Positions 1 to 64,000 of a DNA stretch of 64,000 nucleotides are shown here, piece after piece. The stretch covers positions 1 to 64,000 of the forward strand of contig NZ_JABKCA010000007.1 in NCBI RefSeq assembly GCF_013166655.1. The letters are read 5' to 3'. The notes beneath the pieces are model-generated. The model saw only the letters and a program-made list of their open reading frames with translations. It did not search any database and was not told the DNA's origin. Origin of the DNA: Lentimicrobium sp. L6 (GTDB taxonomy: Bacteria; Bacteroidota; Bacteroidia; Bacteroidales; UBA12170). The position numbers were made by a program, and so were the translations under genes. Numbering within the stretch: position 1 is the stretch's first letter; every line of letters begins with the position of its first letter.

Positions 1-59
1 AACCGATTGCTTACGCTTCGATTAAATTACACGAGACTTAAATGGGTAACCCTATGATT

Positions 60-527
60 TTATTTAAGGTTTACTTCTTTATAAATGGCATAATAAAAAA
101 CAGATTTATCTTCGGAATACCAATATCCGGCTGGTTTCATAGCTTTTACAAAACCATCGGCTTCTTCTCGAATAGATTCTACAAAAGTATCTACAGTAGA
201 GATGGAGCTTGAATCATTTATTGTAGTTAGTTCTTCTTTGATATATGATTCTGTGGAAGAGGTGATATTTGATCCATTGATAAAAATGACAATTTCTCTT
301 TCGGCTTTTATCTTTCCAACTCTGACTAGAGAGGACATCTTTTTAGTTCCAACATCAACTGCACTAACCCCTGCAATATAAGTTTGCCCCTCCACTTTAA
401 TTAAATCAGAACCACCAAACATGAGGAGATCGTTTGATTGAATATTCGATTTCATGCTTTCTGAGCTGATTTGCCCGAATAGAAAAAATGGGAGTATGCT
501 AAGCCAAAGGAATAATTGTGTTTTCAT
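60..527 (-). CDS. Small secreted protein, possibly LPP20-like
   Basis: Function not established. The start is placed at the ATG giving MKTQLFLWLSILPFFLFGQ, a typical Bacteroidota Sec signal peptide. A longer reading frame begins 72 bases upstream but would put a terminator-adjacent leader into the protein. The mature part is about 135 residues with a pattern of short beta strands (VEGQTYIAGVSAV, AEREIVIFI) and an ending with W-Y-S-E-D-K-S-V-F-Y-Y. This recalls the W-x-x-x-D-G-x-x-Y-V-L motif of LPP20-type lipoproteins, although no lipobox Cys is present. The family assignment is tentative. It lies downstream of the export operon but is separated from it by a strong terminator, so it is probably transcribed alone. 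Confidence 0.6.
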   Translation of the reverse strand: MKTQLFLWLSILPFFLFGQISSESMKSNIQSNDLLMFGGSDLIKVEGQTYIAGVSAVDVGTKKMSSLVRVGKIKAEREIVIFINGSNITSSTESYIKEELTTINDSSSISTVDTFVESIREEADGFVKAMKPAGYWYSEDKSVFYYAIYKEVNLK

Positions 528-570
528 ATATGCATTTTTGAAAGATTCCCGAAAAATGATGCTGTAAATA

Positions 571-608
571 TAATAAAAAAATAGAGAGCTGCGGAGCAAC
601 TCTCTATT
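571..608 (-). terminator. Rho-independent terminator of the export operon
   Basis: The arms AATAGAGAG (580-588) and CTCTCTATT (600-608) pair perfectly, with an inner TGC/GCA stem around a GGA loop. Read on the minus strand the hairpin is followed by a T-rich run (580 down to 571). It sits about 75 bases past the membrane-fusion protein stop and insulates the next gene. Confidence 0.85.
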
Positions 609-681
609 TCAAATTATTCTAGAAATAATTTTGGATTAAGAATCCTATGATGTTAACACTTTGTGAATTAAAACACCTCTG

Positions 682-1761
682 TTAATTAAGTCTCTTGATA
701 TTTTCTTCTTTTGTTAAACCATTTAAAATTTCGATGTTAATACCGTCACTAAGTCCAGTTTTGATAATGCGTTTTTCAAAAACTTGAGGGGAGGTTTCTA
801 CTTCCACAAAAATGGTATCATTTTCAAAGCTGAGTAGGCTTTCGCTAATGGCTAAAACTTGATCCCGACGGTCGAGTACAATAGCAGCATTAGCACTATA
901 ACCTGCTCTAATAAAGTAGTCTTCACGGAGGGTAACTTGAGCTCGAATTTCAAACTGTACGGCACCATTTTCTTCCACTCCCTTAGGAGAAATATGCTCT
1001 AATATGGCTTCGAATTCCACATCTTCAATAGCACCAATGGTAAGGATAAGGGGCATGCCTTCTTTTATCTTGCCCACCTCTGACTCGTCAATTTTTCCTT
1101 CGAAAATCATTTCTCCCATATCAGCAACAGTGGCAATGGTAGTTCCATCGTTAAAAGTGTTACTTTCGATGACACTGTTGCCTTCTTCCACTGGGATTTC
1201 CAATAGCATTCCCTCAATAGTAGATCGGATTAGTGTATTTGTATTGCTATTGGAATTGCTGGTTTGTCCATCACGAATCAGTTCCAAATTGTCGATGGCA
1301 GCTTCCACTTCTTCTTGAGAATTCTGAAAGGTGGTTTCCGCTTGTTCAAACTCAGAAAGAGCAATGACTCCTTTTTCATAAAGTTCCTTTTGGCGGTCAT
1401 ATACTGTTTTATTAAAAGTCAGCTGAATCTTAGCTCTATCCACTCGTGATTCTGCATTATTCAAATTCACCATATTAGGGATGATTTTTACTCGAGCTAT
1501 TAAATCACCTTTCTTTAATATCTGGCCTTCCTCCACATAAATCTCTTCGATAATACCAGAAACTTTTGGTTTAATTTCAATTTCTTTTCTAGGTTTAACA
1601 GAACCTGTGGCTGTGGTTTTTTTAATAATATCTAATTCGCTAGCTTGAGCCGTTTCAAATACCACAGGCTGTTCTTGCGATTTTTCCCAAAGGAAATAAA
1701 GGGTGTATCCAAAAATCCCTAAGACTACTAAAACTAAAAATACTTTTAAGAAGGTTTTCAT
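682..1761 (-). CDS. Periplasmic adaptor (HlyD/MacA-type membrane fusion protein)
   Basis: Last gene of the MacAB-like export operon. It bridges the inner-membrane ABC transporter to an outer-membrane channel. A single N-terminal membrane segment (about residues 5-25) is followed by the biotinyl-lipoyl half motif (GSVKPRKEIEIKPKVSG, then EGQILKKGDLIARV), a coiled-coil hairpin (about 100-165), the second lipoyl half, and beta-barrel and membrane-proximal domains ending in the LTKEENI region. The length (359) suits the family. It starts 30 bases after the second permease stop. No TolC-like gene lies in this window, so the outer-membrane partner must be encoded elsewhere. The transported substrate cannot be read from the sequence. 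Confidence 0.9.
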   Translation of the reverse strand: MKTFLKVFLVLVVLGIFGYTLYFLWEKSQEQPVVFETAQASELDIIKKTTATGSVKPRKEIEIKPKVSGIIEEIYVEEGQILKKGDLIARVKIIPNMVNLNNAESRVDRAKIQLTFNKTVYDRQKELYEKGVIALSEFEQAETTFQNSQEEVEAAIDNLELIRDGQTSNSNSNTNTLIRSTIEGMLLEIPVEEGNSVIESNTFNDGTTIATVADMGEMIFEGKIDESEVGKIKEGMPLILTIGAIEDVEFEAILEHISPKGVEENGAVQFEIRAQVTLREDYFIRAGYSANAAIVLDRRDQVLAISESLLSFENDTIFVEVETSPQVFEKRIIKTGLSDGINIEILNGLTKEENIKRLN

Positions 1762-1791
1762 TATTCTATGTTTTATTTATTATCTCTGTTA

Positions 1792-3060
1792 TTATTCATC
1801 TCGTAATGCATCAATTGGTTTTATACTCACTGCTCTGTTTGCTGGTATTAATCCTGCTATGGCACCAGAAACAACCAATATGATTAAGGCGGTAACTGCT
1901 TTTTCAAAATCAACTTCTGGATGGGCAAACATATCAGTATTGGCCCCAAAAGCGATCAATGCATAGTTTATCAATTCTAATAATCCAACTCCAGCAACCA
2001 AACCAATATAACCAGATACCGAAGTTAATAATACCGATTCTATGATGATTTGCTTTCTGATATGCCAAGGAGTTGCACCTAAGGCTCTTTGTACTCCAAT
2101 TTCTTTGGTTCTTTCTTTTACAATGATGAGCATGATATTACTTACGCCAATAACTCCAGCAAATAAAGTTCCAATGCCTACTATCCATATCAATCCATTG
2201 ATTCCGATAAATAGCCTAGCCATTTTTAAATATTCTTCTTCCACATTAAAAGATCCAATGGCACGTCCATCTTCTGGTGCAATTGAATGACGACTTTTTA
2301 TAACTACCTTGGCTTTCTCCAAAAGTTCAGCAGCGGAAGCCCCTTCCTTAGCTGTTATAGAATACCAGCCCACTCGATTCCCCATATTATAGGTAGATTG
2401 CATGGTGGTAAATGGCATAAATATTTGCTGGTTTTCTTGTTCGGCTTGTTGGTCATTTTTCTTTGAACTACACACTCCCACCACTCTAAAATAGACTCCT
2501 CTAATTTTTATGTTTTCACCAATTGGGTTTTCATCTTTATCGAACATCTCTTCCAAAACCCTAACACCAATAACAACCACCTTTCTTTTGTCGATAATGT
2601 CATTATTATTGATAAAACGACCTTGAAGAATATTTGATGGATCTATTTTATTATAATCTGGATAATCACCTTGTATGGAATAGGCAGCTGTTCTTTCTTT
2701 ACGAACCACATTGTTTTGGCCTTGAGCAGCAAATACTTGAAGCCTTGGTGCTATGTATTCTATCTCTGGTAATTGATCGATTAGAGCTTTGGTGTCTTCA
2801 TTTTCGAATTGAACAAATCGACCTCTAGGAAATCCCTTATAAGGAACGGTAGTTCTATTGCCCCACATAAACATACTATTGGTGGCCATGTCGCCCATTC
2901 CAGTACTCACACCATTATGAAGACCTTTACCAGCTCCAAGCATAACCACTAGCATAAAGATACCCCATGAAACTCCAAAAGCGGTAAAGAAAGTACGCAG
3001 CTTATTTTGTTTGATAGTAAACCAAATCTCCTGAAGTTTATCTGTATTGATGAAGTTCAT
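1792..3060 (-). CDS. MacB/FtsX-type ABC transporter permease (second copy)
   Basis: Inner-membrane permease of the MacB type. It has an N-terminal membrane segment (about residues 15-45), a large periplasmic MacB_PCD domain (about 50-270), then three C-terminal FtsX helices (about 285-410) with the conserved stretch RTKEIGVQRALGATPW. It ends with the family's IKPIDALRDE tail. It shares the same architecture as the preceding permease, so the two likely form a heterodimer, each contributing one half. It starts 12 bases after that gene's stop and is followed 30 bases later by the adaptor. Confidence 0.92.
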   Translation of the reverse strand: MNFINTDKLQEIWFTIKQNKLRTFFTAFGVSWGIFMLVVMLGAGKGLHNGVSTGMGDMATNSMFMWGNRTTVPYKGFPRGRFVQFENEDTKALIDQLPEIEYIAPRLQVFAAQGQNNVVRKERTAAYSIQGDYPDYNKIDPSNILQGRFINNNDIIDKRKVVVIGVRVLEEMFDKDENPIGENIKIRGVYFRVVGVCSSKKNDQQAEQENQQIFMPFTTMQSTYNMGNRVGWYSITAKEGASAAELLEKAKVVIKSRHSIAPEDGRAIGSFNVEEEYLKMARLFIGINGLIWIVGIGTLFAGVIGVSNIMLIIVKERTKEIGVQRALGATPWHIRKQIIIESVLLTSVSGYIGLVAGVGLLELINYALIAFGANTDMFAHPEVDFEKAVTALIILVVSGAIAGLIPANRAVSIKPIDALRDE

Positions 3061-3072
3061 AGCTTTTCTTTC

Positions 3073-4302
3073 TTATTCGTCTCTAAGTGCAATAACAGGT
3101 TTAACGGAAGCAGCTTTTCGTGCAGGAACAAATCCAGCTAAAGCCCCAGCAATAATGAGTATGATGGTAGCGCCTAATGCTACATTTATATTTATCTCAG
3201 GATTGGCAAAATAACTATCTCCAGAGAAACTTCCAGAGATGAGCTCTAATAATCCGACTCCCAACACCAGTCCTACATATCCTGCAAAAGCGGTAATCAT
3301 GATTGACTCTTGAAGAATTAAACTTACGATAGACCAAGGTGTCGCGCCTAAAGCTTTTCTTACTCCAATTTCTTTGGTTCTTTCTTTTACTACAATCATC
3401 ATGATATTACTCACGCCTACTATTCCAGCTATAATGGTTCCTATGCCAATAAACCAGATGAAAATTCTAATACTGGCAAATAGATTCATAAATTGCTGAT
3501 AATTCTCAATACTATTAAAAATGAAAAGTGCTCGAGTATCACTGGGGTCGAATTTGAATTTATCCGACATGGAGGACTTTATTTCACTTACGGTTTGGTA
3601 GCTTTCTTCAACGCTAGCATCTCCAAGCATCAGTTGGATAGAATTCACTCTTTCACCCATTCCAAATACCCGTTGACCTGTACTGGTTGGAATGTAGATT
3701 CGCTGTAAATCACGATCGGAACCCGGATCGTTGAATACTCCTATTACTTTAAATGGCACTCCTCCAATATTGATGTATTTATCTATAGCTGGTTCTCCTT
3801 TGAAGAGCTCCTCATATACAATTCTTCCTAAAGAAGCTACTTTTCTAGTTTTATCTTGGTCGTTTTTGTTTAAAAATCTACCAGATATCATAGTTAAATC
3901 TTCTACATATTTATAGTCTGGAGAAATAGCGAAAACATCGAAGGTGCCGTATTGTTGTTTGTAATTGATGGTGCTTATTCTCCAAAGTCTTGTTCTGCTC
4001 GCTGACATGTCTACATTACTCAAGCCCGCCAAGATGTCGTGATCTTCGTTTTTAAACTGGATAAATCGACCAGGTTTCATTCCTTTATATGGTTTACTGG
4101 TTACTCCACCATTAATAGAAAGGTAGTTTACAGCATCTCCTTCAAATTCTTTTTTGACTCCGTTTTCGAGGCCATAACCAGAACCTAAGAGGATGATCAG
4201 CATAAATATACCCCAAGCCACACTAAAACCAGTCAAGATGGTTCTTAACTTATTTTTCTTGATGGTTTCAAATATTTCTTGCCATTTATCCAGATCAAAC
4301 AT
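3073..4302 (-). CDS. MacB/FtsX-type ABC transporter permease (first copy)
   Basis: Paralogue of the downstream permease, with the same order of one N-terminal helix, periplasmic MacB_PCD domain and three FtsX helices. The FtsX signature is RTKEIGVRKALGATPW and the C-terminus is VKPVIALRDE. It lacks an ATPase domain, unlike E. coli MacB, whose ATPase is fused. Here the ATPase is a separate gene upstream. It begins 11 bases after the stop of the 59-residue small gene. The two-permease arrangement is common in Bacteroidota mechanotransmission-type exporters. Substrates could be peptides, lipoproteins or small molecules. Confidence 0.92.
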   Translation of the reverse strand: MFDLDKWQEIFETIKKNKLRTILTGFSVAWGIFMLIILLGSGYGLENGVKKEFEGDAVNYLSINGGVTSKPYKGMKPGRFIQFKNEDHDILAGLSNVDMSASRTRLWRISTINYKQQYGTFDVFAISPDYKYVEDLTMISGRFLNKNDQDKTRKVASLGRIVYEELFKGEPAIDKYINIGGVPFKVIGVFNDPGSDRDLQRIYIPTSTGQRVFGMGERVNSIQLMLGDASVEESYQTVSEIKSSMSDKFKFDPSDTRALFIFNSIENYQQFMNLFASIRIFIWFIGIGTIIAGIVGVSNIMMIVVKERTKEIGVRKALGATPWSIVSLILQESIMITAFAGYVGLVLGVGLLELISGSFSGDSYFANPEININVALGATIILIIAGALAGFVPARKAASVKPVIALRDE

Positions 4303-4313
4303 AGGGATGGGTT

Positions 4314-4493
4314 TTAGTTTTGGAATAAAATCTGATCAACTTTATTTCGGTATTGCATCCAGCTTTTAATCTCTGATGAGTTAATCATCTGAGCACTGGC
4401 TTTGGCGATGTGCAGATAATGCTCCCTCAATACACTTAATGTATCGGGAGCTTTATCTACGGAGTTTGTGTTTAAAGGACTTTTTGTTTTCAT
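4314..4493 (-). CDS. 59-residue small protein inside the export operon
   Basis: Reading the minus strand from the ATG at 4493 gives an uninterrupted 59-codon frame ending in TAA. It lies exactly between the ATPase (stop 18 bases upstream) and the first permease (start 11 bases downstream). The product starts MKTKSPLNTNSVDKAPDTLS and ends YRNKVDQILFQN. It has no signal peptide or membrane helix, and its middle is predicted helical (LREHYLHIAKASAQMINSS, EIKSWMQYRNKVDQIL). The snug fit in the operon and sensible composition argue for a real gene, perhaps an ATPase or permease accessory. No family is recognised and no function is assigned. Confidence 0.6.
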   Translation of the reverse strand: MKTKSPLNTNSVDKAPDTLSVLREHYLHIAKASAQMINSSEIKSWMQYRNKVDQILFQN

Positions 4494-4511
4494 GGTATAC
4501 TTGTTTTGATG

Positions 4512-5261
4512 CTATATGAGAGTTTCATGAATTTTCTGTACTTCGTTTTCATTCAACAGGTTTTGAGTTCTGAAATTTTTTAAGTCGCCATTATAAATAT
4601 TCTTTTCTATCACTCCATCTTTCAATCGAATGATACGATTAGTCATGGCCGCAATATCACTTTCATGAGTAACCAAAATAATGGTAATACCATCGTCGTT
4701 TATCTCTTTCAGAATCTTCATCACTTCATAGGATGTATTGGTATCAAGTGCTCCTGTTGGCTCATCGGCTAGAATTACTTTAGGTTGAGCAATTAGTGCT
4801 CTTGCAATGGCTAATCTTTGTTTTTGTCCACCTGATAATTCATTAGGCATGTGTAAAGCCCATTCTTTAAGTCCCATCTTATCCAAATATTCCATAGCTA
4901 GGATGTTTCTTTTCTTGCGACTGACTTTCTGGTAATAAAGAGGTAGTGCAACGTTTTCCATGGCGTTTTTAAAAGAGATGAGGTTGAAAGATTGAAACAC
5001 GAATCCCAGCATTTCATTTCTATAATGTGCTGCTTTTTTTTCGCTCATATTTTGAATCAACTTGCCATTTAAATAATATTCTCCCATGTCATAATTGTCG
5101 AGTATACCAAGAATGTTAAGCATAGTAGATTTTCCTGAACCAGAGGAGCCCATAATGGACACCAATTCTCCTTTTTCAATCCCAAGGTTAATACCTTTCA
5201 GAACGTGTAATTTATTGGAACCTATAGAATAAGATTTGTTGATGTTTTTGAGCGAAATCAT
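4512..5261 (-). CDS. ABC transporter ATP-binding protein (MacB/LolD type)
   Basis: ATPase subunit of the exporter. Walker A GSSGSGKST is at residues 38-46, the Q-loop FQSFN near 89, signature LSGGQKQR at 142-149, Walker B VILADEPTGALD at 162-173, and the switch His in VTHES. The start at MISLKNINKSY is chosen because homology of this family begins there. An 18-residue upstream extension is possible but has no family support. At 249 residues it is slightly longer than LolD-type ATPases. It is the first gene of the operon. The upstream region carries two phased palindromic sites that may be operators. Confidence 0.93.
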   Translation of the reverse strand: MISLKNINKSYSIGSNKLHVLKGINLGIEKGELVSIMGSSGSGKSTMLNILGILDNYDMGEYYLNGKLIQNMSEKKAAHYRNEMLGFVFQSFNLISFKNAMENVALPLYYQKVSRKKRNILAMEYLDKMGLKEWALHMPNELSGGQKQRLAIARALIAQPKVILADEPTGALDTNTSYEVMKILKEINDDGITIILVTHESDIAAMTNRIIRLKDGVIEKNIYNGDLKNFRTQNLLNENEVQKIHETLI

Positions 5262-5363
5262 AAAATTCGTTTTTCTTCTTTTATCTATAATCATACCATT
5301 ATACTTAATATACATGACCTCAGTGCTTTGCCTTTTTAAGAGGCTTTACTTTAACATTTTTTA

Positions 5364-5400
5364 TGTTCGGGGACTAACATGGACTGTTCGTTATCGACCA
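5364..5400. promoter_or_regulatory. Two phased imperfect palindromes, candidate operators of the export operon
   Basis: Two copies of TGTTCG-N4-(C/T-rich half site) lie at 5364-5379 (TGTTCGGGGACTAACA) and 5385-5400 (TGTTCGTTATCGACCA). Each is one mismatch from a symmetric TGTTCG-N4-CGAACA. They start exactly 21 bases apart, two helical turns, which fits cooperative binding by a dimeric regulator. They lie 100-140 bases upstream of the ATPase gene and about the same distance from the divergent dehydrogenase. The regulator is unknown. Confidence 0.45.
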
Positions 5401-5475
5401 TTTTAAACTTGTAGACTATCGATTATTTCACATTCTATTAGGAATTTATTCACCAACTATCTTTTCTAATCAGTA

Positions 5476-5483
5476 TACATTTG
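5476..5483 (+). promoter_or_regulatory. -7 promoter element of the aldehyde dehydrogenase gene
   Basis: The octamer TACATTTG matches the Bacteroidota consensus TAnnTTTG, 27 bases before the ATG. Confidence 0.6.
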
Positions 5484-5510
5484 CCGTTCGAAAAAATAAA
5501 TTATATATAA

Positions 5511-7064
5511 ATGAAAAATATTAGCATTCCAGGCATTCTCAAAAGCTTGGGTATCAAAAAAATAAATAAAGGTGTTTCTACTGGAGCTCAGTGGTATGAA
5601 ACTGTAGGTAATATAAGTAATTCTGTTTCCCCAATTGATGGAAAGGAAATAGCAAAAGTTCAGAATGGCACTATTGAAGATTACGAAATGGTGGTGCAAA
5701 AAGCACAATCAGCTTTTAAGGTTTGGCGAATGGTTCCTGCTCCAGAGCGCGCCGAGATTGTTCGTAAAATAGGAATTGCCCTAAGAGAAAATAAAGAAGA
5801 CTTAGGCGCTCTGGTGACTTTAGAAATGGGAAAAACCTATCAGGAAGGTCTTGGAGAAGTTCAGGAAATGATAGATATCTGTGATTTTGCGGTAGGTCAA
5901 GCGAGATTGATGAATGGTATTAACTTACAATCTGAAAGACCAAATCACCGTTTGTCTGAGCAATATCATCCATTGGGAATTGTGGGAATTGTTACTTCTT
6001 ATAATTTCCCCGTTGCTGTTTGGGCATGGAACTCTGCTTTAGCAGCCATTGCTGGTGATGTGGTCATCTGGAAACCAAGCTCTAAAACTCCAATCACAGC
6101 TTTAGCCACTCAGCATATTATTAAACAAGTTTTAATTGATAATAATGTCCCAGAAGGGGTATTCAATTTGGTAGTGGCAAAATCTTCAGTTATGGGAGAC
6201 AATTTCATTGCTGATAAAAGAGTTGCCTTGATGTCGATTACTGGTTCAACTGCTGTTGGTAAGAGAGTAGGAGGAATTGTAGGCAAAAGACTAGGGAAAA
6301 CCATTCTCGAATTAGGTGGGAATAATGCAGTAATTATCACACCAAATGCTGATTTGCAGATGGCCATTATGTCTACTGTATTTGGAACTGTTGGTACAGC
6401 TGGACAGCGTTGTACCTCAACACGGAGAGTGATTATTCACGAAGATATTTATGAGGAGGTTAAAGAGAAATTTGTCCATGCTTATGAAGGATTAAAACCA
6501 AAGATTGGGGATCCTCTTGATGAAAGTCATTTGATTGGACCACTGATTGACAATGGTTCAGTTGAGCTATTCAGAAATGCAGTGGAACAAGTAGAGAAAG
6601 AAGGTGGTAAAGTAATCTTTGGTGGTGAAGTTTTAGAAGGACCTGGTTTCGAAAGCGGAAACTATGTGATGCCTTGTATTGCTGAAGCTGAGAACCATTA
6701 TGAAATTGTTCAAGATGAGACTTTTGCACCAATTGTGTATTTTATCAAATACTCTGGCGATATTCATAATGCAATAGCTATACAGAACGATGTGCCACAA
6801 GGTTTGTCTTCTGCATGTTTTACATTAGATATGCGCGAAGCAGAAACATTCCTTTCTGTTGCTGGTTCCGATTGTGGCATTGCCAATGTAAACCTTGGAA
6901 CATCAGGTGCTGAAATTGGTGGTGCTTTTGGTGGAGAAAAGGATACGGGAGGAGGACGTGAGTCAGGCTCTGACGCTTGGAAGGTATATATGCGTCGCCA
7001 AACCAATAGTGTTAATTATGGTTCTAGTTTGCCTTTAGCTCAGGGTATTAAGTTCGATATTTAA
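5511..7064 (+). CDS. Family-7 aldehyde dehydrogenase (L-aminoadipate-semialdehyde / piperideine-6-carboxylate type)
   Basis: NAD-dependent aldehyde dehydrogenase of the ALDH7 (antiquitin) group, which oxidises alpha-aminoadipate semialdehyde in lysine breakdown. The catalytic Cys is C301 in GQRCTSTRR and the general base is E267 in LELGGNN. The cofactor-binding stretch VTSYNFPVAVWAW and the ALDH7-like GGAFGGEKDTGGGRESGSDAWK near the C-terminus are present. The length (517) is normal and the protein is cytoplasmic. It stands alone with its own promoter and a strong terminator. No other lysine-catabolic gene is nearby, so the exact substrate is inferred from family resemblance only. Confidence 0.9.
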   Translation: MKNISIPGILKSLGIKKINKGVSTGAQWYETVGNISNSVSPIDGKEIAKVQNGTIEDYEMVVQKAQSAFKVWRMVPAPERAEIVRKIGIALRENKEDLGALVTLEMGKTYQEGLGEVQEMIDICDFAVGQARLMNGINLQSERPNHRLSEQYHPLGIVGIVTSYNFPVAVWAWNSALAAIAGDVVIWKPSSKTPITALATQHIIKQVLIDNNVPEGVFNLVVAKSSVMGDNFIADKRVALMSITGSTAVGKRVGGIVGKRLGKTILELGGNNAVIITPNADLQMAIMSTVFGTVGTAGQRCTSTRRVIIHEDIYEEVKEKFVHAYEGLKPKIGDPLDESHLIGPLIDNGSVELFRNAVEQVEKEGGKVIFGGEVLEGPGFESGNYVMPCIAEAENHYEIVQDETFAPIVYFIKYSGDIHNAIAIQNDVPQGLSSACFTLDMREAETFLSVAGSDCGIANVNLGTSGAEIGGAFGGEKDTGGGRESGSDAWKVYMRRQTNSVNYGSSLPLAQGIKFDI

Positions 7065-7085
7065 TCTGCTTCAATAATAATATTA

Positions 7086-7117
7086 GCGTCCAAAGTGGAA
7101 TCTTTGGACGCTTTTTT
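7086..7117 (+). terminator. Rho-independent terminator after the aldehyde dehydrogenase
   Basis: A perfect 10-bp stem GCGTCCAAAG/CTTTGGACGC (7086-7095, 7102-7111) with a 6-base loop is followed by six T. Confidence 0.95.
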
Positions 7118-7134
7118 ATATACTAGTATTTTGA

Positions 7135-7142
7135 TATATTTG
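7135..7142 (+). promoter_or_regulatory. -7 promoter element of the 7177 gene
   Basis: TATATTTG matches TAnnTTTG, 34 bases before the ATG and just downstream of the preceding terminator. Confidence 0.6.
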
Positions 7143-7176
7143 TAAAAATTATCAATTAGTATTTAAAAACAAACAC

Positions 7177-7896
7177 ATGAAAAAAACAATTTTATTATCT
7201 CTAATTGCTCTTATGTTTTTTAATTTGAATATATCAGCACAAGAAACCAATTATTTCCAAAAGAAAAATGAATTCAATGTTCAAATTGATGACATTTTTG
7301 CCAAAAACAATCTTTTTACTGATCTGTATTTGTATGACATGAGTTCTGAGTATTATTTTCCTCAGATTAGCTATGGGCCAACTTTGGGCTTAGGTTATAA
7401 GCACCATTTTACAAAGGGCGCTATAAGAATAAAAGTTAATATTGCAACAAGAGCACAGAAATATCAAATTCAAGATGGTAGTGATGATTATAAAGATGAT
7501 TCGAAGTTTGCCTCTCATAAAGAAAGAATTTCTGCTGGATACGAATGGCATAGTAATTTGGGTAGAACTCAAATCTTTTATGGATTAGATGCCACTATTT
7601 CTATTGAAGCTATCGCCACAGAATCATACCGATATGCCAATTATGAAGGTTCCGATTATACTGTTGAAAATACACAAGGTACTTTTACTTATGGTGTGAA
7701 GCCATTTCTAGGGTTCAAGTATTTTATAAGCCCAATGTTTTCTGTTTCTACTGAATATCATATATTATTAGAGGGGTATGCCACTAAAAATGTGAATAAG
7801 AATAGTTTAAATGATACTGAACAAAAGACTCGACAGGGTGGTTTTGAAACTAAGATAGGTCCAATAGGTCAACTTACTTTCAGTTTCCATTTTTAA
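7177..7896 (+). CDS. Secreted protein, probable outer-membrane beta-barrel
   Basis: Function not recognised. A clear signal peptide (MKKTILLSLIALMFFNLNISAQ) is followed by about 217 residues rich in aromatic residues and alternating strands (LGLGYKHHFTKGAIRIKVNI, ISAGYEWHSNLG, IFYGLDATISIE, FLGFKYFISPMFSVSTEY). The chain ends in GPIGQLTFSFHF, a terminal aromatic residue typical of outer-membrane barrels. This suggests a small barrel of eight to ten strands. It could be an uncharacterised porin-like protein or an assembly-dependent surface protein. It is transcribed from its own promoter and has no operon partner. Confidence 0.6.
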   Translation: MKKTILLSLIALMFFNLNISAQETNYFQKKNEFNVQIDDIFAKNNLFTDLYLYDMSSEYYFPQISYGPTLGLGYKHHFTKGAIRIKVNIATRAQKYQIQDGSDDYKDDSKFASHKERISAGYEWHSNLGRTQIFYGLDATISIEAIATESYRYANYEGSDYTVENTQGTFTYGVKPFLGFKYFISPMFSVSTEYHILLEGYATKNVNKNSLNDTEQKTRQGGFETKIGPIGQLTFSFHF

Positions 7897-7930
7897 CAGA
7901 ATATTTTCTGATTTGAAAATCCAAAAATAA

Positions 7931-7938
7931 TATATTTG
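7931..7938 (+). promoter_or_regulatory. -7 promoter element abutting the methionine sulfoxide reductase start
   Basis: TATATTTG lies only 4 bases before the ATG at 7943, so transcription would begin at or next to the start codon (leaderless mRNA). Confidence 0.55.
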
Positions 7939-7942
7939 TCCA

Positions 7943-8404
7943 ATGGATAAAAAGAAAAAAGAAGGCCGCTATCAGCGGCTTTTTTCACAAATAGAGAAAT
8001 TGATGGCCACCTGTGAGCATGAACCTTCTAGAAGAGCGACCATCATAGCATTGCTTCATAATAAGATGGATTACTTTTTCTGGACTGGCTATTATTTGTT
8101 AAAAGATGGTGAATTATTAGTAGACCATTATCAGGGTCCAGTGGCTTGTATGCGATTGGCTAAAGACAAAGGTGTTTGTTGGGCAGCTATCAATCAGCAA
8201 AAGACTTTGGTGGTGCAGGATGTTCATGATTTCCCAGATCATATTGCCTGTGACTCTCGTTCTAATAGTGAAGTTGTGATTCCTTTAAGAAATAAAGAAG
8301 GAGAAATCTATGGGGTTTTAGATGTGGATAGTGCCGATAAAAACTCTTTTGACGAAGTTGATGCAGAATATCTAGAGAAGATATTGGCATTGCGCTGGAT
8401 TTAA
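7943..8404 (+). CDS. Free methionine-(R)-sulfoxide reductase (GAF domain)
   Basis: Reduces free L-methionine-R-sulfoxide using Cys chemistry within a GAF fold, recycled by thioredoxin. The three family cysteines are in place: C69 in GPVACMRL, C79 in KGVCWAA, and C103 in DHIACDSRS. The conserved stretch VHDFPDHIACDSRSNSEVV-(I)-PL and GVLDVDS also fit. The length (153) is typical of YebR-like enzymes. It is cytoplasmic and probably part of oxidative-damage repair. No SD sequence or leader is seen, because the promoter octamer directly precedes the ATG. Confidence 0.92.
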   Translation: MDKKKKEGRYQRLFSQIEKLMATCEHEPSRRATIIALLHNKMDYFFWTGYYLLKDGELLVDHYQGPVACMRLAKDKGVCWAAINQQKTLVVQDVHDFPDHIACDSRSNSEVVIPLRNKEGEIYGVLDVDSADKNSFDEVDAEYLEKILALRWI

Positions 8405-8443
8405 TAAATGAATTTTTGTTATTGTACAAAGTAACACGAAGGA

Positions 8444-8510
8444 GTCACAAAAACCACTAAGAAAAACATAGAGGGTTTATGTTTTGTGTCTTCTTTGGGA
8501 GTTTTGTGAT
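8444..8510. repeat. Degenerate inverted repeat in the intergenic region
   Basis: The stretch 8444-8470 (CACAAAAACCACTAAGAAAAACATA) resembles the reverse complement of 8478-8510. This is a mismatched long hairpin of the CACAAAG/CTTTGTG type often scattered between genes. Pairing is imperfect and no gene is present. Confidence 0.35.
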
Positions 8511-8632
8511 ATTGCTTTTATTTAGACCAGTAACACAGTTCACATAAGCTGTAGTTTTGGATTGTTTTATCGCATAAAGAACCACCAAGCAATCAAAATT
8601 TTGCCCTGAGATTATTACTGCTTGAAGCGGAT

Positions 8633-9136
8633 TTACACTTTCTTAGTTTCTGCTAAAAACCAAGCGGTCATACTTCTGAAAGTAGTTAAATCTATTCCAT
8701 GTTCAAGCCAAGAAGCATTAACGATTTTGATGTTTTCAGCACTTGGATTAATGTTGGCTAGGTAATTCTTAACTTCTTTAGGATTTACCCTTTCATCTTT
8801 CTCCCCTAAGCAAAAGAATAGGGGAGGGTTTGACATGGATTTTAGTTTTGGAATGAATGGCTGTAGAGATACAAAATATAATGCTGGATTATAGAGTAAT
8901 GCTGCTAATTGCAAATCCTTTGCTAACCAAAAGCCAATAAATCCTCCCATGCTACTACCAATTAACACTTCCACTTGTTCTTCTACCGCGATAGCCTTTA
9001 TCCTTTCATAAACGGCACCTTGTTCCTTGTCATAATCAATAAATGGAGCGATAATTTCTAATTCAGCCTCCTCTAAAATTTTTATCTTATCGGGATTTGG
9101 ATTGCTATGAAGTCCGTGTATATAAAGTGCTTTCAT
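8633..9136 (-). CDS. YqiA-like alpha/beta hydrolase (esterase)
   Basis: A compact alpha/beta hydrolase of the YqiA/UPF0227 group. The nucleophile elbow is GSSMGG with S62. The likely acid is Asp in LGEKDERV, and the catalytic His is in LEHGID near residue 145. The N-terminus MKALYIHGLHSNPNPDK carries the oxyanion-hole H-G-L-H motif typical of the family. The length (167) is normal and no signal peptide is present, so it is cytoplasmic. E. coli YqiA hydrolyses short acyl esters. The physiological substrate is unknown. It lies downstream of tyrS but after its terminator. Confidence 0.8.
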   Translation of the reverse strand: MKALYIHGLHSNPNPDKIKILEEAELEIIAPFIDYDKEQGAVYERIKAIAVEEQVEVLIGSSMGGFIGFWLAKDLQLAALLYNPALYFVSLQPFIPKLKSMSNPPLFFCLGEKDERVNPKEVKNYLANINPSAENIKIVNASWLEHGIDLTTFRSMTAWFLAETKKV

Positions 9137-9155
9137 GTCAATTGAATATGGGTAT

Positions 9156-9194
9156 AAAAAAAAGATAGAATAAAGACATCTACCTTATTCTATC
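9156..9194 (-). terminator. Rho-independent terminator of tyrS
   Basis: A perfect 10-bp stem, GATAGAATAA (9164-9173) with TTATTCTATC (9185-9194), is followed on the minus strand by a run of eight T. It lies 40 bases after the tyrS stop. Confidence 0.88.
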
Positions 9195-9233
9195 ATTTTC
9201 TCTAATATGTTTTTAATGTTCTATAAATGATTC

Positions 9234-10523
9234 TTAGGCCATCTTAATCAAGAAATAATTCTTCTTCCCTTTTTGAACCAATACGTATTTATTATTTAAA
9301 AGATCGGAAGTAGAAACCTCATAGGTATCTTTTACTTTTTCTTTGTTGATGGCTACTCCATTGTCTTTCAACATACGGCGTGCTTCTCCTTTGGAATTAA
9401 AGACCTTTGTTTCTTCTGCTAAGAAATCGAGGATTCCAATTCCGTCAGTAAATATAGCTTGCGGAACCTCAAACATAGGTACTCCTTCAAAAACAGCCAA
9501 GAAAGTACGCTCGTCTAATTTCTTTAAAGCATCAGTTGTGGCTTTCCCGAAAAGAATTTTAGAGGCTTCTACAGCAGCTTCAAATTCTGATTGACCATGA
9601 ACTCTAACAGTAATGTCTTCGGCTAATGTTTTTTGTAATTCTCTTAAATGAGGTTCTTGACTATGGCGAGCTATTAAAGTTTCAATCTCTTCTTTACCAA
9701 ATAAGGTAAAGATCTTAATATATTTTTCAGCATCGGCATCAGAAGTATTCAACCAGAATTGATAAAAAGCATAGGGAGTAGTTCTTTCGGCATCTAACCA
9801 AATGTTTCCACTTTCCGTTTTTCCAAATTTTCCACCATCAGCTTTGGTGATCAGCGGACAAGTTAATGCAAATGCTTTTCCAGAGGCTTTACGACGAATC
9901 ATTTCTGTTCCCGTTGTAATGTTTCCCCATTGGTCGGCACCACCCATTTGTAATTTACAGTTTTTCTCTTGGTATAAATGGAGGAAATCGTATCCTTGAA
10001 CCAATTGGTAAGTGAATTCAGTAAATGACATCCCGGTTTTACTGTCTGCTCCAATTCTTTTCTTTACAGAATCTTTAGCCATCATATAGTTGACGGTTAT
10101 ATGCTTGCCAATGTCGCGGATGAAATCTAAGAAGCTGAAATCTTTCATCCAATCGTAATTATTCACCATTTCGGCTTTATTAACGATATCGCTTTCAAAG
10201 TCTAAGAATTTACTTAGTTGCTTTTTAATACATTCCTCATTATGTCGCAATTCTTCCTCGTTCAACAAATTTCTTTCCTCAGATTTCCCACTTGGATCAC
10301 CAATCATACCTGTGGCTCCACCTACTAAAGCTAAAGGCTTATGACCTGCTATTTGTAAATGTTTCAACATCATTACGCCTACTAAATGGCCAATATGTAA
10401 TGAATCTGCTGTTGGATCAATACCCACGTAAGCAGAAATCATTTCTTTTTCCATTTGTTCATCTGTTCCGGGCATGATGTCGTGTATCATCCCTCTCCAA
10501 GTCAACTCTTCTACAAAATTCAT
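9234..10523 (-). CDS. tyrS: Tyrosyl-tRNA synthetase
   Basis: Charges tRNA-Tyr in the cytoplasm. The class I signature HIGH is at residues 43-46 (SLHIGHLVG). The bacterial TyrS form of the KMSKS loop, KFGKT, is near 230. The tyrosine-binding [10 protein letters not shown] stretch is just before it. The C-terminal S4 RNA-binding domain spans about 355-420 ([18 protein letters not shown]). At 429 residues it is full length. Single-gene unit with its own promoter and terminator. Confidence 0.97.
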
Positions 10524-10552
10524 TCGATCATATTTTTTTAAAAAACAAGATG

Positions 10553-10560
10553 CAAATATA
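10553..10560 (-). promoter_or_regulatory. -7 promoter element of tyrS
   Basis: On the minus strand TATATTTG matches TAnnTTTG, 29 bases before the ATG. Confidence 0.6.
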
Positions 10561-10604
10561 GTTTTTTTTCATGCTTGAGAAGAGTGCTTTTTGTGAAATT
10601 CTGA

Positions 10605-13070
10605 TTAGGATTTTTTGAGGTGAATGATGATTTCATTTTTGTCTGCTTTTAAACTCATTTTCCCATTGAAAATAATGTCTTTTTCATCATCAGTTAATTT
10701 CTCCAAAACAGGATAGATTTTTCTGATATGATTAAAGAAATCATTTAGACCTAGATGTTTTCTGCTATCTGTATGTTTTAATTGAACTGCACTCTTTTTG
10801 TTCAACTTTTCACCAAAAAGATTGGTTTGAATTGAAAGGTCCGCTATGTCTTCTTCTTTAAGGATAAGATTTTTAAATTCATGAGCTAATTCTTCTTTAA
10901 GTCTTAGACTTAATTCATGGTGGTTATCTTTTTCTGTGATAAAACTCAAGAGCTGTTTAAGAAATAAGGGTTTGCTGTTTTCCCATTGAAAAATGATAGA
11001 TTCTAAACTCGATACAGTCTCAAATATGTAAAAACGACTTTTGTCTATGCCTACTTGGTTTTCTGTTTGTATTTTAATTCTTTCTTGTAGAAATCCATTT
11101 TGTATGGGAAGGTGATAATATATGAAATGATCTGCCTCAGGTAATTTTATTTCTGACTGGTCTGAACAGATTAAAAATTGAAATTCATCAGGATTTATGT
11201 TTGAATCTGCCTCTAATACTATCGCCGATTTTCGTTCTTCCAATAGAATTCTCTGAATCTGATGTTGTATAGTTTTTGAGGAGGCGTATATAATCACTTT
11301 TTCCTCTGGATTTAGATTTAGCTTATGAGAAATGAAATGTCTAAATTCATTAGGTTTTGGATAGTCGATATTGGAAGATTCCGTGTTTCGAGTGGTCTGG
11401 CTTAGACTTAATAGTTGTTTAAAATTGTTTTTGAATTGTAGTAAATCGTAATGGTTGATTCTGTCTTGCTTCACCCATTTTAAAAGCCTTTTACTAAGGT
11501 TGCTTTGTGTTAGTTTAAGCTCATTATCCAAATCAACTGGTATTCTTACTAGGTCTGCCTTTGGAAACTGATTGAGTATTTCTGACTTCTCTCTTCTTAA
11601 ATATACTCCCTCTAGTTTTTTGGCTATAATTTCTAAGTTGTGATAGGCCAATATTTTACTATTGTCACTGCTGTCGAATAAGCAATGCTTATAGGATAAT
11701 TCCCAAAGGGGTGTAAGTAAATACTTGTCGATAAATGCTGACATGGCATAATACTTCATCAGGCTAATTTCGAATTTACTATCTGTGATGAGTAAGATAT
11801 GTTTGTATTCTATCCTGTGTATTTGGGAAAGGATTCCAGATTCATAATCATCAATTTTTTGCGCTTCATCAATAATTAAAAAGTCACAATTGTTATGTTG
11901 TGAAATATTCTCAAAACAGGTTAAGTTAAAGTAAATAAGTTTGTCATCAGGTATCCATTTTTTCATTTCTTTCTCCCAGTGCGGGTGAAGGTGTCTTGGA
12001 GCTAGAATGGTTATGTCTAATAACCCCGAGTATTTTATTTTAAGGAGCGCAGCTCCTAGCGCTTGAGCTGTCTTCCCCAGTCCAATTTCATCGGCAAGAA
12101 TGCTCCCTTTTCTTGAAGCGATAAATAGAATTCCTTGCTTCTGGTATTCAAATATAGGTTTTTTGAGAAGGCTTCCTGGGATTTCTTTGTTGGAGTATAA
12201 TTCACTGAGTGATTTAGACTCAAAATAATTTGAAATATAACTTTTAACTTCTGGACGTATATTGACAGATTTAATGTCTTGAATGTCCTCCAAAAAGTGA
12301 TGAAGAAGGTGTAGCTTGTCTTTTTTAAATAGCTGTTTTTCGTTAAAATATTTATCAAGAATGCTTTGAGCTTTTTGCTCAGGTTGATGTGGATAAAACC
12401 AAGCAATTTGATAATCATTCAATGGATGTCTAAATATTTCAAGAAAGGGATAAGTTTGTTGAGGAAGCTGACTGATATCGTGATGGTTGGAGAACTCTTT
12501 GAAAGCATATATTAGATGTTTGCAGGTCTCCAATTTGTTGGTTTGGTAATCGGGACAAGAACAATATCCAAGCCTTTTCTTAAAATCATAAAAACTCAAA
12601 TGGTATGATTTATTTTGATTTGTTCGTAGCAGATGTTCGCCGAATATATTATCGCCAAAGTCCATCTCATAATTTTCTTTTAAAGCTCTCTCTTCTCTTT
12701 CCTGAATCACCCTCTTAATCATCCCATCTCTAGAATATTGAACGGCATCATCATTAGAGATGAATAATGTTCTACTCATCTCCTGTTGGGTCTGAAACGA
12801 AGCAGCATATACATGAGAACATCTTTTGATGGAGTGACAAGAGCATTGAGTGTCGATATCCTTCTCGCGAAATTTGATGTCTACTTTAAAGTCTTCGTAG
12901 TCATCTTCCACCGAAAAGGAATAGGTATGGGTGCTAGATGTCATAAGTCTACATTGTCCCATCTCATATATTTTCATTCCTTTTCTATAGGATAGCTTAT
13001 TTTGTAAAGCAGTATATTCTAAGTGTTCTATAAATTGTGCCAATAATTCCTGGTGATGTTCTTTGTTCAT
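10605..13070 (-). CDS. SNF2-like ATPase with two SWIM zinc fingers
   Basis: A DEAD-like SF2 ATPase with a duplicated zinc-binding front end. SWIM 1 uses C76-x-C78 with C84-x-H86. SWIM 2 uses C170-x-C172 with C183-x-H185. The Q-motif region is followed by motif I, ADEIGLGKT (326-334), and motif II is DEAQ (401-404). The second RecA-like half (about 570-700) keeps IIYASSKT but its arginine-finger region reads QNGFLQERIKIQTENQ, poorer than the usual Q-x-x-x-R-x-x-R of SNF2 motif VI. Translocase activity is therefore less certain than ATP binding. It is likely a DNA-acting cytoplasmic protein of unknown role. It stands alone, without methylase or nuclease partners. Confidence 0.8.
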   Translation of the reverse strand: MNKEHHQELLAQFIEHLEYTALQNKLSYRKGMKIYEMGQCRLMTSSTHTYSFSVEDDYEDFKVDIKFREKDIDTQCSCHSIKRCSHVYAASFQTQQEMSRTLFISNDDAVQYSRDGMIKRVIQEREERALKENYEMDFGDNIFGEHLLRTNQNKSYHLSFYDFKKRLGYCSCPDYQTNKLETCKHLIYAFKEFSNHHDISQLPQQTYPFLEIFRHPLNDYQIAWFYPHQPEQKAQSILDKYFNEKQLFKKDKLHLLHHFLEDIQDIKSVNIRPEVKSYISNYFESKSLSELYSNKEIPGSLLKKPIFEYQKQGILFIASRKGSILADEIGLGKTAQALGAALLKIKYSGLLDITILAPRHLHPHWEKEMKKWIPDDKLIYFNLTCFENISQHNNCDFLIIDEAQKIDDYESGILSQIHRIEYKHILLITDSKFEISLMKYYAMSAFIDKYLLTPLWELSYKHCLFDSSDNSKILAYHNLEIIAKKLEGVYLRREKSEILNQFPKADLVRIPVDLDNELKLTQSNLSKRLLKWVKQDRINHYDLLQFKNNFKQLLSLSQTTRNTESSNIDYPKPNEFRHFISHKLNLNPEEKVIIYASSKTIQHQIQRILLEERKSAIVLEADSNINPDEFQFLICSDQSEIKLPEADHFIYYHLPIQNGFLQERIKIQTENQVGIDKSRFYIFETVSSLESIIFQWENSKPLFLKQLLSFITEKDNHHELSLRLKEELAHEFKNLILKEEDIADLSIQTNLFGEKLNKKSAVQLKHTDSRKHLGLNDFFNHIRKIYPVLEKLTDDEKDIIFNGKMSLKADKNEIIIHLKKS

Positions 13071-13092
13071 GGTATTCCATATTTATGGCTTA

Positions 13093-13100
13093 CAAATTTA
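13093..13100 (-). promoter_or_regulatory. -7 promoter element of the SWIM/SNF2 gene
   Basis: Minus-strand TAAATTTG matches the consensus, 22 bases before the ATG. Confidence 0.55.
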
Positions 13101-13235
13101 GAAGATAAAAGATACAAGGCTTAGGGTTTTGTCAATTTTGGTGGAAAATTGATGATTATTGAGGTCTTTTAAATAAAATTAACAAAGCTTTGCATTTTGA
13201 GACGAACTCATTTTTCGGCAGATAAGATATTATTG

Positions 13236-13243
13236 TACATTTG
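13236..13243 (+). promoter_or_regulatory. -7 promoter element of the DUF4136 gene
   Basis: TACATTTG matches TAnnTTTG, 31 bases before the ATG. Confidence 0.6.
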
Positions 13244-13274
13244 CTTTACATTAATGAATTAAATCTGAATACCC

Positions 13275-13859
13275 ATGAAGAATTATTTACTTAGTTTGAT
13301 TGCTATCGTTTTTATTTTTAGCTCTTGTAGTAGTATCAAGGTTACTGCCGAATACGATGGTAGTGTAAATTTCCAAGAGTTTAAAACTTATTCCTATTTG
13401 GGATGGAGTAAAAACAGTGATGAATTGATTAATGATTTTGATAAAAGAAGAATTGAAGCAGCCTTTGCTCATGAATTTGAATTACGTGGTATGAAATATG
13501 TCGCTACTGGTGGTGATGTTGAAGTTTCTTTATTCTTAGTGACCCAGCAAAAAACGGCCACTACAGCTTATACCGATTATTATGGCAGCCGTTATGGTGG
13601 AGCCTATGGTTATGGTGGCTTTGGTTATGGTGGTTATGGCGGATGGGGTGGTGGCTTTGCTACTACATCTTATCATCAGTATGATTATACTACTGGTACT
13701 TTAGTTTGTGATATTTTCTCTGCAGCAGAAAAGAGATTAATATGGCAAAGTGTTGGTTCAGGAACTGTTGATGACAATGCCGCTTCAAGAGATAAAGGTA
13801 TTCCAAAAGCCGTTAAAGAAATTATGGCTCAATACCCAATTCAACCCGTCAAAAAATAA
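13275..13859 (+). CDS. DUF4136 lipoprotein
   Basis: An envelope lipoprotein with signal peptide and lipobox IFSSC (Cys about residue 19). The body matches the DUF4136 pattern: an early tyrosine-rich strand (FKTYSYLGW), DFDKRRIEAAFAHEFELRG, a G/Y-rich middle (about 105-132, YGGFGYGGYGGWGGG) and a C-terminal RLIWQSVGSGTVDDNA block ending in a helix. DUF4136 proteins are periplasm-facing, with no established biochemical role. The glycine/tyrosine-rich insertion is more extreme than the core fold needs and may be flexible. It is a single gene. Confidence 0.85.
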   Translation: MKNYLLSLIAIVFIFSSCSSIKVTAEYDGSVNFQEFKTYSYLGWSKNSDELINDFDKRRIEAAFAHEFELRGMKYVATGGDVEVSLFLVTQQKTATTAYTDYYGSRYGGAYGYGGFGYGGYGGWGGGFATTSYHQYDYTTGTLVCDIFSAAEKRLIWQSVGSGTVDDNAASRDKGIPKAVKEIMAQYPIQPVKK

Positions 13860-13969
13860 GCCTTTTATTTTCTAATCCTTATTTTAAGCCATCGATTTGT
13901 TCATATGAATTATCTCAAAAAAAAATAAACTTGAACAATTTGCGTTATGGCCCATACTAAAATCCATTT

Positions 13970-15211
13970 ATGAATTATAGATATTTTTTTATACTACTTT
14001 TAGTGGTAGTCTTTGTTTCATGTAAAAATGAAGTCGATCAACAGGAGGAGTTTCATGTTGAAAATGATATCGTAGCCCTTGAAGAAAATCTGTTTTTCAA
14101 TATAAATGTGGATTCGTTGGAGATTGAAACATTTAGGATTAAAAAAAATGAGAATATTTCAGATATTTTAAGTGATCACGGAATTGCTTATTCTTCAATT
14201 CTAGAATTAGTAGAGAACTCTAAGGATATTTTTAATGTCAAAAAAATTAGAAGAGGGAATAATTATCATCTCCTCAAATCTAATGATAGTATTGCCAAAT
14301 GCGAATATATGATTTATGAGAAAAATCGAGTAGATTATGTGGTTTTTCAATTTGCCGATTCGGTTTTGGCTTGGGAGGGTGCAAAAGAAGTTCGACGAGT
14401 TTTAGATACCGTTGCTGGAGTTGTTGAGTCCTCACTTTGGGTAGCCTTGCAAAAGAAAAATGCCAATCCTCAGTTGGCCATGGAGCTCTCTGATATTTAC
14501 AGTTGGACTGTAGATTTTTTTGGAATTAGAAAAGGGGACCATTTTAATGTTCTTTTTGAGCATTTAATTGTGGATGAAGATACTATTGGCATTGGAAATG
14601 TATATGCCGCTAATTTCAATCATTATTCCACAGACTATCAAGCTTATTATTTTGTTCAAGATTCCATTGGAGAGTTTTTCGATGAAAAGGGAAATAGCCT
14701 AAGAAAAACATTTTTAAAAGCTCCTCTTAGATACAGTCGTATTAGTTCGGGTTTTAGTAATAATAGATTTCATCCAGTTTTAAAAAAGTATCGCCCTCAT
14801 CATGGGATTGACTATGCGGCTCCAAGTGGAACTCCAGTTTATACAATTGGTGATGGAACTGTTATAAAAAAAGGCTATCAGAAAAGAGGAGGAGGAAATT
14901 ATATTAAAGTAAAGCACAATGCCAATTATACTACAGTATATATGCACTTGAAAGGCTTTGCAAAGGGTATTCATGTTGGTCAGCGATTAAAACAAGGTGA
15001 TTTAGTGGGTTATGTTGGAGCTACAGGTCTAGCTACCGGACCACACCTTGATTTTCGCGTTTATAGAAATGGCCTTGCAATTAATCCTTTGAAAATGAAA
15101 TCGACTCCAGCAAAGCCAGTAGATTCTACTAATAGAGTTGAGTATCAGACATTGGTGGACTCTTTGCAAATTTATATTAAGCAAGAAAACTTATTGGATA
15201 TCCTACAATAG
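13970..15211 (+). CDS. M23-family peptidoglycan endopeptidase-like lipoprotein
   Basis: A cell-wall hydrolase-like protein. The N-terminal signal ends in the lipobox FVSC (about residue 19), so it is probably anchored facing the periplasm. A LysM/OapA-like N-terminal half (about 40-250) precedes the LytM domain (about 255-375). The HxxxD motif is H277/D281 (HHGID) and the catalytic-type His in VYMHLKG is present. The usual H-x-H of M23 enzymes reads H359-L-D361, so the position of the third zinc ligand is Asp. The enzyme could still bind metal or may instead be a regulator. Its stop codon directly abuts that of the convergent transporter gene. Confidence 0.87.
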   Translation: MNYRYFFILLLVVVFVSCKNEVDQQEEFHVENDIVALEENLFFNINVDSLEIETFRIKKNENISDILSDHGIAYSSILELVENSKDIFNVKKIRRGNNYHLLKSNDSIAKCEYMIYEKNRVDYVVFQFADSVLAWEGAKEVRRVLDTVAGVVESSLWVALQKKNANPQLAMELSDIYSWTVDFFGIRKGDHFNVLFEHLIVDEDTIGIGNVYAANFNHYSTDYQAYYFVQDSIGEFFDEKGNSLRKTFLKAPLRYSRISSGFSNNRFHPVLKKYRPHHGIDYAAPSGTPVYTIGDGTVIKKGYQKRGGGNYIKVKHNANYTTVYMHLKGFAKGIHVGQRLKQGDLVGYVGATGLATGPHLDFRVYRNGLAINPLKMKSTPAKPVDSTNRVEYQTLVDSLQIYIKQENLLDILQ

Positions 15212-16126
15212 TTATTTGTTGGCTTGAAATCTTTTTACGATTTTTAATTCTCTATTGTTAATTAAGAATACACCGAGTAAAATGATAGTGACGAATATAA
15301 AATAGGTGCTGCCTATCTTTTCACCATCGATAATCCCCCAAAGTGTTGCTATTGCTGGAATAAAGTAGGTGACACTTGATGAAAAAACAGGGTCTACTAG
15401 TTTCACCAGCCTGTAAAATAATATTAATGCCAATGCTGTAGCTACCAATGAGAGGATGCCCACGTATAATAAACCTTCTAGAAAATCAGGCTCAAAAGAA
15501 GCGATTTGAGTAAAGTTAGTAAAGAAAAATAAAACAATGAGCGCTGGAAATCCAATAATAAAGAATTGTATGGCAACCAAATTAATCGATGGTATATGGC
15601 TCAAGAGGTATTTGATAATATTCACTTGTATTCCATAGAATAATGAGGCAATAATGATTAAGCTACCATATTTGGCATTAAAGCTAATATCTTGTCCTCC
15701 TGATACAGTTAAAAGACCATAAGTGCCAATAAACGTTATTATGATTCCAAAATAGTTCCACCACCTGGCTTTAAATGAGAAGAAAAGTACGCCAATGCTA
15801 AGGGTAAATAACGGGGTTAATGAATTCAGTATCCCAGCCGTTGAGCTATTTACGCCTTGTTGAGCCAATGCAAATAAATAGGCGGGAAAAAAGCTGCCAA
15901 GACTACCTGAAACAGCAAGGACTAGCCACTCTTTCTTTTTTACCATACGCAAATACCGAATAGAAAATGGAAGAAGGGCTAAAAAAGTAATGATTATTCT
16001 TAGGCTACCGAGCTGGTAAGGATCGAAAACCATTAGGCCTTTTTTAATGAGGATAAAAGAACTTCCCCAAATTAGTGTTAAGGCTAGGAAAATCAGTATA
16101 GCTAGAGGGTTTAATGAAGTTTTCAT
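15212..16126 (-). CDS. EamA/DMT-family transporter
   Basis: A drug/metabolite-type exporter of the inner membrane with ten hydrophobic segments arranged as two EamA repeats (about residues 10-140 and 155-290). The first helix ends in TLIWGSSFILIKKGL, a hallmark of the family. The length (304) is normal. The substrate cannot be inferred, since family members export amino acids or metabolites. It is transcribed from its own promoter and converges on the M23 gene. Confidence 0.9.
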   Translation of the reverse strand: MKTSLNPLAILIFLALTLIWGSSFILIKKGLMVFDPYQLGSLRIIITFLALLPFSIRYLRMVKKKEWLVLAVSGSLGSFFPAYLFALAQQGVNSSTAGILNSLTPLFTLSIGVLFFSFKARWWNYFGIIITFIGTYGLLTVSGGQDISFNAKYGSLIIIASLFYGIQVNIIKYLLSHIPSINLVAIQFFIIGFPALIVLFFFTNFTQIASFEPDFLEGLLYVGILSLVATALALILFYRLVKLVDPVFSSSVTYFIPAIATLWGIIDGEKIGSTYFIFVTIILLGVFLINNRELKIVKRFQANK

Positions 16127-16145
16127 AAATTATTAAATGTGTTTG

Positions 16146-16153
16146 CAAATCTA
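16146..16153 (-). promoter_or_regulatory. -7 promoter element of the EamA transporter gene
   Basis: Minus-strand TAGATTTG matches TAnnTTTG, 19 bases before the ATG. Confidence 0.55.
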
Positions 16154-16233
16154 GAATATTTTTCACATTTTAGCGAAGTATTTGGTGAGTGCTTAAGGTT
16201 CTGTATATGAGTTATTTAGAATAGTTAGCCCAT

Positions 16234-16241
16234 TAATTTTG
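16234..16241 (+). promoter_or_regulatory. Candidate -7 promoter element of the giant surface-protein gene
   Basis: TAATTTTG is a perfect match and would give a leader of about 300 bases. A near match, TATTTTTA, at 16341-16348 would give one of about 200 bases. Either way the 5' leader is unusually long for this window. Confidence 0.45.
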
Positions 16242-16552
16242 AAAATAATTAATTAATTATGCAATCTGACGCAACCATTTTGGTGGCGCTATTGTCTAAT
16301 AAAAATGTGTTAATAGGTGTGATAGGTGAAAAGAAATACCTATTTTTACGCCCTTATTTATGCAACTTTAAAAAACTTATAACGTACTCAATTGTGAATT
16401 TAATATGATAAGCCTATGAACTAAACCTATAAATATTTGATTTACAGTGTTTTACTAACTGTATCAAATAGGAATATTATTATGAATACCAATTTTTAAA
16501 TTGAATAATTAAACAATTCTTTTATATTTATTAACTAAATTTTTTTAATTCT

Positions 16553-19500
16553 ATGAAAAATTTTACAAAAATGAAAACGTGGCTGATGCTAGTGAGTTTT
16601 ATGCTTATTGGTACTTCTATGTTTGCTCAGAGTGATTGGAAAGTTGCTTTGTATGATAGTTGGGGGGATGGCTGGAATGGCAACTCTTTAACTGTTTATG
16701 TCGACGGTGTTGCCGTTGTTACTGATGCTACCATCGAAGATGGTGATGAAGCAGAGTTTGTTTTTTCTGTAATGGAAGGCTCTGAAATCACTGCTATGTA
16801 TGATGGTGGTGGATCTTATCAGTCTGAAAATAGCTATGAAATCATTAATGCTTATGGTGATGTTCTCATCTCTAAGGATGATGAAGACATTGTTGCTGGT
16901 GAGCTTATGGCTTATTCAGCTCTTGCTTTGAATCCTGATGTACTTGCTCTTGATGAGTGGGCTGTTGGTGCATGGCAAGAAGGATCTACTGTTGAATTAG
17001 TAAGTTCTGGTAACTTAGGTGTTAATTTAAAAGGTAGTGATTTAGATGATGCTGATGATGCTTTTAAATTCACAGCTTTATCTTTACCTATGGACATTGA
17101 GCCAGGTGAGTCTGCTGAGGTTGAATTTATGTTCGACGGTGATGCTGCTGGTGCTTTCGAAGCTATTTATGTAGCTACTACTGGTGCTTCTAAAAGTGTA
17201 TTTACTGCAAGAATTAATGTAGAGTCTTATGTTGCCAATACTGGTGATGTAGTTGAAGACCCATTTGACGCAGCAACTATCACTTTCCCACACGCGGTTG
17301 CCGTTGCTGATATTAAGGATAACTATAATACTCCAGCTTCTTCTAAAGTTGATGGTACTAAAGATGCAGTTTATGCTTTTACATTAACAACTGATGATGT
17401 TGTAAATGTATCTTCAACTAACGTTGATGCTAACTTTGCTATCTATGCTGCTGACTTTGGTTTAACAGGTGGTCCTATGACAGATAATTCTATCGTAGAC
17501 GGTGCAGCTATCGTTGATGAAGTGTTATTTGCTGGTAATTATTATTTAGTTGCTTCTTGTAATACTGATTTTGATGTGATGTTCGGTTCTGTGCCAATGC
17601 CAGTTCCTGCTATTGCTTTCAACCCTTCTCCAGTAGATGCTGGTCCAGTACCTCCAGGTGTTGACCCATCTAATGTAACTTTAACTTGGGAAGTTGATAT
17701 GTATGCTGATGAATATCAAGTATTATTTGGAACAGAGTATCCTCCAACAGTGGTTGTTATGGACTGGGCTCCAGTTGCTACTTCTTATAATGTTGGTAGT
17801 TTAGATAACAATACTCAGTATTTCTGGCAAGTTAACTTGAGAAATACTCAAGGTGTTGCTACTGTGGCTGACGTTTGGGGTTTCACAACTTCAATTTCTA
17901 TTCCACAAGGTGTTACTGCTGTTGTTGCTGATACTAATGATGTAACTATTACTTGGGATGCTTTAGATTCTAAAGTTTTCTTAAGTTATAACATCTTCCG
18001 TGATGGTGTTCAGTTAAATGCAGATCCTTTAACTACAGCAATGTATGTTGACATGGATGTTCCATTTAATATGACTACTGGATATGATTATACTGTAACT
18101 GCAGTTTATGACGAAGGTGAATCTGAGCATTCTACTGCTGTAAATGTTATGATTAACGGTGCTGGATATGTTAATGGTGTTGTTACTGAGTTATTAACTA
18201 CAGGTCAACCTATTAGTGGTGCTACTGTAACTTTTGCAAGTACTTCAGCTACTGGTGAAACTTATGTTTTCACATCTGATGCTGTAGGTGCATATGAAGG
18301 TATGGTTATGCAAGATACTTATGACATTACTGTTGAAGCTGATGGTTATTCTAACGCCTCTATGGATGATGTTGTCGTTGCTTATGATGTAACTGTTACA
18401 AATAACTTCGAATTAGACGAGTATCCTTATGCTCCTACTTCAGTAACAGCTGTTATTCAAGCTAACGAAGAAGATGTTTTAGTTTCTTGGGTTATGCCAA
18501 GTAAAGGAATCTTATCTTATAATATATATCGTTTTGATTGTGATGGTGGAAACCAAGAATTCTTAGGAAATGTAATTAATGGTACACAATTTATCGACAA
18601 CAACTGGGGTGGCCTTGTATGGGGTGAGTATAAATATGGTGTTGAAGTTCTTTACACAAACCAAAACTCTGCTGTTAAACATTCTGTATGTTTAGCTAAA
18701 GATATGGATATCGTAGTTGACTTCACTGTTACAACTAACTCTGATGATTCTCCTGCTGGAACTACAATTTCATTGTTCAATACAGTAACTGAAGAAGAAT
18801 TTGGTCCAGAATTACCTCTTGGAGACGATGGTTTAGCTACTGCTTTCCCAGTACGTAGAGGTGACTTATATGAAATCACTGTAGGTTTAGATAAATTTGA
18901 TACTATTAGAGAATCTTTCGTTATTAATAACGATACAGCATTATTCTATGAGCTTATCGAAATTATTGAATCTCCTGCTGCTTTATATGTTACTCCGCTA
19001 GGTTATGCAACTTGGGTTGATCCTAATGCATTAGTAGATGTAACTCTAATGAACGAGAGTTTTGACGATGGTATTTCTGAAGATTGGACAATTACTCATA
19101 ACGGAACTGAAGCTGAATATACTTGGGCAGGTGTTGAATCATATGGAACAAGTTCTATTGATGGAAGTCCATTTGCATTTGTATTCTCTTGGAGTGGCTC
19201 TACTGGCGGTTTTGCTGCTGACGAAGTATTAACTTCTGCTGCTGTGGATGCTAGTGCTGCTGCTATCTTAAGCTTAGAATTTGATCATTATTATAACCGT
19301 TATAATGGTCCTGAATCAGGAACTGTTGAGGTTTTTGATGGTGCAAATTGGATTCAAGTTGCTATTTATGGTGAAACTGCTGATGCTGGTTCTTGGACTA
19401 GTCCAGCTCATGAAATGATTGATATCACTTCATATGCAAATGCTGATTTAGCTGTTAGATTCCATTATGTTGCTGATGATGAATTTTATTGGGCTGTAGA

Positions 19501-22500
19501 TAATGTTAAGATTTCTGGAATGGCTGTTGCTGGTAAAGAATTCTTAAATTATACGGTATGGCATGATGGTAACTTTGCTGCTGATGGAGTAATGGAGCCA
19601 ATGTATCAATATGGGGATAACCCAAATAATGTCTTGGTTTCTGGTGAAACTTATTTAGCTGAAGTTGCTAATAAATATGAAACAGGTTGGTCTCCAAAAA
19701 TCAATTATACTTGGACTTATTTACCTTGTGATTCTTTCCCAGGTAATGACGGTATGATGGCTTCTTATGTTGAAGGTACGGCTAATAATATGGTTGTATG
19801 GGATGCGTTAGATGCAGTTGCAACTATTAATGCTACAGATTTCGAAGTATTAGGAACAAACATTTACCGTAATGGTGAAATGCTTGCTTTTGTAGCTGTT
19901 GATGCATCTGAATTCTTAGATGCTAATGTTGATCCAGGTACATATACTTATTGTACTGAGGTTGTTTATTCATTAGATGGTGGTACTCATAAGTGGACTT
20001 CTTGTACTGCTAACTGTGCTACTGATGTAGTTGTTCCTGAAGATATCTTTGGAACTGTTAGTGGTTTAGTATATGACGCTATCACTATGTTACCTATCGA
20101 AGGTGCAACTGTTACAATTTCTAACGATGATCATTCAACTGTATTTACTACTATCGAAGATGGTACTTATGCTGGAAATGTTGTTATTGGAACTTATGAC
20201 TATTTAGTTGTAGCTAATGGATATAACGATGATGATACACAAATGGATATCGTAATTGCTTATGGCGCTCCTGTAGTTAAGGATTTCGCTATGAATGAAT
20301 TTGCTTATCCTGTATCTAACGTACATGCTGAAGAATTATCTGATAATAAAGTTGAAGTAACATGGGGTGAGCAAGCTGCTGAGCAGTGGTTCACATATGA
20401 TGCTGACAATATGGTTTATGGTGGTCTTGGTGCTGCTACAGGTGATTATAACCTTACTTGGGCTATCAAAGTGATGCCAGAAAATTTAGCTGCATTAGGT
20501 TCAGCATTCGTAACTAAAGTAGAAGTAGCTCAAGCTGAAACTACTGGTTATGTTGGTGATAACTTAACTGAAGTTAGAATCCTTTCTGGTGAGAATGGTG
20601 AAACTGTTCTTTATACTCAAGATGTAACTGGTGAATTAGACCTTACTGGTTGGACTACTATTAGTCTTGATCAAGCTGTTGACTTTGATAACACTGCTCC
20701 ATTATGGATAGCAATGTATGTTGAACGTCCTGCTGATACTTATAATGAGCCAATTAGTGATCCAATTAGCTTCGAGTCTGACCTTATGGATTTATATTCT
20801 TATAATGGTGAAGCTTGGGGTACAATGGAAGCTGCTTATGGTATTCAGTTAAGCTGGATGTTAAGAGGTTATGCTACTACAGAAACTGGTAAAGAAGTTG
20901 CAATTGGTAATGTAGACTTAAGCGAAGGTTCTTATAAGAACTATCCTGCTACTAGAAATACAGCAACTGAATTAATGCCTATTTCTGATGAAGCATTGAA
21001 AAACTTCTATGCAGATAGAACTCCTAATTCAATTAAGAATGCTAAAGAATTAATGGGATATAATGTATATCGTACAGCTTGTGGAAGTGAAGACTTAACA
21101 GGTGCTGAATTCTTAGGTTATACTTTAGATACACAATTTACTGACAACGCTTGGGGTACCGCTGATTGGGGTATTTACAGTTGGGCAGTTGAAGCTGTTT
21201 ATACTAATAATGTTACTTCTGAGCCTGCATTCTCTATAGAATGTTGGGATAAAGACATGTTAACTCAAGTTAATATGACAGTGACTACTTCTTCTGGTGA
21301 TGCTCCTACTTGTAGTGTTCTTTTCACTAGTACAGTTGAAGAACTAGAAGATGTTACTGCTAATGTTCCTAGTTCAGGTTTAAAAACTATCGATGGTTTC
21401 CGTAGAGGTACTTATGATATCACTGTTACTAAACTTGGTTTCACAACTATAGCTTTAGAAGATGTTGTTATTCATGATACTACCAATTTCGTATGGGAAT
21501 TAGTTGAAGAGTTAGCCGTTCCTAGTAACTTATATGTTACTCCTACAGGTTTAGCTACTTGGACTGGTTTAGACGAGGTTGAATTTATGCCTTTCGTTGA
21601 GACTTTCGATGATGCTTCTTCTTTTGATGCATGGGAAGTTGTTGTTGGTGGTTCTACATCTGATTCTTGGGTTTGGACAGCTAGCTATAACGGAAATGAT
21701 TTAGATGGAACTCCATTTGCTTTCGTTGATTCTGATGGTGCTGGACCTGGTTCAACAATGGATGAAATGTTAATTTCTCCTGTAATTGATGCTTCAACTG
21801 CTGGTGAATTATTTATTGAGTTTGACCAATATTATAATAACCTTTCAGCTCAAGAACTTGCTGATGTTGAGGTTTATAATGGTTCTGAGTGGGTACTAGT
21901 ATTACACCAAGCTGAAGATTTAGGTGCTTGGGGTGCTCCAGACCACGTTATGATTGACGTTACCGAGCATGCTAACGCTGAATTCAGAGTACGTTTCCAT
22001 TATGTAGCTCCAGGTTGGGATTGGTATTGGGCTGTTGATAATTTCGTAGTTACTAACGTAACTGGTAAATCAACTAAAGCTATCGTTGAATACTTAGTAT
22101 ATCATGATGGTGCTAACACTAATAACACTGATGTAACAATGTATCAGTATGGTAATGTTGAAGCTGAAGAATTAGTTTCTGGTACAACATACTTAGCTGA
22201 GGTTGCTGCTGCATACACAACAGGTATCTCTGAAAAGGCTGCTTACACTTGGACTTATTTACCATGTGATAGTTTCCCTGCTTATAACTATTTCAATGCT
22301 GATGGTGTTCCAAATAGTAACGACGTTCTTGTTAATTGGTCAAGTATTGGTGGCGGTTCTGGTAGCGGTCCAGCTGACTATTACGAAGAGTTCGAAGGTG
22401 CATTCCCTCCTGCAGGTTGGATGAAAGCTAACCCTGACGGTGGTACTGGTTTCGAAGCAATTGCTGCTGGAACTACTCCTCTTCCAGGTTGGAATGGTGG

Positions 22501-24382
22501 CGAAGCTGTGGCTTGTCCAGAAGGTGGAGCCCAAATGGCTTATGCTTCTTGGCAACAAGGTGGTGCTAGTTCTAATGACCAATGGTTAATTAGTCCAATG
22601 TTAGAAGCTTATGACGGTTACGAATTAGCTTTCTATATGGATGTTCCTTATGCTGATTCTTATTTAGAGAATGTTGACATTTTAATCTCTACTACAGGAA
22701 CTGATGTTGCTGACTTTACAATAGTAGTTGAAGAAATGACATTCACTTCTTTATTAGGATGGCAGTTATACACATATGACTTAGTTGATATGGGATTATT
22801 AGACTCAGGTGATGAGTTCTATGTTGCAATTAACGAGCATGTTGCTGATAACTTCAATAATGGTGCTGCTGTATTATTTGATAACTTCTTCTATGGTGCT
22901 CCATCTAAGATGGCTCAACCTCAAACTGGTATTATTGCTTCAGTTGGTGGACGTAACTTGAACTCTGTTCATGCTCCTGCTATTGATGCTCCTTATCAAG
23001 CAATTGATGTGAAGAGTGTTAATTCTGATGCTGTTGCAATAGGAACAAACATCTATAGAGATGCTGAATTCATCGCTTTCGTTCCTGCTGCTGATACATT
23101 CTATGTTGATATGGACTTAGAGCCAGGTATTTACGAATACTGTGCTGCTACTGTTTATACAGAAGATGATGGTCTACATACATGGGAATCTTGTGAAGGT
23201 GAAATGTGTGATGATGCTACAGTTGAAGAAGACTGTGTAGCTCCAACTAACTTAGTTGCTCAAGACTTATTAGGTGATGGATATACTGCTACTTTAACTT
23301 GGGGTTCTATTGATCCTCAGTCTGAGTGGTTATATTATGACACTGATGTAATGCAGTATACTGGTATTGGTGCTGAAGCTTCTGATTATAGCCTAATTTG
23401 GGGTATTAAATTCACTCCTGATATGCTAGAAGAATATGCTCCTGGTTATGTAACTAAGATTTCTGTATTCCAAGGCGCTAGTGTTGGGGATTATTTAACT
23501 GAAGCTAGAGTTATGTCTGGTGACGGTATGAATGTTCTTTATTCACAAGATGTTACAGGTACTTTATCTGAAGGTTGGAACGAGATTGAATTAGACGATG
23601 CTGTTGCTTTTGATAATTCTGAAGACCTTTGGATTGGTTTCTACGTTGAAAGACCTGGTGGAACTGCAAATGAGCCTACAAGCCCTGCTTCTGTTTCATT
23701 ATCTGGTGTTTATGATTTCTTCGCTTATAATGGTGCTGCTTGGACTTCAATTGAAAGTCAATATGGTATCGGTGGTCAATCATGGATGCTTAGAGGTTTC
23801 GTAACTAATTCAGCTGGTAAATCAGTTGCTTTAGGTAACGTTAACACTAATGACTATACAGAGTATACTTCTAATGGACAAACTGGTGTTGCTATGATTC
23901 CAGCTGATCCTAATTACGTAGGTGAGAAATTTGACTTCGGAGCTTCTTCTAGAGGTTTCTTAGGATATAATATCTACCGTGATGGTACTATGATTGAAGA
24001 AAACTGGCCAACTACTGGTTATTCTGATGACATTGGATCTTCTTACGAAGTTTGTTATACTGTAACAGCTAACTACGAATTCTGTGGTGAGTCTGATGCT
24101 TCTAACGAGGCTTGTGTTACTCCTGGCGTTGGTGTTGGTAATTTAGAGAATATTATCTCTGTTTATCCTAACCCTGCTAAAGATTATGTAACTGTTGAAG
24201 CTTCTAGTGATATCCTTACTATTAAGGTTACTAACTATATGGGTCAAGTTATTAGCTACATTCAAGATGTAGAAGTAACTAGTCATACTATAGCTACTAG
24301 CTCTTATAGTTCTGGTGTTTACTTTGTAGAAGTTGAAACTGCTACTGGTGTTGAAAAAGTAAGAATCGTTATTTCAGAATAA
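16553..24382 (+). CDS. Giant modular T9SS-exported surface protein
   Basis: A 2609-residue secreted protein: signal peptide (1-26), a DSWGDGWNG-type domain (27 to about 115), FN3-like domains (about 355-535), carboxypeptidase-regulatory-like modules (about 539-622 and 1167-1246), and three cleaved-adhesin/choice-of-anchor-J modules (about 833-986, 1682-1832, 1945-2116). Two copies of a roughly 165-residue module of unknown type lie at about 1281-1442 and 2254-2419. The T9SS type-A sorting domain is at the C-terminus (about 2537-2609, from VYPNPAKDY). No protease or glycosidase motif is visible, so it is probably structural or adhesive. It is very acidic. Ala, Gly, Thr, Val and Asp are written almost only with T-ending codons, unlike the neighbours, suggesting very high expression. 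Confidence 0.93.
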   Translation: MKNFTKMKTWLMLVSFMLIGTSMFAQSDWKVALYDSWGDGWNGNSLTVYVDGVAVVTDATIEDGDEAEFVFSVMEGSEITAMYDGGGSYQSENSYEIINAYGDVLISKDDEDIVAGELMAYSALALNPDVLALDEWAVGAWQEGSTVELVSSGNLGVNLKGSDLDDADDAFKFTALSLPMDIEPGESAEVEFMFDGDAAGAFEAIYVATTGASKSVFTARINVESYVANTGDVVEDPFDAATITFPHAVAVADIKDNYNTPASSKVDGTKDAVYAFTLTTDDVVNVSSTNVDANFAIYAADFGLTGGPMTDNSIVDGAAIVDEVLFAGNYYLVASCNTDFDVMFGSVPMPVPAIAFNPSPVDAGPVPPGVDPSNVTLTWEVDMYADEYQVLFGTEYPPTVVVMDWAPVATSYNVGSLDNNTQYFWQVNLRNTQGVATVADVWGFTTSISIPQGVTAVVADTNDVTITWDALDSKVFLSYNIFRDGVQLNADPLTTAMYVDMDVPFNMTTGYDYTVTAVYDEGESEHSTAVNVMINGAGYVNGVVTELLTTGQPISGATVTFASTSATGETYVFTSDAVGAYEGMVMQDTYDITVEADGYSNASMDDVVVAYDVTVTNNFELDEYPYAPTSVTAVIQANEEDVLVSWVMPSKGILSYNIYRFDCDGGNQEFLGNVINGTQFIDNNWGGLVWGEYKYGVEVLYTNQNSAVKHSVCLAKDMDIVVDFTVTTNSDDSPAGTTISLFNTVTEEEFGPELPLGDDGLATAFPVRRGDLYEITVGLDKFDTIRESFVINNDTALFYELIEIIESPAALYVTPLGYATWVDPNALVDVTLMNESFDDGISEDWTITHNGTEAEYTWAGVESYGTSSIDGSPFAFVFSWSGSTGGFAADEVLTSAAVDASAAAILSLEFDHYYNRYNGPESGTVEVFDGANWIQVAIYGETADAGSWTSPAHEMIDITSYANADLAVRFHYVADDEFYWAVDNVKISGMAVAGKEFLNYTVWHDGNFAADGVMEPMYQYGDNPNNVLVSGETYLAEVANKYETGWSPKINYTWTYLPCDSFPGNDGMMASYVEGTANNMVVWDALDAVATINATDFEVLGTNIYRNGEMLAFVAVDASEFLDANVDPGTYTYCTEVVYSLDGGTHKWTSCTANCATDVVVPEDIFGTVSGLVYDAITMLPIEGATVTISNDDHSTVFTTIEDGTYAGNVVIGTYDYLVVANGYNDDDTQMDIVIAYGAPVVKDFAMNEFAYPVSNVHAEELSDNKVEVTWGEQAAEQWFTYDADNMVYGGLGAATGDYNLTWAIKVMPENLAALGSAFVTKVEVAQAETTGYVGDNLTEVRILSGENGETVLYTQDVTGELDLTGWTTISLDQAVDFDNTAPLWIAMYVERPADTYNEPISDPISFESDLMDLYSYNGEAWGTMEAAYGIQLSWMLRGYATTETGKEVAIGNVDLSEGSYKNYPATRNTATELMPISDEALKNFYADRTPNSIKNAKELMGYNVYRTACGSEDLTGAEFLGYTLDTQFTDNAWGTADWGIYSWAVEAVYTNNVTSEPAFSIECWDKDMLTQVNMTVTTSSGDAPTCSVLFTSTVEELEDVTANVPSSGLKTIDGFRRGTYDITVTKLGFTTIALEDVVIHDTTNFVWELVEELAVPSNLYVTPTGLATWTGLDEVEFMPFVETFDDASSFDAWEVVVGGSTSDSWVWTASYNGNDLDGTPFAFVDSDGAGPGSTMDEMLISPVIDASTAGELFIEFDQYYNNLSAQELADVEVYNGSEWVLVLHQAEDLGAWGAPDHVMIDVTEHANAEFRVRFHYVAPGWDWYWAVDNFVVTNVTGKSTKAIVEYLVYHDGANTNNTDVTMYQYGNVEAEELVSGTTYLAEVAAAYTTGISEKAAYTWTYLPCDSFPAYNYFNADGVPNSNDVLVNWSSIGGGSGSGPADYYEEFEGAFPPAGWMKANPDGGTGFEAIAAGTTPLPGWNGGEAVACPEGGAQMAYASWQQGGASSNDQWLISPMLEAYDGYELAFYMDVPYADSYLENVDILISTTGTDVADFTIVVEEMTFTSLLGWQLYTYDLVDMGLLDSGDEFYVAINEHVADNFNNGAAVLFDNFFYGAPSKMAQPQTGIIASVGGRNLNSVHAPAIDAPYQAIDVKSVNSDAVAIGTNIYRDAEFIAFVPAADTFYVDMDLEPGIYEYCAATVYTEDDGLHTWESCEGEMCDDATVEEDCVAPTNLVAQDLLGDGYTATLTWGSIDPQSEWLYYDTDVMQYTGIGAEASDYSLIWGIKFTPDMLEEYAPGYVTKISVFQGASVGDYLTEARVMSGDGMNVLYSQDVTGTLSEGWNEIELDDAVAFDNSEDLWIGFYVERPGGTANEPTSPASVSLSGVYDFFAYNGAAWTSIESQYGIGGQSWMLRGFVTNSAGKSVALGNVNTNDYTEYTSNGQTGVAMIPADPNYVGEKFDFGASSRGFLGYNIYRDGTMIEENWPTTGYSDDIGSSYEVCYTVTANYEFCGESDASNEACVTPGVGVGNLENIISVYPNPAKDYVTVEASSDILTIKVTNYMGQVISYIQDVEVTSHTIATSSYSSGVYFVEVETATGVEKVRIVISE

Positions 24383-24402
24383 TCTGAATAGATATATTAC
24401 TC

Positions 24403-24435
24403 AAAAAGGCTTGCCATTTGGCAAGCCTTTTTTTT
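24403..24435 (+). terminator. Rho-independent terminator of the giant gene
   Basis: The stem GGCTTGCC/GGCAAGCC (24408-24415, 24420-24427), extended by A/T pairs, ends in a run of eight T. It lies 20 bases after the stop. Confidence 0.95.
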
Positions 24436-24482
24436 GTACTCAAATTTTAAGCATTTTTAAATCTACAATTCTATCTTTATAT

Positions 24483-24490
24483 TAATTTTG
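24483..24490 (+). promoter_or_regulatory. -7 promoter element of the DjlA-like gene
   Basis: TAATTTTG matches TAnnTTTG, 16 bases before the ATG. Confidence 0.6.
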
Positions 24491-24506
24491 TGAAAATTTT
24501 AATTCT

Positions 24507-25376
24507 ATGTCAGTAATACTTATTTTAATTATTGTTGCCATTGCTTTCTTCTATTTCTCTGGAAGCTTTAGTAATGGTAATCAGTCGAAAAAGCAAAATT
24601 CATTTCAAGATAAGGATAAATCTCCACGTACTAAAAGTGGTGGTTCTAGTTATGGTAAGTGGGTTGGAGGTGGCCTTGGTTGGGCAGTAGGTGGTCCCAT
24701 AGGTGGTCTCATTGGCTTTATGTTCGGAAACATGTTTGACGCGGGAAGTAGTTCTAGTGGTCAAAACCATCCCTATCAAGAAGGTGGACCTACTCGTAGT
24801 GGTGATTTTAGTATGAGTCTTTTGGTATTATCTGCCGCCGTTATGAAAGCAGATGGAACTGTTAAAAAATCGGAGTTGGATTATGTTCGTAGGTTCTTTA
24901 CTACCAATTTTGGTGAAGAGCAATCCAGTCAGCAAATGTTGGTTCTTCGTGAGCTATTAAAGAAGGATATCAATCTTCAAGAGGTCAGTGTTCAGATTGG
25001 TCGTTATATGGATTATTCTAGCCGTCTGCAACTTCTGCATTATTTATTTGGTATTGCTTTATCTGATGGACAGGTAGATAAGTCTGAAGTGGACACTATT
25101 TCTTCTATTGCAAGCTTTATGCGTATCTCTAATGCCGATTACGCATCTGTTAAGGCTATGTTTGTTAAAGACACTGGAAGTGCCTATAAGGTGCTAGAAG
25201 TAGAGTCAACAGCAAGCGATGAGGAAGTAAAGAAAGCCTATAAAAAAATGGCGGTAAAGTATCACCCTGATAAAGTCAGTCATTTAGGAGCGGATGTGCA
25301 AAAAGCAGCTGAAGATAAATTCCAAATGTTAAATTCAGCCTATTCTGAAATTAAAAAGCAGAGAGGGATGAATTAA
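24507..25376 (+). CDS. DjlA-like co-chaperone (TerB plus DnaJ domain)
   Basis: A membrane-anchored J-protein. An N-terminal membrane segment (about residues 3-20) and a glycine-rich stretch (about 48-75) lead into a TerB-like helical domain (about 100-215, SAAVMKADGTVKKSELDYVRRFF and IALSDGQVDKSEVDTI). The C-terminal J domain (about 225-285) contains the HPD motif in KYHPDKV, needed to stimulate DnaK. This order matches DjlA. The role is probably local DnaK recruitment at the membrane. The stop codon overlaps the next ATG by one base (TAATG), implying translational coupling with the Cys-cluster gene. Confidence 0.9.
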   Translation: MSVILILIIVAIAFFYFSGSFSNGNQSKKQNSFQDKDKSPRTKSGGSSYGKWVGGGLGWAVGGPIGGLIGFMFGNMFDAGSSSSGQNHPYQEGGPTRSGDFSMSLLVLSAAVMKADGTVKKSELDYVRRFFTTNFGEEQSSQQMLVLRELLKKDINLQEVSVQIGRYMDYSSRLQLLHYLFGIALSDGQVDKSEVDTISSIASFMRISNADYASVKAMFVKDTGSAYKVLEVESTASDEEVKKAYKKMAVKYHPDKVSHLGADVQKAAEDKFQMLNSAYSEIKKQRGMN

Positions 25377-25870
25377 TGGATTTGGTTAGGCATAAACAAT
25401 TTGCGGCAGAGCATTTAAAATCCAATAAAAAGCTAGCTCAAAATTTAATCAAGAGAAAACCAAAGGATTTAGATAGTATCACTTCTGATTTGCATTTTGA
25501 TGCTTTTGAAGAAATAGATTGTTTGGATTGTGCTAATTGTTGTAAGTCTATTAGCCCTATGGTTACTGATAAAGATATACAGCGTATTGCAAAGCACCTG
25601 AGGAAAAAGCCCAGTAACTTAGTTGAGGAATATTTGTATCTCGATCATGAAGGGGATTATGTGTTTAAAACACAGCCTTGTCCTTTTTTAGGACCTGATA
25701 ATTATTGCGATATTTATAGTGTTCGCCCCAAAGCTTGTGCTGAATACCCTCATACGGACCGACAAAAGTTTTATCAATTGCTCAATCTTAGTGTTAAGAA
25801 TACCTTGATTTGTCCTGCCGTTTCAAATGTATTTACTGGATTAAAAGAAAACTATATGGATAAGAAATAA
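25376..25870 (+). CDS. YkgJ-type cysteine-cluster protein
   Basis: A small cytoplasmic protein of the YkgJ/UPF0153 family, thought to bind Fe-S or zinc. The family cysteines are visible: C49, C52, C55, C56 in DCLDCANCC, C102 in PCPFL, C111 in YCDIY, and C121 in RPKACAEYP. The length (164) is normal. No enzymatic function is known for the family. Coupling to the DjlA-like gene suggests shared expression and perhaps a shared protein-maintenance role, which is an inference from position only. Confidence 0.85.
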   Translation: MDLVRHKQFAAEHLKSNKKLAQNLIKRKPKDLDSITSDLHFDAFEEIDCLDCANCCKSISPMVTDKDIQRIAKHLRKKPSNLVEEYLYLDHEGDYVFKTQPCPFLGPDNYCDIYSVRPKACAEYPHTDRQKFYQLLNLSVKNTLICPAVSNVFTGLKENYMDKK

Positions 25871-26049
25871 ATATTTTAGAGAAGGATGGTTCTATTTAAA
25901 ATTATCTTTTACATTGTATTTAGTTTTGTTAATTTGAAAGCCTCAACCTTGGCATGAAATCAGTTAAATCAATGTGATATTCTAATCATTTGGAATGTGA
26001 TTTATTGACAGATTTACTTAGTTTAACATGGTAGTAATTGTTATTATAT

Positions 26050-26356
26050 TTGTTACTAATCAGTAAGGATTATTATAGTTTAATTCCCCCTGATTTCACC
26101 CGAACCTATCAATAGTCAGGGAAAAGATTCAGTAAAATGATTAGGTTAAAAATTTGATATTCTATTATCATTTGATTTTTGAAACTGAAATCTGATTTTT
26201 TTTCTCCTCATGGGTAGGAACGATGCTATTCGCACGGATGAGCGTAGTGATAATCATAGCATCGTCATTAACCGAAGCGTAAGATGAATGGGCAAAACAA
26301 AAAATCATTTATAATGGGCAACTACAGTAAATTTACATTGGACTGATTAGTAACAA
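26050..26356. mobile_element. MITE-like non-coding element with 15-bp terminal inverted repeats
   Basis: The perfect 15-bp inverted pair TTGTTACTAATCAGT (26050-26064) and ACTGATTAGTAACAA (26342-26356) bounds 307 bases with no coding capacity. Inside are a perfect 10-bp hairpin and a short stem. No clear target-site duplication can be seen. The right end lies 5 bases from the histidine-kinase stop. It is consistent with a miniature transposable element or a large structured element. No transposase is in the window. Confidence 0.4.
26220..26265. repeat. REP-like hairpin
   Basis: ACGATGCTAT (26220-26229) pairs perfectly with ATAGCATCGT (26256-26265) across a 26-base loop. It is followed at once by CGAAGCGTAAG, which recurs inverted at 10-20. 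This is consistent with a dispersed palindromic repeat. Confidence 0.45.
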
Positions 26357-26361
26357 TAGTT

Positions 26362-27546
26362 TCAACCCATTAATAATTCAAAATAGAAACTAGCCCCTTT
26401 TTGAGGTTCTGATTTTATTTTAATTTCGCTCCCCATTAGATTTGCATAGGCTTGTGCTATACAAAGTCCTAAACCGGTACCTTCTCTAGCTTCGCTATCT
26501 TCAATATCTGCTTGAATAAACCTTTCGAAAATGGCTTTTTGTCTTTTTAATGGTATTCCAATTCCGCTGTCATTTATATAGAAATGAATTTGATTATTCT
26601 TTTGGGAGCATCCCATTTCTATCCACCCTTGGTCAGTATATTTTATGGAATTCATTAACAAGTTACTTAAAATAGTGATTAGTTTCTCTCTATCTGAAGT
26701 GACAAAGAGTTGGTTTTGGGGAGGAGTATACTTGAATTTTAAATTTTTTTGTGCTATTTTATCATTAAAAGAAAGATAAAGTTGGTTGAATACCTCATTT
26801 ATATTGAATTTACTAGGGTATAATTTGAGTTGATTAGATTCTATTTGTGAGACAGTAATGATATTATTAAGCGTACTTAGCATTCTTTTACTGCTTCTTA
26901 ATATCACAGAAAGAAAGGTGTTTTTTTCTTTGTCATCAAGATTTTTATCCTTGAGTAATTCTGCAAAACCTACAATCCCATTCATAGGTGTTCGAATCTC
27001 ATGGCTAATATTTGCAAGGAATGCAGATTTAAGTCTGTCGTTTTCTTCAGCTTTTTCTTTGGCTTTGATCAATTCTTCCTCATAAATAACCCTATCCTTA
27101 AAATCTCTTAATACTGCTACAAGAGCATCTTGATTATCCCAAATGGTTTTGTTTATTGAAATTTGGAGAGATATTTTTTTATTAGTTTTGACTTGACTTC
27201 CTCTCCATTCAATTATTTGAGGCTGTCCGTTTAATGCTTTTCCCCATGTTTTATTTAAGGGTTCGGTTAAGTTATCCGAAGGGATATGTAGTAAATTCAC
27301 CGATTTAATGTCGCCATCATCAATATTTAAAAGCTTCTGGGCGGGTTTATTTATCGAAAGTATTTTCCCATTGAGTTTGTGAATGATTATACCATCAATT
27401 GTGTTTTGAAAAATAGTTTCGAGGTTTTTCTTTGCAGATTCCAGTTCCTCTAACTTTTGCTGTAATTCAGGATAATAACTTTTCTTAAAAGAGTCTTCCC
27501 CTAATCCAATAATCTTTTTCCTATTTTCTTCCCAAGAGTTTGGCAT
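26362..27546 (-). CDS. PAS-domain sensor histidine kinase
   Basis: A soluble hybrid-free sensor kinase. A short coiled coil (about 25-45) leads into a PAS domain (about 40-155, TIFQNTIDGIIIHKLNGKILSIN pattern), then the HisKA domain with phospho-acceptor H182 in ISHEIRTPMNG. The ATPase domain has the N-box (ILSNLLMNSIKYTDQG) and G-boxes ending in GTGLGLCIAQAY. No membrane segment or receiver domain is seen and no response regulator lies nearby. It begins one base after the stop of the iron alcohol dehydrogenase gene, so the two are co-translated. The kinase may sense a redox or metabolite state, which is not shown by sequence. Confidence 0.92.
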   Translation of the reverse strand: MPNSWEENRKKIIGLGEDSFKKSYYPELQQKLEELESAKKNLETIFQNTIDGIIIHKLNGKILSINKPAQKLLNIDDGDIKSVNLLHIPSDNLTEPLNKTWGKALNGQPQIIEWRGSQVKTNKKISLQISINKTIWDNQDALVAVLRDFKDRVIYEEELIKAKEKAEENDRLKSAFLANISHEIRTPMNGIVGFAELLKDKNLDDKEKNTFLSVILRSSKRMLSTLNNIITVSQIESNQLKLYPSKFNINEVFNQLYLSFNDKIAQKNLKFKYTPPQNQLFVTSDREKLITILSNLLMNSIKYTDQGWIEMGCSQKNNQIHFYINDSGIGIPLKRQKAIFERFIQADIEDSEAREGTGLGLCIAQAYANLMGSEIKIKSEPQKGASFYFELLMG

Positions 27547-27547
27547 A

Positions 27548-28720
27548 TTACATGGCTTCTTTTAATATTTGATTGAAATCATCTTGAACTGGAGACCTTG
27601 GGTTAGTTGCATTGCATGGATCCAATATTGCTTTTGAGGAAAGGACCGGAATGATGTCTACACTCACTCCTTTATCCTTGAGCTTTGAATCAATACCAAG
27701 TTTATGGTTTAAACTAAAAATCTCTTTGATAAGTTGAGTTTTGCATTCTTTGGTATTTAATCCATGATTATTAATTCCCATTAAAGATGCAATATCTTTA
27801 TATTTATGCTCTGAGTACGAGAAATTATAATCGATTATATGAGGTAATAAAATGGCATTGCATTCACCATGGGGTAAATCTAAATATCCACCTAAGCTAT
27901 GGGCTAAAGAATGCAAACTTCCCAAACTTGCATTTGAAAATGCTAGACCAGCATACATACTGGCTAACATGATTTTTCCTCGAGCTTGAATATTATGGGG
28001 TTCATTAATACTTAATTCAATATTAGCAGCAATCAGGCTGATGCCTTCTCTGGCATAAAGGTCAGTAAAAGCTGAACTGGCATTGCTCACGTAAGCTTCA
28101 ATGGCATGAGTGAGGGCATCTATGCCGGTACATGCAGTGAGGAAATGATCCATACTCGTTAGAACTATAGGGTCAATTAATGCCACATCCGGTACAATTG
28201 CTTTGCTGATGATAGCCATTTTATACTTTTCTGTAGTATTATTGATAATTGTAAATTGAGAAACGTCGGCAGAGCTTCCTCCTGTAGTTGGGATGCAGAT
28301 TAATGGAGGAATTGAGTTGTATATTCTGTCCACACCTTCAAAAGCATTAATATTCTTATTATTGGTGGTCACAATGCCAATAGCTTTGGCACAATCCATT
28401 ACACTGCCACCGCCCAGAGCTAATATAAGATTACAATTGTTTTCTAGATAAAGATCCTTTCCTTCTGCTACTTCATAATCTCTTGGATTTGGAGATACTC
28501 TGGAAAAAACAATGAAATGAATATGTTGATTCTTCAAAGAAGTAGTTGTTTCTTCAAACCATGGAGTAGATAATAAACCTGCATCGGTGACTAGAAGGAC
28601 TTTTTTGGCACCATGCTTCAGGCAGTAGTTAGCTGCAAGTTTTCTAGCATCTATGCCAAATATATATTCAGGAGCGACAAATTTTCGTAGCTCTAATTCA
28701 ATATGATTTTGATTTTTCAT
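27548..28720 (-). CDS. Iron-containing alcohol dehydrogenase
   Basis: NAD(P)-dependent group III alcohol dehydrogenase. Nucleotide binding GGGSVMDCAK is at 103-112 and PTTGGSSADVS follows near 144. The likely metal ligands, spaced as in FucO, are D201, H205, H270 and H284. The 390-residue length is usual and the protein is cytoplasmic. It probably interconverts aldehydes and alcohols, but the substrate is unassigned. The coupled downstream gene is a sensor histidine kinase, an uncommon partner. Confidence 0.93.
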   Translation of the reverse strand: MKNQNHIELELRKFVAPEYIFGIDARKLAANYCLKHGAKKVLLVTDAGLLSTPWFEETTTSLKNQHIHFIVFSRVSPNPRDYEVAEGKDLYLENNCNLILALGGGSVMDCAKAIGIVTTNNKNINAFEGVDRIYNSIPPLICIPTTGGSSADVSQFTIINNTTEKYKMAIISKAIVPDVALIDPIVLTSMDHFLTACTGIDALTHAIEAYVSNASSAFTDLYAREGISLIAANIELSINEPHNIQARGKIMLASMYAGLAFSNASLGSLHSLAHSLGGYLDLPHGECNAILLPHIIDYNFSYSEHKYKDIASLMGINNHGLNTKECKTQLIKEIFSLNHKLGIDSKLKDKGVSVDIIPVLSSKAILDPCNATNPRSPVQDDFNQILKEAM

Positions 28721-28871
28721 TTTTCCCCTAAAAAGAAATACTTATGAATAAAGGTAAGGAATTTTTTTACTTAAATTAAGTGTTTTTTTAGTTCTAATAA
28801 AAAATGCATGATTAATCTCTAATTAATTCAATATATAGAGCAATATATAGGCTTTGTTTCGTATTAAAATA

Positions 28872-28879
28872 TATTTTTG
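28872..28879 (+). promoter_or_regulatory. -7 promoter element of the arylsulfotransferase-like gene
   Basis: TATTTTTG matches TAnnTTTG. It falls inside the longest possible reading frame, so the true start is the later ATG at 28908 (28 bases downstream). Confidence 0.6.
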
Positions 28880-28907
28880 TGCAAACATTTATCATAAACT
28901 TACACAA

Positions 28908-30533
28908 ATGAATAATTATACTGAAATTAATCAGAAATTGGCTTTTATCTTTCTATTTCTAATTACATTCTTTTTAGGGAATAACCTGAAGGCACAAGAT
29001 GAAACCATAGGCCTTCTGCATTTTGATGAAAATGCTTCTGAAGGTTATATTTTAATTACACCCAAGAAGAATACATCTTCCTATTTAATAAATAATTGTG
29101 GTGAATTAATAAATGAATGGATATTTTCAGAAACCCCAGGAGCAACTTGTTATTTATTAGAAAATGGCAATCTGTTAAGAGCAGGAAAGGATTCATTGGA
29201 AATTAGAGATTGGGAGAGTAATTTAGTTTGGTCCTATCCAACCACTGCTAATGGGATTAACCAACATCATGATATAGAGCCATTGCCAAATGGTAATATC
29301 TTATGCGTAGCCGGTGTGAATTTTACAAAAGATGAAATTGTAGCTCTTGGTAGGGATCCTGAAAATACTTCAGATTCATTTAGGATGGATAGAATTGTTG
29401 AATTAGAGCCTGTTGGTTCACATGAGGCCAATTTGGTTTGGGAATGGAGATTCCAAGACCATCTAGTTCAAGAGTTTGATGAGACAAAACCAAATTATGG
29501 ATTAGTGATTGAACATCCTGGATTAGTTGACTTGAATTATATTAATAGTAATCAAGCAGACTTTACTCATGTAAATGCTATTGATTATAATGATGAACTT
29601 GATCAGATTATTATATCACCACGTCATTTAAATGAAATTTTGATCATCGATCATAGTACCACTACTGAAGAAGCAGCTGGTCATACTGGTGGTAACTCAG
29701 GAATAGGTGGAGACTTGATGTGGCGATGGGGAAATCCAGCGGGCTATCAACAAGGAACAGAAGCTGATCAGAAATTGTTTCTACAGCATGACAGCAAATG
29801 GGTTGAAGATGGATACCTTGATGAAGGAAAAATTTCGGTGTTTAATAATGGAGGTGATCAAAGTGGTTTATTTAGTTATGTTCATCTTTTAGTTCCTACA
29901 TTTACTGATGGTGCTTATGTAAAAGAATCAAATGTCTTTCTTCCTGTGGATTATGATTGGTCTTGGAATGGAATTATCTTAGGAGATACTGTTCAGGAAC
30001 CAAGTCAGTCTGGGGTGATGTGTTTACCAAATGGGAATGTTATAATATGTGAATCCTCAAAAGGACAATTGACAGAGATAACTAAATCTGGAGAGCATTT
30101 GATGACTTATGTTAATCCTTCTGGATCTGAAATTTACAACCAATTTGATGTAATTGAAAATAAGGATAACTTAATATTTAGAGCAGAGAAGTATCCTACA
30201 GATCATCCAGCATTTGAAGGAAGAGATATGAGCCCAATTGGAATCATAGAGGATGTAAATGCAAACTCAGATTTGTGTACAACTCTACAATCTAGTCAAG
30301 AACTTAAGAACGATTATACTGAAATTGTGAATCCTGTGATAGGGAATCGTCTTCAATTTGTGAAGCAAGTATTAAATACACATGTTCTTATTACTGATAT
30401 TAATGGGAGAGTAGTTTTTGAAAAAGAAAATTTTAGTGGCAATAGCTTGATGATAAATCTATTGCCATCTCTTTATCTTCTTGAACTGAAAAAGGGTAAC
30501 GAAAGAGAAATATTGAAGTTAATTATTCAATAA
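28908..30533 (+). CDS. Secreted arylsulfotransferase-like beta-propeller protein
   Basis: Family: arylsulfotransferase (ASST/Arylsulfotran_2). Enzymes of this type move sulfate between phenols in the periplasm or outside. The start is set at MNNYTEINQK, giving a signal peptide that ends LGNNLKAQ. The propeller repeats are visible, including QHHDIEPLPNGNILCVAG (about residues 122-139), IDYNDELDQIIISPRHLNEI and the W-R-W-G motif of this family (DLMWRWGNPAG). A C-terminal stretch of about 70 residues resembles a T9SS type-A sorting domain (HVLITDINGRVVFEKE ... LYLLELKKGNEREIL), so it is probably exported to the cell surface. Catalytic activity is not proven. It converges on the Fe-S anchor gene with 6 bases between the stops. 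Confidence 0.82.
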   Translation: MNNYTEINQKLAFIFLFLITFFLGNNLKAQDETIGLLHFDENASEGYILITPKKNTSSYLINNCGELINEWIFSETPGATCYLLENGNLLRAGKDSLEIRDWESNLVWSYPTTANGINQHHDIEPLPNGNILCVAGVNFTKDEIVALGRDPENTSDSFRMDRIVELEPVGSHEANLVWEWRFQDHLVQEFDETKPNYGLVIEHPGLVDLNYINSNQADFTHVNAIDYNDELDQIIISPRHLNEILIIDHSTTTEEAAGHTGGNSGIGGDLMWRWGNPAGYQQGTEADQKLFLQHDSKWVEDGYLDEGKISVFNNGGDQSGLFSYVHLLVPTFTDGAYVKESNVFLPVDYDWSWNGIILGDTVQEPSQSGVMCLPNGNVIICESSKGQLTEITKSGEHLMTYVNPSGSEIYNQFDVIENKDNLIFRAEKYPTDHPAFEGRDMSPIGIIEDVNANSDLCTTLQSSQELKNDYTEIVNPVIGNRLQFVKQVLNTHVLITDINGRVVFEKENFSGNSLMINLLPSLYLLELKKGNEREILKLIIQ

Positions 30534-30539
30534 CCTTTC

Positions 30540-31802
30540 TTAATCCAAGTCTTTGTAAAACATAAATCTATCTAATAATTCTCCAATAGAAAAGGATATA
30601 AATATAGTCCAGAATGGAGTTCCTAAGAAAAGGAAGATAATTGCTAAATCTATCATCCCCCAGCGTACTAATATTAGCGTATTTAGTTTTTGAGGAGGCT
30701 TATTAGATAGCATAGGGTATAATTGGATACCTATTCTAATTAAGATAAGTGCCAATAGAAGCCAATAGAAGTGTAGGAGCAAAAGCAGTAAAGAAGTTGT
30801 GATAAATATGCTTTGTCCAGAATGAAATGGGATTTTCCACTTTTCTTGCACTGGTTGATAAAGCATATCTATGGATAGTAAAGTCAAGGCTCCTGGAATG
30901 AGAACTACAAAATAGTTTAAATCGAAAAAGAAGAAATTTATAGTTAAAGCTACAAAATAGATGGCAAAGAAGAAGATTTCTCTGCTGAGCCATGATTGCT
31001 TGATATTTAATATAGCACGCCACATCCTTAGCTTTTTACCCAGATGTAAACTGCTTAAAGTTGCACCAATAATGGCTACAATCATCATGCTCCATTTTAA
31101 CCAATCAGGGGATTGCATTCCAACCCCTACTGCTGTGAATGCTACTAAAACCGACACGATAAAGGTAAAAACCAGTAGCGGCCATTCTTCTTTTGCATGG
31201 ACTCGTTTTACTATTTTTCCCTCAACTACTAAATCTTCTTTTTCAAAGAGGCTCATGTCCATTTCCGGGCCCTCCTCGTTTTCTAATTCTTTTATTTGAA
31301 TAGAAGGATATGGGTTTTTAGCAACTGAAATACTAGGTAGAATCTTCTTTTTATCTATTTCTTCAAAGGAAAAGTCTAATGCATTGGTTGGACAAGAAGT
31401 GGCACAAGCAGGAGCCTGATTATCCAATAATCGGCTTTCACAAAAATGGCATTTTTCGACAATTCCAATTTGAGAATTGAATTTAGGCGCATTATAAGGA
31501 CATTGCCAAATACAATATTGGCAACCAATACAATGTTCTGGTTTATGAATTATGCCACCAGTTAAGAGGCTTTTTGTATAGGCTAAGGCTGGGCAGTTTC
31601 TCATGCAATGTGCATCTTCGCAATGATTACATGCCAAGGATATGTGAAATAAAGGAATCTTAGGTAGTTTTGCTTCATTCTCTGTGATGATATTTCGCCA
31701 TTGTTGCTTGGATTGAAATCCATTTTCATTCATGCAGCCAATCACACAAGCTTGACAGCCAACACATCGGTTTTTATCGAATATGAAATAATTGCTGTTC
31801 AT
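30540..31802 (-). CDS. Fe-S electron-transfer subunit fused to a membrane anchor (DmsB-DmsC type)
   Basis: A two-domain subunit that passes electrons between the quinone pool and the molybdoenzyme. Residues 1 to about 155 carry four ferredoxin-like clusters: CVGCQACVIGC, CNHCEDAHCMRNC, CIGCQYCIWQC and CHFCESR/CATSC. From about residue 205 onward there are about eight hydrophobic helices, DmsC/NrfD-like. DmsB and DmsC are usually separate genes, so this is a fusion. Its ATG overlaps the molybdoenzyme stop by four bases (ATGA), giving tight coupling. The N-terminus lacks an export signal, which places the Fe-S domain in the cytoplasm. Confidence 0.9.
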   Translation of the reverse strand: MNSNYFIFDKNRCVGCQACVIGCMNENGFQSKQQWRNIITENEAKLPKIPLFHISLACNHCEDAHCMRNCPALAYTKSLLTGGIIHKPEHCIGCQYCIWQCPYNAPKFNSQIGIVEKCHFCESRLLDNQAPACATSCPTNALDFSFEEIDKKKILPSISVAKNPYPSIQIKELENEEGPEMDMSLFEKEDLVVEGKIVKRVHAKEEWPLLVFTFIVSVLVAFTAVGVGMQSPDWLKWSMMIVAIIGATLSSLHLGKKLRMWRAILNIKQSWLSREIFFFAIYFVALTINFFFFDLNYFVVLIPGALTLLSIDMLYQPVQEKWKIPFHSGQSIFITTSLLLLLLHFYWLLLALILIRIGIQLYPMLSNKPPQKLNTLILVRWGMIDLAIIFLFLGTPFWTIFISFSIGELLDRFMFYKDLD

Positions 31803-33838
31803 ATCTTTTCCACCTCCACCATATTATCATGAAAAGCAGTACCGTGGCCCATATCTGTTTCTCTACCTTTTGAAAGTAGGTTAGGACTTCCGCCTTCGCT
31901 ATTCCAATATCCATTGACCATGACCACATTCCCAGGTCTTAGACTGTGATCGAATCGAATTTTTATAATGACTTCTCCACGTAGATTCCATACTTTGACC
32001 TGTTCATCTTGTTTTATTCCTCTTGCTCGGGCATCTTTTGGGCTCATCACCAAAATAGGCTCAGGATCTAATACATTAATACTTTCCAAATTGCCAAATT
32101 GTGAATGAATTCTGTTTTTAGTATTGGGACTCATCAGGCTTAAAGGAAATTGGTGATTTGCTTTTTTCTGGCCTTCCTCTAATCTTTCATAAGTAGGTAA
32201 ATGAGGAACTTCCCATTTATTAAAAGCTTGTTGTGAAAATAGTTCTATTTTTCCTGATGGCGTATTGAATTTCATATCCTCGAAAGCAATTTCTTCTAAT
32301 CCTGGGGCTAATACTGGACCTTCTTTAAGTTTCTCAAATGTCAATTCATCAAAAGCTTCTAATTCTTTGTTCAAATATTTTTCAATGGCTTCATCATTAG
32401 GTTCAGGGAAATGTTTTTTGATGTCCTCCTCAGAAAAACCTAACTTTTGAGCCAAGAGATAATAGATTTCTGTTTCTGGTTTTACTTCACCAGCAGGCTC
32501 CATTACCTTTTGTTTTAATTGAACGTATGGATTCCAATAGGAACCAATAATATCGCTTTGTTCAAACATATTTTTGGCAGGGAGGATGAGGTCGGCTTCC
32601 AATGCAGTATCAGTTAAAAATTGTTCCACAACTACCACAAAATCCAGGTTTTTAAATGCAGCAATAGTTTTATTGGAATCTGGGTTTTGTGTAATTGGAT
32701 TTCCTCTCTCTACCCAAGCCATTTTTAATTCTGGATTCTTTTGTTCCATCATCTTTTCGCCTAAAAGAGCCGTTGGAATGCTTCTCCTAAAGGGTTGGTC
32801 AGCTTCAGAGGGAAAATAGTTGACAGGTTCTTTCACTTTGTCAAACACATAGGATTGTAAATTGGCATAATGCCAACAAGCACCTTTTTTACCAATATTT
32901 CCTGTGATGATGGATAAAGCCAAAATACAACGGGTGCTTTGTCCGCCATTGGTATAACGCTGCATTCCATAGCCAGGGACTAAAGTCATGGGTTGAATGT
33001 TTCCCATCAGATCGGCCAGCTTTTCGATGAGATAAATGGGGATGCCACATTCTTGGCTAGCTTGTTCCAAATTAATTTCTTCTAGGCTTTTCATAAACTC
33101 AGGGAAGCCTAAGGTCTGTTTTTCTATAAAATCAATATCATGATTTCCCCTTGCAATGATTATTTTTGCTACTGCTAAAGCAAGAATCCCATCAGTTCCA
33201 GGAATGGGTTGAAGTAATAAATCAGCCCGTTCAGAAGAAGGCGTTCGGCGAGGGTCTATAACAATTAGTTTGGCTCCTTTCCTTTGCGCTTTTTCTATGG
33301 GTAACATTTGGTGTATATTACTTTCGGCTGGATTTTTGCCCCAAAGTACAATGAGTTTAGCATTTTCTATATCCCAAGGCGCATTATGTTTATTTTCGCC
33401 TAAAGTTAATCGAGAAGCTTCTAATCCTGCTGGCCAACATAAGTTTCCATAAACTGTGGTTGTCCCTCCAAATAATCTCCAAAAATCACTACTTACAGCA
33501 TTTAGCATACCAGACATTCCGCTTGCTGCATAGAACAAGATGGAATGACTACCATAATTAGCTTTATAATGATTTAATTTTTCTACTATTTTGTCAAGAG
33601 CTTCTTCCCACGAAATCCGAGTAAATGTACCATCTTTCTTACGAAGAGGGTAGAGGATTCTATCTTTAGAATGGGCTCTTTCTTTATAGGCCAAACCTTT
33701 TAAACAAGGACCTTCGGAAGTTGCTAAGTTGAGTATTTGAGGATCTATACTAAATATGGTTTGATCTTCGATCTTTACAATGAAAGAGCAAGTGCTATAG
33801 CAGTTTCGTGGACAAGCTGTATGAAAGGTTTTTATCAT
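31799..33838 (-). CDS. Molybdopterin oxidoreductase (DMSO-reductase family, catalytic subunit)
   Basis: Catalytic subunit binding bis-MGD and one [4Fe-4S] cluster. The cluster ligands are C9, C13, C17 and C45 in CPRNCYSTC and GPCLKG. The molybdenum ligand is probably C134 in VYGNLCWPAG, inferred by position. The C-terminal dinucleotide-binding domain is present (about 570-680). There is no twin-arginine signal, so the enzyme is predicted cytoplasmic. The ATG at 33838 is preferred to the TTG just before it. The substrate (sulfur oxide, thiosulfate, formate or other) cannot be read from sequence. It is coupled to the downstream Fe-S/anchor gene. No maturation chaperone is adjacent. Confidence 0.9.
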   Translation of the reverse strand: MIKTFHTACPRNCYSTCSFIVKIEDQTIFSIDPQILNLATSEGPCLKGLAYKERAHSKDRILYPLRKKDGTFTRISWEEALDKIVEKLNHYKANYGSHSILFYAASGMSGMLNAVSSDFWRLFGGTTTVYGNLCWPAGLEASRLTLGENKHNAPWDIENAKLIVLWGKNPAESNIHQMLPIEKAQRKGAKLIVIDPRRTPSSERADLLLQPIPGTDGILALAVAKIIIARGNHDIDFIEKQTLGFPEFMKSLEEINLEQASQECGIPIYLIEKLADLMGNIQPMTLVPGYGMQRYTNGGQSTRCILALSIITGNIGKKGACWHYANLQSYVFDKVKEPVNYFPSEADQPFRRSIPTALLGEKMMEQKNPELKMAWVERGNPITQNPDSNKTIAAFKNLDFVVVVEQFLTDTALEADLILPAKNMFEQSDIIGSYWNPYVQLKQKVMEPAGEVKPETEIYYLLAQKLGFSEEDIKKHFPEPNDEAIEKYLNKELEAFDELTFEKLKEGPVLAPGLEEIAFEDMKFNTPSGKIELFSQQAFNKWEVPHLPTYERLEEGQKKANHQFPLSLMSPNTKNRIHSQFGNLESINVLDPEPILVMSPKDARARGIKQDEQVKVWNLRGEVIIKIRFDHSLRPGNVVMVNGYWNSEGGSPNLLSKGRETDMGHGTAFHDNMVEVEKI

Positions 33839-33851
33839 CAATTGTACTTCT

Positions 33852-33859
33852 CAAAAATA
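33852..33859 (-). promoter_or_regulatory. -7 promoter element of the molybdoenzyme operon
   Basis: Minus-strand TATTTTTG matches the consensus, 13 bases before the ATG. Confidence 0.55.
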
Positions 33860-33976
33860 TTTCGATATAAATATAGAAATTATTCTGCGGACAGTGATTA
33901 GAAAATAATTACAGAGGGAATAATATGTATCGCTTGAAAATAAGCAATTAGAGAGCAAGTTAACCTAAAGGATGAT

Positions 33977-34306
33977 TTACGCAAAATGATCTTTATCCAT
34001 TTCAAAATCTTCTACTTCGCCATGTTTATCTTCGAATTGGTCTTTTTTAGCATCTTTCAGGTAACCATCGTCATCATAATCATCGTCATCGAGAATCATT
34101 TGGATGGCTTTTCTAACTGACATGCGTACCATATAGTATTTATCGTCGCCTTCAAATGGCAGAGCGCTTACCGTTTCGTTATGTCGATTTTTAAATTCGA
34201 TTAAATAATCGCTAAAACCTTCTGGATAAGTTAGTTTTATTTTTTCCTGAACATCGGTAGGCAATTTTTCAAAATCTGTAATCACTTTTAATTTGCTCTG
34301 ACTCAT
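33977..34306 (-). CDS. Small acidic conserved protein
   Basis: 109 residues with no signal peptide or membrane helix. The front half has a mixed fold (LKVITDFEKLPTDVQEKIKLTYPEGFSDYLIEF), the middle a strand-helix (DDKYYMVRMSVRKAIQMIL), and the end is strongly acidic with runs of Asp (DDDDYDDDG). I recall a group of similar small acidic proteins in Bacteroidota, but no function is assigned. It is transcribed alone. Confidence 0.7.
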   Translation of the reverse strand: MSQSKLKVITDFEKLPTDVQEKIKLTYPEGFSDYLIEFKNRHNETVSALPFEGDDKYYMVRMSVRKAIQMILDDDDYDDDGYLKDAKKDQFEDKHGEVEDFEMDKDHFA

Positions 34307-34493
34307 AACTCTATTTTAAAGATGGTTGTAATAGTATTTACCTTTCTTATACAATTGATGCTGTAAGGCCTTGGACAAAAATAATAGATTATGCTAGGCT
34401 TTAGCAAATGAAAGGAGATTTTTTTTAATAATTTTTAATATTCAGTATATGAGATAGATAGAGTGTTTTTTCAATTGGTATAAGATAGGAATT

Positions 34494-34853
34494 TTAAGGA
34501 GGGATAGGTAGATCATGCAATCGTAAGAGGCTTAATTTGTCCCAATATCCCCTTTGGAATTTTATTTTTTCATTTGCAATATGGAAGAATCCACAACCTC
34601 TTAAACCAAGAGGATCTTTCCATTCCAAAATAGCCCATTCACCATCTTCAAATATATTCTCGACAATACAAGTCATATCGGTAGCAGAAAATCCCTCTTT
34701 AAACATGTTTTCTATAGCTTTTTGTCCAACAATTGGTTCTTGATTAACTTGATGGTTGATGGCATTAGGGGTGTAGAGGTTAGTTATTTCTTTATAGTCT
34801 CCTGTGTTAAATATATCTACCCAATGTTGTACTATTTGCTTAGGTGTTTTCAT
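34494..34853 (-). CDS. SnoaL/NTF2-like protein
   Basis: A 119-residue cone-shaped alpha+beta fold of the NTF2 superfamily: N-terminal helix with VQHWVDIFNTGDYKEITNLYTPNAINH, a strand-rich second half (WAILEWKDPLGLRGCGFFHI) and an ending with a tryptophan-rich strand. Such proteins act as small-molecule isomerases or binding proteins. No substrate is implied here. It is a single gene, divergent from the following oxidoreductase. Confidence 0.75.
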   Translation of the reverse strand: MKTPKQIVQHWVDIFNTGDYKEITNLYTPNAINHQVNQEPIVGQKAIENMFKEGFSATDMTCIVENIFEDGEWAILEWKDPLGLRGCGFFHIANEKIKFQRGYWDKLSLLRLHDLPIPP

Positions 34854-34991
34854 AGGAAATGATTTAAAATATGTAAAGAATTTATGAATTTCCTGTGATA
34901 TTCTTTATTACAAGGACCATTGTTATGTGATGAACATTTCTTTTTTTAGTATCTTTAAGCGATAAGGATTTAATAATCAACAATTAAGTGG

Positions 34992-36422
34992 ATGAGAGTG
35001 CTGCTGACAGGGGTAACTGGTTATGTTGGGAAGAGGCTATTGGTAGTACTTATCGATATGGGTTTTGATGTTGTTTGTGCGGTCCGGGATAAGCGTCGTT
35101 TAAAAGTAAGTGTCAATATTTTGAATAAGATTGAAATTGTTGAAGTTGATTTCCTGAATAATGAATCCTTGAAATCAATACCATCCAATATAGATGCAGC
35201 TTATTATTTAATACATTCTATGGCATCATCTACAAAGAAATTCTCTGAATTAGAGTCAGCGTGTGCACGGAATTTTAAAGATTATATGAATGAGATTCAA
35301 GTGAAGCAAGTGATTTATCTAAGTGGACTAATCACCAAGCAGGAAGATACGTCAGAGCATTTAGCTTCACGCAAAAATGTAGAAGATATTTTACTATCAG
35401 GGAATTATAAATCAACAGTTCTACGTGCTGGTATTATTGTAGGTTCTGGAAGTGCATCTTTTGAAATTATCCGAGATATTGTGGAGAAATTACCTATTAT
35501 GGTTACTCCTAAATGGGTTTTGACGAAATCACAACCTATCGCTATTCGTGATATCGTTACTTATCTTTCCAGAGTTCTTTTTAATGAGGCTTGTATGAAT
35601 CATAGCTATGATATTGGGGGTCCTGAGGTACTTACCTATAAAGATATGTTGCTACAATATGCAGATGCAAGAGGCTTGGACCGGAGAATAATTACGCTAC
35701 CGATAATGACACCTAAAGTTTCTTCGTTTTGGTTATATTTCATTACATCAACATCTTACCGTTTGGCCACTAACTTGGTCCAAAGCATGAAATATGAAGT
35801 GGTTTGTCAGAATACAGAATTAGAAAAATTATTGTCTATTAAGCCCATTAGTTATCGAAAAGCCATTGAATATGCTTTTTTAAATATTAAACAAAACATG
35901 GTCACTTCCAGTTGGAAAGATTCTATACATGATGAACAATTGAGCCATAAGCTTTCAGAATTTATTGAAGTTCCTGCCTATGGTTGCTATGTTGATAGAA
36001 AATCGATTAAAGTTGAACAAATAGAGGAGGTCATGAATAATATTTGGTCGATAGGAGGAGAGAAAGGTTGGTATTATGCCACTTGGCTTTGGGAGCTACG
36101 AGGCCATTTTGATAAGTTATTGGGCGGTGTGGGTTTAGGAAGAGGCAGAAAGCATCCCACTCAGGTTTTTCAAGGTGAATCTATTGATTTTTGGAGAGTT
36201 CTAGTTAGCAATAGAGAAGAAAGAAGACTTTTGTTATACGCAGAAATGAAGCTACCAGGGGAGGCCTGGATGGAGTTTAAAATAGATAAGGATGATATTT
36301 TACATCAGGTAGCTACTTTTAGGCCCAAAGGGGTTCTAGGTAGAGCTTATTGGGGAATGACAATGCCCTTTCATTTTTTCATATTTAATGGAATGATTCG
36401 TAATATTGCTAAAGTTGGGTAG
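34992..36422 (+). CDS. NAD(P)-binding SDR-like protein with C-terminal DUF2867
   Basis: An extended-SDR-like Rossmann protein. The nucleotide motif TGVTGYVG is at residues 6-13. An atypical SDR region runs to about 290 (YYLIHSM, VIYLSGLIT). The last 150 residues match DUF2867 (WSIGGEKGWYYATWLWELRGHFDKLLGGVGLGRGRKHP pattern). The combination is widespread and annotated as an SDR of unknown substrate. It is cytoplasmic and transcribed alone. The nearby upstream bases include a near-consensus promoter (TATCTTTA). Confidence 0.82.
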   Translation: MRVLLTGVTGYVGKRLLVVLIDMGFDVVCAVRDKRRLKVSVNILNKIEIVEVDFLNNESLKSIPSNIDAAYYLIHSMASSTKKFSELESACARNFKDYMNEIQVKQVIYLSGLITKQEDTSEHLASRKNVEDILLSGNYKSTVLRAGIIVGSGSASFEIIRDIVEKLPIMVTPKWVLTKSQPIAIRDIVTYLSRVLFNEACMNHSYDIGGPEVLTYKDMLLQYADARGLDRRIITLPIMTPKVSSFWLYFITSTSYRLATNLVQSMKYEVVCQNTELEKLLSIKPISYRKAIEYAFLNIKQNMVTSSWKDSIHDEQLSHKLSEFIEVPAYGCYVDRKSIKVEQIEEVMNNIWSIGGEKGWYYATWLWELRGHFDKLLGGVGLGRGRKHPTQVFQGESIDFWRVLVSNREERRLLLYAEMKLPGEAWMEFKIDKDDILHQVATFRPKGVLGRAYWGMTMPFHFFIFNGMIRNIAKVG

Positions 36423-36443
36423 TATTTCTACGATTAATTTTTG

Positions 36444-36477
36444 TAAAAAAAAGAGGACTGCTATATAAGCAGTCCTC
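36444..36477 (-). terminator. Rho-independent terminator of the CpeT-like gene
   Basis: Perfect 10-bp stem GAGGACTGCT/AGCAGTCCTC (36453-36462, 36468-36477), followed on the minus strand by nine T. It may also limit transcription from the plus side, though without a T run. Confidence 0.9.
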
Positions 36478-36510
36478 AATAAAAACTCTCATCTATTCTA
36501 ACTCACTCTA

Positions 36511-37137
36511 TTAATCTATTTGTTTCTTAACAAATTTATAGCCACCTGAAGTTGCTCCCCAAACCTGTTCTTTCTTATTGTTCCAACCTTGGTCCCAACT
36601 ATATAATAATTCTGGACTGATCTCCACAATACTAGTAGCATAGTTTGCTTCTCCCCATGAATTTTTACATGCCCCTTCTTCTGTACTTCCAGCAAAAACT
36701 CCATCTTTATATATTAAGGTTAATGCGCATCCTTCTAAAGCTGTTAGGCTATCCGATGTGATCTCATTGAATATCTCTGTGTTTAAATGACCTCCAATAT
36801 ATTTTTTTGGATTTGGCATGGTCATTATGCTTGATGTGAAAGTGGTATCATCTATTTTTTGCAAATGATAAACTCTTTGACGATAAGGTTTACCTGGTGT
36901 CCAAGCAGCCGTTTGTTCAACATATAGCCAAGCACCATCTTTGTTTTGAGGCCAAATTTGTTTCATATCTAGAGTAATATGAAGGAAATTGGTGTCAGCT
37001 TCTGATTGTGCTAATGAAGAATAAGCGCCTTCCATATAGCTGACTAATTTGGGTAGATCGGCTGTTTCTTTTTGAGCTTGAACTTGAAAAGCTGATAAAA
37101 AGATTAAAATAGCTAAGGCTAGTTGTGAAAATTTCAT
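36511..37137 (-). CDS. Secreted CpeT/CpcT-like protein
   Basis: Resembles the CpcT/CpeT chromophore lyases that attach bilins to phycobiliproteins. Matching features: the start of the domain (LVSYMEGAYSSLAQSEADT), the WLYVEQTAAWTPGKPYRQRVYHL block (about 78-100), and the C-terminal IYKDGVFAGSTEEGACKNS strand. Here a signal peptide precedes it (ends AFQVQAQ), so the protein works outside the cytoplasm. No phycobilin genes are seen, and a bilin role is unlikely. It may bind a lipid-like or tetrapyrrole ligand, which is inference. Single gene with its own promoter and terminator. Confidence 0.85.
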   Translation of the reverse strand: MKFSQLALAILIFLSAFQVQAQKETADLPKLVSYMEGAYSSLAQSEADTNFLHITLDMKQIWPQNKDGAWLYVEQTAAWTPGKPYRQRVYHLQKIDDTTFTSSIMTMPNPKKYIGGHLNTEIFNEITSDSLTALEGCALTLIYKDGVFAGSTEEGACKNSWGEANYATSIVEISPELLYSWDQGWNNKKEQVWGATSGGYKFVKKQID

Positions 37138-37189
37138 ATTCGTTTTTAGTTTTGTAATAATAATTTTGTATTCATCTAGAAATGATGGT

Positions 37190-37197
37190 CAAATATA
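37190..37197 (-). promoter_or_regulatory. -7 promoter element of the CpeT-like gene
   Basis: Minus-strand TATATTTG matches the consensus, 52 bases before the ATG. Confidence 0.55.
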
Positions 37198-37349
37198 GAT
37201 TGTTTGCCTCAGTTACTAGATGTTAATGAATAAGAAATAGTGATATACTTAATTGTAGTTCCTATATAACCATGAGTTTTTAGTGGGAATTGGAAAAAAC
37301 GATAAATAAATGTGATATACAAAGAAGAAGACTTTTTAGCTTTCTAAGT

Positions 37350-39113
37350 TTATTGATACATGCTATCAATCAATTTATGATATTGCTGAGTAACTTGTTT
37401 CCTTTTTATTTTCAAAGTATTAGTTAAAGCATTATTTTCAATGCTAAAAGCTTCTGGCATGATGATGAAATTTTTAATTTGCTCATAGCCATCCAAACCC
37501 TTTTGTTCCTGATTAATCAGCTCTTTATAGAATTCATATACTCTTGGACTTTCAGCAATTTCTTTTCCATTTTTTCCAACAATATCCAATTCTTTTTCTT
37601 TAGACTTTAAGGTTTCGTAGGCAGGAATAATTAAGGCAGAAACAAATTTTCTATTGTCACCTATCACCACAATTTGTTCAACGAATTTATTGGTGCCAAT
37701 TAAAAGTTCCAATTTCTGGGGAGAAATATATTTTCCTCCAGAAGTTTTCATCATGTCTTTAATACGATCGGTCATAATAAAATAGTTATCTTCATTTATA
37801 TAACCTTGGTCGCCAGATTTGAAAGTTTTGCCTTGTAGAACTTTGGCAGTCTCCTCGGGTTTTCTGTAGTATCCTTTGAAAATGGTATCTCCCGTGATGA
37901 TGATTTCATCGTTTTCGCTAATTTCTACTTTTGTTTCTGGCATTACAGAACCGCAAGTGTTAAGGTCATATTTATCAGAACGCATACAAGCTACGGTTGC
38001 TGTAGTTTCTGTAGCACCATATCCATAATTCACAAAAAGACCAATTGCATGGAAAAAATTAAGCAGTTCTGGCCGAATAGCTGCACCAGCACAAGGAGTC
38101 ATTCTAAGTTGGCTTCCGAAAATACTATTGAGCTTGTTCAGTACTAATTTCTTGGCAATTTTATGTTGTAATGAAAGAGGGAATGCTGCTTTTTTCGGAC
38201 CAATGGTTTTATGACCTATTGCTATAGACCAATCGAAAATTTTTTGTTTGGTTGGACTCCAACGAAGGTATTCTTCATAGATTCCATCATAGGTTTTCTC
38301 AAAAAATCGGGGAACCACACACATAACAGTTGGGTTAACTATTGGTAATGCTTCTATTACTTTCCTAGGGTTAGATAAGAAGGTGTTTGATGCACCGCAG
38401 TATATAAGAAAGAATGTCCAGGCGCGTTCAAAAATATGACTCAGTGGGAGGAAAGCTAAAGAGGAGTCAGATTCAGAAATATCTAATCTTTCATGATTTA
38501 TTTTAAAGCTAGTCATGAAATTCAAATGGCTTAACATGACACCTTTAGGTTCTCCTGTAGTTCCAGAAGTATAAATAATAGAAGCAATATCCTCTGAGGA
38601 GGCTGCTTTTAATAAATTATCAACTTTTGATTCATCATTTTGGGTTCCAAGTTGGCAAAAGTCAGTCCAAGTCATTACGGACTGATGCTTCTTCTTGATT
38701 TCTGAAAAGCTAATAATCGTTTTTAGAGCTGTTTTATCGAGCAGTGAAATGGCTTTCTCTAATTGGCCTTCATCATCCACAAACATCAATTCCATTTGGG
38801 TCTCATCAACTATATATTTCAGTTGTTCTTTATTGCTGGTGGCATAGAAAGGAACCACGATAGCCCTAATGTTTAGAATACCAATATCAGCCAATGTCCA
38901 TTCAGGTTTATTATTCCCAAATATTCCAACTTTAGAATTCTGTCCATATCCTAAAGATACCAGAGCTCGTGAAACTTGTTTTGTCGTTTTTATTAACTCG
39001 TCTGCACTAATACTTTCAAGTTGATTAGATTCCTCCGAAAAACTTTTTAGTACTGCTCTACCTTTATAATTCTGCACTCTATCGAGCACCATATGCGAAA
39101 TATGATCGATCAT
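37350..39113 (-). CDS. Long-chain acyl-CoA synthetase (AMP-binding)
   Basis: Activates fatty acids by adenylation and CoA transfer in the cytoplasm. The P-loop-like motif YTSGTTGEPKG is at residues 181-191, the adenylate-binding NYGYGATETTA at about 363-373, and the FKSGDQGYINEDNYFIMTDRIKD block near 420. The length (587) matches bacterial LACS of the FAA1-like group. It is transcribed alone. The leader is about 100 bases, with an unusual near-consensus promoter (TACTTTAG). Confidence 0.93.
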   Translation of the reverse strand: MIDHISHMVLDRVQNYKGRAVLKSFSEESNQLESISADELIKTTKQVSRALVSLGYGQNSKVGIFGNNKPEWTLADIGILNIRAIVVPFYATSNKEQLKYIVDETQMELMFVDDEGQLEKAISLLDKTALKTIISFSEIKKKHQSVMTWTDFCQLGTQNDESKVDNLLKAASSEDIASIIYTSGTTGEPKGVMLSHLNFMTSFKINHERLDISESDSSLAFLPLSHIFERAWTFFLIYCGASNTFLSNPRKVIEALPIVNPTVMCVVPRFFEKTYDGIYEEYLRWSPTKQKIFDWSIAIGHKTIGPKKAAFPLSLQHKIAKKLVLNKLNSIFGSQLRMTPCAGAAIRPELLNFFHAIGLFVNYGYGATETTATVACMRSDKYDLNTCGSVMPETKVEISENDEIIITGDTIFKGYYRKPEETAKVLQGKTFKSGDQGYINEDNYFIMTDRIKDMMKTSGGKYISPQKLELLIGTNKFVEQIVVIGDNRKFVSALIIPAYETLKSKEKELDIVGKNGKEIAESPRVYEFYKELINQEQKGLDGYEQIKNFIIMPEAFSIENNALTNTLKIKRKQVTQQYHKLIDSMYQ

Positions 39114-39485
39114 TCTATATATTTTAATGACTAGGTCAATAAGTAATGTGCTGTAGGATTTGTATTACCGTATTGAAATCCATTATGTTATGCAGATTAT
39201 ATTGTCCAATTAATAAGAGCGCTAAAGTAGGTTTAATTTTTCGATTCTTTATATCGCCTTTACCTGTATTTTACAACTGCTAAAAGGCTGTATTACTGAT
39301 GACTAATTCAATGATGTATATTGAAACCTTTCCAAAACGCTTTAAAAGTTAGAGATTTGGAAAAATAAGTATAATGAACACGCTTTTTGATAGTTCAAGT
39401 TTAGAACTCATCACCAATCTACTAGAATTGGATAGTCTTTTTGAGGCTAATGATTAGAAGTTTTAATTGAAGAATTGAAATGATA
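39114..39485. other. Gene-free region between the ligase and exosortase genes
   Basis: Nothing supported beyond a candidate promoter for the ligase near 39221-39229. A 27-codon frame at 39374-39457 is too short and isolated to call. Confidence 0.5.
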
Positions 39486-40049
39486 TTATTTATTCCTAAT
39501 TTTCTCCACCCAATAAACCCAAAGGCTAAAGATAATCACATAGAAGAATGGGCGGAATAAGTAATCGTGGCTGAATTTCCAATAATCGGGAACAGCAACT
39601 AGAACTACTGCAAGTCCAATAATTCGGAATAAATTGGTCAGGTGAACGATAAAAATACCTAGAGGAATATACCATAGTTTATGTTTCCAAGGGCCAGGGA
39701 AAATCATCATCAGTAAGGCGAATTGTATCATTTGTTTTAAGCCTGAGCATCCATGATTAATGGCAATATATCCTTCGTTGGCCCAATACATGGTTCTGTC
39801 CACAGTTGTGATTTCCATCCCCAAAACATGTTGAATAAACCAAGAACTCTCCACAAATACTCTTTCAGAAAGATGGTCGTGCATAGCAGCCAAAGTTTCA
39901 GTAAAAGGGTAGTATTGCTGGGTTACCCAGTATCGGTATGTATAATGAATTACCAAAGTAATAAGGATAAAAAGGGCCACATCAACAATGGGTTCTAACT
40001 TCTTTTCTTCTACAAATGCTTTAAACTTTGAATAGTAACTTGGGGTCAT
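39486..40049 (-). CDS. Exosortase/archaeosortase-family membrane transpeptidase
   Basis: A multi-pass inner-membrane cysteine transpeptidase that cleaves C-terminal sorting tags. The catalytic triad is visible: C101 in NHGCSGLKQ, R142 in NLFRIIGLA, and H161 in FSHDYLFRP. There are about five to six hydrophobic helices. At 187 residues it is close to the short stand-alone exosortases of Bacteroidota. No tagged target (tripartite PEP-CTERM-like tail) is seen in this window. It lies 60 bases downstream of the OmpA gene, and may be in one transcript. The exact subtype is uncertain. Confidence 0.87.
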   Translation of the reverse strand: MTPSYYSKFKAFVEEKKLEPIVDVALFILITLVIHYTYRYWVTQQYYPFTETLAAMHDHLSERVFVESSWFIQHVLGMEITTVDRTMYWANEGYIAINHGCSGLKQMIQFALLMMIFPGPWKHKLWYIPLGIFIVHLTNLFRIIGLAVVLVAVPDYWKFSHDYLFRPFFYVIIFSLWVYWVEKIRNK

Positions 40050-40109
40050 AATTAATAAATTTGATGCTAAAGTAGGGAAAACTTTTTGATGGATTTTGAT
40101 TTTTTTTGG

Positions 40110-42083
40110 CTATTGTTTTTTTATAACGAATACAGTTCTTCTGTTTTTTGCTCTTCCACTATAAGTTTCATTGCTCGCAATAGGCTTCGATTCTCCATAT
40201 CCATTGGCCGATAATCTTGAACTAGGTATGCCTTGTTCCACTAGGTATTGGTAAACTGCTTTAGCTCTTTTGTCTGATAATACTAAATTGGTCTCCTCTT
40301 GTCCCACATTATCAGTATGTCCTTGAATCTCTACTATAATATTATCATTATCAATTAAGAATTCTAAAAACTCATCAATAATACGTTTGGCATCTTTGTT
40401 GAGTTCAGAGGAATTGGTGACAAAGTGAATATCATCAATATTATAAGCTTCGCCAACTTTTATTTCTTTCACTTTTAAATCTACTGTTTTAGGCTGATTG
40501 AGGGTGGTATCTTCAACACTTAAATATCTTGAAGAATAGACATAGCCTTCTTGTTTTACCGTAAGAACTTGGTCTTCTTTAAAAAGAATGGCAGCCACAT
40601 ATTTACCTGTGTTAGCATTTACAGGTATTTCTGTAATGGCTTTAGTTTGCATGTTCTTAAGTTGAACTCGCGCCCTGATAGGTTCGGAATTGTTTTCTAC
40701 TTCAATTTCACCTTTAACTAAAAGCACTTTTTGTGGACGAGCTTCTTCATAGAGGGGAAATGAATATAAATTCCATTTATAATTAGCATCTAATCTATTA
40801 GAGGCATAATAGCCATGACGGCCATCGGTACTTGCAAAGAAACCTAAATCATCATCAAAAGAATTGATAGGGTAACCTATGTTTTTGGGTTCTTGCCAAA
40901 CTCCATTTTCATCTTGTCTACTGAAATAAATATCATAGCCTCCAAGTCCTTTTTGGCCATCGGTGGAATAGTAAAGTGTCTGACTATCGGTGTGAATAAA
41001 TGGTGATTTTTCATTCCCAGAAGTATTAACGGGTGCACCTACATTTTCTGGATGACTCCATTCTCCTTCTTCATCTTTTCTAATTTGATAGATATCATAA
41101 CCTCCCAATCCTCCTTCTCTATTGCTTGCAAAAAATATAGTCATTCCATCAGAAGTTACACTGGGTTGTGATTCCCATGAATCAGGATTATTAATATGTT
41201 CGCCTAGGCTTTCAATATTGCTCCAATATCCTTTATCGAAAAAGCTATGGTATAAATCGCAATTTAAATAATTGGTTTTTGGATCGCGAATACATACTGT
41301 ATAATAAAGGCTATTATTATCAATGGTAAGGGTAGCAGCACCTTCATTTTCTACTTTATTGAAAGGATATTCCATTTCCCATCCTTGCTCAAATTTTCCG
41401 TTTTCGTTTCTTAAGCTGAAAGTGAAAACTTCCTTATCCACCAATTGCTCGGTTAAGCCTCGGCTGATATAGTGTTTCTGACGGCGGGTAAAAAGTGCAA
41501 ACTCATTATCTGGAGAAATAATAGGAAGGTACTCATCTTCTTTGGTAGAAATCCCTTCAACTTTTTTAGGCTCGAAGGGCACTGGATGCTCTAACAGTTC
41601 TTGAGTGGCTTTTGCATATTCTAAATAATTCTTGGCTTCAAAATAATCGTCATCGGTTTTAATTAAATCCACATCTTTTAAAAAGAATTGAAATCGCTCA
41701 ACAGATTTTTTAAAATCTTTAGCACCATAATATATCTTACCTAAATAGAAATGTGAGTAAATGACGCTGTCCATGCAAAGGTTTACAGATTTTTCTAGAT
41801 ATTTTTTAGCTGTATTTATATTGGGACTTGAATTCTCGATATAGAAAATCCCAAGCGACATTTGAGCTTTGGCATAATCAGGGACTTCTTTGCTGAGTTG
41901 AAACATGATTTTTCTAGCCTCATTATAATTTTTGGCTTCATGATATTCCCAAGCTTTCTGATAGCTTTTTAGTTCTTTTTTTGATAGTTCCACCTCGCAA
42001 GATTGGCCAAAAGCATTTGATATAGCCAATGATAGAAGCATCAGATAAATAAAAAAGTTGATATTTTTTTTGAAGTGATTCAT
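40110..42083 (-). CDS. OmpA-family protein with TPR and propeller domains (PorE-like)
   Basis: A peptidoglycan-binding envelope protein. After the signal peptide (ends NAFGQ) there are TPR repeats (about 35-160), a WD40-like PD40 propeller (about 185-425, repeating GGYDIY-style strands such as SNREGGLGGYDIY), a carboxypeptidase-regulatory-like fold (about 450-535), and an OmpA C-terminal domain (about 540-657, GHTDNVGQEETN, RAKNRR). The domain order matches PorE of the T9SS, which anchors the secretion complex to peptidoglycan. Several such paralogues exist per Bacteroidota genome, so the exact role is unproven. The absence of a lipobox Cys at the cleavage point is a difference from P. gingivalis PorE, which is a lipoprotein. 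Confidence 0.85.
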   Translation of the reverse strand: MNHFKKNINFFIYLMLLSLAISNAFGQSCEVELSKKELKSYQKAWEYHEAKNYNEARKIMFQLSKEVPDYAKAQMSLGIFYIENSSPNINTAKKYLEKSVNLCMDSVIYSHFYLGKIYYGAKDFKKSVERFQFFLKDVDLIKTDDDYFEAKNYLEYAKATQELLEHPVPFEPKKVEGISTKEDEYLPIISPDNEFALFTRRQKHYISRGLTEQLVDKEVFTFSLRNENGKFEQGWEMEYPFNKVENEGAATLTIDNNSLYYTVCIRDPKTNYLNCDLYHSFFDKGYWSNIESLGEHINNPDSWESQPSVTSDGMTIFFASNREGGLGGYDIYQIRKDEEGEWSHPENVGAPVNTSGNEKSPFIHTDSQTLYYSTDGQKGLGGYDIYFSRQDENGVWQEPKNIGYPINSFDDDLGFFASTDGRHGYYASNRLDANYKWNLYSFPLYEEARPQKVLLVKGEIEVENNSEPIRARVQLKNMQTKAITEIPVNANTGKYVAAILFKEDQVLTVKQEGYVYSSRYLSVEDTTLNQPKTVDLKVKEIKVGEAYNIDDIHFVTNSSELNKDAKRIIDEFLEFLIDNDNIIVEIQGHTDNVGQEETNLVLSDKRAKAVYQYLVEQGIPSSRLSANGYGESKPIASNETYSGRAKNRRTVFVIKKQ

Positions 42084-42118
42084 TTAAGGTAAAACGAAAT
42101 ATTCATTCAATATTATTA

Positions 42119-42126
42119 TAAATTTG
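42119..42126 (+). promoter_or_regulatory. -7 promoter element of the dihydrouridine synthase gene
   Basis: TAAATTTG matches TAnnTTTG, 32 bases before the ATG and divergent from the OmpA gene. Confidence 0.55.
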
Positions 42127-42158
42127 TAGCTGTAAATACAAACTTAATTTGTGAAGCT

Positions 42159-43136
42159 ATGATTTTATATTTGGCACCTTTGCAAGGTTATACTGAGGCT
42201 TATTTTAGAAATGCTTATAGTAAGTATTTCGACAGCTTCGATCATAGTATAGCGCCATTTATTCCTGCCGGTAAAGGCGATTCCATTAAGGCTTCTCGTA
42301 TTAAGGATCTACTGCACGAAAATAATGATAAAATGCCGGTTGACCCACAAATAATTGGGAAATATGCACCGGAGTTTATTCCGCTCGCGAATCACTTATA
42401 CCATTATGGGTATAAAACGCTGAATATTAATATGGGATGCCCCATTAAAAGCATTGCTCATAAGATGCGTGGTTCAGGTATGATTGCTTATCCTGAGGTA
42501 GTTGAAATGCTTTTGGAGAAGTTGTTTGAGGAGGTTCAAAACGAAATTTCAGTAAAAATTCGCTTGGGTTATTATAAAAAGGAAGAATTGGAAGTCCTCA
42601 TGCCCTTATTAAATAAGTTTCCATTAAAAGAATTGATTGTACATCCGCGATTAGGAGTTGATATGTACAGTATAGATCCAGATTTGGATGCTTTTGAATG
42701 GTGTTTGAAAAACTCAAGTAATCCTCTAGTTTATAGTGGCGACATATTTACGGTACAAAACATGAATGATTTGCAGGCACAATTTCCAAAACAAGAAAAG
42801 TGGATGATAGGGAGAGGTGTTATTTATGATTTGTTTCTTCCACATCAAATTAAGCATGGAGAAATTTCAAAATTCGACAAGCAAGAATTGTTTGGTGCAT
42901 TCCACCAAAAGCTACAAGATGAGGTTATAAAATATAGGCGGAGACCTAAGAATCAACTCAATAAAATGAAAGAATATTGGGGATACTTTTCACGACAATT
43001 TGAGAATTTTAATGAGATTCACTATAAAATAACTAGATGTAGTTCCTTGGAGGAATTTGAGGAATTGAGTCAGAAAGTGTTACGAGAAGAAAAATGGCGC
43101 GACCAACCTATTATTGATCACACCATGTCTGAGTAA
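42159..43136 (+). CDS. tRNA-dihydrouridine synthase
   Basis: FMN-dependent reduction of uridines in tRNA. The N-terminal FMN-binding LAPLQGYTEAYFR is followed by the active-site NMGCP with C94, the RGSGM turn near 104-108, VKIRLGY near 150, HPRLG near 177, and the GRGV motif near 228. The length (325) is normal for Dus. The subtype (A, B or C) is not assigned. The gene has its own promoter and ends close to the convergent aminopeptidase. Confidence 0.92.
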   Translation: MILYLAPLQGYTEAYFRNAYSKYFDSFDHSIAPFIPAGKGDSIKASRIKDLLHENNDKMPVDPQIIGKYAPEFIPLANHLYHYGYKTLNINMGCPIKSIAHKMRGSGMIAYPEVVEMLLEKLFEEVQNEISVKIRLGYYKKEELEVLMPLLNKFPLKELIVHPRLGVDMYSIDPDLDAFEWCLKNSSNPLVYSGDIFTVQNMNDLQAQFPKQEKWMIGRGVIYDLFLPHQIKHGEISKFDKQELFGAFHQKLQDEVIKYRRRPKNQLNKMKEYWGYFSRQFENFNEIHYKITRCSSLEEFEELSQKVLREEKWRDQPIIDHTMSE

Positions 43137-43167
43137 AGCCACAAAGAAATGGTATTATGGTATTTCC

Positions 43168-44610
43168 TTATTTCTTCGCCAATCCCTTAGCAAAATCAAA
43201 AAGCAATCTTACACCAACTCCACTGCCACCAACTCCACGATAGTTAAATTTCTTGGTATTGAAAGCCGGCCCAGCAATATCTAAATGAATATAAGGGTAG
43301 TCGGTAAATTTTTCTAGGAATTTACCTGCTGTGATGGCTCCACCTTCTGCTCCACCTAAATGAACCATGTCTGCAATCTCAGATTTTAACTGCTCAGCAT
43401 ATTCATCCCAGAATGGAAATTCTACAATGCGCTCCCCCGTTTTTTCTCCACTTTCTTTTAAGTTAGTCATGTGCTCACCATATTTAGAACCCATGGCTAC
43501 AACGCCAAGGTTTCCAATGGCACGAGCAGCTGCACCAGTTAATGTAGCTAAATCTATTACCAATGATGGATTGAATTTCTTGGCATAAGACAAGGCATCA
43601 GCTAAAATCATTCTGCCTTCTGCATCTGTATTAATAACTTCCACAGTTTGTCCATCGAACATAGTAATGACATCACCACTGGCATAAGCATTTCCGCCAG
43701 GACGGTTATCGGTGGCAGGGATTAAAGCCATAATATAAAGAGGAAGCTTGGCTTTAGCGATGGCGAAAGCAACACCTGCTGCAGCAGCGGCACCACCCAT
43801 GTCACATTTCATGGTATTCATGAATTCGCCAGTTTTAATATTTAAGCCTCCAGTATCATAAACCACACCTTTTCCTACAAAAACAACGGGTTGCTCATTA
43901 ATTGCATTTTCAGGTTTGTACTCGAAGATGGTAAATGTTGGTGGGTCTATACTGCCTTTGTTAACGGCTAAAAGGCCACCCATTTTTAAAGCTTCAATCT
44001 TATTCTTATTTAGAATGTCGATTTTGGCGCCAGCATCTTCGGCCATAGCTTTAATTTCATTGGCTAAACCTTCTGCATTTAAATAATTTACTGGCTGATT
44101 AACCAAAGTACGAGCCATAAGAGTAGCTTCAAGTACCACATTTAATTCATTGACATCCTCTTGATTTATTTCAGCATTAATCAGATGAATAGTTTCAAGA
44201 TATCGAATCACTTTCTCTTTTTGGGTTTTATAAGCCACAAAACTATAGTTACTTAAGACCATACCTTCTGCAAATGCAGAAATTTGGGCTTTATTTAAAC
44301 TTTTTGCTATAATATAAACCTCTTGTGATTTTCTATTTTGAAGGCAATTAATCAAACTATCCCCCATCTTTCTAAGTGCTTCTAGAGTGTGGTTGGGGTT
44401 TTCTTTTTCTTCCACCAATTCAATATAAATCTGATGTGAAAGTCTGTCGAAAGAAAATTTCTTCTTCTCATTTTCAGTGAACTGCATGGTCAGATGCTCC
44501 AATTCTTCCGAAGAAATAGGAAGCTGATCGTTGAGTTCAGATTTTTTAATGAGGAAGATGCTGGTGCTTTGTTCAGCAATATTGTTTTGTTTGTTGAGAA
44601 TAGTAAACAT
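43168..44610 (-). CDS. Leucyl aminopeptidase (M17 family)
   Basis: Cytosolic two-zinc aminopeptidase that trims N-terminal residues from peptides. The family signature NTDAEGRM is near residues 326-333. The metal ligand stretch VGKGVVYDTGGLNIKTG (about 247) with MKCDMGGAAA precedes it. The C-terminal catalytic domain ends in YRGVGGSGVGVRLL. The N-terminal 160 residues form the less conserved macro-like domain. The length (480) is usual. It diverges from frr. Confidence 0.92.
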   Translation of the reverse strand: MFTILNKQNNIAEQSTSIFLIKKSELNDQLPISSEELEHLTMQFTENEKKKFSFDRLSHQIYIELVEEKENPNHTLEALRKMGDSLINCLQNRKSQEVYIIAKSLNKAQISAFAEGMVLSNYSFVAYKTQKEKVIRYLETIHLINAEINQEDVNELNVVLEATLMARTLVNQPVNYLNAEGLANEIKAMAEDAGAKIDILNKNKIEALKMGGLLAVNKGSIDPPTFTIFEYKPENAINEQPVVFVGKGVVYDTGGLNIKTGEFMNTMKCDMGGAAAAAGVAFAIAKAKLPLYIMALIPATDNRPGGNAYASGDVITMFDGQTVEVINTDAEGRMILADALSYAKKFNPSLVIDLATLTGAAARAIGNLGVVAMGSKYGEHMTNLKESGEKTGERIVEFPFWDEYAEQLKSEIADMVHLGGAEGGAITAGKFLEKFTDYPYIHLDIAGPAFNTKKFNYRGVGGSGVGVRLLFDFAKGLAKK

Positions 44611-44703
44611 ATGAAACAGGTTTTTATGAAGAGCAAAAGTACAAATAATGCTTTGTTTTCTGATATATCATTGAATTCTATATGTGGTTTCAAAAATATA
44701 TTT

Positions 44704-44711
44704 TATTTTTG
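44704..44711 (+). promoter_or_regulatory. -7 promoter element of frr
   Basis: TATTTTTG matches the consensus, 24 bases before the chosen ATG. Confidence 0.6.
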
Positions 44712-44735
44712 TCTGAAAATATAAACATCACAACT

Positions 44736-45299
44736 ATGTTAGAGGAAGCAAAAATGATCTTGGAAGATGCTAAAGAAGGTATGGAATCTTCACTTGAACA
44801 CTTGGATAAAGAGTTTTTAAAAATTAGGACAGGAAAAGCAAATCCATCTATGTTATTGGGTGTGAAGGCCGAGTTTTATGGAACCTTAACTCCCATAGAG
44901 CAAATGGCGAATATTAATACTCCTGACCCCAGACAAATAGTTGTACAGCCATGGGACAAAAGTACTTTGCATACTATTGAAAAAGCTATCCTTAATTCTA
45001 ACTTAGGTTTTAATCCTCAAAATGATGGCGAAATTATTCGTATTGCTGTTCCACCATTGACTACAGAGAGAAGAAGAGATTTAGTGAAAAAAGCAAAAGG
45101 GGAAGGTGAAGATACTAAAGTGGGAATTAGAAATATCAGGAGGTCTGCTAATGATATGGCTAAAGGTCTAAAGGATGAAGGATATTCTGAGGATATGGTT
45201 TCTAATTTAGAATCAGATATTCAAGAATTAACTGATAAATACATCAAAAAAGTAGATGAGCTTTTTGCAGAGAAGGAAATTGACATCACTACTATTTAA
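44736..45299 (+). CDS. frr: Ribosome recycling factor
   Basis: Splits post-termination ribosomes together with EF-G. The sequence shows the family core LRTGKANPSM-like block (LKIRTGKANPSMLL), EQMANINTPDPRQIVVQPWD, and the C-terminal RRSANDMAKGLKDEGYSEDM. The start at MLEEAKMILED matches the usual N-terminus; an 18-residue longer frame is possible but runs across the promoter. The length (187) is standard. pyrH, often next to frr, is absent here. It is followed by its own terminator. Confidence 0.96.
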   Translation: MLEEAKMILEDAKEGMESSLEHLDKEFLKIRTGKANPSMLLGVKAEFYGTLTPIEQMANINTPDPRQIVVQPWDKSTLHTIEKAILNSNLGFNPQNDGEIIRIAVPPLTTERRRDLVKKAKGEGEDTKVGIRNIRRSANDMAKGLKDEGYSEDMVSNLESDIQELTDKYIKKVDELFAEKEIDITTI

Positions 45300-45315
45300 T
45301 TAAAGATAAAAATCT

Positions 45316-45350
45316 AAAAGCCATTTCCTTTGTTAAGGAAGTGGCTTTTT
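45316..45350 (+). terminator. Rho-independent terminator of frr
   Basis: The stem AAGCCATTTCCTT/AAGGAAGTGGCTT (one G-T pair) around a 4-base loop ends in a T run, 20 bases after the frr stop. Confidence 0.88.
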
Positions 45351-45367
45351 TCATAAATATAAGCTCC

Positions 45368-45979
45368 ATGAAAGTCATTTGTATCGGTAGAAATTATATC
45401 AACCACGCTAAAGAATTAAATAATCCTATTCCGTCTAAACCAGTTTTCTTTATGAAGCCAGATACGGCCGTTTTAAGAAAGAACCTCCCTTTTTTCTATC
45501 CAGAATTTACTCAAGATTTACATCATGAAGTGGAGATTGTGGTTCGAATTAGTAAAATAGGAAAGTATATACAAGAGGAATTTGCCCATAAACATTATGA
45601 TGAAATTGGATTAGGAATTGATTTTACTGCTCGTGATCTGCAGAATGAACAAAAGAAAAAGGGATTGCCTTGGGAAATTGCCAAAGCATTTGACAGTTCA
45701 GCTCCTATTGGAGATTTTATTCCCAAATCAGAATTAGGAGATTTAAATAAACTATCTCTAAGCTTGAAAAAAAATGAGGAGACTGTCCAATCAGGATCAT
45801 CCGCGGATATGATTTTCACTATCGATAAAATCATTGCTTATGTTTCTCAGTTTGTGAGTTTGAAAATTGGTGATTTAATCTTTACCGGAACACCAGAAGG
45901 AGTAGGGCCAGTAAAAATTGGTGATCGACTTACAGGATTTCTCAACGATAAAGAAATGTTCTCTTTTGAAGTGAAATAA
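45368..45979 (+). CDS. Fumarylacetoacetate hydrolase-family protein
   Basis: A YcgM/FAHD1-like enzyme that cleaves or decarboxylates small keto acids such as acylpyruvates or oxaloacetate. The start is the second ATG (MKVICIGRNYINHAKEL), the usual N-terminus. The metal-binding acidic residues are in HHEVEIVVRI and GIDFTARDLQ, and the family's IFTGTPEGVGPVKIGD closes the protein. The length (203) is typical. It lies between frr and prfC with no obvious pathway partner. The substrate is not known. Confidence 0.9.
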   Translation: MKVICIGRNYINHAKELNNPIPSKPVFFMKPDTAVLRKNLPFFYPEFTQDLHHEVEIVVRISKIGKYIQEEFAHKHYDEIGLGIDFTARDLQNEQKKKGLPWEIAKAFDSSAPIGDFIPKSELGDLNKLSLSLKKNEETVQSGSSADMIFTIDKIIAYVSQFVSLKIGDLIFTGTPEGVGPVKIGDRLTGFLNDKEMFSFEVK

Positions 45980-46089
45980 AATACCTATATGCAAGTCTTG
46001 CAAGCATTGATAAATGGTAAGATGTCTAATTTCTTTATGGACATTTAAAATCTTCGAGCTTCAAGCTTCGCACTTCCATTCCAAAAACC

Positions 46090-46097
46090 TATCTTTG
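46090..46097 (+). promoter_or_regulatory. -7 promoter element of prfC
   Basis: TATCTTTG matches the consensus, 20 bases before the ATG. Confidence 0.6.
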
Positions 46098-46117
46098 CGC
46101 CCACTAAAAAATATTCG

Positions 46118-47695
46118 ATGGGCTTAATACAAGAAATAGGAAGAAGAAGGACATTTGCCATTATCTCGCATCCCGATGCTGGAAAAACAACGCTTACTGA
46201 GAAGTTGCTACTTTATGGTGGGGCTATTCAGGTAGCAGGTGCTGTAAAATCTAATAAGATTAAAAAGACAGCGACTTCCGATTTCATGGAGATTGAAAAG
46301 CAAAGAGGTATTTCTGTGGCTACTTCAGTTATGGGATTTGATTATAAAGGCTTCAAAATTAATATTCTTGATACTCCTGGTCATAAAGATTTCCAAGAAG
46401 ATACCTATAGAACCTTAACTGCTGCCGATAGTGTTATAGTTGTTGTAGATGTGGCGAAAGGGGTAGAGCCTCAAACTGAAAAGTTGGTGGAGGTTTGTCG
46501 GATGAGAAAGATCCCTATTATTGTATTTATCAATAAGCTCGATAGACATGGTAAAGATGCATTTGAGTTATTGGACGAGATTGAGCAAAAACTACATATC
46601 AATGTGACTCCTCTGAGTTGGCCTATTAATATGGGTCCTGATTTTAAGGGTGTTTATAGTATCTTTGAAGATAAATTAAACCTTTTTACTCCCAGCAAGC
46701 AATATGTGGAGGAGTATGTTGAAGTGGATGGTTTAGAAGATTCGAAGCTGGATGAAATAGTAGGTAGCTTTGAAGCAGATACTTTAAGGGAAGATATGGA
46801 AATGGTAACTGGGGTTTATCCCAAATTCCAAAGAGAAACCTATTTAGATGGAGATATTTCACCCGTATTTTTTGGTAGTGCATTAAATAATTTTGGTGTA
46901 ATGGAACTGTTAAACTGTTTTGTCGATATTGCTCCCAATCCACTTCCATATGAAACTGAAGAAAGGGTAGTAAAACCAGAGGAGGATAAGTTTACAGGAT
47001 TTGTGTTTAAGATCCATGCTAATCTCGACCCCAATCATCGCGATAGAATTGCTTTTGTTCGTGTGACTTCTGGAGTATTCCGTCGTAATGTTTTCTATAA
47101 GCATGTTCGCCTTGATAAAAAAGTGAGATTTTCGAGTCCAACAGCCTTTATGGCCGAAAAAAAATCGGTAATTGATGAGGTGTACCCTGGTGATATCGTT
47201 GGTTTACATGATACAGGAAGCTTTAAAATTGGTGATAGTCTCACTGAAGGAGAAGTTCTGAATTTCAAAGGAATTCCTAGTTTCTCACCCGAGCTCTTTA
47301 AGTATATTGAGAACGATGATCCTATGAAGTCTAAACAATTGGCCAAAGGTATAGACCAGTTGATGGATGAAGGAGTGGCCCAGCTTTTTGTTGGAAAAAC
47401 TTCTACCAGAAAAATTATTGGAACCGTTGGAGCTTTGCAGTTTGAAGTCATCCAGTATAGATTATTGCATGAGTACGGTGCAAAATGTAGATATGAGCAT
47501 ATCACTTTATATAAAACGGCTTGGATAACCAGCGATAATAAAGCTGCCTTAGATGATTTTGTGAAGAGAAAAGGTTCTAGCTTAGCAGTAGATAAGGAAG
47601 GAAGACTCGTATTTCTGGCTGAATCTCGTTATTCTCTTGACCTAGCGATGAGTAAATATAAAGACATTAACTTTCATTTTACTTCTGAGTTTTAG
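46118..47695 (+). CDS. prfC: Peptide chain release factor 3
   Basis: GTPase that ejects RF1/RF2 from ribosomes. The P-loop [15 protein letters not shown] is at about residues 17-31, the switch-[11 protein letters not shown] near 84-92, and NKLD near 140. Domain II and the C-terminal RF3 domain (about 385-525) follow, ending in [19 protein letters not shown]. The length (525) matches the family. It ends 19 bases from the convergent AAA ATPase gene, with no terminator visible between them. Confidence 0.96.
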
Positions 47696-47714
47696 TGGAT
47701 AGCCTCCTCCTTTT

Positions 47715-49145
47715 TTAAGTTTCGGGTAGGAATAGGGCATCCATCTTAATATCATTTTGAACTAAACCTAATGAATGTTGGTTTTCTAGGATTCCATAGG
47801 TGGTGAGCATGCATAAGAATACAGATTTTCTAGTAGAGGTTTCAGTTTTAAAAAGACCGATTTTGTTTCTTAGTTCGCTGGCATATTTTTTTGTAATGGT
47901 ATAGGGGTTTATAGAGAATTTTACTTCACATAAATTAATCACCTGATCCCTTCTGTCTATGACTAAATCAATTTGAGCACCATTATCAGAACTCATACTT
48001 CTCCATGATGAAACTTCAGAGTACACACCACTAATTCCTAGTTTTTGTTTAATCTGAGGAATGTGTTGAAGGCAAATTTGCTCATAAGTATAGCCACTCC
48101 AAGCCCGATATTTAGGAGAGTCAATTGTGTTTATCCAATTGTTTTTATCTATTGCATTCGAGTCTTTAATGAATCTCAAATAAAACATTGAATAAAAGTC
48201 AACCAGCTGATATAAGCTATTTCTAAACTTCTTCCCAAAAGGTTGGTATTTTCTAATAAACCCGCTCTGTTCTAGTTCATCTAATACACGAGTTGTACTT
48301 CCTGCATTAGGTAAATCAGATAGTTTTACAATTTCATCTCGGGTTAAGCCCATGGCTTTTTTAGCCATCACCGAAATGATTTTGACATGGTTTTCAGATT
48401 TTTTAAATAATGAACGAAATAAGTTATTGAATTCATTCCTTAGTAGGCCTGTTTCTGAAAAACACACTTCTTCTATATTTTGAAAGGCACTTTTCCCAGC
48501 TTGGATTTCATCCCAATAAAATGGTATCCCTCCTATTGACATATACAATTGAATGATTTGATACCTATCTAATTCTATAGTTCTATTTTTTAAATACTTC
48601 TCACATTCGAATAAATTGAATGGATTTAATTTAATAGTTTTTGTAATTCTATTGTGAAGACCTCCTTTGTTATTGATAAGTTTATTTACCATCCATGAGG
48701 TTGCAGATCCGCAAACAATTAAAATAACATCATTGCGTGCAGAAGCCCAACTATTCCAGAAATGCTCTAATCCTTGAATAAATTTTGAATTTCTGGTATC
48801 AAACCATGGTAATTCATCAATGAATATGACTTTTTTCCCAATTTTGGTTTCCAAAAAATCGATTAGTTGTGCGAAGGCTGTTATCCAGTCTTCTGCTAAA
48901 TTGATGGTTTCATTGTTTTTTTGATGTGTATTTATGGTTAGGTTGAAGTTTGCTAATTGAAGTTTGCTTGAAGTATTAGCTAAACCTGTTATTTGAAAGG
49001 TAAACTTATTCTCAAAAGCAGATCTTATTAGATAGGTTTTGCCAACTCTTCTTCTTCCATAAACAGCAATAAATTCTGACTTATGTGAATGATAAAGCTT
49101 ATCGAGTAAGCTAAGTTCTTTTTCTCTTCCTACAATTTCACCCAT
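47715..49145 (-). CDS. AAA ATPase with C-terminal DUF234/nuclease-like domain
   Basis: Member of the archaeal-ATPase-like group found in variable copy number in Bacteroidota and archaea. Walker A GRRRVGKT is at residues 30-37 and Walker B VIFIDE near 106-111. A winged-helix region follows (about 255-320, MAKKAMGLTRDEIVKLSDLP). The C-terminal domain shows a PD-(D/E)xK-like pattern: D393 in GAQIDLVID, and E407-x-K409 in LCEVKFS. It may act on DNA, but no target is established. Its upstream region carries two matched palindromic repeat pairs. No toxin, methylase or integrase is adjacent. Confidence 0.87.
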   Translation of the reverse strand: MGEIVGREKELSLLDKLYHSHKSEFIAVYGRRRVGKTYLIRSAFENKFTFQITGLANTSSKLQLANFNLTINTHQKNNETINLAEDWITAFAQLIDFLETKIGKKVIFIDELPWFDTRNSKFIQGLEHFWNSWASARNDVILIVCGSATSWMVNKLINNKGGLHNRITKTIKLNPFNLFECEKYLKNRTIELDRYQIIQLYMSIGGIPFYWDEIQAGKSAFQNIEEVCFSETGLLRNEFNNLFRSLFKKSENHVKIISVMAKKAMGLTRDEIVKLSDLPNAGSTTRVLDELEQSGFIRKYQPFGKKFRNSLYQLVDFYSMFYLRFIKDSNAIDKNNWINTIDSPKYRAWSGYTYEQICLQHIPQIKQKLGISGVYSEVSSWRSMSSDNGAQIDLVIDRRDQVINLCEVKFSINPYTITKKYASELRNKIGLFKTETSTRKSVFLCMLTTYGILENQHSLGLVQNDIKMDALFLPET

Positions 49146-49154
49146 GAGACTTTA

Positions 49155-49246
49155 TTTGGCTATAAATATATAAAAAATTATAGTTGTAGCCAAATAGAAT
49201 TCTAAATATGGCTATAAGTCTTCTAAATACATTGTTTATAGCCAAA
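49155..49246. repeat. Two tandem copies of an inverted-repeat unit upstream of the AAA ATPase gene
   Basis: TTTGGCTATAA (49155-49165) is followed 29 bases on by its near complement TTGTAGCCAAA (49184-49194). The same pair recurs exactly 52 bases later as TATGGCTATAA (49207-49217) and TTATAGCCAAA (49236-49246). The units diverge between the half sites, so the half sites appear constrained. The first copy starts 10 bases from the ATG and overlaps the likely promoter. It may be an operator or a recognition site. Confidence 0.7.
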
Positions 49247-49267
49247 TTAAAAAATGTAATCTTGATT

Positions 49268-51727
49268 TTATAAGGGAATTACAAATTTCTCGGCTAGTAA
49301 TCTGCTATCCAATTTTATTTGCAGAACATAAGTTCCTGCTTCTATGTTAAGAGGCTGTTCTGTTTGCGTGAAATTTGCTCTACTAAATGAGGATACTCGT
49401 CTACCCATCATATCGAAAATACTAAATTCAGCTTGTTTGATGTATTCTTCACTATTGATGACTATTGCTTGATTAGCGTAAAATGCTATAATCTTAGCCT
49501 CCTCCATTTCATTGATAAAGTCAGGCTTTTTAGTGGATTTCAGCTTCTTCAAAATCCTAAACCCAGATTCTTCCTCTTCAGCATCTAGTTCATAAATCCA
49601 ACTGGGCATTTCAAATTCATCAATATTGTAGATGCTATCCATAGTTACATCTACTTGTCTTAAAAAGCCAGCATCATCTCCATAATGTCGGCAAACATTC
49701 ACAGCAAAGGCATCTCCATTGTTATTATAATCAGCTATGAATGAATATTTTGTTCCGTTTGCTTTAGAATTACCAGAGTTTAAGGTTCTCATTTCAAGTG
49801 TAGATAAATCAAAACTCACCGTTTTTCTATAAGCAATATCCCACTTCGAATAGTACAACTTCTCAATGAATTCTCCGACTAACAAATGCTCTGCTGTTTT
49901 AACAAAATTGAAATTAATTGAACTATAATCATAACCTGAATAATCACCTTTATAATCTTTCAAATTGGCAACAATACTCATTTCTTGTGACGGTATATTA
50001 AAATTCATCAATACAGCACTATCTGTAGCTCTTGCTTGACAGAGTAGGTTGTTCTCATCCATTAGAAGCATTTGGTCAATTTCTAAATTTCCAAATGGAA
50101 CTAATTCCTCAATTTCGTGACTTGAAATATGGTACCGTTCCATCTTTTGCGTAGAATTATTTGCTCTAATTAAACTAGAACCTGATTCTCTAAGCCATTT
50201 GTTTTTATAATGATAAGGGCTGAATCCTTCTTCAGAAACATATTCTAACTGTTTGGTTTCTGGATTGTACAAGAAGCTTTTTTCAGAAACACCATAATAA
50301 AATCCCAAAACTTTATTTTCAGAAGTAGTAAACACCTGACTTGCCTTTGTTGCATCGGGAAATTCGTCCACTATATTCATTAGCTTTTGATACGCTTTAG
50401 TTTCTGGATTAAACTGATATAATGTACCGCCACCATAATATGGCTCGTAGGTATTACCACCTTTACTTGTAATCCCAATGATTCCGCCATTCTCTAACTG
50501 TGTAAAATCGGTTGGATAAAAGCCCCCATAAACATTGGGGTTCATACTTATTGTTTTCAGGTTTTGATATGTAAAACTTTCATTATCGATTTTATATATA
50601 TGACGGTGAATATTAGTATCTATAGTACTAAACATTCCCAATATGGCTCCATCTGGAGCTAAACTTAATGCGCTTTTGGTTTCAAAATTGCTTTCAGGTA
50701 AATAAGAATATACCAAATCTATTTCATTTGTTAATGTGTTATAAGAAAAAACCCCGCCAAAGTCATGGGCCCCACCATCAACGCTATTCCCAAATATTTT
50801 TTGTTCATCATCAATTACTAAATTCCCAATTAAACTATTTCCAACCTCTTCTGGAATAGGAGCTAAAATTTCGAAAATAGAATTTGATGGGTCATAAGAA
50901 AACATATAAAATCGGTTATCCTTTGGCACTAGTTTTCCTGCACCATATAATTTCCCACCTGAATCCATTACGAATCCTTTTAACCAGTTTATTCCAGAAT
51001 GATATTCTAAGGAATCATTAGTATAGATAAATTCTTCATTATAACTATCTGTATCCAAATCATAGGAATCAATAAAAAAGCTCATCTTTCCATCTATAAC
51101 GAGAGTTGCCATAGAGTATAATTTATGATTATCTGCTATAATTCTTCCAACCCTTGAACGAATCGGCTTTTCTTGTTCAGCAAGCACACTTGTTTCATAG
51201 GAGTTTAAATACACAGCGGTAAGTTGCTCTGTTGCTCCATTTACCCGCCAAGTTAAAAGCTCATTATCATTTATTGGGTTAATGATAGGATTACGAAAGA
51301 ATATATTCAAATCTATTTTTTCATATTCAAGGGTAGATACATTCATTTTATACGAGCGTGTATCCCCTTCATTATTTGCTCTATAATAACAATAGCCCTG
51401 TTGGTCATAAAAAAAACTCCCAAGCAAAGCCCCAGGTGGACTTACTGTCTGATAATCACCTGTTTCAATATTATACTTGAACACCCGTTCTCCTGTGCAA
51501 CCAATATAGTCATTAGTATTCCCAATTTGAGTCATTGGATTACCTCTATATGGAAGAACATATCGCATAAATCGGTGCTGGATTTCGATTTCTTGACTGG
51601 CACTATCAATACTAAATAATATGCCACCATTATCAGAACCTGCGAAATGTTTTACACCCCATATCTCAGTTTGTTAGAAAAGGCTAAGACTTACAATAAA
51701 TAAAACAAAAATGAAGATGCGTTTCAT
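49268..51727 (-). pseudogene. T9SS GloVer-repeat surface protein interrupted by an early stop
   Basis: From the ATG at 51727 the frame reads MKRIFIFVLFIVSLSLF, then TAA (51674-51676), then continues in frame as QTEIWGVKHFAGSDNGGILF for about 800 more codons to the stop at 49268. The part before and after the stop joins as a normal signal peptide (SLF-x-QTEI) plus the first GloVer-type repeat (GSDNGGILFSID). Later repeats include GGAHDFGGVFSYN and YYGGGTLYQFN. The C-terminus (FDMMGRRVSSF ... AGTYVLQIKL) is a T9SS type-A sorting domain. An internal ATG at 51568 could start translation but would give no signal peptide, so export would fail. Either a nonsense mutation or a sequencing error. Confidence 0.85.
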
Positions 51728-51766
51728 GATTTTATTTTTACGTTTGATATATAACGTAAATGTACA

Positions 51767-51787
51767 AATAATAATAATAATAATAAT
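51767..51787. repeat. (AAT)7 microsatellite upstream of the GloVer gene
   Basis: Seven AAT units lie about 40 bases upstream of the ATG at 51727. On the minus strand it sits near where a -33 region would be, next to a near-consensus -7 (TACATTTA). Confidence 0.85.
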
Positions 51788-51804
51788 GAAACTTCTTTGC
51801 TTTT

Positions 51805-53436
51805 TTAACTCAAATATTTAGCAACAATTGGAATCCTTCTTCCCATTCCAAATGCTTTAGAGCTCACACGTAAAACTGGGGAGGTTTGATAACGCTTGTA
51901 CTCATTTAGGTTAACGAGTCGTAAAATGCGATGAACTAGAGCTTCTTCAAAACCCATGCCTATAAGTTCTTGTGGACCTTTGCGTTTCTCAATATATTGA
52001 AAGAGAATCTCATCTAAAATTTCGTAATCTGGTAAAGAATCAGAATCCTTTTGGTCAGGACGTAATTCTGCAGATGGTGGTTTAGTAATCGTGTTCCAAG
52101 GAATTACTTCTTCATCTTTATTCATGAACCGAGCCAGCTCAAACACGTCAATCTTGTAGACATCCCCAAGAACAGAAAGACCGCCATTCATATCACCATA
52201 TAATGTTCCGTAACCTACCGCTGCTTCGCTTTTGTTGCTTGTATTGAGCAGAATACTTCCAAATTTATTGCTTAATGCCATTAGGAGGACTCCTCTAGAA
52301 CGTGCTTGAATATTCTCTTCTGCAATACCAAAAGGCAAGCCTTTAAACTGTTCTTCCAACTCTTTCTCAAAAGCATTATAAATGTTTTTAATGGGGATGA
52401 TATCGTAAGGAGAGCCTAAGTTTTTAGCTAAGTCTTCTGCGTCTTTCACCGAATGGTCGCTAGAATATTGAGAAGGTAATAATATGGAAGTTACATTTTC
52501 GACTCCCAAGGCTTTTACTGCTAATACCAAAGTTACGGCTGAGTCTATTCCTCCACTTAATCCGAGGAGGGCCTTTTTGAAACCCAATTTCTCAAAATAA
52601 TTTCTAATGCCCATTACCAAAGCATCGTGTATCAATTCTATTTTGCTAGTTTGACAAGTTTCCACAGGAGTTGACGAGAGGTTTTGAGTATCGAAAAACT
52701 GAAAATCTTCTTCAAAATAACTCATTTCACCCACTATCTCAGCTTTCTCATTCATCACCAAACTACCACCATCAAAAAGTAATTCGGTTTGCGCGCCCAC
52801 ATGATTCACATACAATAGTGGAATATTATATTTTTCCACATTCCTCTTTAGTATATCTTTTCGCACTTCACGCTGATCGAAATGAAAAGGGCTGGCTGCT
52901 ATATTGATCATCACATCTGGATTTTCTTTCACTAACTCATCCATAGGGTTAATGGTATATAGTGGAACATCTCCAATATTCCATAAATCCTCGCAGATAG
53001 TTAAGGCTATTTTCTCACCTTTGAAATCGATACATGAGAATTCTGAATTGGGCTCAAAATAGCGGTATTCATCAAAGATATCGTAATTGGGTAATAAGCT
53101 TTTGTGCTTGACATCCTTAATCTTCCCATCCTTAATAAAGGCAGCAGAGTTAAATAATGGCTTTCCCTTATCGGCATGATTACGAGTGGGCAAACCCATG
53201 ATGACAGCAATGTTTTTACATGATTCCGCAATTTTTTCGGTACTGGCCCAGCATTTATCAATAAAATCGTTGAATTCTAAAAAATCTCGAGGAGGGTAAC
53301 CCGAAATGGCCAGTTCAGAAAAAACTATTAAATCAGCTCCTTGACTTTGAGCTTTTTCAATATTCAATAAGATTTTTTGTTCATTGGAAGCAAAGTTTCC
53401 AATATGATAGTTGAGTTGTGCCAGTGCTATTTTCAT
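51805..53436 (-). CDS. nadE: Glutamine-dependent NAD+ synthetase
   Basis: Last step of NAD synthesis: amidates deamido-NAD+ using glutamine. The N-terminal amidase domain has the Glu-Lys-Cys triad E41 (FSELAISGYPP), K112 (KHKSLLPNYDIFDE) and C148 (TICEDLW). The synthetase domain has the ATP-pyrophosphatase loop SGGIDS at 294-299, with KSEAAVGYGTLYGDMNGGL later. The start at MKIALAQLNY is chosen over a 22-residue extension, because the promoter octamer lies inside that extension. The length (543) is typical of the two-domain form. Confidence 0.96.
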   Translation of the reverse strand: MKIALAQLNYHIGNFASNEQKILLNIEKAQSQGADLIVFSELAISGYPPRDFLEFNDFIDKCWASTEKIAESCKNIAVIMGLPTRNHADKGKPLFNSAAFIKDGKIKDVKHKSLLPNYDIFDEYRYFEPNSEFSCIDFKGEKIALTICEDLWNIGDVPLYTINPMDELVKENPDVMINIAASPFHFDQREVRKDILKRNVEKYNIPLLYVNHVGAQTELLFDGGSLVMNEKAEIVGEMSYFEEDFQFFDTQNLSSTPVETCQTSKIELIHDALVMGIRNYFEKLGFKKALLGLSGGIDSAVTLVLAVKALGVENVTSILLPSQYSSDHSVKDAEDLAKNLGSPYDIIPIKNIYNAFEKELEEQFKGLPFGIAEENIQARSRGVLLMALSNKFGSILLNTSNKSEAAVGYGTLYGDMNGGLSVLGDVYKIDVFELARFMNKDEEVIPWNTITKPPSAELRPDQKDSDSLPDYEILDEILFQYIEKRKGPQELIGMGFEEALVHRILRLVNLNEYKRYQTSPVLRVSSKAFGMGRRIPIVAKYLS

Positions 53437-53454
53437 GCTAAAATATATTTGCAG

Positions 53455-53462
53455 CAAAGATA
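53455..53462 (-). promoter_or_regulatory. -7 promoter element of nadE
   Basis: Minus-strand TATCTTTG is 18 bases before the chosen ATG, and lies inside the longer frame that was rejected. Confidence 0.6.
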
Positions 53463-53529
53463 GAAAAGCACCTTGGATTTTAGAAATCAATTTGTAATTC
53501 ATAAAATTGCTAGTATTAAAGAATTAGTG

Positions 53530-53537
53530 TAGTTTTG
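53530..53537 (+). promoter_or_regulatory. -7 promoter element of rpe
   Basis: TAGTTTTG matches the consensus, 55 bases before the ATG. Confidence 0.55.
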
Positions 53538-53592
53538 CCGCCAAGAATTGTATGCCATTTCAACTGATTTAAACCCTTGAAAACGAATAGAA

Positions 53593-54255
53593 ATGAAGAC
53601 TAAAAAAATATCTCCATCATTGCTTTCTGCTGACTTTGTGAATCTAGAAAGAGACATTAAAATGCTGGAAAAAGGTGGAGCGCATTTGCTTCATGTTGAT
53701 GTGATGGATGGGCACTTTGTACCTAATATCACCATTGGTCCTCCTGTGGTAAAAGCAATCAAAAAGGTGGCTTCTATTCCTTTAGATGTACATTTAATGA
53801 TTGAAAACCCAGGTTTGTATGTGGATGATTTTATTAAAGCGGGTTCTGATTATGTAACTGTTCATGTAGAAGCAGCCCCTCATCTTCATCGTGTGATTCA
53901 GCAAATTAAAGCGGGTGGTGCAAAGGCTGGAGTTTCTTTAAACCCTCACACTTCTTTGTCAACTATTGAGAATGTTTTAGGAGATATTGATATGGTGTTG
54001 ATTATGTCGGTAAATCCTGGATTTGGTGGGCAGAGTTTTATTCCTCAGAGTTTGGATAAAATCAGAAAGCTGAAAGCCATGTTGAAAGAGCACGGTGCGG
54101 AACATGTGGAAATAGAAATTGACGGCGGCGTGAAACTCGATAATATTAAAGAGGTTTCAGATGCTGGTGTGGATGTTTTCGTATCTGGTTCTGGGATTTT
54201 TGGGGCGGCAGATCCTCAAGATATGATTCAACAAATGATTAAGGAAATAAATTAG
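53593..54255 (+). CDS. rpe: Ribulose-phosphate 3-epimerase
   Basis: Interconverts ribulose-5-phosphate and xylulose-5-phosphate in the pentose phosphate pathway. The TIM-barrel signature motifs are SPSLLSADFVNLERDI, HVDVMDGHFVPNITIGP (metal-binding His and Asp), LDVHLMIENP, VNPGFGGQSFI and EIDGGVKLDNI. The length (220) is standard. It is the first of a plus-strand run (rpe, rbfA, methyltransferase), though rbfA has its own promoter. Confidence 0.97.
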   Translation: MKTKKISPSLLSADFVNLERDIKMLEKGGAHLLHVDVMDGHFVPNITIGPPVVKAIKKVASIPLDVHLMIENPGLYVDDFIKAGSDYVTVHVEAAPHLHRVIQQIKAGGAKAGVSLNPHTSLSTIENVLGDIDMVLIMSVNPGFGGQSFIPQSLDKIRKLKAMLKEHGAEHVEIEIDGGVKLDNIKEVSDAGVDVFVSGSGIFGAADPQDMIQQMIKEIN

Positions 54256-54345
54256 TACCGAATTGTGTCCTTAGAGCTTGAAAAATTACCATTTTATTAA
54301 ATATTATTCATTAAAGCTTTTCAAGGGCTTTATATTGAAATTAAT

Positions 54346-54353
54346 TACTTTTG
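54346..54353 (+). promoter_or_regulatory. -7 promoter element abutting the rbfA start
   Basis: TACTTTTG ends 4 bases before the ATG at 54358, so the mRNA is probably leaderless. Confidence 0.55.
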
Positions 54354-54357
54354 CAGC

Positions 54358-54696
54358 ATGGAAACAAAACGTCAAGAAAAAATAGCCAGATTAATACAGA
54401 AAGAAATGGGATTGCTTTTTCAGAAAGAGTTGTCTCACTTTGGTGGAGGGGGAATGGTTACTGTGACCAAAGCCAAAATCAGTAGTGATTTAAGTATTGC
54501 AAGAATATATGTGAGTCTTTTAGCAGTAGAAGATACTGCAGCTGTTATTCAAGAACTAAACGATAATAATAGAGATATTCGTTTTGCTTTTGGCAAAAAA
54601 ATTAAAACACAATTGAGAATAGTACCTCATATTAAATTCTTTGAGGATGATTCCTTAGATTATTACGAAAATATTGAAAGACTCCTAAACGAATAA
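54358..54696 (+). CDS. rbfA: Ribosome-binding factor A
   Basis: Small 30S-maturation and cold-adaptation factor with a KH-like fold. The N-terminal RQEKIARLIQKEMGLLFQKEL helix, the VTVTKAKISSDLSIARIYVSLL strand pair, and the IRFAFGKKIKTQLRIVPHIKFFEDDSLDY ending are diagnostic. The length (112) is normal. It is separated by six bases from the downstream methyltransferase, so the two are probably co-transcribed. Confidence 0.94.
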   Translation: METKRQEKIARLIQKEMGLLFQKELSHFGGGGMVTVTKAKISSDLSIARIYVSLLAVEDTAAVIQELNDNNRDIRFAFGKKIKTQLRIVPHIKFFEDDSLDYYENIERLLNE

Positions 54697-54702
54697 ATAA
54701 AA

Positions 54703-55530
54703 ATGAGATACGATCCCATTAAAAGAAGCCTTGGTAAGGTTTTTAATCAACATCCTTCCCTTAGAAAAATATTTTATAGTCTTCTCGATTTATTATTACT
54801 CAGAACTTGGCATGTGAAAAAAGCTTTTAGAGCTTGGTCAGAAAATGCAAAAGGAGAGGAGAATATTCTTGATGCAGGTATGGGATTTGGTCAGTATAGC
54901 TGGTTTATGTCACGAATGCTTCCTAAGGCTCAAGTAAAAGGAGTGGATGTGAAGGACGAGCAGGTGGCAGATTGTAATGGCTTCTTTACAAAAGTTGGAC
55001 AAAAGAATGCTCATTTTAAAGTGGCCGATTTAACCAAGTTCGAAGAAAAAGATAAATACGATTTCATTCTTTCTGTGGATGTGATGGAACATATTGAAGA
55101 TGATGTTCAGGTATTTAAGAATTTCCACGCCAGCATGAAAAAAGGCGGAATGTTATTGGTTTCAACTCCTTCAGATCAAGGAGGTAGTGATGTTCATGAC
55201 CACGACCACGACCATGATAGTGGTGGAGAGCATTCATTTATTGATGAGCATGTGCGCGATGGTTATGGAATTGATGAAATTCAAGAGAAATTAAAGAAAG
55301 CAGGATTTAGTAAATCCGAAGCTCATTATAATTACGGCACTCCTGGAAAAATCAGCTGGAAATTGAGTATGAAATATCCTATTTTAATGTTGAATGTTTC
55401 TAAGGTATTTTTTATCATCTTACCTTTCTATTATTTGATTACGTTTCCATTTGCTTTGATATTGAACTATTTCGACTTAATAGGAAAACATCAAACAGGA
55501 ACCGGTTTGATTGTTAAAGCTTGGAAGTAG
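54703..55530 (+). CDS. Class I SAM-dependent methyltransferase
   Basis: Rossmann-fold methyltransferase of unknown substrate. Motif I is ILDAGMGFGQYSWF (about residues 56-69). The acidic motif II (KGVDVKDEQ) and motif IV (YDFILSVDVMEHI) follow. The C-terminal 60 residues contain a hydrophobic helix (VSKVFFIILPFYYLITFPFAL), so it may sit at the membrane. An unusual His/Asp insertion (HDHDHDHD, 165-172) could bind metal. The gap to rbfA is six bases. It could act on a lipid, cofactor or rRNA. Confidence 0.88.
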   Translation: MRYDPIKRSLGKVFNQHPSLRKIFYSLLDLLLLRTWHVKKAFRAWSENAKGEENILDAGMGFGQYSWFMSRMLPKAQVKGVDVKDEQVADCNGFFTKVGQKNAHFKVADLTKFEEKDKYDFILSVDVMEHIEDDVQVFKNFHASMKKGGMLLVSTPSDQGGSDVHDHDHDHDSGGEHSFIDEHVRDGYGIDEIQEKLKKAGFSKSEAHYNYGTPGKISWKLSMKYPILMLNVSKVFFIILPFYYLITFPFALILNYFDLIGKHQTGTGLIVKAWK

Positions 55531-55607
55531 GACCAATGCTAGAATGATTTAATGGAATAATGATTGAATAGGATAAAATCAACTATTCTAAACATATCGT
55601 AAAGCTT

Positions 55608-56717
55608 CTACCTCAATAACTGATAAACTTTCCCCGGCATACATTTAATTACGCCCTCAAATTCAAGATTAAGTAATGTGGAAGCTAGTTTGCTACTCGT
55701 TAAACCACTTTTTCCCATTAATATATCGATAGCACATTGCTTATTTTCTCTCAATAAATCAACAATCTTTTGCTCCTCAGGTTTTAAATCTAAGAATAGT
55801 TTGTGTTGTATGTTTTTAGGTTTTTTGGTCAAGTCCCAGGACAATTGATAGAGGAGGTCTGCCGCATTTTCAACAAGAGCAGCCCTATTGGTTTTGATGA
55901 GGAAATTGCAGCCTCTCGAGAATTGATCTTCTGGTCGGCCAGGAATGGCATAGACATCACGGCTATAGGAGTTGGCAATGTCAGCTGTAATTAACGAGCC
56001 TCCTTTTTTTGCTGACTCAACCACCAAAGTCGCATCTGCCATTCCTGCAATGACTCTATTTCTCTGAGGAAAGTTAAAAGCATCGGGTTTGGTTCCAGAA
56101 ACAAATTCACTAATGATTCCACCTTTTATCTGCATTTCATCTGATAAGCCTCTATTCACAGCAGGATAAATGGTATCTAAGCCATGCGCCACAACGCCAA
56201 CCGTGGGTATTTTATGCTTGACACAAGCTTTGTGAGCCCGAGTATCAACTCCATAAGCCAAGCCGCTAACTACTAAAACCCCAGCATCCTTTAAGCCTTC
56301 CACTAAAGCGTCCGTGGTTTCTTTTCCTCTTTCGGTGATATTTCTTGTTCCTACTATGGCGAGGATTCTATCATAATTCAAAACGTCTATTCCTTTGTAA
56401 TAGATCAATAGAGGGCTATCCATGGCTTGTTTTAAGCGATATGGGTATTGGGCATCGTTGAAGAATAGTGCTTGTATGTTTTCCTTTTTGATGAAGGCCA
56501 ATTCTTTCTCGGCATCTGCTAAGATGGATTGTTCTGAGATAAGAGTGGCTAATTTACTACCAATTCCTTCTATTTTTTCTAAATGACTTTTCTTTTGTTT
56601 AAAAACGCCTTCGGCTCCTCTGCAATAGGCGACGAGTTTCTTTCCGTTTATGCTTCCAACTCCAGGTAATAGGCTGACGCCAATTTCATAGATAAGATCT
56701 TGATCGGTTTTTATCAT
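55608..56717 (-). CDS. dprA: DNA-processing protein A
   Basis: Loads RecA on single-stranded DNA during natural transformation and also processes incoming DNA. An N-terminal helix-hairpin-like region (LPGVGSINGKKL) precedes the Rossmann domain. Conserved blocks are VGTRNITERG, VVSGLAYGVDTRAH, GGIISEF, NFPQRNRVIAG, VVESAKKGGSLITA and AIPGRPED. A winged-helix-like tail ends the protein. The length (369) is normal. Other competence genes are not in the window. The -7 element is near-consensus (TATATTCG at 56742-56749). Confidence 0.95.
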   Translation of the reverse strand: MIKTDQDLIYEIGVSLLPGVGSINGKKLVAYCRGAEGVFKQKKSHLEKIEGIGSKLATLISEQSILADAEKELAFIKKENIQALFFNDAQYPYRLKQAMDSPLLIYYKGIDVLNYDRILAIVGTRNITERGKETTDALVEGLKDAGVLVVSGLAYGVDTRAHKACVKHKIPTVGVVAHGLDTIYPAVNRGLSDEMQIKGGIISEFVSGTKPDAFNFPQRNRVIAGMADATLVVESAKKGGSLITADIANSYSRDVYAIPGRPEDQFSRGCNFLIKTNRAALVENAADLLYQLSWDLTKKPKNIQHKLFLDLKPEEQKIVDLLRENKQCAIDILMGKSGLTSSKLASTLLNLEFEGVIKCMPGKVYQLLR

Positions 56718-56787
56718 GCTGTTATTCTTATTGTGGGAATGCGAATATACGGAAAATGACTGATCTTATTTCTCTTTGTGGTTAATT

Positions 56788-58227
56788 TTAACTTCCAATC
56801 AAATTCTCAACAGTAGCAATTTCAATATAAGAGGCTCCTATGGCTTGACCAAAATTCCCAGAGATAACAGCAATTAAATTATCCTTATTGAAGGTTTGCT
56901 TATGCTTTAGATTTTCTAGGGCCAAACGGATAAAGTTGGTGTGATCTTCTGGAACTTTCATGAAATCGATATGAACCCCATATGACAAGGCCAGTTTTCG
57001 CATAGTTTGGGCATTATAACATTGGGCATAAATGGTATGTCTTCCTCTATATGCTGCTAAAGAACGAATGGTGTTCCCGCTTGTCGTATCTGCAATAATG
57101 GCTTCCAAATCTAACTTTTCAGATGCCTCTACAATGACCTTTGTAAGTTGAGCAGCTACTTGCTCATTTATGGAATTACAATCTTTATTGAATTCCGACT
57201 CCAATTTAAGTTGAGATTTATAAGTAAGGGTGGTCCCTTCTACTTCTTTTGCAATACGAGTCATCATCTGTACTGATTCGAGAGGATACTTCCCATAGGC
57301 AGTTTCTCCACTTAGCATAATGGCATCCGTACCATCAAAAATAGCATTAGCAATGTCACTAACTTCTGCTCTTGTTGGGCGTGGATTTTCTATCATACTA
57401 TGTAGCATTTGTGTAGCAACAATTACTGGGCGGCGCTTTTTTATTGCAATATCAACCAATTGCTTCTGAACTAATGGAAGTTTTTCAGGAGATATTTCAA
57501 TGGCTAAATCTCCTCGTGCTACCATGACACCATAGCAAACATCTAAAATTTCCTCAATGTTTTTTACGCCTTGTTCGTTCTCTATTTTCGCTATAATACT
57601 AATATTACTATTCAACTCATCCAGGATATTTTGAACTGCAAAGACATCCTCTTTATTTCTTACAAAAGAATGAGCAATAAAGTCTACATTTTCTTCCACT
57701 GCAAATCGTATAAAGTCTTTGTCTTTTTCTGAAATTGATGGTAATTTGATATGGATTGAAGGGATGTTGACACTCTTTTTCCCAACGAATTTACCAGAGT
57801 TCATAACTTTGCAATCCAGATAGGTGGAGTGTTTCTTGATAACTTCTAATTCCATTTCACCATCATCAATGAGTATCTTGCTACCCTCAGGGATGTCTTC
57901 CACAAAATGAGAATAGTTTACTCCAATATATTCCTCTTTACAGGCCAATTCTCTATCACCAGTTAGTTTTACAATGTCGCCGTATTCAACTTTTATGGCC
58001 TCATCTAAAGGAAGTGTTCTTATTTCGGGGCCTTTGGTATCGACTAGGATGGCGATTTTGTCAGAAACGGCTCTTGCATTATTTATTATTTGTCGGCTAC
58101 CTTCAAAACTAGCATGTGCCGTGTTGATTCTGATGACATTCATGCCATTGTCGAATAGGTCTTTCAGGAATTCCACGGAACAATTCAGATCGGAAATGGT
58201 AGTGATGATTTTGGTTCTTTTTCTCAT
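56788..58227 (-). CDS. pyk: Pyruvate kinase
   Basis: Last step of glycolysis: phosphoenolpyruvate plus ADP to pyruvate plus ATP. The start at MRKRTKIITTISDLN is used, since the promoter lies within the longer frame. Motifs present: MNVIRINTAHAS, DTKGPEIRTL, IAKIENEQGVKNIEEIL, GVMVARGDLAIEI and ATQMLHSMIENPRPTRAEVSDIANAI. The C-terminal domain is about 350-479. The length (479) is typical. Single gene. Confidence 0.96.
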   Translation of the reverse strand: MRKRTKIITTISDLNCSVEFLKDLFDNGMNVIRINTAHASFEGSRQIINNARAVSDKIAILVDTKGPEIRTLPLDEAIKVEYGDIVKLTGDRELACKEEYIGVNYSHFVEDIPEGSKILIDDGEMELEVIKKHSTYLDCKVMNSGKFVGKKSVNIPSIHIKLPSISEKDKDFIRFAVEENVDFIAHSFVRNKEDVFAVQNILDELNSNISIIAKIENEQGVKNIEEILDVCYGVMVARGDLAIEISPEKLPLVQKQLVDIAIKKRRPVIVATQMLHSMIENPRPTRAEVSDIANAIFDGTDAIMLSGETAYGKYPLESVQMMTRIAKEVEGTTLTYKSQLKLESEFNKDCNSINEQVAAQLTKVIVEASEKLDLEAIIADTTSGNTIRSLAAYRGRHTIYAQCYNAQTMRKLALSYGVHIDFMKVPEDHTNFIRLALENLKHKQTFNKDNLIAVISGNFGQAIGASYIEIATVENLIGS

Positions 58228-58252
58228 ATTGGTTTTTGGTTTTGATCTACCG

Positions 58253-58260
58253 CAAAGATA
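58253..58260 (-). promoter_or_regulatory. -7 promoter element of pyk
   Basis: Minus-strand TATCTTTG is 25 bases before the chosen ATG and inside the longer frame. Confidence 0.6.
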
Positions 58261-58427
58261 GGTAATCAATTGATGATATTCACTGTTATTCTGTGCTTTA
58301 AGTTGAAAAAATACTTATTGATTGTTTTATATTAAAGGTGTTTAGAAATCACATCATCTCTTTTAAGTTGTAAAATCATTGAAAAACAGGGTGTTTAATT
58401 CTAATGATAATTATATTCTAAAATCAT

Positions 58428-58435
58428 TATCTTTG
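58428..58435 (+). promoter_or_regulatory. -7 promoter element close to the glycosyltransferase start
   Basis: TATCTTTG ends 6 bases before the ATG at 58442, implying a leaderless or near-leaderless mRNA. Confidence 0.55.
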
Positions 58436-58441
58436 TATGCT

Positions 58442-59503
58442 ATGCCCAAAACCTTAAACATACTATTTTCTCCTTTAGATTGGGGATTAGGACACGCTTC
58501 TCGTTCCTTACCTTTGCTTCAATATTTGGAGGCAGAAGGTCATCACTTGATGATTGGGGTAAATCAGCTCACCAAATCTTTCTTGCAAGAACATATATCT
58601 AGAGCTGAGTTTTTTGATATGTCATCCTATGGAATTACTTATTCAAAATCAGCTTCTTTTATCACTTTTGCGGCATTGGCGCCACGTATCTTAAAAGCTA
58701 AAAAGAAGGAGTCTGAATGGGTGAAGGATTTTGTGTATGGTCATAAGGTAGACTTGATTATTTCTGATAGCCGTTTTGGTTTTCGACATCCAGAAATCAA
58801 AAGTGTGATAATTAGTCATCAGCTTAATTTACAATTTCCTAAAGGTTGGGCAAAAGTGGGTAAGCGAGCTCAAAAAGTAAACGAGAAATGGTTAAACGAG
58901 TTTGATGAGGTATGGATTCCTGACGAAGAGAATCATTATCTATCTGGAGATTTGTCAAATAGTAGCCTCCTCAAATCACGTTTTATTGGTATACAAAGCA
59001 GGATGATAAAAGAGGAGTCTGAGCGACCAGAATCAGATCCTTATATTTTGTGTATTCTTTCGGGACCCGAGCCACAGAGAAGTATCTTGGAGAAAAATAT
59101 CCGTCAGCAGTCACCCCAAATTAGAGAACATGTAGTAATTGTTGGAGGAAGGCCTGATAAGCCATGCAAAATTTTTAATTGTGCCAATACCACTTACCAC
59201 CATCATCTTGATACAAAAACATTAGCTCAGTATATTCAACATGCCGATTTGGTGATTTCTCGTTCCGGCTATTCCAGTTTAATGGATTATTATCAATTAG
59301 AATGTAAGAAGATGTTTCTGATACCTAGCCCAGGACAAACAGAACAAATCTATCTAGCTAAGCGAATGAAAGAAATGGGAATTTGTGATTTTTCACTTCA
59401 GAAGTCTTTTTCTTTGGTGGAAATAATAAAAAGTGAAGAGGTTTGGGAGGGTTTTAATAATGAACTCAAGCCATTGGACCTGTCAAGATTGCTTCATTTT
59501 TAA
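58442..59503 (+). CDS. Glycosyltransferase family 28-like protein
   Basis: A GT-B glycosyltransferase related to the MurG/UDP-glycosyltransferase type, annotated in Bacteroidota as family-28-like. The N-terminal half opens with NILFSPLDWGLGHASRSLPLL, an H-A-S-R donor-loop pattern. The C-terminal half has VIVGGRPD and HADLVISRSGYSSLMDYYQLECKKMFLIPSPGQTEQ, the sugar-nucleotide site. It has no membrane helix. The start is placed at MPKTLNILFSP, because the promoter overlaps the 21-residue extension. Substrate unknown; a lipid- or sugar-linked envelope role is likely. Confidence 0.87.
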   Translation: MPKTLNILFSPLDWGLGHASRSLPLLQYLEAEGHHLMIGVNQLTKSFLQEHISRAEFFDMSSYGITYSKSASFITFAALAPRILKAKKKESEWVKDFVYGHKVDLIISDSRFGFRHPEIKSVIISHQLNLQFPKGWAKVGKRAQKVNEKWLNEFDEVWIPDEENHYLSGDLSNSSLLKSRFIGIQSRMIKEESERPESDPYILCILSGPEPQRSILEKNIRQQSPQIREHVVIVGGRPDKPCKIFNCANTTYHHHLDTKTLAQYIQHADLVISRSGYSSLMDYYQLECKKMFLIPSPGQTEQIYLAKRMKEMGICDFSLQKSFSLVEIIKSEEVWEGFNNELKPLDLSRLLHF

Positions 59504-59606
59504 CTAGAACTACTTGGTCCCAGCTTTGATACTCAGTATTCCCCCTAAATAATTCATAAGACTTTCTAAATAACGTTAATCTTATTTATAATAACTTTAA
59601 ATTACC

Positions 59607-59614
59607 TATTTTTG
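59607..59614 (+). promoter_or_regulatory. -7 promoter element of the Mrp-like gene
   Basis: TATTTTTG matches the consensus, 21 bases before the ATG. Confidence 0.6.
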
Positions 59615-59635
59615 CAGCCTTAAAAATGATCAATT

Positions 59636-60745
59636 ATGTCAATTACAAAAGAGAATATTCTTGAATCACTGAAGAAAGTATTGTATTTCCCTAAAGCCAA
59701 TAATGTGGTGGATTTAAATATGGTAGAGAATCTTCAGGTTGATGGTAAGAAGGTAAGTTTTGCTTTGGTTTATCCAGAAGCTAATGATAAAAATGCTCAT
59801 ATTATGAAAGATGCTGCCGATAGAACGATTAAGGCAGATTTAGGGGACGATTTATTACTACAAATCGAAACGCTTTCGGAGCAACAAGCAGGTCGTGGCC
59901 CATTGGGGAAAGTAAAAAATATTATTGCTGTAGCTTCTGGAAAAGGTGGAGTTGGTAAATCTACTGTAGCCACTAACTTGGCATTAGCTTTGGCAAAAAC
60001 AGGAGCCAAGGTGGGTTTGTTAGATGCCGATATCTATGGGCCCTCGATGCCTATCATGATGGGACTTAAAGGCGAAAAGCCTGGTGCCGTTGAGGATGGA
60101 GGAAAAACTAAAATTCTTCCAATTGAAAAATTCGGAGTTAAAATGCTTTCTATTGGTTTCTTTATTGAGGAAAATAAAGCCCTAATGTGGAGAGGATCTA
60201 TGGCTAGTAATGCTTTACAGCAATTGTTTAACGATGCTGTTTGGGGTGAACTAGATTATATGGTTCTTGATTTGCCTCCAGGGACAGGAGATATTCATTT
60301 GACATTGGTACAATCAGTACCTGTTACAGGAGCTGTAATTGTTACCACCCCTCAAAACGTGGCATTGGCAGATGTTCGTAAAGCTGCAGATATGTTTAAT
60401 AACCAAAATATTAATGTTCCTATTTTAGGAGTGGTTGAGAATATGGCTTATTTTACTCCTGCTGAATTGCCAGACAATAAGTATTATATCTTTGGTAAAG
60501 GAGGAGGTCAGATCGTAGCTAATGAGTTAAATGTAGACCTTATTGGTCAATTACCCATTGTAGAAGCAATTGCGGTAGGCGGAGATTCAGGAGTTCCTGT
60601 AGTAATGGACGAAAACTCACCTGTTACAGCGGAGTTTATGAAAATGGCTGTCACTTTAAAAGCTAAAGTTGAAGCACGTAATGTTGAAATGGCACCAACT
60701 CCAATTGTCCAGATTGATCCAAATGCAAATTGTGCTACAGACTAA
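59636..60745 (+). CDS. Mrp/NBP35-family iron-sulfur carrier-like P-loop protein
   Basis: A deviant Walker P-loop NTPase that carries Fe-S clusters. An N-terminal DUF59-like domain (about 1-80) precedes the Walker A loop ASGKGGVGKST at about 100-110, with DADIYGPSMP and LDLPPGTGDIHLTL following. The normal CxxC pair in the VENM region is missing here: the stretch reads VVENMAYFTPAELPDNKYYI, and the only Cys is near the C-terminus (NANCATD). This pattern probably holds more widely in Bacteroidota. Nfu-like gene 42 bases downstream has its own promoter. Confidence 0.92.
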   Translation: MSITKENILESLKKVLYFPKANNVVDLNMVENLQVDGKKVSFALVYPEANDKNAHIMKDAADRTIKADLGDDLLLQIETLSEQQAGRGPLGKVKNIIAVASGKGGVGKSTVATNLALALAKTGAKVGLLDADIYGPSMPIMMGLKGEKPGAVEDGGKTKILPIEKFGVKMLSIGFFIEENKALMWRGSMASNALQQLFNDAVWGELDYMVLDLPPGTGDIHLTLVQSVPVTGAVIVTTPQNVALADVRKAADMFNNQNINVPILGVVENMAYFTPAELPDNKYYIFGKGGGQIVANELNVDLIGQLPIVEAIAVGGDSGVPVVMDENSPVTAEFMKMAVTLKAKVEARNVEMAPTPIVQIDPNANCATD

Positions 60746-60757
60746 TCAAATTTTAAC

Positions 60758-60765
60758 TATTTTTG
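60758..60765 (+). promoter_or_regulatory. -7 promoter element of the Nfu-like gene
   Basis: TATTTTTG matches the consensus, 22 bases before the ATG. Confidence 0.6.
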
Positions 60766-60787
60766 CACTCTTTTAAAACAGAATAAT

Positions 60788-61042
60788 ATGGCTAGCAATA
60801 AAGCAGATTTAGAACGTAAAGTACAGGGAATCATAGAGCAAATAAGACCTTACCTTCAGAATGATGGTGGTGATATTAAGTTTATTGAAATCACCGACGA
60901 AAACATTGTAAATGTTGAGTTATTAGGTGCATGTGGTTCTTGCCCATACAGTACAATGACCTTAAAGAACGGTGTTGAGGAAGCGGTTAAAAAAGCACTT
61001 CCAGAAATCAAATCCGTAGAGGCTATTAATGTAGGAATGTAA
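60788..61042 (+). CDS. NifU C-terminal-domain (Nfu-like) Fe-S scaffold
   Basis: A single-domain protein (84 residues) of the NifU_C/NfuA type, which binds one [4Fe-4S] cluster shared by two subunits. The cluster ligands are C49 and C52 in GACGSCPYST. It is cytoplasmic. Its position after the Mrp-like gene suggests the two act in Fe-S maturation together, although each has a promoter. Terminator follows. Confidence 0.93.
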   Translation: MASNKADLERKVQGIIEQIRPYLQNDGGDIKFIEITDENIVNVELLGACGSCPYSTMTLKNGVEEAVKKALPEIKSVEAINVGM

Positions 61043-61067
61043 GATTCTAAGAAAATTTTAAATAAAG

Positions 61068-61096
61068 AAACCGAGCATTATTTGTTCGGTTTTTTT
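61068..61096 (+). terminator. Rho-independent terminator of the Nfu-like gene
   Basis: The stem AAACCGAGCA/TGTTCGGTTT, with one G-T pair, runs into seven T. It lies 25 bases after the stop. Confidence 0.85.
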
Positions 61097-61207
61097 ATGT
61101 CTTCATGTGTTTGGATTGATTTCATTGTTAGAAGAAAAATATTCTTAATAATAAGATTACTAGGGTTTTAATGTGGATAGAAACAGGGAAGAGTGTATCA
61201 AGAGTGT

Positions 61208-62032
61208 CTAGTTCTTATCTTCTAACATAATAAATGCATCTTCAGCTACTTCAATGCTATGATAATCTACATTATAATGTAAATAATTGAAATGACTCCT
61301 CTTTTCTGGTGGTAGTTGATTCCAAATATAAGTGTTGAGCATTAAATCGTAAACATAGGAGGCATGAGTTTTACCCATATCAGAAGCAAAATCATATATG
61401 TCTTCTAATTCTATATCGTATTTGGTATACTGGTATTTATAATCAAAACTCCAGTCTTCTTGATAATAATCTCCGAAAACTTCATCTGTAATAAATTGCT
61501 CATCAAAATAAGTATAGCCCTGTATGGAATCTTTCATGGAAATCTCAAACCAAGTACTTAACGCTATTAATTGATACTCGATTTCTTTATTTCTTTTCAT
61601 GAAATTAATTTGTTCTTCAATTAGATATTTGGCAGTATCTTCAGTCAATTCCATTTGAGCAAATTGAACGATATAAGATGTGCTCTGGGAATCAAGAAAC
61701 TCATTGAGAGCATCAGGGAAGTATACATTCAATCCATATTCTTTCGCTTGGCTGGTGAAGCTTTTATAATAGAGTTCTAAAAAAGCGCTATCCGAAATAT
61801 GTTGAATATATTTACTACTAAAGAATCTAGCGGAGTCTATATTGTTATAATTTCCATAGGGCAGACCTTTTTCGTTAAACATATAGAGGATGTCAGGAGG
61901 CACGAGCATTACTGAAGTGGTTTTCGCCTCTCCTTCGATAAATTGTAAAGCCAATTTACGTTCCATGGTACAGGAACTAAAAAACACTCCAAAACCAATA
62001 AATCCTAATATGATTTTTAATGATATTTTCAT
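61208..62032 (-). CDS. Hypothetical lipoprotein
   Basis: Not recognised. The start is the ATG giving MKISLKIILGFIGFGVFFSSC, with lipobox FSSC, so the mature protein is lipid-anchored. An earlier start ten codons upstream lacks support. The 250-residue mature part is mostly helical and rich in Tyr, Asp and Glu (YYQEDWSFDYKYQYTKYDIE), with no repeats. Translation may be from a near-leaderless mRNA: a near-consensus -7 (TATTTTCG) ends 5 bases upstream of the ATG. It lies downstream of an Omp85-like gene in the same direction, so an envelope-assembly role is plausible but unproven. Confidence 0.65.
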   Translation of the reverse strand: MKISLKIILGFIGFGVFFSSCTMERKLALQFIEGEAKTTSVMLVPPDILYMFNEKGLPYGNYNNIDSARFFSSKYIQHISDSAFLELYYKSFTSQAKEYGLNVYFPDALNEFLDSQSTSYIVQFAQMELTEDTAKYLIEEQINFMKRNKEIEYQLIALSTWFEISMKDSIQGYTYFDEQFITDEVFGDYYQEDWSFDYKYQYTKYDIELEDIYDFASDMGKTHASYVYDLMLNTYIWNQLPPEKRSHFNYLHYNVDYHSIEVAEDAFIMLEDKN

Positions 62033-62159
62033 CGCTGCGAAAATAAGCAATTTTAATGCCATTCTATAATTCTTAAATTCAAAAGAATTCCTAAAATTAG
62101 TTTAGGTGATAGGGTTTTTAAGGGAGTTATGGTTATTATAGCTTAACAATTGTATTCGC

Positions 62160-64000
62160 CTAGAAAGGATAACCAATACCAAAGCTCCAATAGATATCTG
62201 AGATATGAGCCTTGGGTAATACAAATCTATCACCATTGTCTTTTGCTGGATCTATAAATTTAGCCGCTCCATCGAGCCGGATAATGAAAAAATCTAAATC
62301 CAATCTAAATCCAATTCCTCCATCCATAGCAAACTGTTTATAGAAAGTATCGAGGTTGAATTTTCCTCCTTCAAAGGCATCACTTTTGTATAATTGCCAT
62401 ATATTTCCAATATCAATAAACGCTGCTCCTTTTAAATAGCTGTATAATGGAAATCGATATTCTAGGTTGGCTTCGATTTTTATATCACCCATTTTATCAT
62501 AACCTGGGCCATAAGGGTTTTTGTAAATGCCAGGTCCTAAATCTCTATATGCCCATGCTCTCATTCCATTAGCTCCTCCACCATAAAAGCCTTTTTCGAA
62601 AGGTAACGCTAAACTATTTCCATAGGGTAATCCAAGTCCTGTGTTGAATCGGTAAATAATGCCCTGTCGGTTGGTGAGTGCAATATAGTGGCGGTAGTCT
62701 AATTCTAATTTTAAATATTGGGCATACCTAATTCCAAAAACAGTATAATATCCGTTTGTTTTTTTAGCATTGAACAATTCCGATAAACCATAGGATAGAT
62801 TCCCTGCAGCTTCAAAACGGGCATTGAAAAACTTAAAGCTCTTATGTTTTCGGATTTCTTGAGAGTTATAAATGAAATCATATTTTAAAGCAGCAATAAA
62901 GTGGTCTTGGTATTGATCTTTATAGCGTAGATTACTAATGGTATCGAGGGCTGCTTGAAATTCATCCGAGGGGTAGATTTTAATTACGCTCACGTCTAGA
63001 GCTGTGAGTCGGTGAAAAACAAATTTCTTTTGTCTCCACTCATAACCAAACTGAAAGCTAGTTAGATGTCGTTTGTAGGAGGGGCGAAGCTGGTAATTAT
63101 ACCCAAATTGGATAACAGTTTGAGGTTTGAAGTATTTTGGAAATCGGCTCTGTTTGATAGGAACGATAAAGCTTGGGCTATAAATACTCAATAAAACCCC
63201 ATATTCCAGAGTGTTGAAGAATAAAAACTTACTAGTATTTTCATATCCATTATATTTCCTGTTCTCAAATGCTGTTGTGAGTCGAAGACTTAATAGTTCT
63301 CCTCCTCTAAAAAGACTTTTATTTCCATAGTGAACCCCTAATCTTACTCCCAAATCCCCACTGGAGTTGGTTCCGTCGGTCTCTAAAGTATAGTATTGAA
63401 GTTTGCTACGATATAATTTAATGTGAGTGTCTAGTTTGTCGTTTGAAGAATCCTCAGTTGTTCTGTAATTAATATCTATATATTTAAATGTAGGAAAGCG
63501 ATTGAGTTTTTGATAGGTTTCTTTTAGGTCGCGACTATTAAAATCCTCATCAGGCTCAATAAAAATGGATTGAGCAATGACATTTGGGTTAACTCTGAGT
63601 TTGTTTTTATAGAGAAAATGGTAGGTACCTATGGCTTTTGCTTTTCTGGTTGTTGCTAAGTCCACTACTAATGTATCGTAAGCTTGATTAAGTTTCTGAT
63701 CGGTTTCGTAGTCTGTATAGATATAGACATTATCTATTTTGTAACGTGTAAAATGACCAGTTATGGTATCTGAATCTTTTGAAAGTGGAGGGTTAATTTT
63801 GGTTATGATATGAACTTGATGATTATTCAATGCAGTATCAACCAGGTAGTTTATATATTCGGGGTTAAACTTAAAATAGCCTTGATTCCTAAGGGTTTCT
63901 GAGATTCTTGTTCTTTCATCATCAAGTGTGTAAGTATTGAAGTCATCTCCTGCTTTTAATAGGCTTCCAGATTGAATATCAATTTCTGATAGGGTTGTGT
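62160..64000 (-). CDS. TamA/BamA-like Omp85 outer-membrane protein (5' end off window)
   Basis: A POTRA-plus-barrel protein of the Omp85 superfamily that assembles or transports outer-membrane proteins. The frame stays open to the right edge: it can be read from 63998 as TTLSEIDIQSGSLLKAGDDF, a POTRA-like start, so a TTG at 63830 is not the real start. POTRA-like repeats continue (QSIFIEPDEDFNSRDLKETYQKL). The barrel has the lid motif ANGMRAWAYRDLGPG (cf. VRGF), repeated aromatic strands, and ends in SFGIGYPF with the terminal Phe typical of outer-membrane barrels. Its partner in the TAM/BAM system is not in the window. Confidence 0.87.
   Translation of the reverse strand, partial: TTLSEIDIQSGSLLKAGDDFNTYTLDDERTRISETLRNQGYFKFNPEYINYLVDTALNNHQVHIITKINPPLSKDSDTITGHFTRYKIDNVYIYTDYETDQKLNQAYDTLVVDLATTRKAKAIGTYHFLYKNKLRVNPNVIAQSIFIEPDEDFNSRDLKETYQKLNRFPTFKYIDINYRTTEDSSNDKLDTHIKLYRSKLQYYTLETDGTNSSGDLGVRLGVHYGNKSLFRGGELLSLRLTTAFENRKYNGYENTSKFLFFNTLEYGVLLSIYSPSFIVPIKQSRFPKYFKPQTVIQFGYNYQLRPSYKRHLTSFQFGYEWRQKKFVFHRLTALDVSVIKIYPSDEFQAALDTISNLRYKDQYQDHFIAALKYDFIYNSQEIRKHKSFKFFNARFEAAGNLSYGLSELFNAKKTNGYYTVFGIRYAQYLKLELDYRHYIALTNRQGIIYRFNTGLGLPYGNSLALPFEKGFYGGGANGMRAWAYRDLGPGIYKNPYGPGYDKMGDIKIEANLEYRFPLYSYLKGAAFIDIGNIWQLYKSDAFEGGKFNLDTFYKQFAMDGGIGFRLDLDFFIIRLDGAAKFIDPAKDNGDRFVLPKAHISDIYWSFGIGYPF

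Follow-up and report, generated by a model that had tools for sequence, protein, structure and literature searches.

A conserved hairpin within a small, probably translated frame between the ATPase and permease genes of a MacB-like operon of Lentimicrobium sp. L6

The window analysed here, a stretch of 64,000 nucleotides of Lentimicrobium sp. L6 (NZ_JABKCA010000007.1, positions 1 to 64,000), carries on its minus strand, in the order of transcription, the genes for an ABC ATPase (4512-5261), a small open reading frame (ORF) of 59 codons plus stop with an ATG start (4314-4493), a first MacB_PCD/FtsX permease (3073-4302), a second MacB_PCD/FtsX permease (1792-3060) and an HlyD/RND_mfp-type periplasmic adaptor (682-1761), followed by a terminator-like hairpin 3' of the adaptor gene (578-610, minus strand; z -7.3 for the 71-nt stretch 576-646), which is the probable end of the operon. 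The ATPase start at 5261 was picked to match the orthologues, as the mechanically called frame extends to 5315. The small ORF is separated from the ATPase stop by 18 nt (4494-4511) and from the permease start by 11 nt (4303-4313). The sequence-only reading of this DNA had given the frame and both gaps exactly and had left the strand, here minus, unnamed. Orthologues of the small ORF occupy the same slot in two other genomes of the genus, G003 (locus L002) and G002 (locus L003), having gaps of 17 and 18 nt, respectively, on the ATPase side and of 11 and 12 nt on the permease side.

The gene content is that of MacB-like (type VII) operons, with an ATPase, two MacB_PCD/FtsX permeases and an HlyD-type adaptor, and the ABC_tran, MacB_PCD, FtsX and HlyD_3 models were all matched above their cut-offs, as was RND_mfp by the adaptor (131.4 bits, cut-off 94.9). 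The MacB equivalog PRK10535 was not reached by either permease (87.8 and 122.6 bits) or by the ATPase (240.7 bits) at its cut-off of 966; here, unlike in MacB-like operons, the ATPase and permease are unfused. A further difference from operons of this kind is the small ORF itself, which is missing in the 55 other parsed operons with the same permease. In G003, a 207-nt AT-rich spacer (L039, 8707-8913) lies between the second permease and the adaptor genes, where the window has 30 nt.

By peptide search, the small ORF was found in three of 60 relatives, the window's own genome counted, and clear matches were present in three of the 11 genus genomes, several of which are incomplete (74-86%); partial matches with E values of 0.1-0.5 were found in four others of the genus. 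The orthologous peptides are 76% (G003) and 42-43% (G002) identical to that of the window, with no indels across the 59 codons, and the conservation of both slot and frame in two relatives indicates that the frame is more than chance. The sequence-only reading had named absence of the frame from relatives, or frameshifts, as what would speak against it; the frame is kept without frameshift in the three genus genomes, so this outcome did not arise. The same two loci came up in a scan of a named genome collection, one in a Bacteroidales metagenome-assembled genome (MAG; JADGDY01) and the other in a MAG labelled Draconibacterium orientale (DYSN01). Beyond the genus, a profile search of 393 genomes of the order and 395 of the class, both samples from larger groups, gave no convincing relative of the ORF. 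The three order genomes with a match at E of at most 0.01 were the window's own and two with rejected chance matches, and the single class genome was the window's own. The rejected matches were that of G221 (E 1.3e-4), in the opening part of a long frame resembling a TonB-dependent receptor by eye, and that of G188 (E 0.005), with a stop inside the match and antisense to a frame that by eye looks like a geranylgeranyl-reductase type. Similarly, no relative was found among viral contigs or plasmids.

The surrounding spacers were compared in 64 operon loci, made up of all 58 permease matches and six from another permease search. The spacer could be parsed in 58 of the 64, three with and 55 without the ORF; the other six (L077, L078, L079, L084, L095 and L112) could not be parsed, as the upstream sequence gave no ATPase stop. 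The expectation that the same small frame would stand at this place in other Bacteroidota operons was thus not borne out, neither in the 55 operons nor by a convincing relative outside the genus. The median gap between ATPase and permease is 18 nt (n = 47 parsed loci). Within the genus, the first permease is at least 66% identical in four of the 11 genomes (the three with the ORF and G009), about 50% in four and about 30% in three, and in G009, the closest permease of the genus outside the three, the gap is 21 nt and the ORF is absent. Spacers of at least 60 nt occur in 12 of the 55 operons without the ORF, with unrelated content. Eleven of these long spacers were folded (L086 was left out), and four, from four other lineages, contain strong hairpins by mononucleotide shuffle (L044, z -4.3; L046, -4.7; L054, -3.4; L060, -5.7), which are unrelated to the one described below and may be inserted repeats. 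Additionally, G211 has in the same slot an unrelated orphan ORF of 62 codons (L052, 2739-2927, minus strand) in a 213-nt spacer with similar end spacing, for which no relative was found in the sole other genome of its family. In G005, of the same genus, the spacer of 62 nt (L011, 1165-1226, minus strand) lacks an ORF and forms a short hairpin with perfect pairing (z -2.85).

Several comparisons indicate that the small ORF is probably translated. Frame 0 has no stops in the three species, and forward frames 1 and 2 have 3-7. Differences from G003 fall on codon positions 1/2/3 as 7/8/19 (binomial p 0.006), with a pN/pS of 0.34, a value to which one reverse-strand frame comes near (0.42); those from G002 fall as 25/24/31, a weak pattern, with a pN/pS of 0.64. 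The check for codon-level conservation proposed by the earlier reading thus came out in favor of a kept frame, with a third-position excess that is clear against G003 and weak against G002. In similarity over the whole frame, frame 0 is best for both G003 (z 18.3 vs 12.6 and 14.6) and G002 (10.0 vs 6.8 and 7.4). Against G002, frame 0 also leads in codons 29-59 (z 4.15; others 2.92 and 2.21), where eight of 31 residues are identical, a sign of fast divergence; in codons 1-11, frame 2 (z 4.71) exceeds frame 0 (z 4.17). Outside codons 13-28, one of 5000 column shuffles had as few nonsynonymous pairs as the real frame, a test that overstates the coding signal because clustered change gets broken up. 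The codon usage score of 0.122 per codon lies above 16.5% of 260 pieces of long genes, and 33% of 93 small ORFs score at least as high.

The description of the peptide as belonging to no known family agrees with the searches, as no Pfam or NCBIfam match was obtained for the window peptide up to E 1, and the three-row profile matched no sequence of the PDB up to E 10. Two PHROGs families were weakly matched (E 0.024 and 0.12), each by one of the three members and neither by the window's own; weak Pfam matches of the G003 orthologue, below cut-off, were rejected (MmcB-like, E 0.022; Peptidase_C69, E 0.13). An AlphaFold2 model from the three sequences predicts helices at residues 18-37 and 40-56, with modest confidence (mean pLDDT 75.8, pTM 0.36), which agrees with the earlier description of the peptide as helical; Foldseek against the PDB gave no fold match. 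By eye, the peptide has no long hydrophobic stretch, and no run of a single amino acid is visible.

The new element, which the sequence-only reading had overlooked, is a conserved 49-nt hairpin within the frame (4412-4460, minus strand, codons 12-28). It consists of an 8-pair lower stem, a 6-pair GCTCCC/GGGAGC stem, a 2-nt bulge, a 7-pair upper stem and a 3-nt loop, and includes an invariant G-U pair; most of the upper stem is missing in G002. Its minimum free energy in the window, G003 and G002 is -26.3, -22.9 and -19.5 kcal/mol, with z of -6.1, -5.3 and -2.7 over 71-nt stretches, and its core pairs CTCCC/GGGAG have a probability of 0.90-1.0 in the fold of the full spacer. In a strand-specific scan of 63,930 stretches of 71 nt, its antisense reading ranks first in stability (-27.8) and its sense reading fourth (-27.2); other sites of the window have stronger z, down to -9.1, the value of a very strong AT-rich hairpin at 49141-49211 on the plus strand. 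Sense and antisense energies in the three species are -26.3/-22.3, -22.9/-28.8 and -19.5/-20.2, and because they differ inconsistently, action as RNA rather than as DNA is not proven by them. The site is not among the listed terminators, and Rfam gave no match up to E 1 in positions 3900-5600. With a structure model, each of the three genomes showed a single strong sense-strand site; antisense readings of these sites aside, the 11 genus genomes gave no additional match below E 0.05, with 150 of 174 (G000) and 150 of 193 (G003) first-look candidates scored. The many genomic copies of REP-like dispersed repeats were hence not found.

None of 5000 synonymous recodings was as stable as the real hairpin in any of the three species, and under a milder control, in which the synonymous codons of the ORF itself were permuted, 10, 20 and 5 of 2000 reached that stability; the hairpin is therefore not explained by the peptide alone. 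In agreement, pS is lower in the ORF than in the flanking ATPase and permease genes (0.41 vs 0.67-0.71 against G003; 0.64 vs 0.87-0.92 against G002). Against G002, the low pS sits in codons 12-28 (0.27, compared with 0.85 in codons 29-59), where pN/pS is about 1.0; against G003, it is spread (0.35 vs 0.50). With the hairpin set as codons 12-28 for these tests, identical residues of the hairpin are encoded by identical codons in 8 of 10 cases against G002 (flanks 0.39, p 0.018) and in 13 of 16 against G003 (flanks 0.55, p 0.041). For codons outside the hairpin the counts are 21 of 27 against G003 (p 0.018) and 8 of 14 against G002 (p 0.27), and the hairpin explains the low pS only in part, since non-hairpin codons are also unusually conserved against G003. 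Paired cells amount to 92%, and to 30-52% with the partner slid. Among the 21 pairs there is one in which both partners change, and the covariation score is attained by 351 of 500 shuffles. At the level of sequence comparison, the hairpin is shown to carry a nucleotide constraint that exceeds the needs of the peptide, a claim limited by the thin covariation and the three species.

In the predicted spacer folds of the window, G003 and G002, the hairpin leaves the bases before the permease start unengaged; in the window and in G002 they stay unpaired, and G003 forms a weak stem of its own there that ends 6 nt before the ATG. A pairing of the 3' arm of the hairpin with the permease start region, seen by eye in the window, was rejected, its complementary bases being absent in G003. 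As the site is unlisted as a terminator and the permease start is uninvolved in these folds, the hairpin is unlikely to be a terminator or to switch that start directly. Here it is proposed, with about even confidence, that the slot holds a translated spacer gene specific to the lineage, with an RNA hairpin that would tune the expression of the ATPase relative to the permease in this MacB-like operon. The hairpin would act as RNA and set the ATPase-to-permease ratio, either as a barrier that shields the ATPase portion of the message from decay or by slowing ribosomes down. Translation of the ORF would ferry ribosomes over the spacer of about 210 nt to a stop codon that precedes the permease ATG by 11-12 nt, and coupling would therefore be kept; the peptide itself may also have a function. 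The model is favored by the stability and synonymous constraint of the hairpin, by the kept gaps on both sides of the ORF and by the recurrence of strong, unrelated hairpins (z below -3 by mononucleotide shuffle) in the same spacer of the four lineages without the ORF, although these may be inserted repeats. Against this tuning model stand the thin covariation in three sequences, the conserved codons outside the hairpin against G003 and the inconsistent sense and antisense energies; moreover, a translating ribosome would open the hairpin, and the coding constraint outside the hairpin exceeds what a mere spacer needs.

A strong rival, the view of the sequence-only reading, is regarded as possible but on the unlikely side: the product would be a small soluble helical protein that joins the exporter as an accessory subunit or regulates it, the hairpin being secondary. 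It draws on the absence of indels in three species, the lead of frame 0 over the whole frame against both relatives and in codons 29-59 against G002, the near-unmatched low nonsynonymous count outside the hairpin and the two predicted helices, whereas the 55 other operons lack the ORF, the C-terminal codons diverge fast, frame 2 leads in codons 1-11 against G002, the hairpin codons combine low pS with a pN/pS near 1.0, no PDB fold was matched and the column shuffles inflate the coding signal. Less probable still is a dual-purpose gene in which a folded two-helix exporter-binding protein and an RNA switch would share the same bases, so that pump assembly or translation speed would feed back on the ATPase-to-permease ratio; this is regarded as speculative. 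A translation-dependent switch, in which ribosome speed or stalling on the ORF would decide hairpin formation and thereby control the permease as an attenuator-like device within the operon, is slightly better placed than the dual-purpose gene but improbable. The hairpin does start at codon 12, after an accessible ORF start (mean unpaired probability 0.81-0.85), and the ORF stop adjoins the permease start, but the bases before that start lie outside the hairpin in the spacer folds, the site is unlisted as a terminator, the peptide shows no run of one amino acid, and neither the terminator tail nor the structure over the downstream start that marks a leader-peptide attenuator was found.

Two other explanations are considered very unlikely. 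One takes the element as a DNA inverted repeat bound by a dimeric regulator within the operon, as it forms a long imperfect palindrome without a consistent difference between sense and antisense energies, its antisense reading ranking above the sense one in the stability scan; yet the structure model found no convincing second genomic site, the asymmetric 2-nt bulge and invariant G-U pair suit RNA better, and the spacers contain no TANNTTTG, a Bacteroidota promoter motif. The other, with the same low probability, sees a neutral relic, a piece inserted in the ancestor of the clade whose open frame and hairpin were kept by chance. Other such operons do hold unrelated long spacers, some palindromic, and one genome an unrelated orphan 62-codon ORF in the slot, but in the three species structure and frame are kept where flanking synonymous sites are near saturation. 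In sum, what the sequence-only reading observed is confirmed, and its interpretation is supported in part, namely for a conserved small frame in the slot in three of the 11 genus genomes, which is not a feature of Bacteroidota at large.

The tuning model has counterparts among known systems. The puf hairpin is intercistronic, and the malE-malF REP is a further case of mRNA protection. In the puf operon of Rhodobacter capsulatus, hairpins can keep the message from being cleaved (PMC7509114). The window hairpin resembles puf-type hairpins in being stable, without a terminator tail and inside a polycistronic message, and differs in lying within a conserved small ORF that gave no convincing second hairpin copy among the genus genomes. 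It is stable, conserved, between cistrons and without a terminator tail, as expected of a protecting hairpin, in three species only. Another comparison is the gene VII-gene IX system of filamentous phage. Where an upstream gene runs across a hairpin, the coupling of translation can be influenced by it (PMC12548453). The likeness is a short upstream gene that spans the hairpin and ends near the next start; in contrast, the window hairpin ends 109 nt before the permease start (4303-4411 between), and the start region is uncovered in the predicted folds. CcmD, KdpF and AcrZ are small membrane proteins tied to transporters, and the small ORF is like them a tiny gene in or linked to a transporter operon, but its peptide, unlike these membrane proteins, has no long hydrophobic stretch by eye. 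No description of this small ORF/hairpin element was found in titles and abstract openings of the literature, which does not prove that it is unpublished.

Part of the conservation seen in a small ORF can stem from RNA structure and not from the peptide, which is a warning for the interpretation of such frames. Operons for multi-subunit pumps must balance their parts, and in this group a few species have a spacer gene with a hairpin between ATPase and permease, where most of the examined relatives have few bases. This presence and absence among relatives offers a natural comparison with and without the element, which makes the role of such elements directly testable.

Follow-up and report, generated by a model that had tools for sequence, protein, structure and literature searches.

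A T9SS surface-protein gene with an in-frame stop

The window analyzed here, a 64,000-nucleotide stretch of the Lentimicrobium sp. L6 draft genome, carries on its minus strand a T9SS surface-protein gene interrupted by an in-frame stop codon. Translation from the ATG at 51,727 gives MKRIFIFVLFIVSLSLF*QTEIWGVKHFAG..., the stop being the TAA at 51,676-51,674, codon 18 of the frame. Counted from this ATG, codons 1-17 (51,677-51,727, minus strand) encode the n- and h-region of a signal peptide, as indicated by translation and by alignment with the signal peptide of an intact orthologue, MKRILIFVLFITSLSLFSQ. The hydrophobicity score of the signal peptide is 3.3, compared with 2.9 in the orthologue, and lies inside the range of 65 T9SS genes from the same genome. 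After the TAA, the same frame resumes with QTEIWGVKHFAGSDNGG... and remains open for 801 codons (49,271-51,673), free of a second stop or frameshift, to the terminal TAA at 49,270-49,268. Signal peptidase I of Bacteroidetes as a rule cleaves before Gln (PMC5837995), and the internal TAA is therefore predicted to take the place of the signal peptide's final residue, just ahead of Q19, with cleavage at S|Q. Three signal-peptide codons in all, K2, L9 and S18, are a single change away from TAA. S18 is one of them, and the position of the stop therefore needs no special cause.

The frame reaches a T9SS type A C-terminal sorting domain (residues 754-817; 49,277-49,468, minus strand), which matches TIGR04183 at 28.5 bits, above the curated cut-off of 23. 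The match to Pfam PF18962 is below its cut-off (21.4 vs 27). These results confirm the initial annotation, which had described a TAA at 51,674-51,676 inside a signal peptide starting from the ATG at 51,727, with the frame continuing to a T9SS sorting domain. The same annotation had recognized a first GloVer repeat after the stop. A resemblance to GloVer is present (TIGR03803, residues 298-340, 24.3 bits; 31.7 in the orthologue), but it scores under the curated cut-off of 44, and no hit in the profile search covers the stretch immediately after the stop. Thus, the likeness was upheld and the placement of a first repeat was not. An AlphaFold2 model predicted from a two-sequence alignment had a mean pLDDT of 36 and was left out of the evidence. 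In its same-frame Sec signal peptide, predicted cleavage before Q, long body and C-terminal sorting domain, the gene resembles T9SS type A cargo (TIGR04183/PF18962). It differs in that a stop codon splits the signal peptide from the body: the in-frame Sec signal peptide of the orthologue is stop-free, whereas that of the window gene contains the TAA at codon 18.

Nine bases before the ATG lies an inverted repeat, TTTACGT-N10-ACGTAAA (51,737-51,760, minus strand), with perfect 7-bp arms. It is also present before the orthologue and was found nowhere else in either genome, and its spacer differs by three T/C changes between the species. It is possibly a dedicated operator or a weak 5'-UTR hairpin. 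Between this repeat and nadE, in the presumed promoter region, is an (ATT)7 microsatellite (51,767-51,787, minus strand), which is absent from the sister species and of which none is expected in shuffles of the window. Its length could differ between cells. On the other side of the gene, the ATPase genes between prfC (RF3; 46,118-47,695) and the T9SS gene differ between the two species. The window ATPase (47,715-49,145, minus strand) corresponds to the PADLOC candidate-defence ATPase PDC-S27 (680 bits), and that of the sister species (L002:105-1487, plus strand) is an AAA_15/AAA_21 protein with weak matches to the NsnB, AriA and GajA models. This interval could be a small hotspot of defence-like cargo.

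The sister-species orthologue and the age of the stop

The genus comprises 11 genomes. Besides that of the window, only one, the Bacteroidales bacterium BB22 MAG (G003), carries an orthologue; none was found in the other nine. This orthologue, on contig JADGDY010000071.1, is syntenic, lying beside nadE, and shares 69% amino-acid identity over its full length. The flanks are collinear with the window from 42.8 kb to 60.2 kb with two exceptions: the stretch from prfC to the T9SS gene, and a gap around 59.5 kb. At codon 18 the orthologue has TCA (serine) in place of TAA, and the nucleotide alignment is ungapped from the same ATG through this site. Of the residues preceding the stop, 15/17 are identical, as are 33/35 following it; coding on both sides of the stop is thus not a matter of chance. 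Taken together, the intact orthologue with its TCA codon, the ungapped alignment and the collinear flanks indicate that the ancestral gene was intact and that a single substitution explains the stop, in agreement with the earlier proposals of a once intact gene and of a one-base change from TCA to TAA.

The initial annotation had also named a sense codon in a close relative as a result that would point to an assembly error. Such a codon was found, but in a different species, which reveals the ancestral state only: a real mutation and an error in this assembly would look the same against it. Searches of genome_contigs, which returned the sister MAG only, and of viral_contigs yielded no second assembly of the same species. 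A sequencing, consensus or strain-mixing error, under which the cells, or most of them, hold a sense codon and an intact gene, is the second most likely reading, though well behind a real mutation. The window comes from a 195-contig draft, the sister species is intact, and the contig coverage of the sister MAG is just 5.1, making low coverage plausible in this assembly group. The undamaged remainder of the gene fits an error as well, and would be equally expected of any functional gene, whether the stop were an error or were read through.

Pairwise comparison of the window gene with the orthologue (NG86, 818 codons) gave a dN of 0.21, a dS of 1.31 and an omega of about 0.16. This omega exceeds that of 91% of the pairs (217 of the 232 orthologue pairs with finite dS), and the dN exceeds that of about 89% of all 232 pairs (top 12%). 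On these comparisons, the gene is fast-evolving yet constrained, with purifying selection acting between the species, and its ranks are consistent with weak constraint. About 4.4% of random substitutions in this sequence would create a stop (transition weight 2). From the count of zero stops besides codon 18, neutral evolution since the mutation is bounded to about 0.028 substitutions per site (95%), a bound that presumes that decay started with the stop, and the same picture would be given by an assembly error or by a functional readthrough gene. The bound corresponds, by our arithmetic, to some 4% of a branch whose length is dS/2. The suggestion that the change is recent is therefore supported by this bound and by the lack of any other disabling change in the 801 codons, with the proviso that an assembly error would look identical.

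Isolation and decoding of the stop

About 1 Mb each of the window's genome and of G003 was surveyed in stretches. T9SS matches were fetched for the former; 68 of the 150 scored were listed, three were cut by stretch ends and 65 were evaluable. All 65 of these cargo ORFs have a signal peptide, hydrophobic and with a basic start, in an open frame, and systematic stops in signal peptides were thus ruled out (0/65). When G003 proteins were compared to the DNA of the window's genome, five of the 232 orthologue pairs met a stop: three were over-extended starts, one was a heavily degraded DoxX-like gene and one was the T9SS gene, the sole clean internal stop on that side. The reverse comparison produced over-extended starts and duplicate matches only. 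The DoxX-like membrane protein gene (contig 12, L110:12880-13334) contains several stops and a frameshift, and is intact in the sister species. With 65/65 T9SS genes in frame and the 232 pairs otherwise clean but for the DoxX-like gene, the stop stands alone, and the assembly's coding consensus is good. This weighs against a sequencing error, since the change is the only isolated nonsense change in the 232 pairs and is not accompanied by scattered frameshifts; by our estimate, one such event would be expected in the sample only if the error rate were about 1e-4 per base.

The initial annotation had raised readthrough of the stop, for which we found no positive evidence in the tRNAs, in TAA usage or in the T9SS genes (65/65). 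Functional readthrough, with the TAA decoded at some rate to give a little full-length exported protein, is in our judgment improbable. The gene does share with readthrough genes a coding frame on either side of a single stop, and the downstream frame is undamaged. The base after the TAA is C, the rarest in this position in the genome (24/340), and +4C has been reported to promote readthrough in yeast (PMC5289835); this context is the sole argument for leakiness. Against this, the stop is UAA, reportedly the stop codon least prone to leakage (PMC5289835), and TAA terminates 340/517 ORFs of at least 200 codons, i.e. two thirds. RF-1 domain proteins are present, two of RF1/RF2 length. The gene further differs from readthrough genes in that the orthologue lacks the stop and in that no suppressor tRNA turned up among the tRNAs found. 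A TTA anticodon occurs in 0/38 tRNAs found in the draft, an incomplete set; this and the use of TAA as the main stop speak against a suppressor tRNA or code change. Recoding is also disfavored, as the stop is neither conserved in the relative, which has TCA, nor recurrent in the other T9SS genes checked, 65/65 of which are uninterrupted. A +1 frameshift at UUC UAA C was rejected because the +1 frame hits a TAA eight codons later. A related reading treats the stop as a genuine allele that is maintained, either polymorphic or with a low rate of readthrough, and that serves as an on/off switch for the export of one surface protein; it seems equally improbable.

The tRNA search also returned a Leu-TAA/Gly-GCC unit in tandem twice on contig 15 (L034:126-681), Val-TAC pairs with equal 251-base spacing on contigs 5 and 58 (L026:1500-1826 and L028:1501-1827), and a Thr-Tyr-Gly cluster on both contigs 1 and 121.

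Every upstream in-frame start runs into the same TAA. Downstream, the next 250 codons were scanned for in-frame ATG, GTG and TTG starts, and none opens a signal-peptide-like N-terminus, the best score being 1.4 compared with at least 2.0 in the T9SS genes of the genome; a later start equipped with an export signal was rejected accordingly. A 766-codon ORF opens at the ATG at 51,568, and restart there or elsewhere downstream would give a product that stays in the cytoplasm and takes on a new role. We consider this the least probable of the readings. Apart from the lack of an export signal, conservation relative to the orthologue is among the highest in the residues from the stop to codon 54, and a T9SS sorting domain would have no known use in a cytoplasmic protein.

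A probable recent break in a cargo gene

We therefore favor, with fair confidence, a recent one-base nonsense mutation in the final codon of the Sec signal peptide, which, in the sampled strain, silences one dispensable surface protein of the T9SS. Ribosomes starting from the ATG at 51,727 would make a 17-residue hydrophobic peptide and then terminate. Every T9SS effector bears a Sec signal peptide, and Sec export is required (PMC10202324). Because no downstream in-frame start carries an export signal, the 800-residue mature part would not enter the periplasm and would have no access to the T9SS. We infer that the cell truly carries the TAA and does not make the protein, and that this loss is tolerated, since the protein would be dispensable: it is fast-evolving, was not found in the other nine congeners and is one of several distantly related proteins of the genome.

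The gene matches recent bacterial nonsense pseudogenes in having one stop, an intact frame around it, an intact orthologue in a related species and no further decay; that orthologue is syntenic and has the sense codon TCA at the site. We see no difference from such pseudogenes beyond the position of the stop at the last signal-peptide residue. The case is thus most likely an ordinary one of a gene broken not long ago, an assembly error being the less likely reading, and it calls for no new mechanism. For annotation, we note that a gene caller would pick the ATG at 51,568, and the T9SS protein would then be reported as lacking a signal peptide. If real, the stop adds to the examples of dispensable surface proteins lost at the strain level; the genome has at least about 150 T9SS cargo genes.
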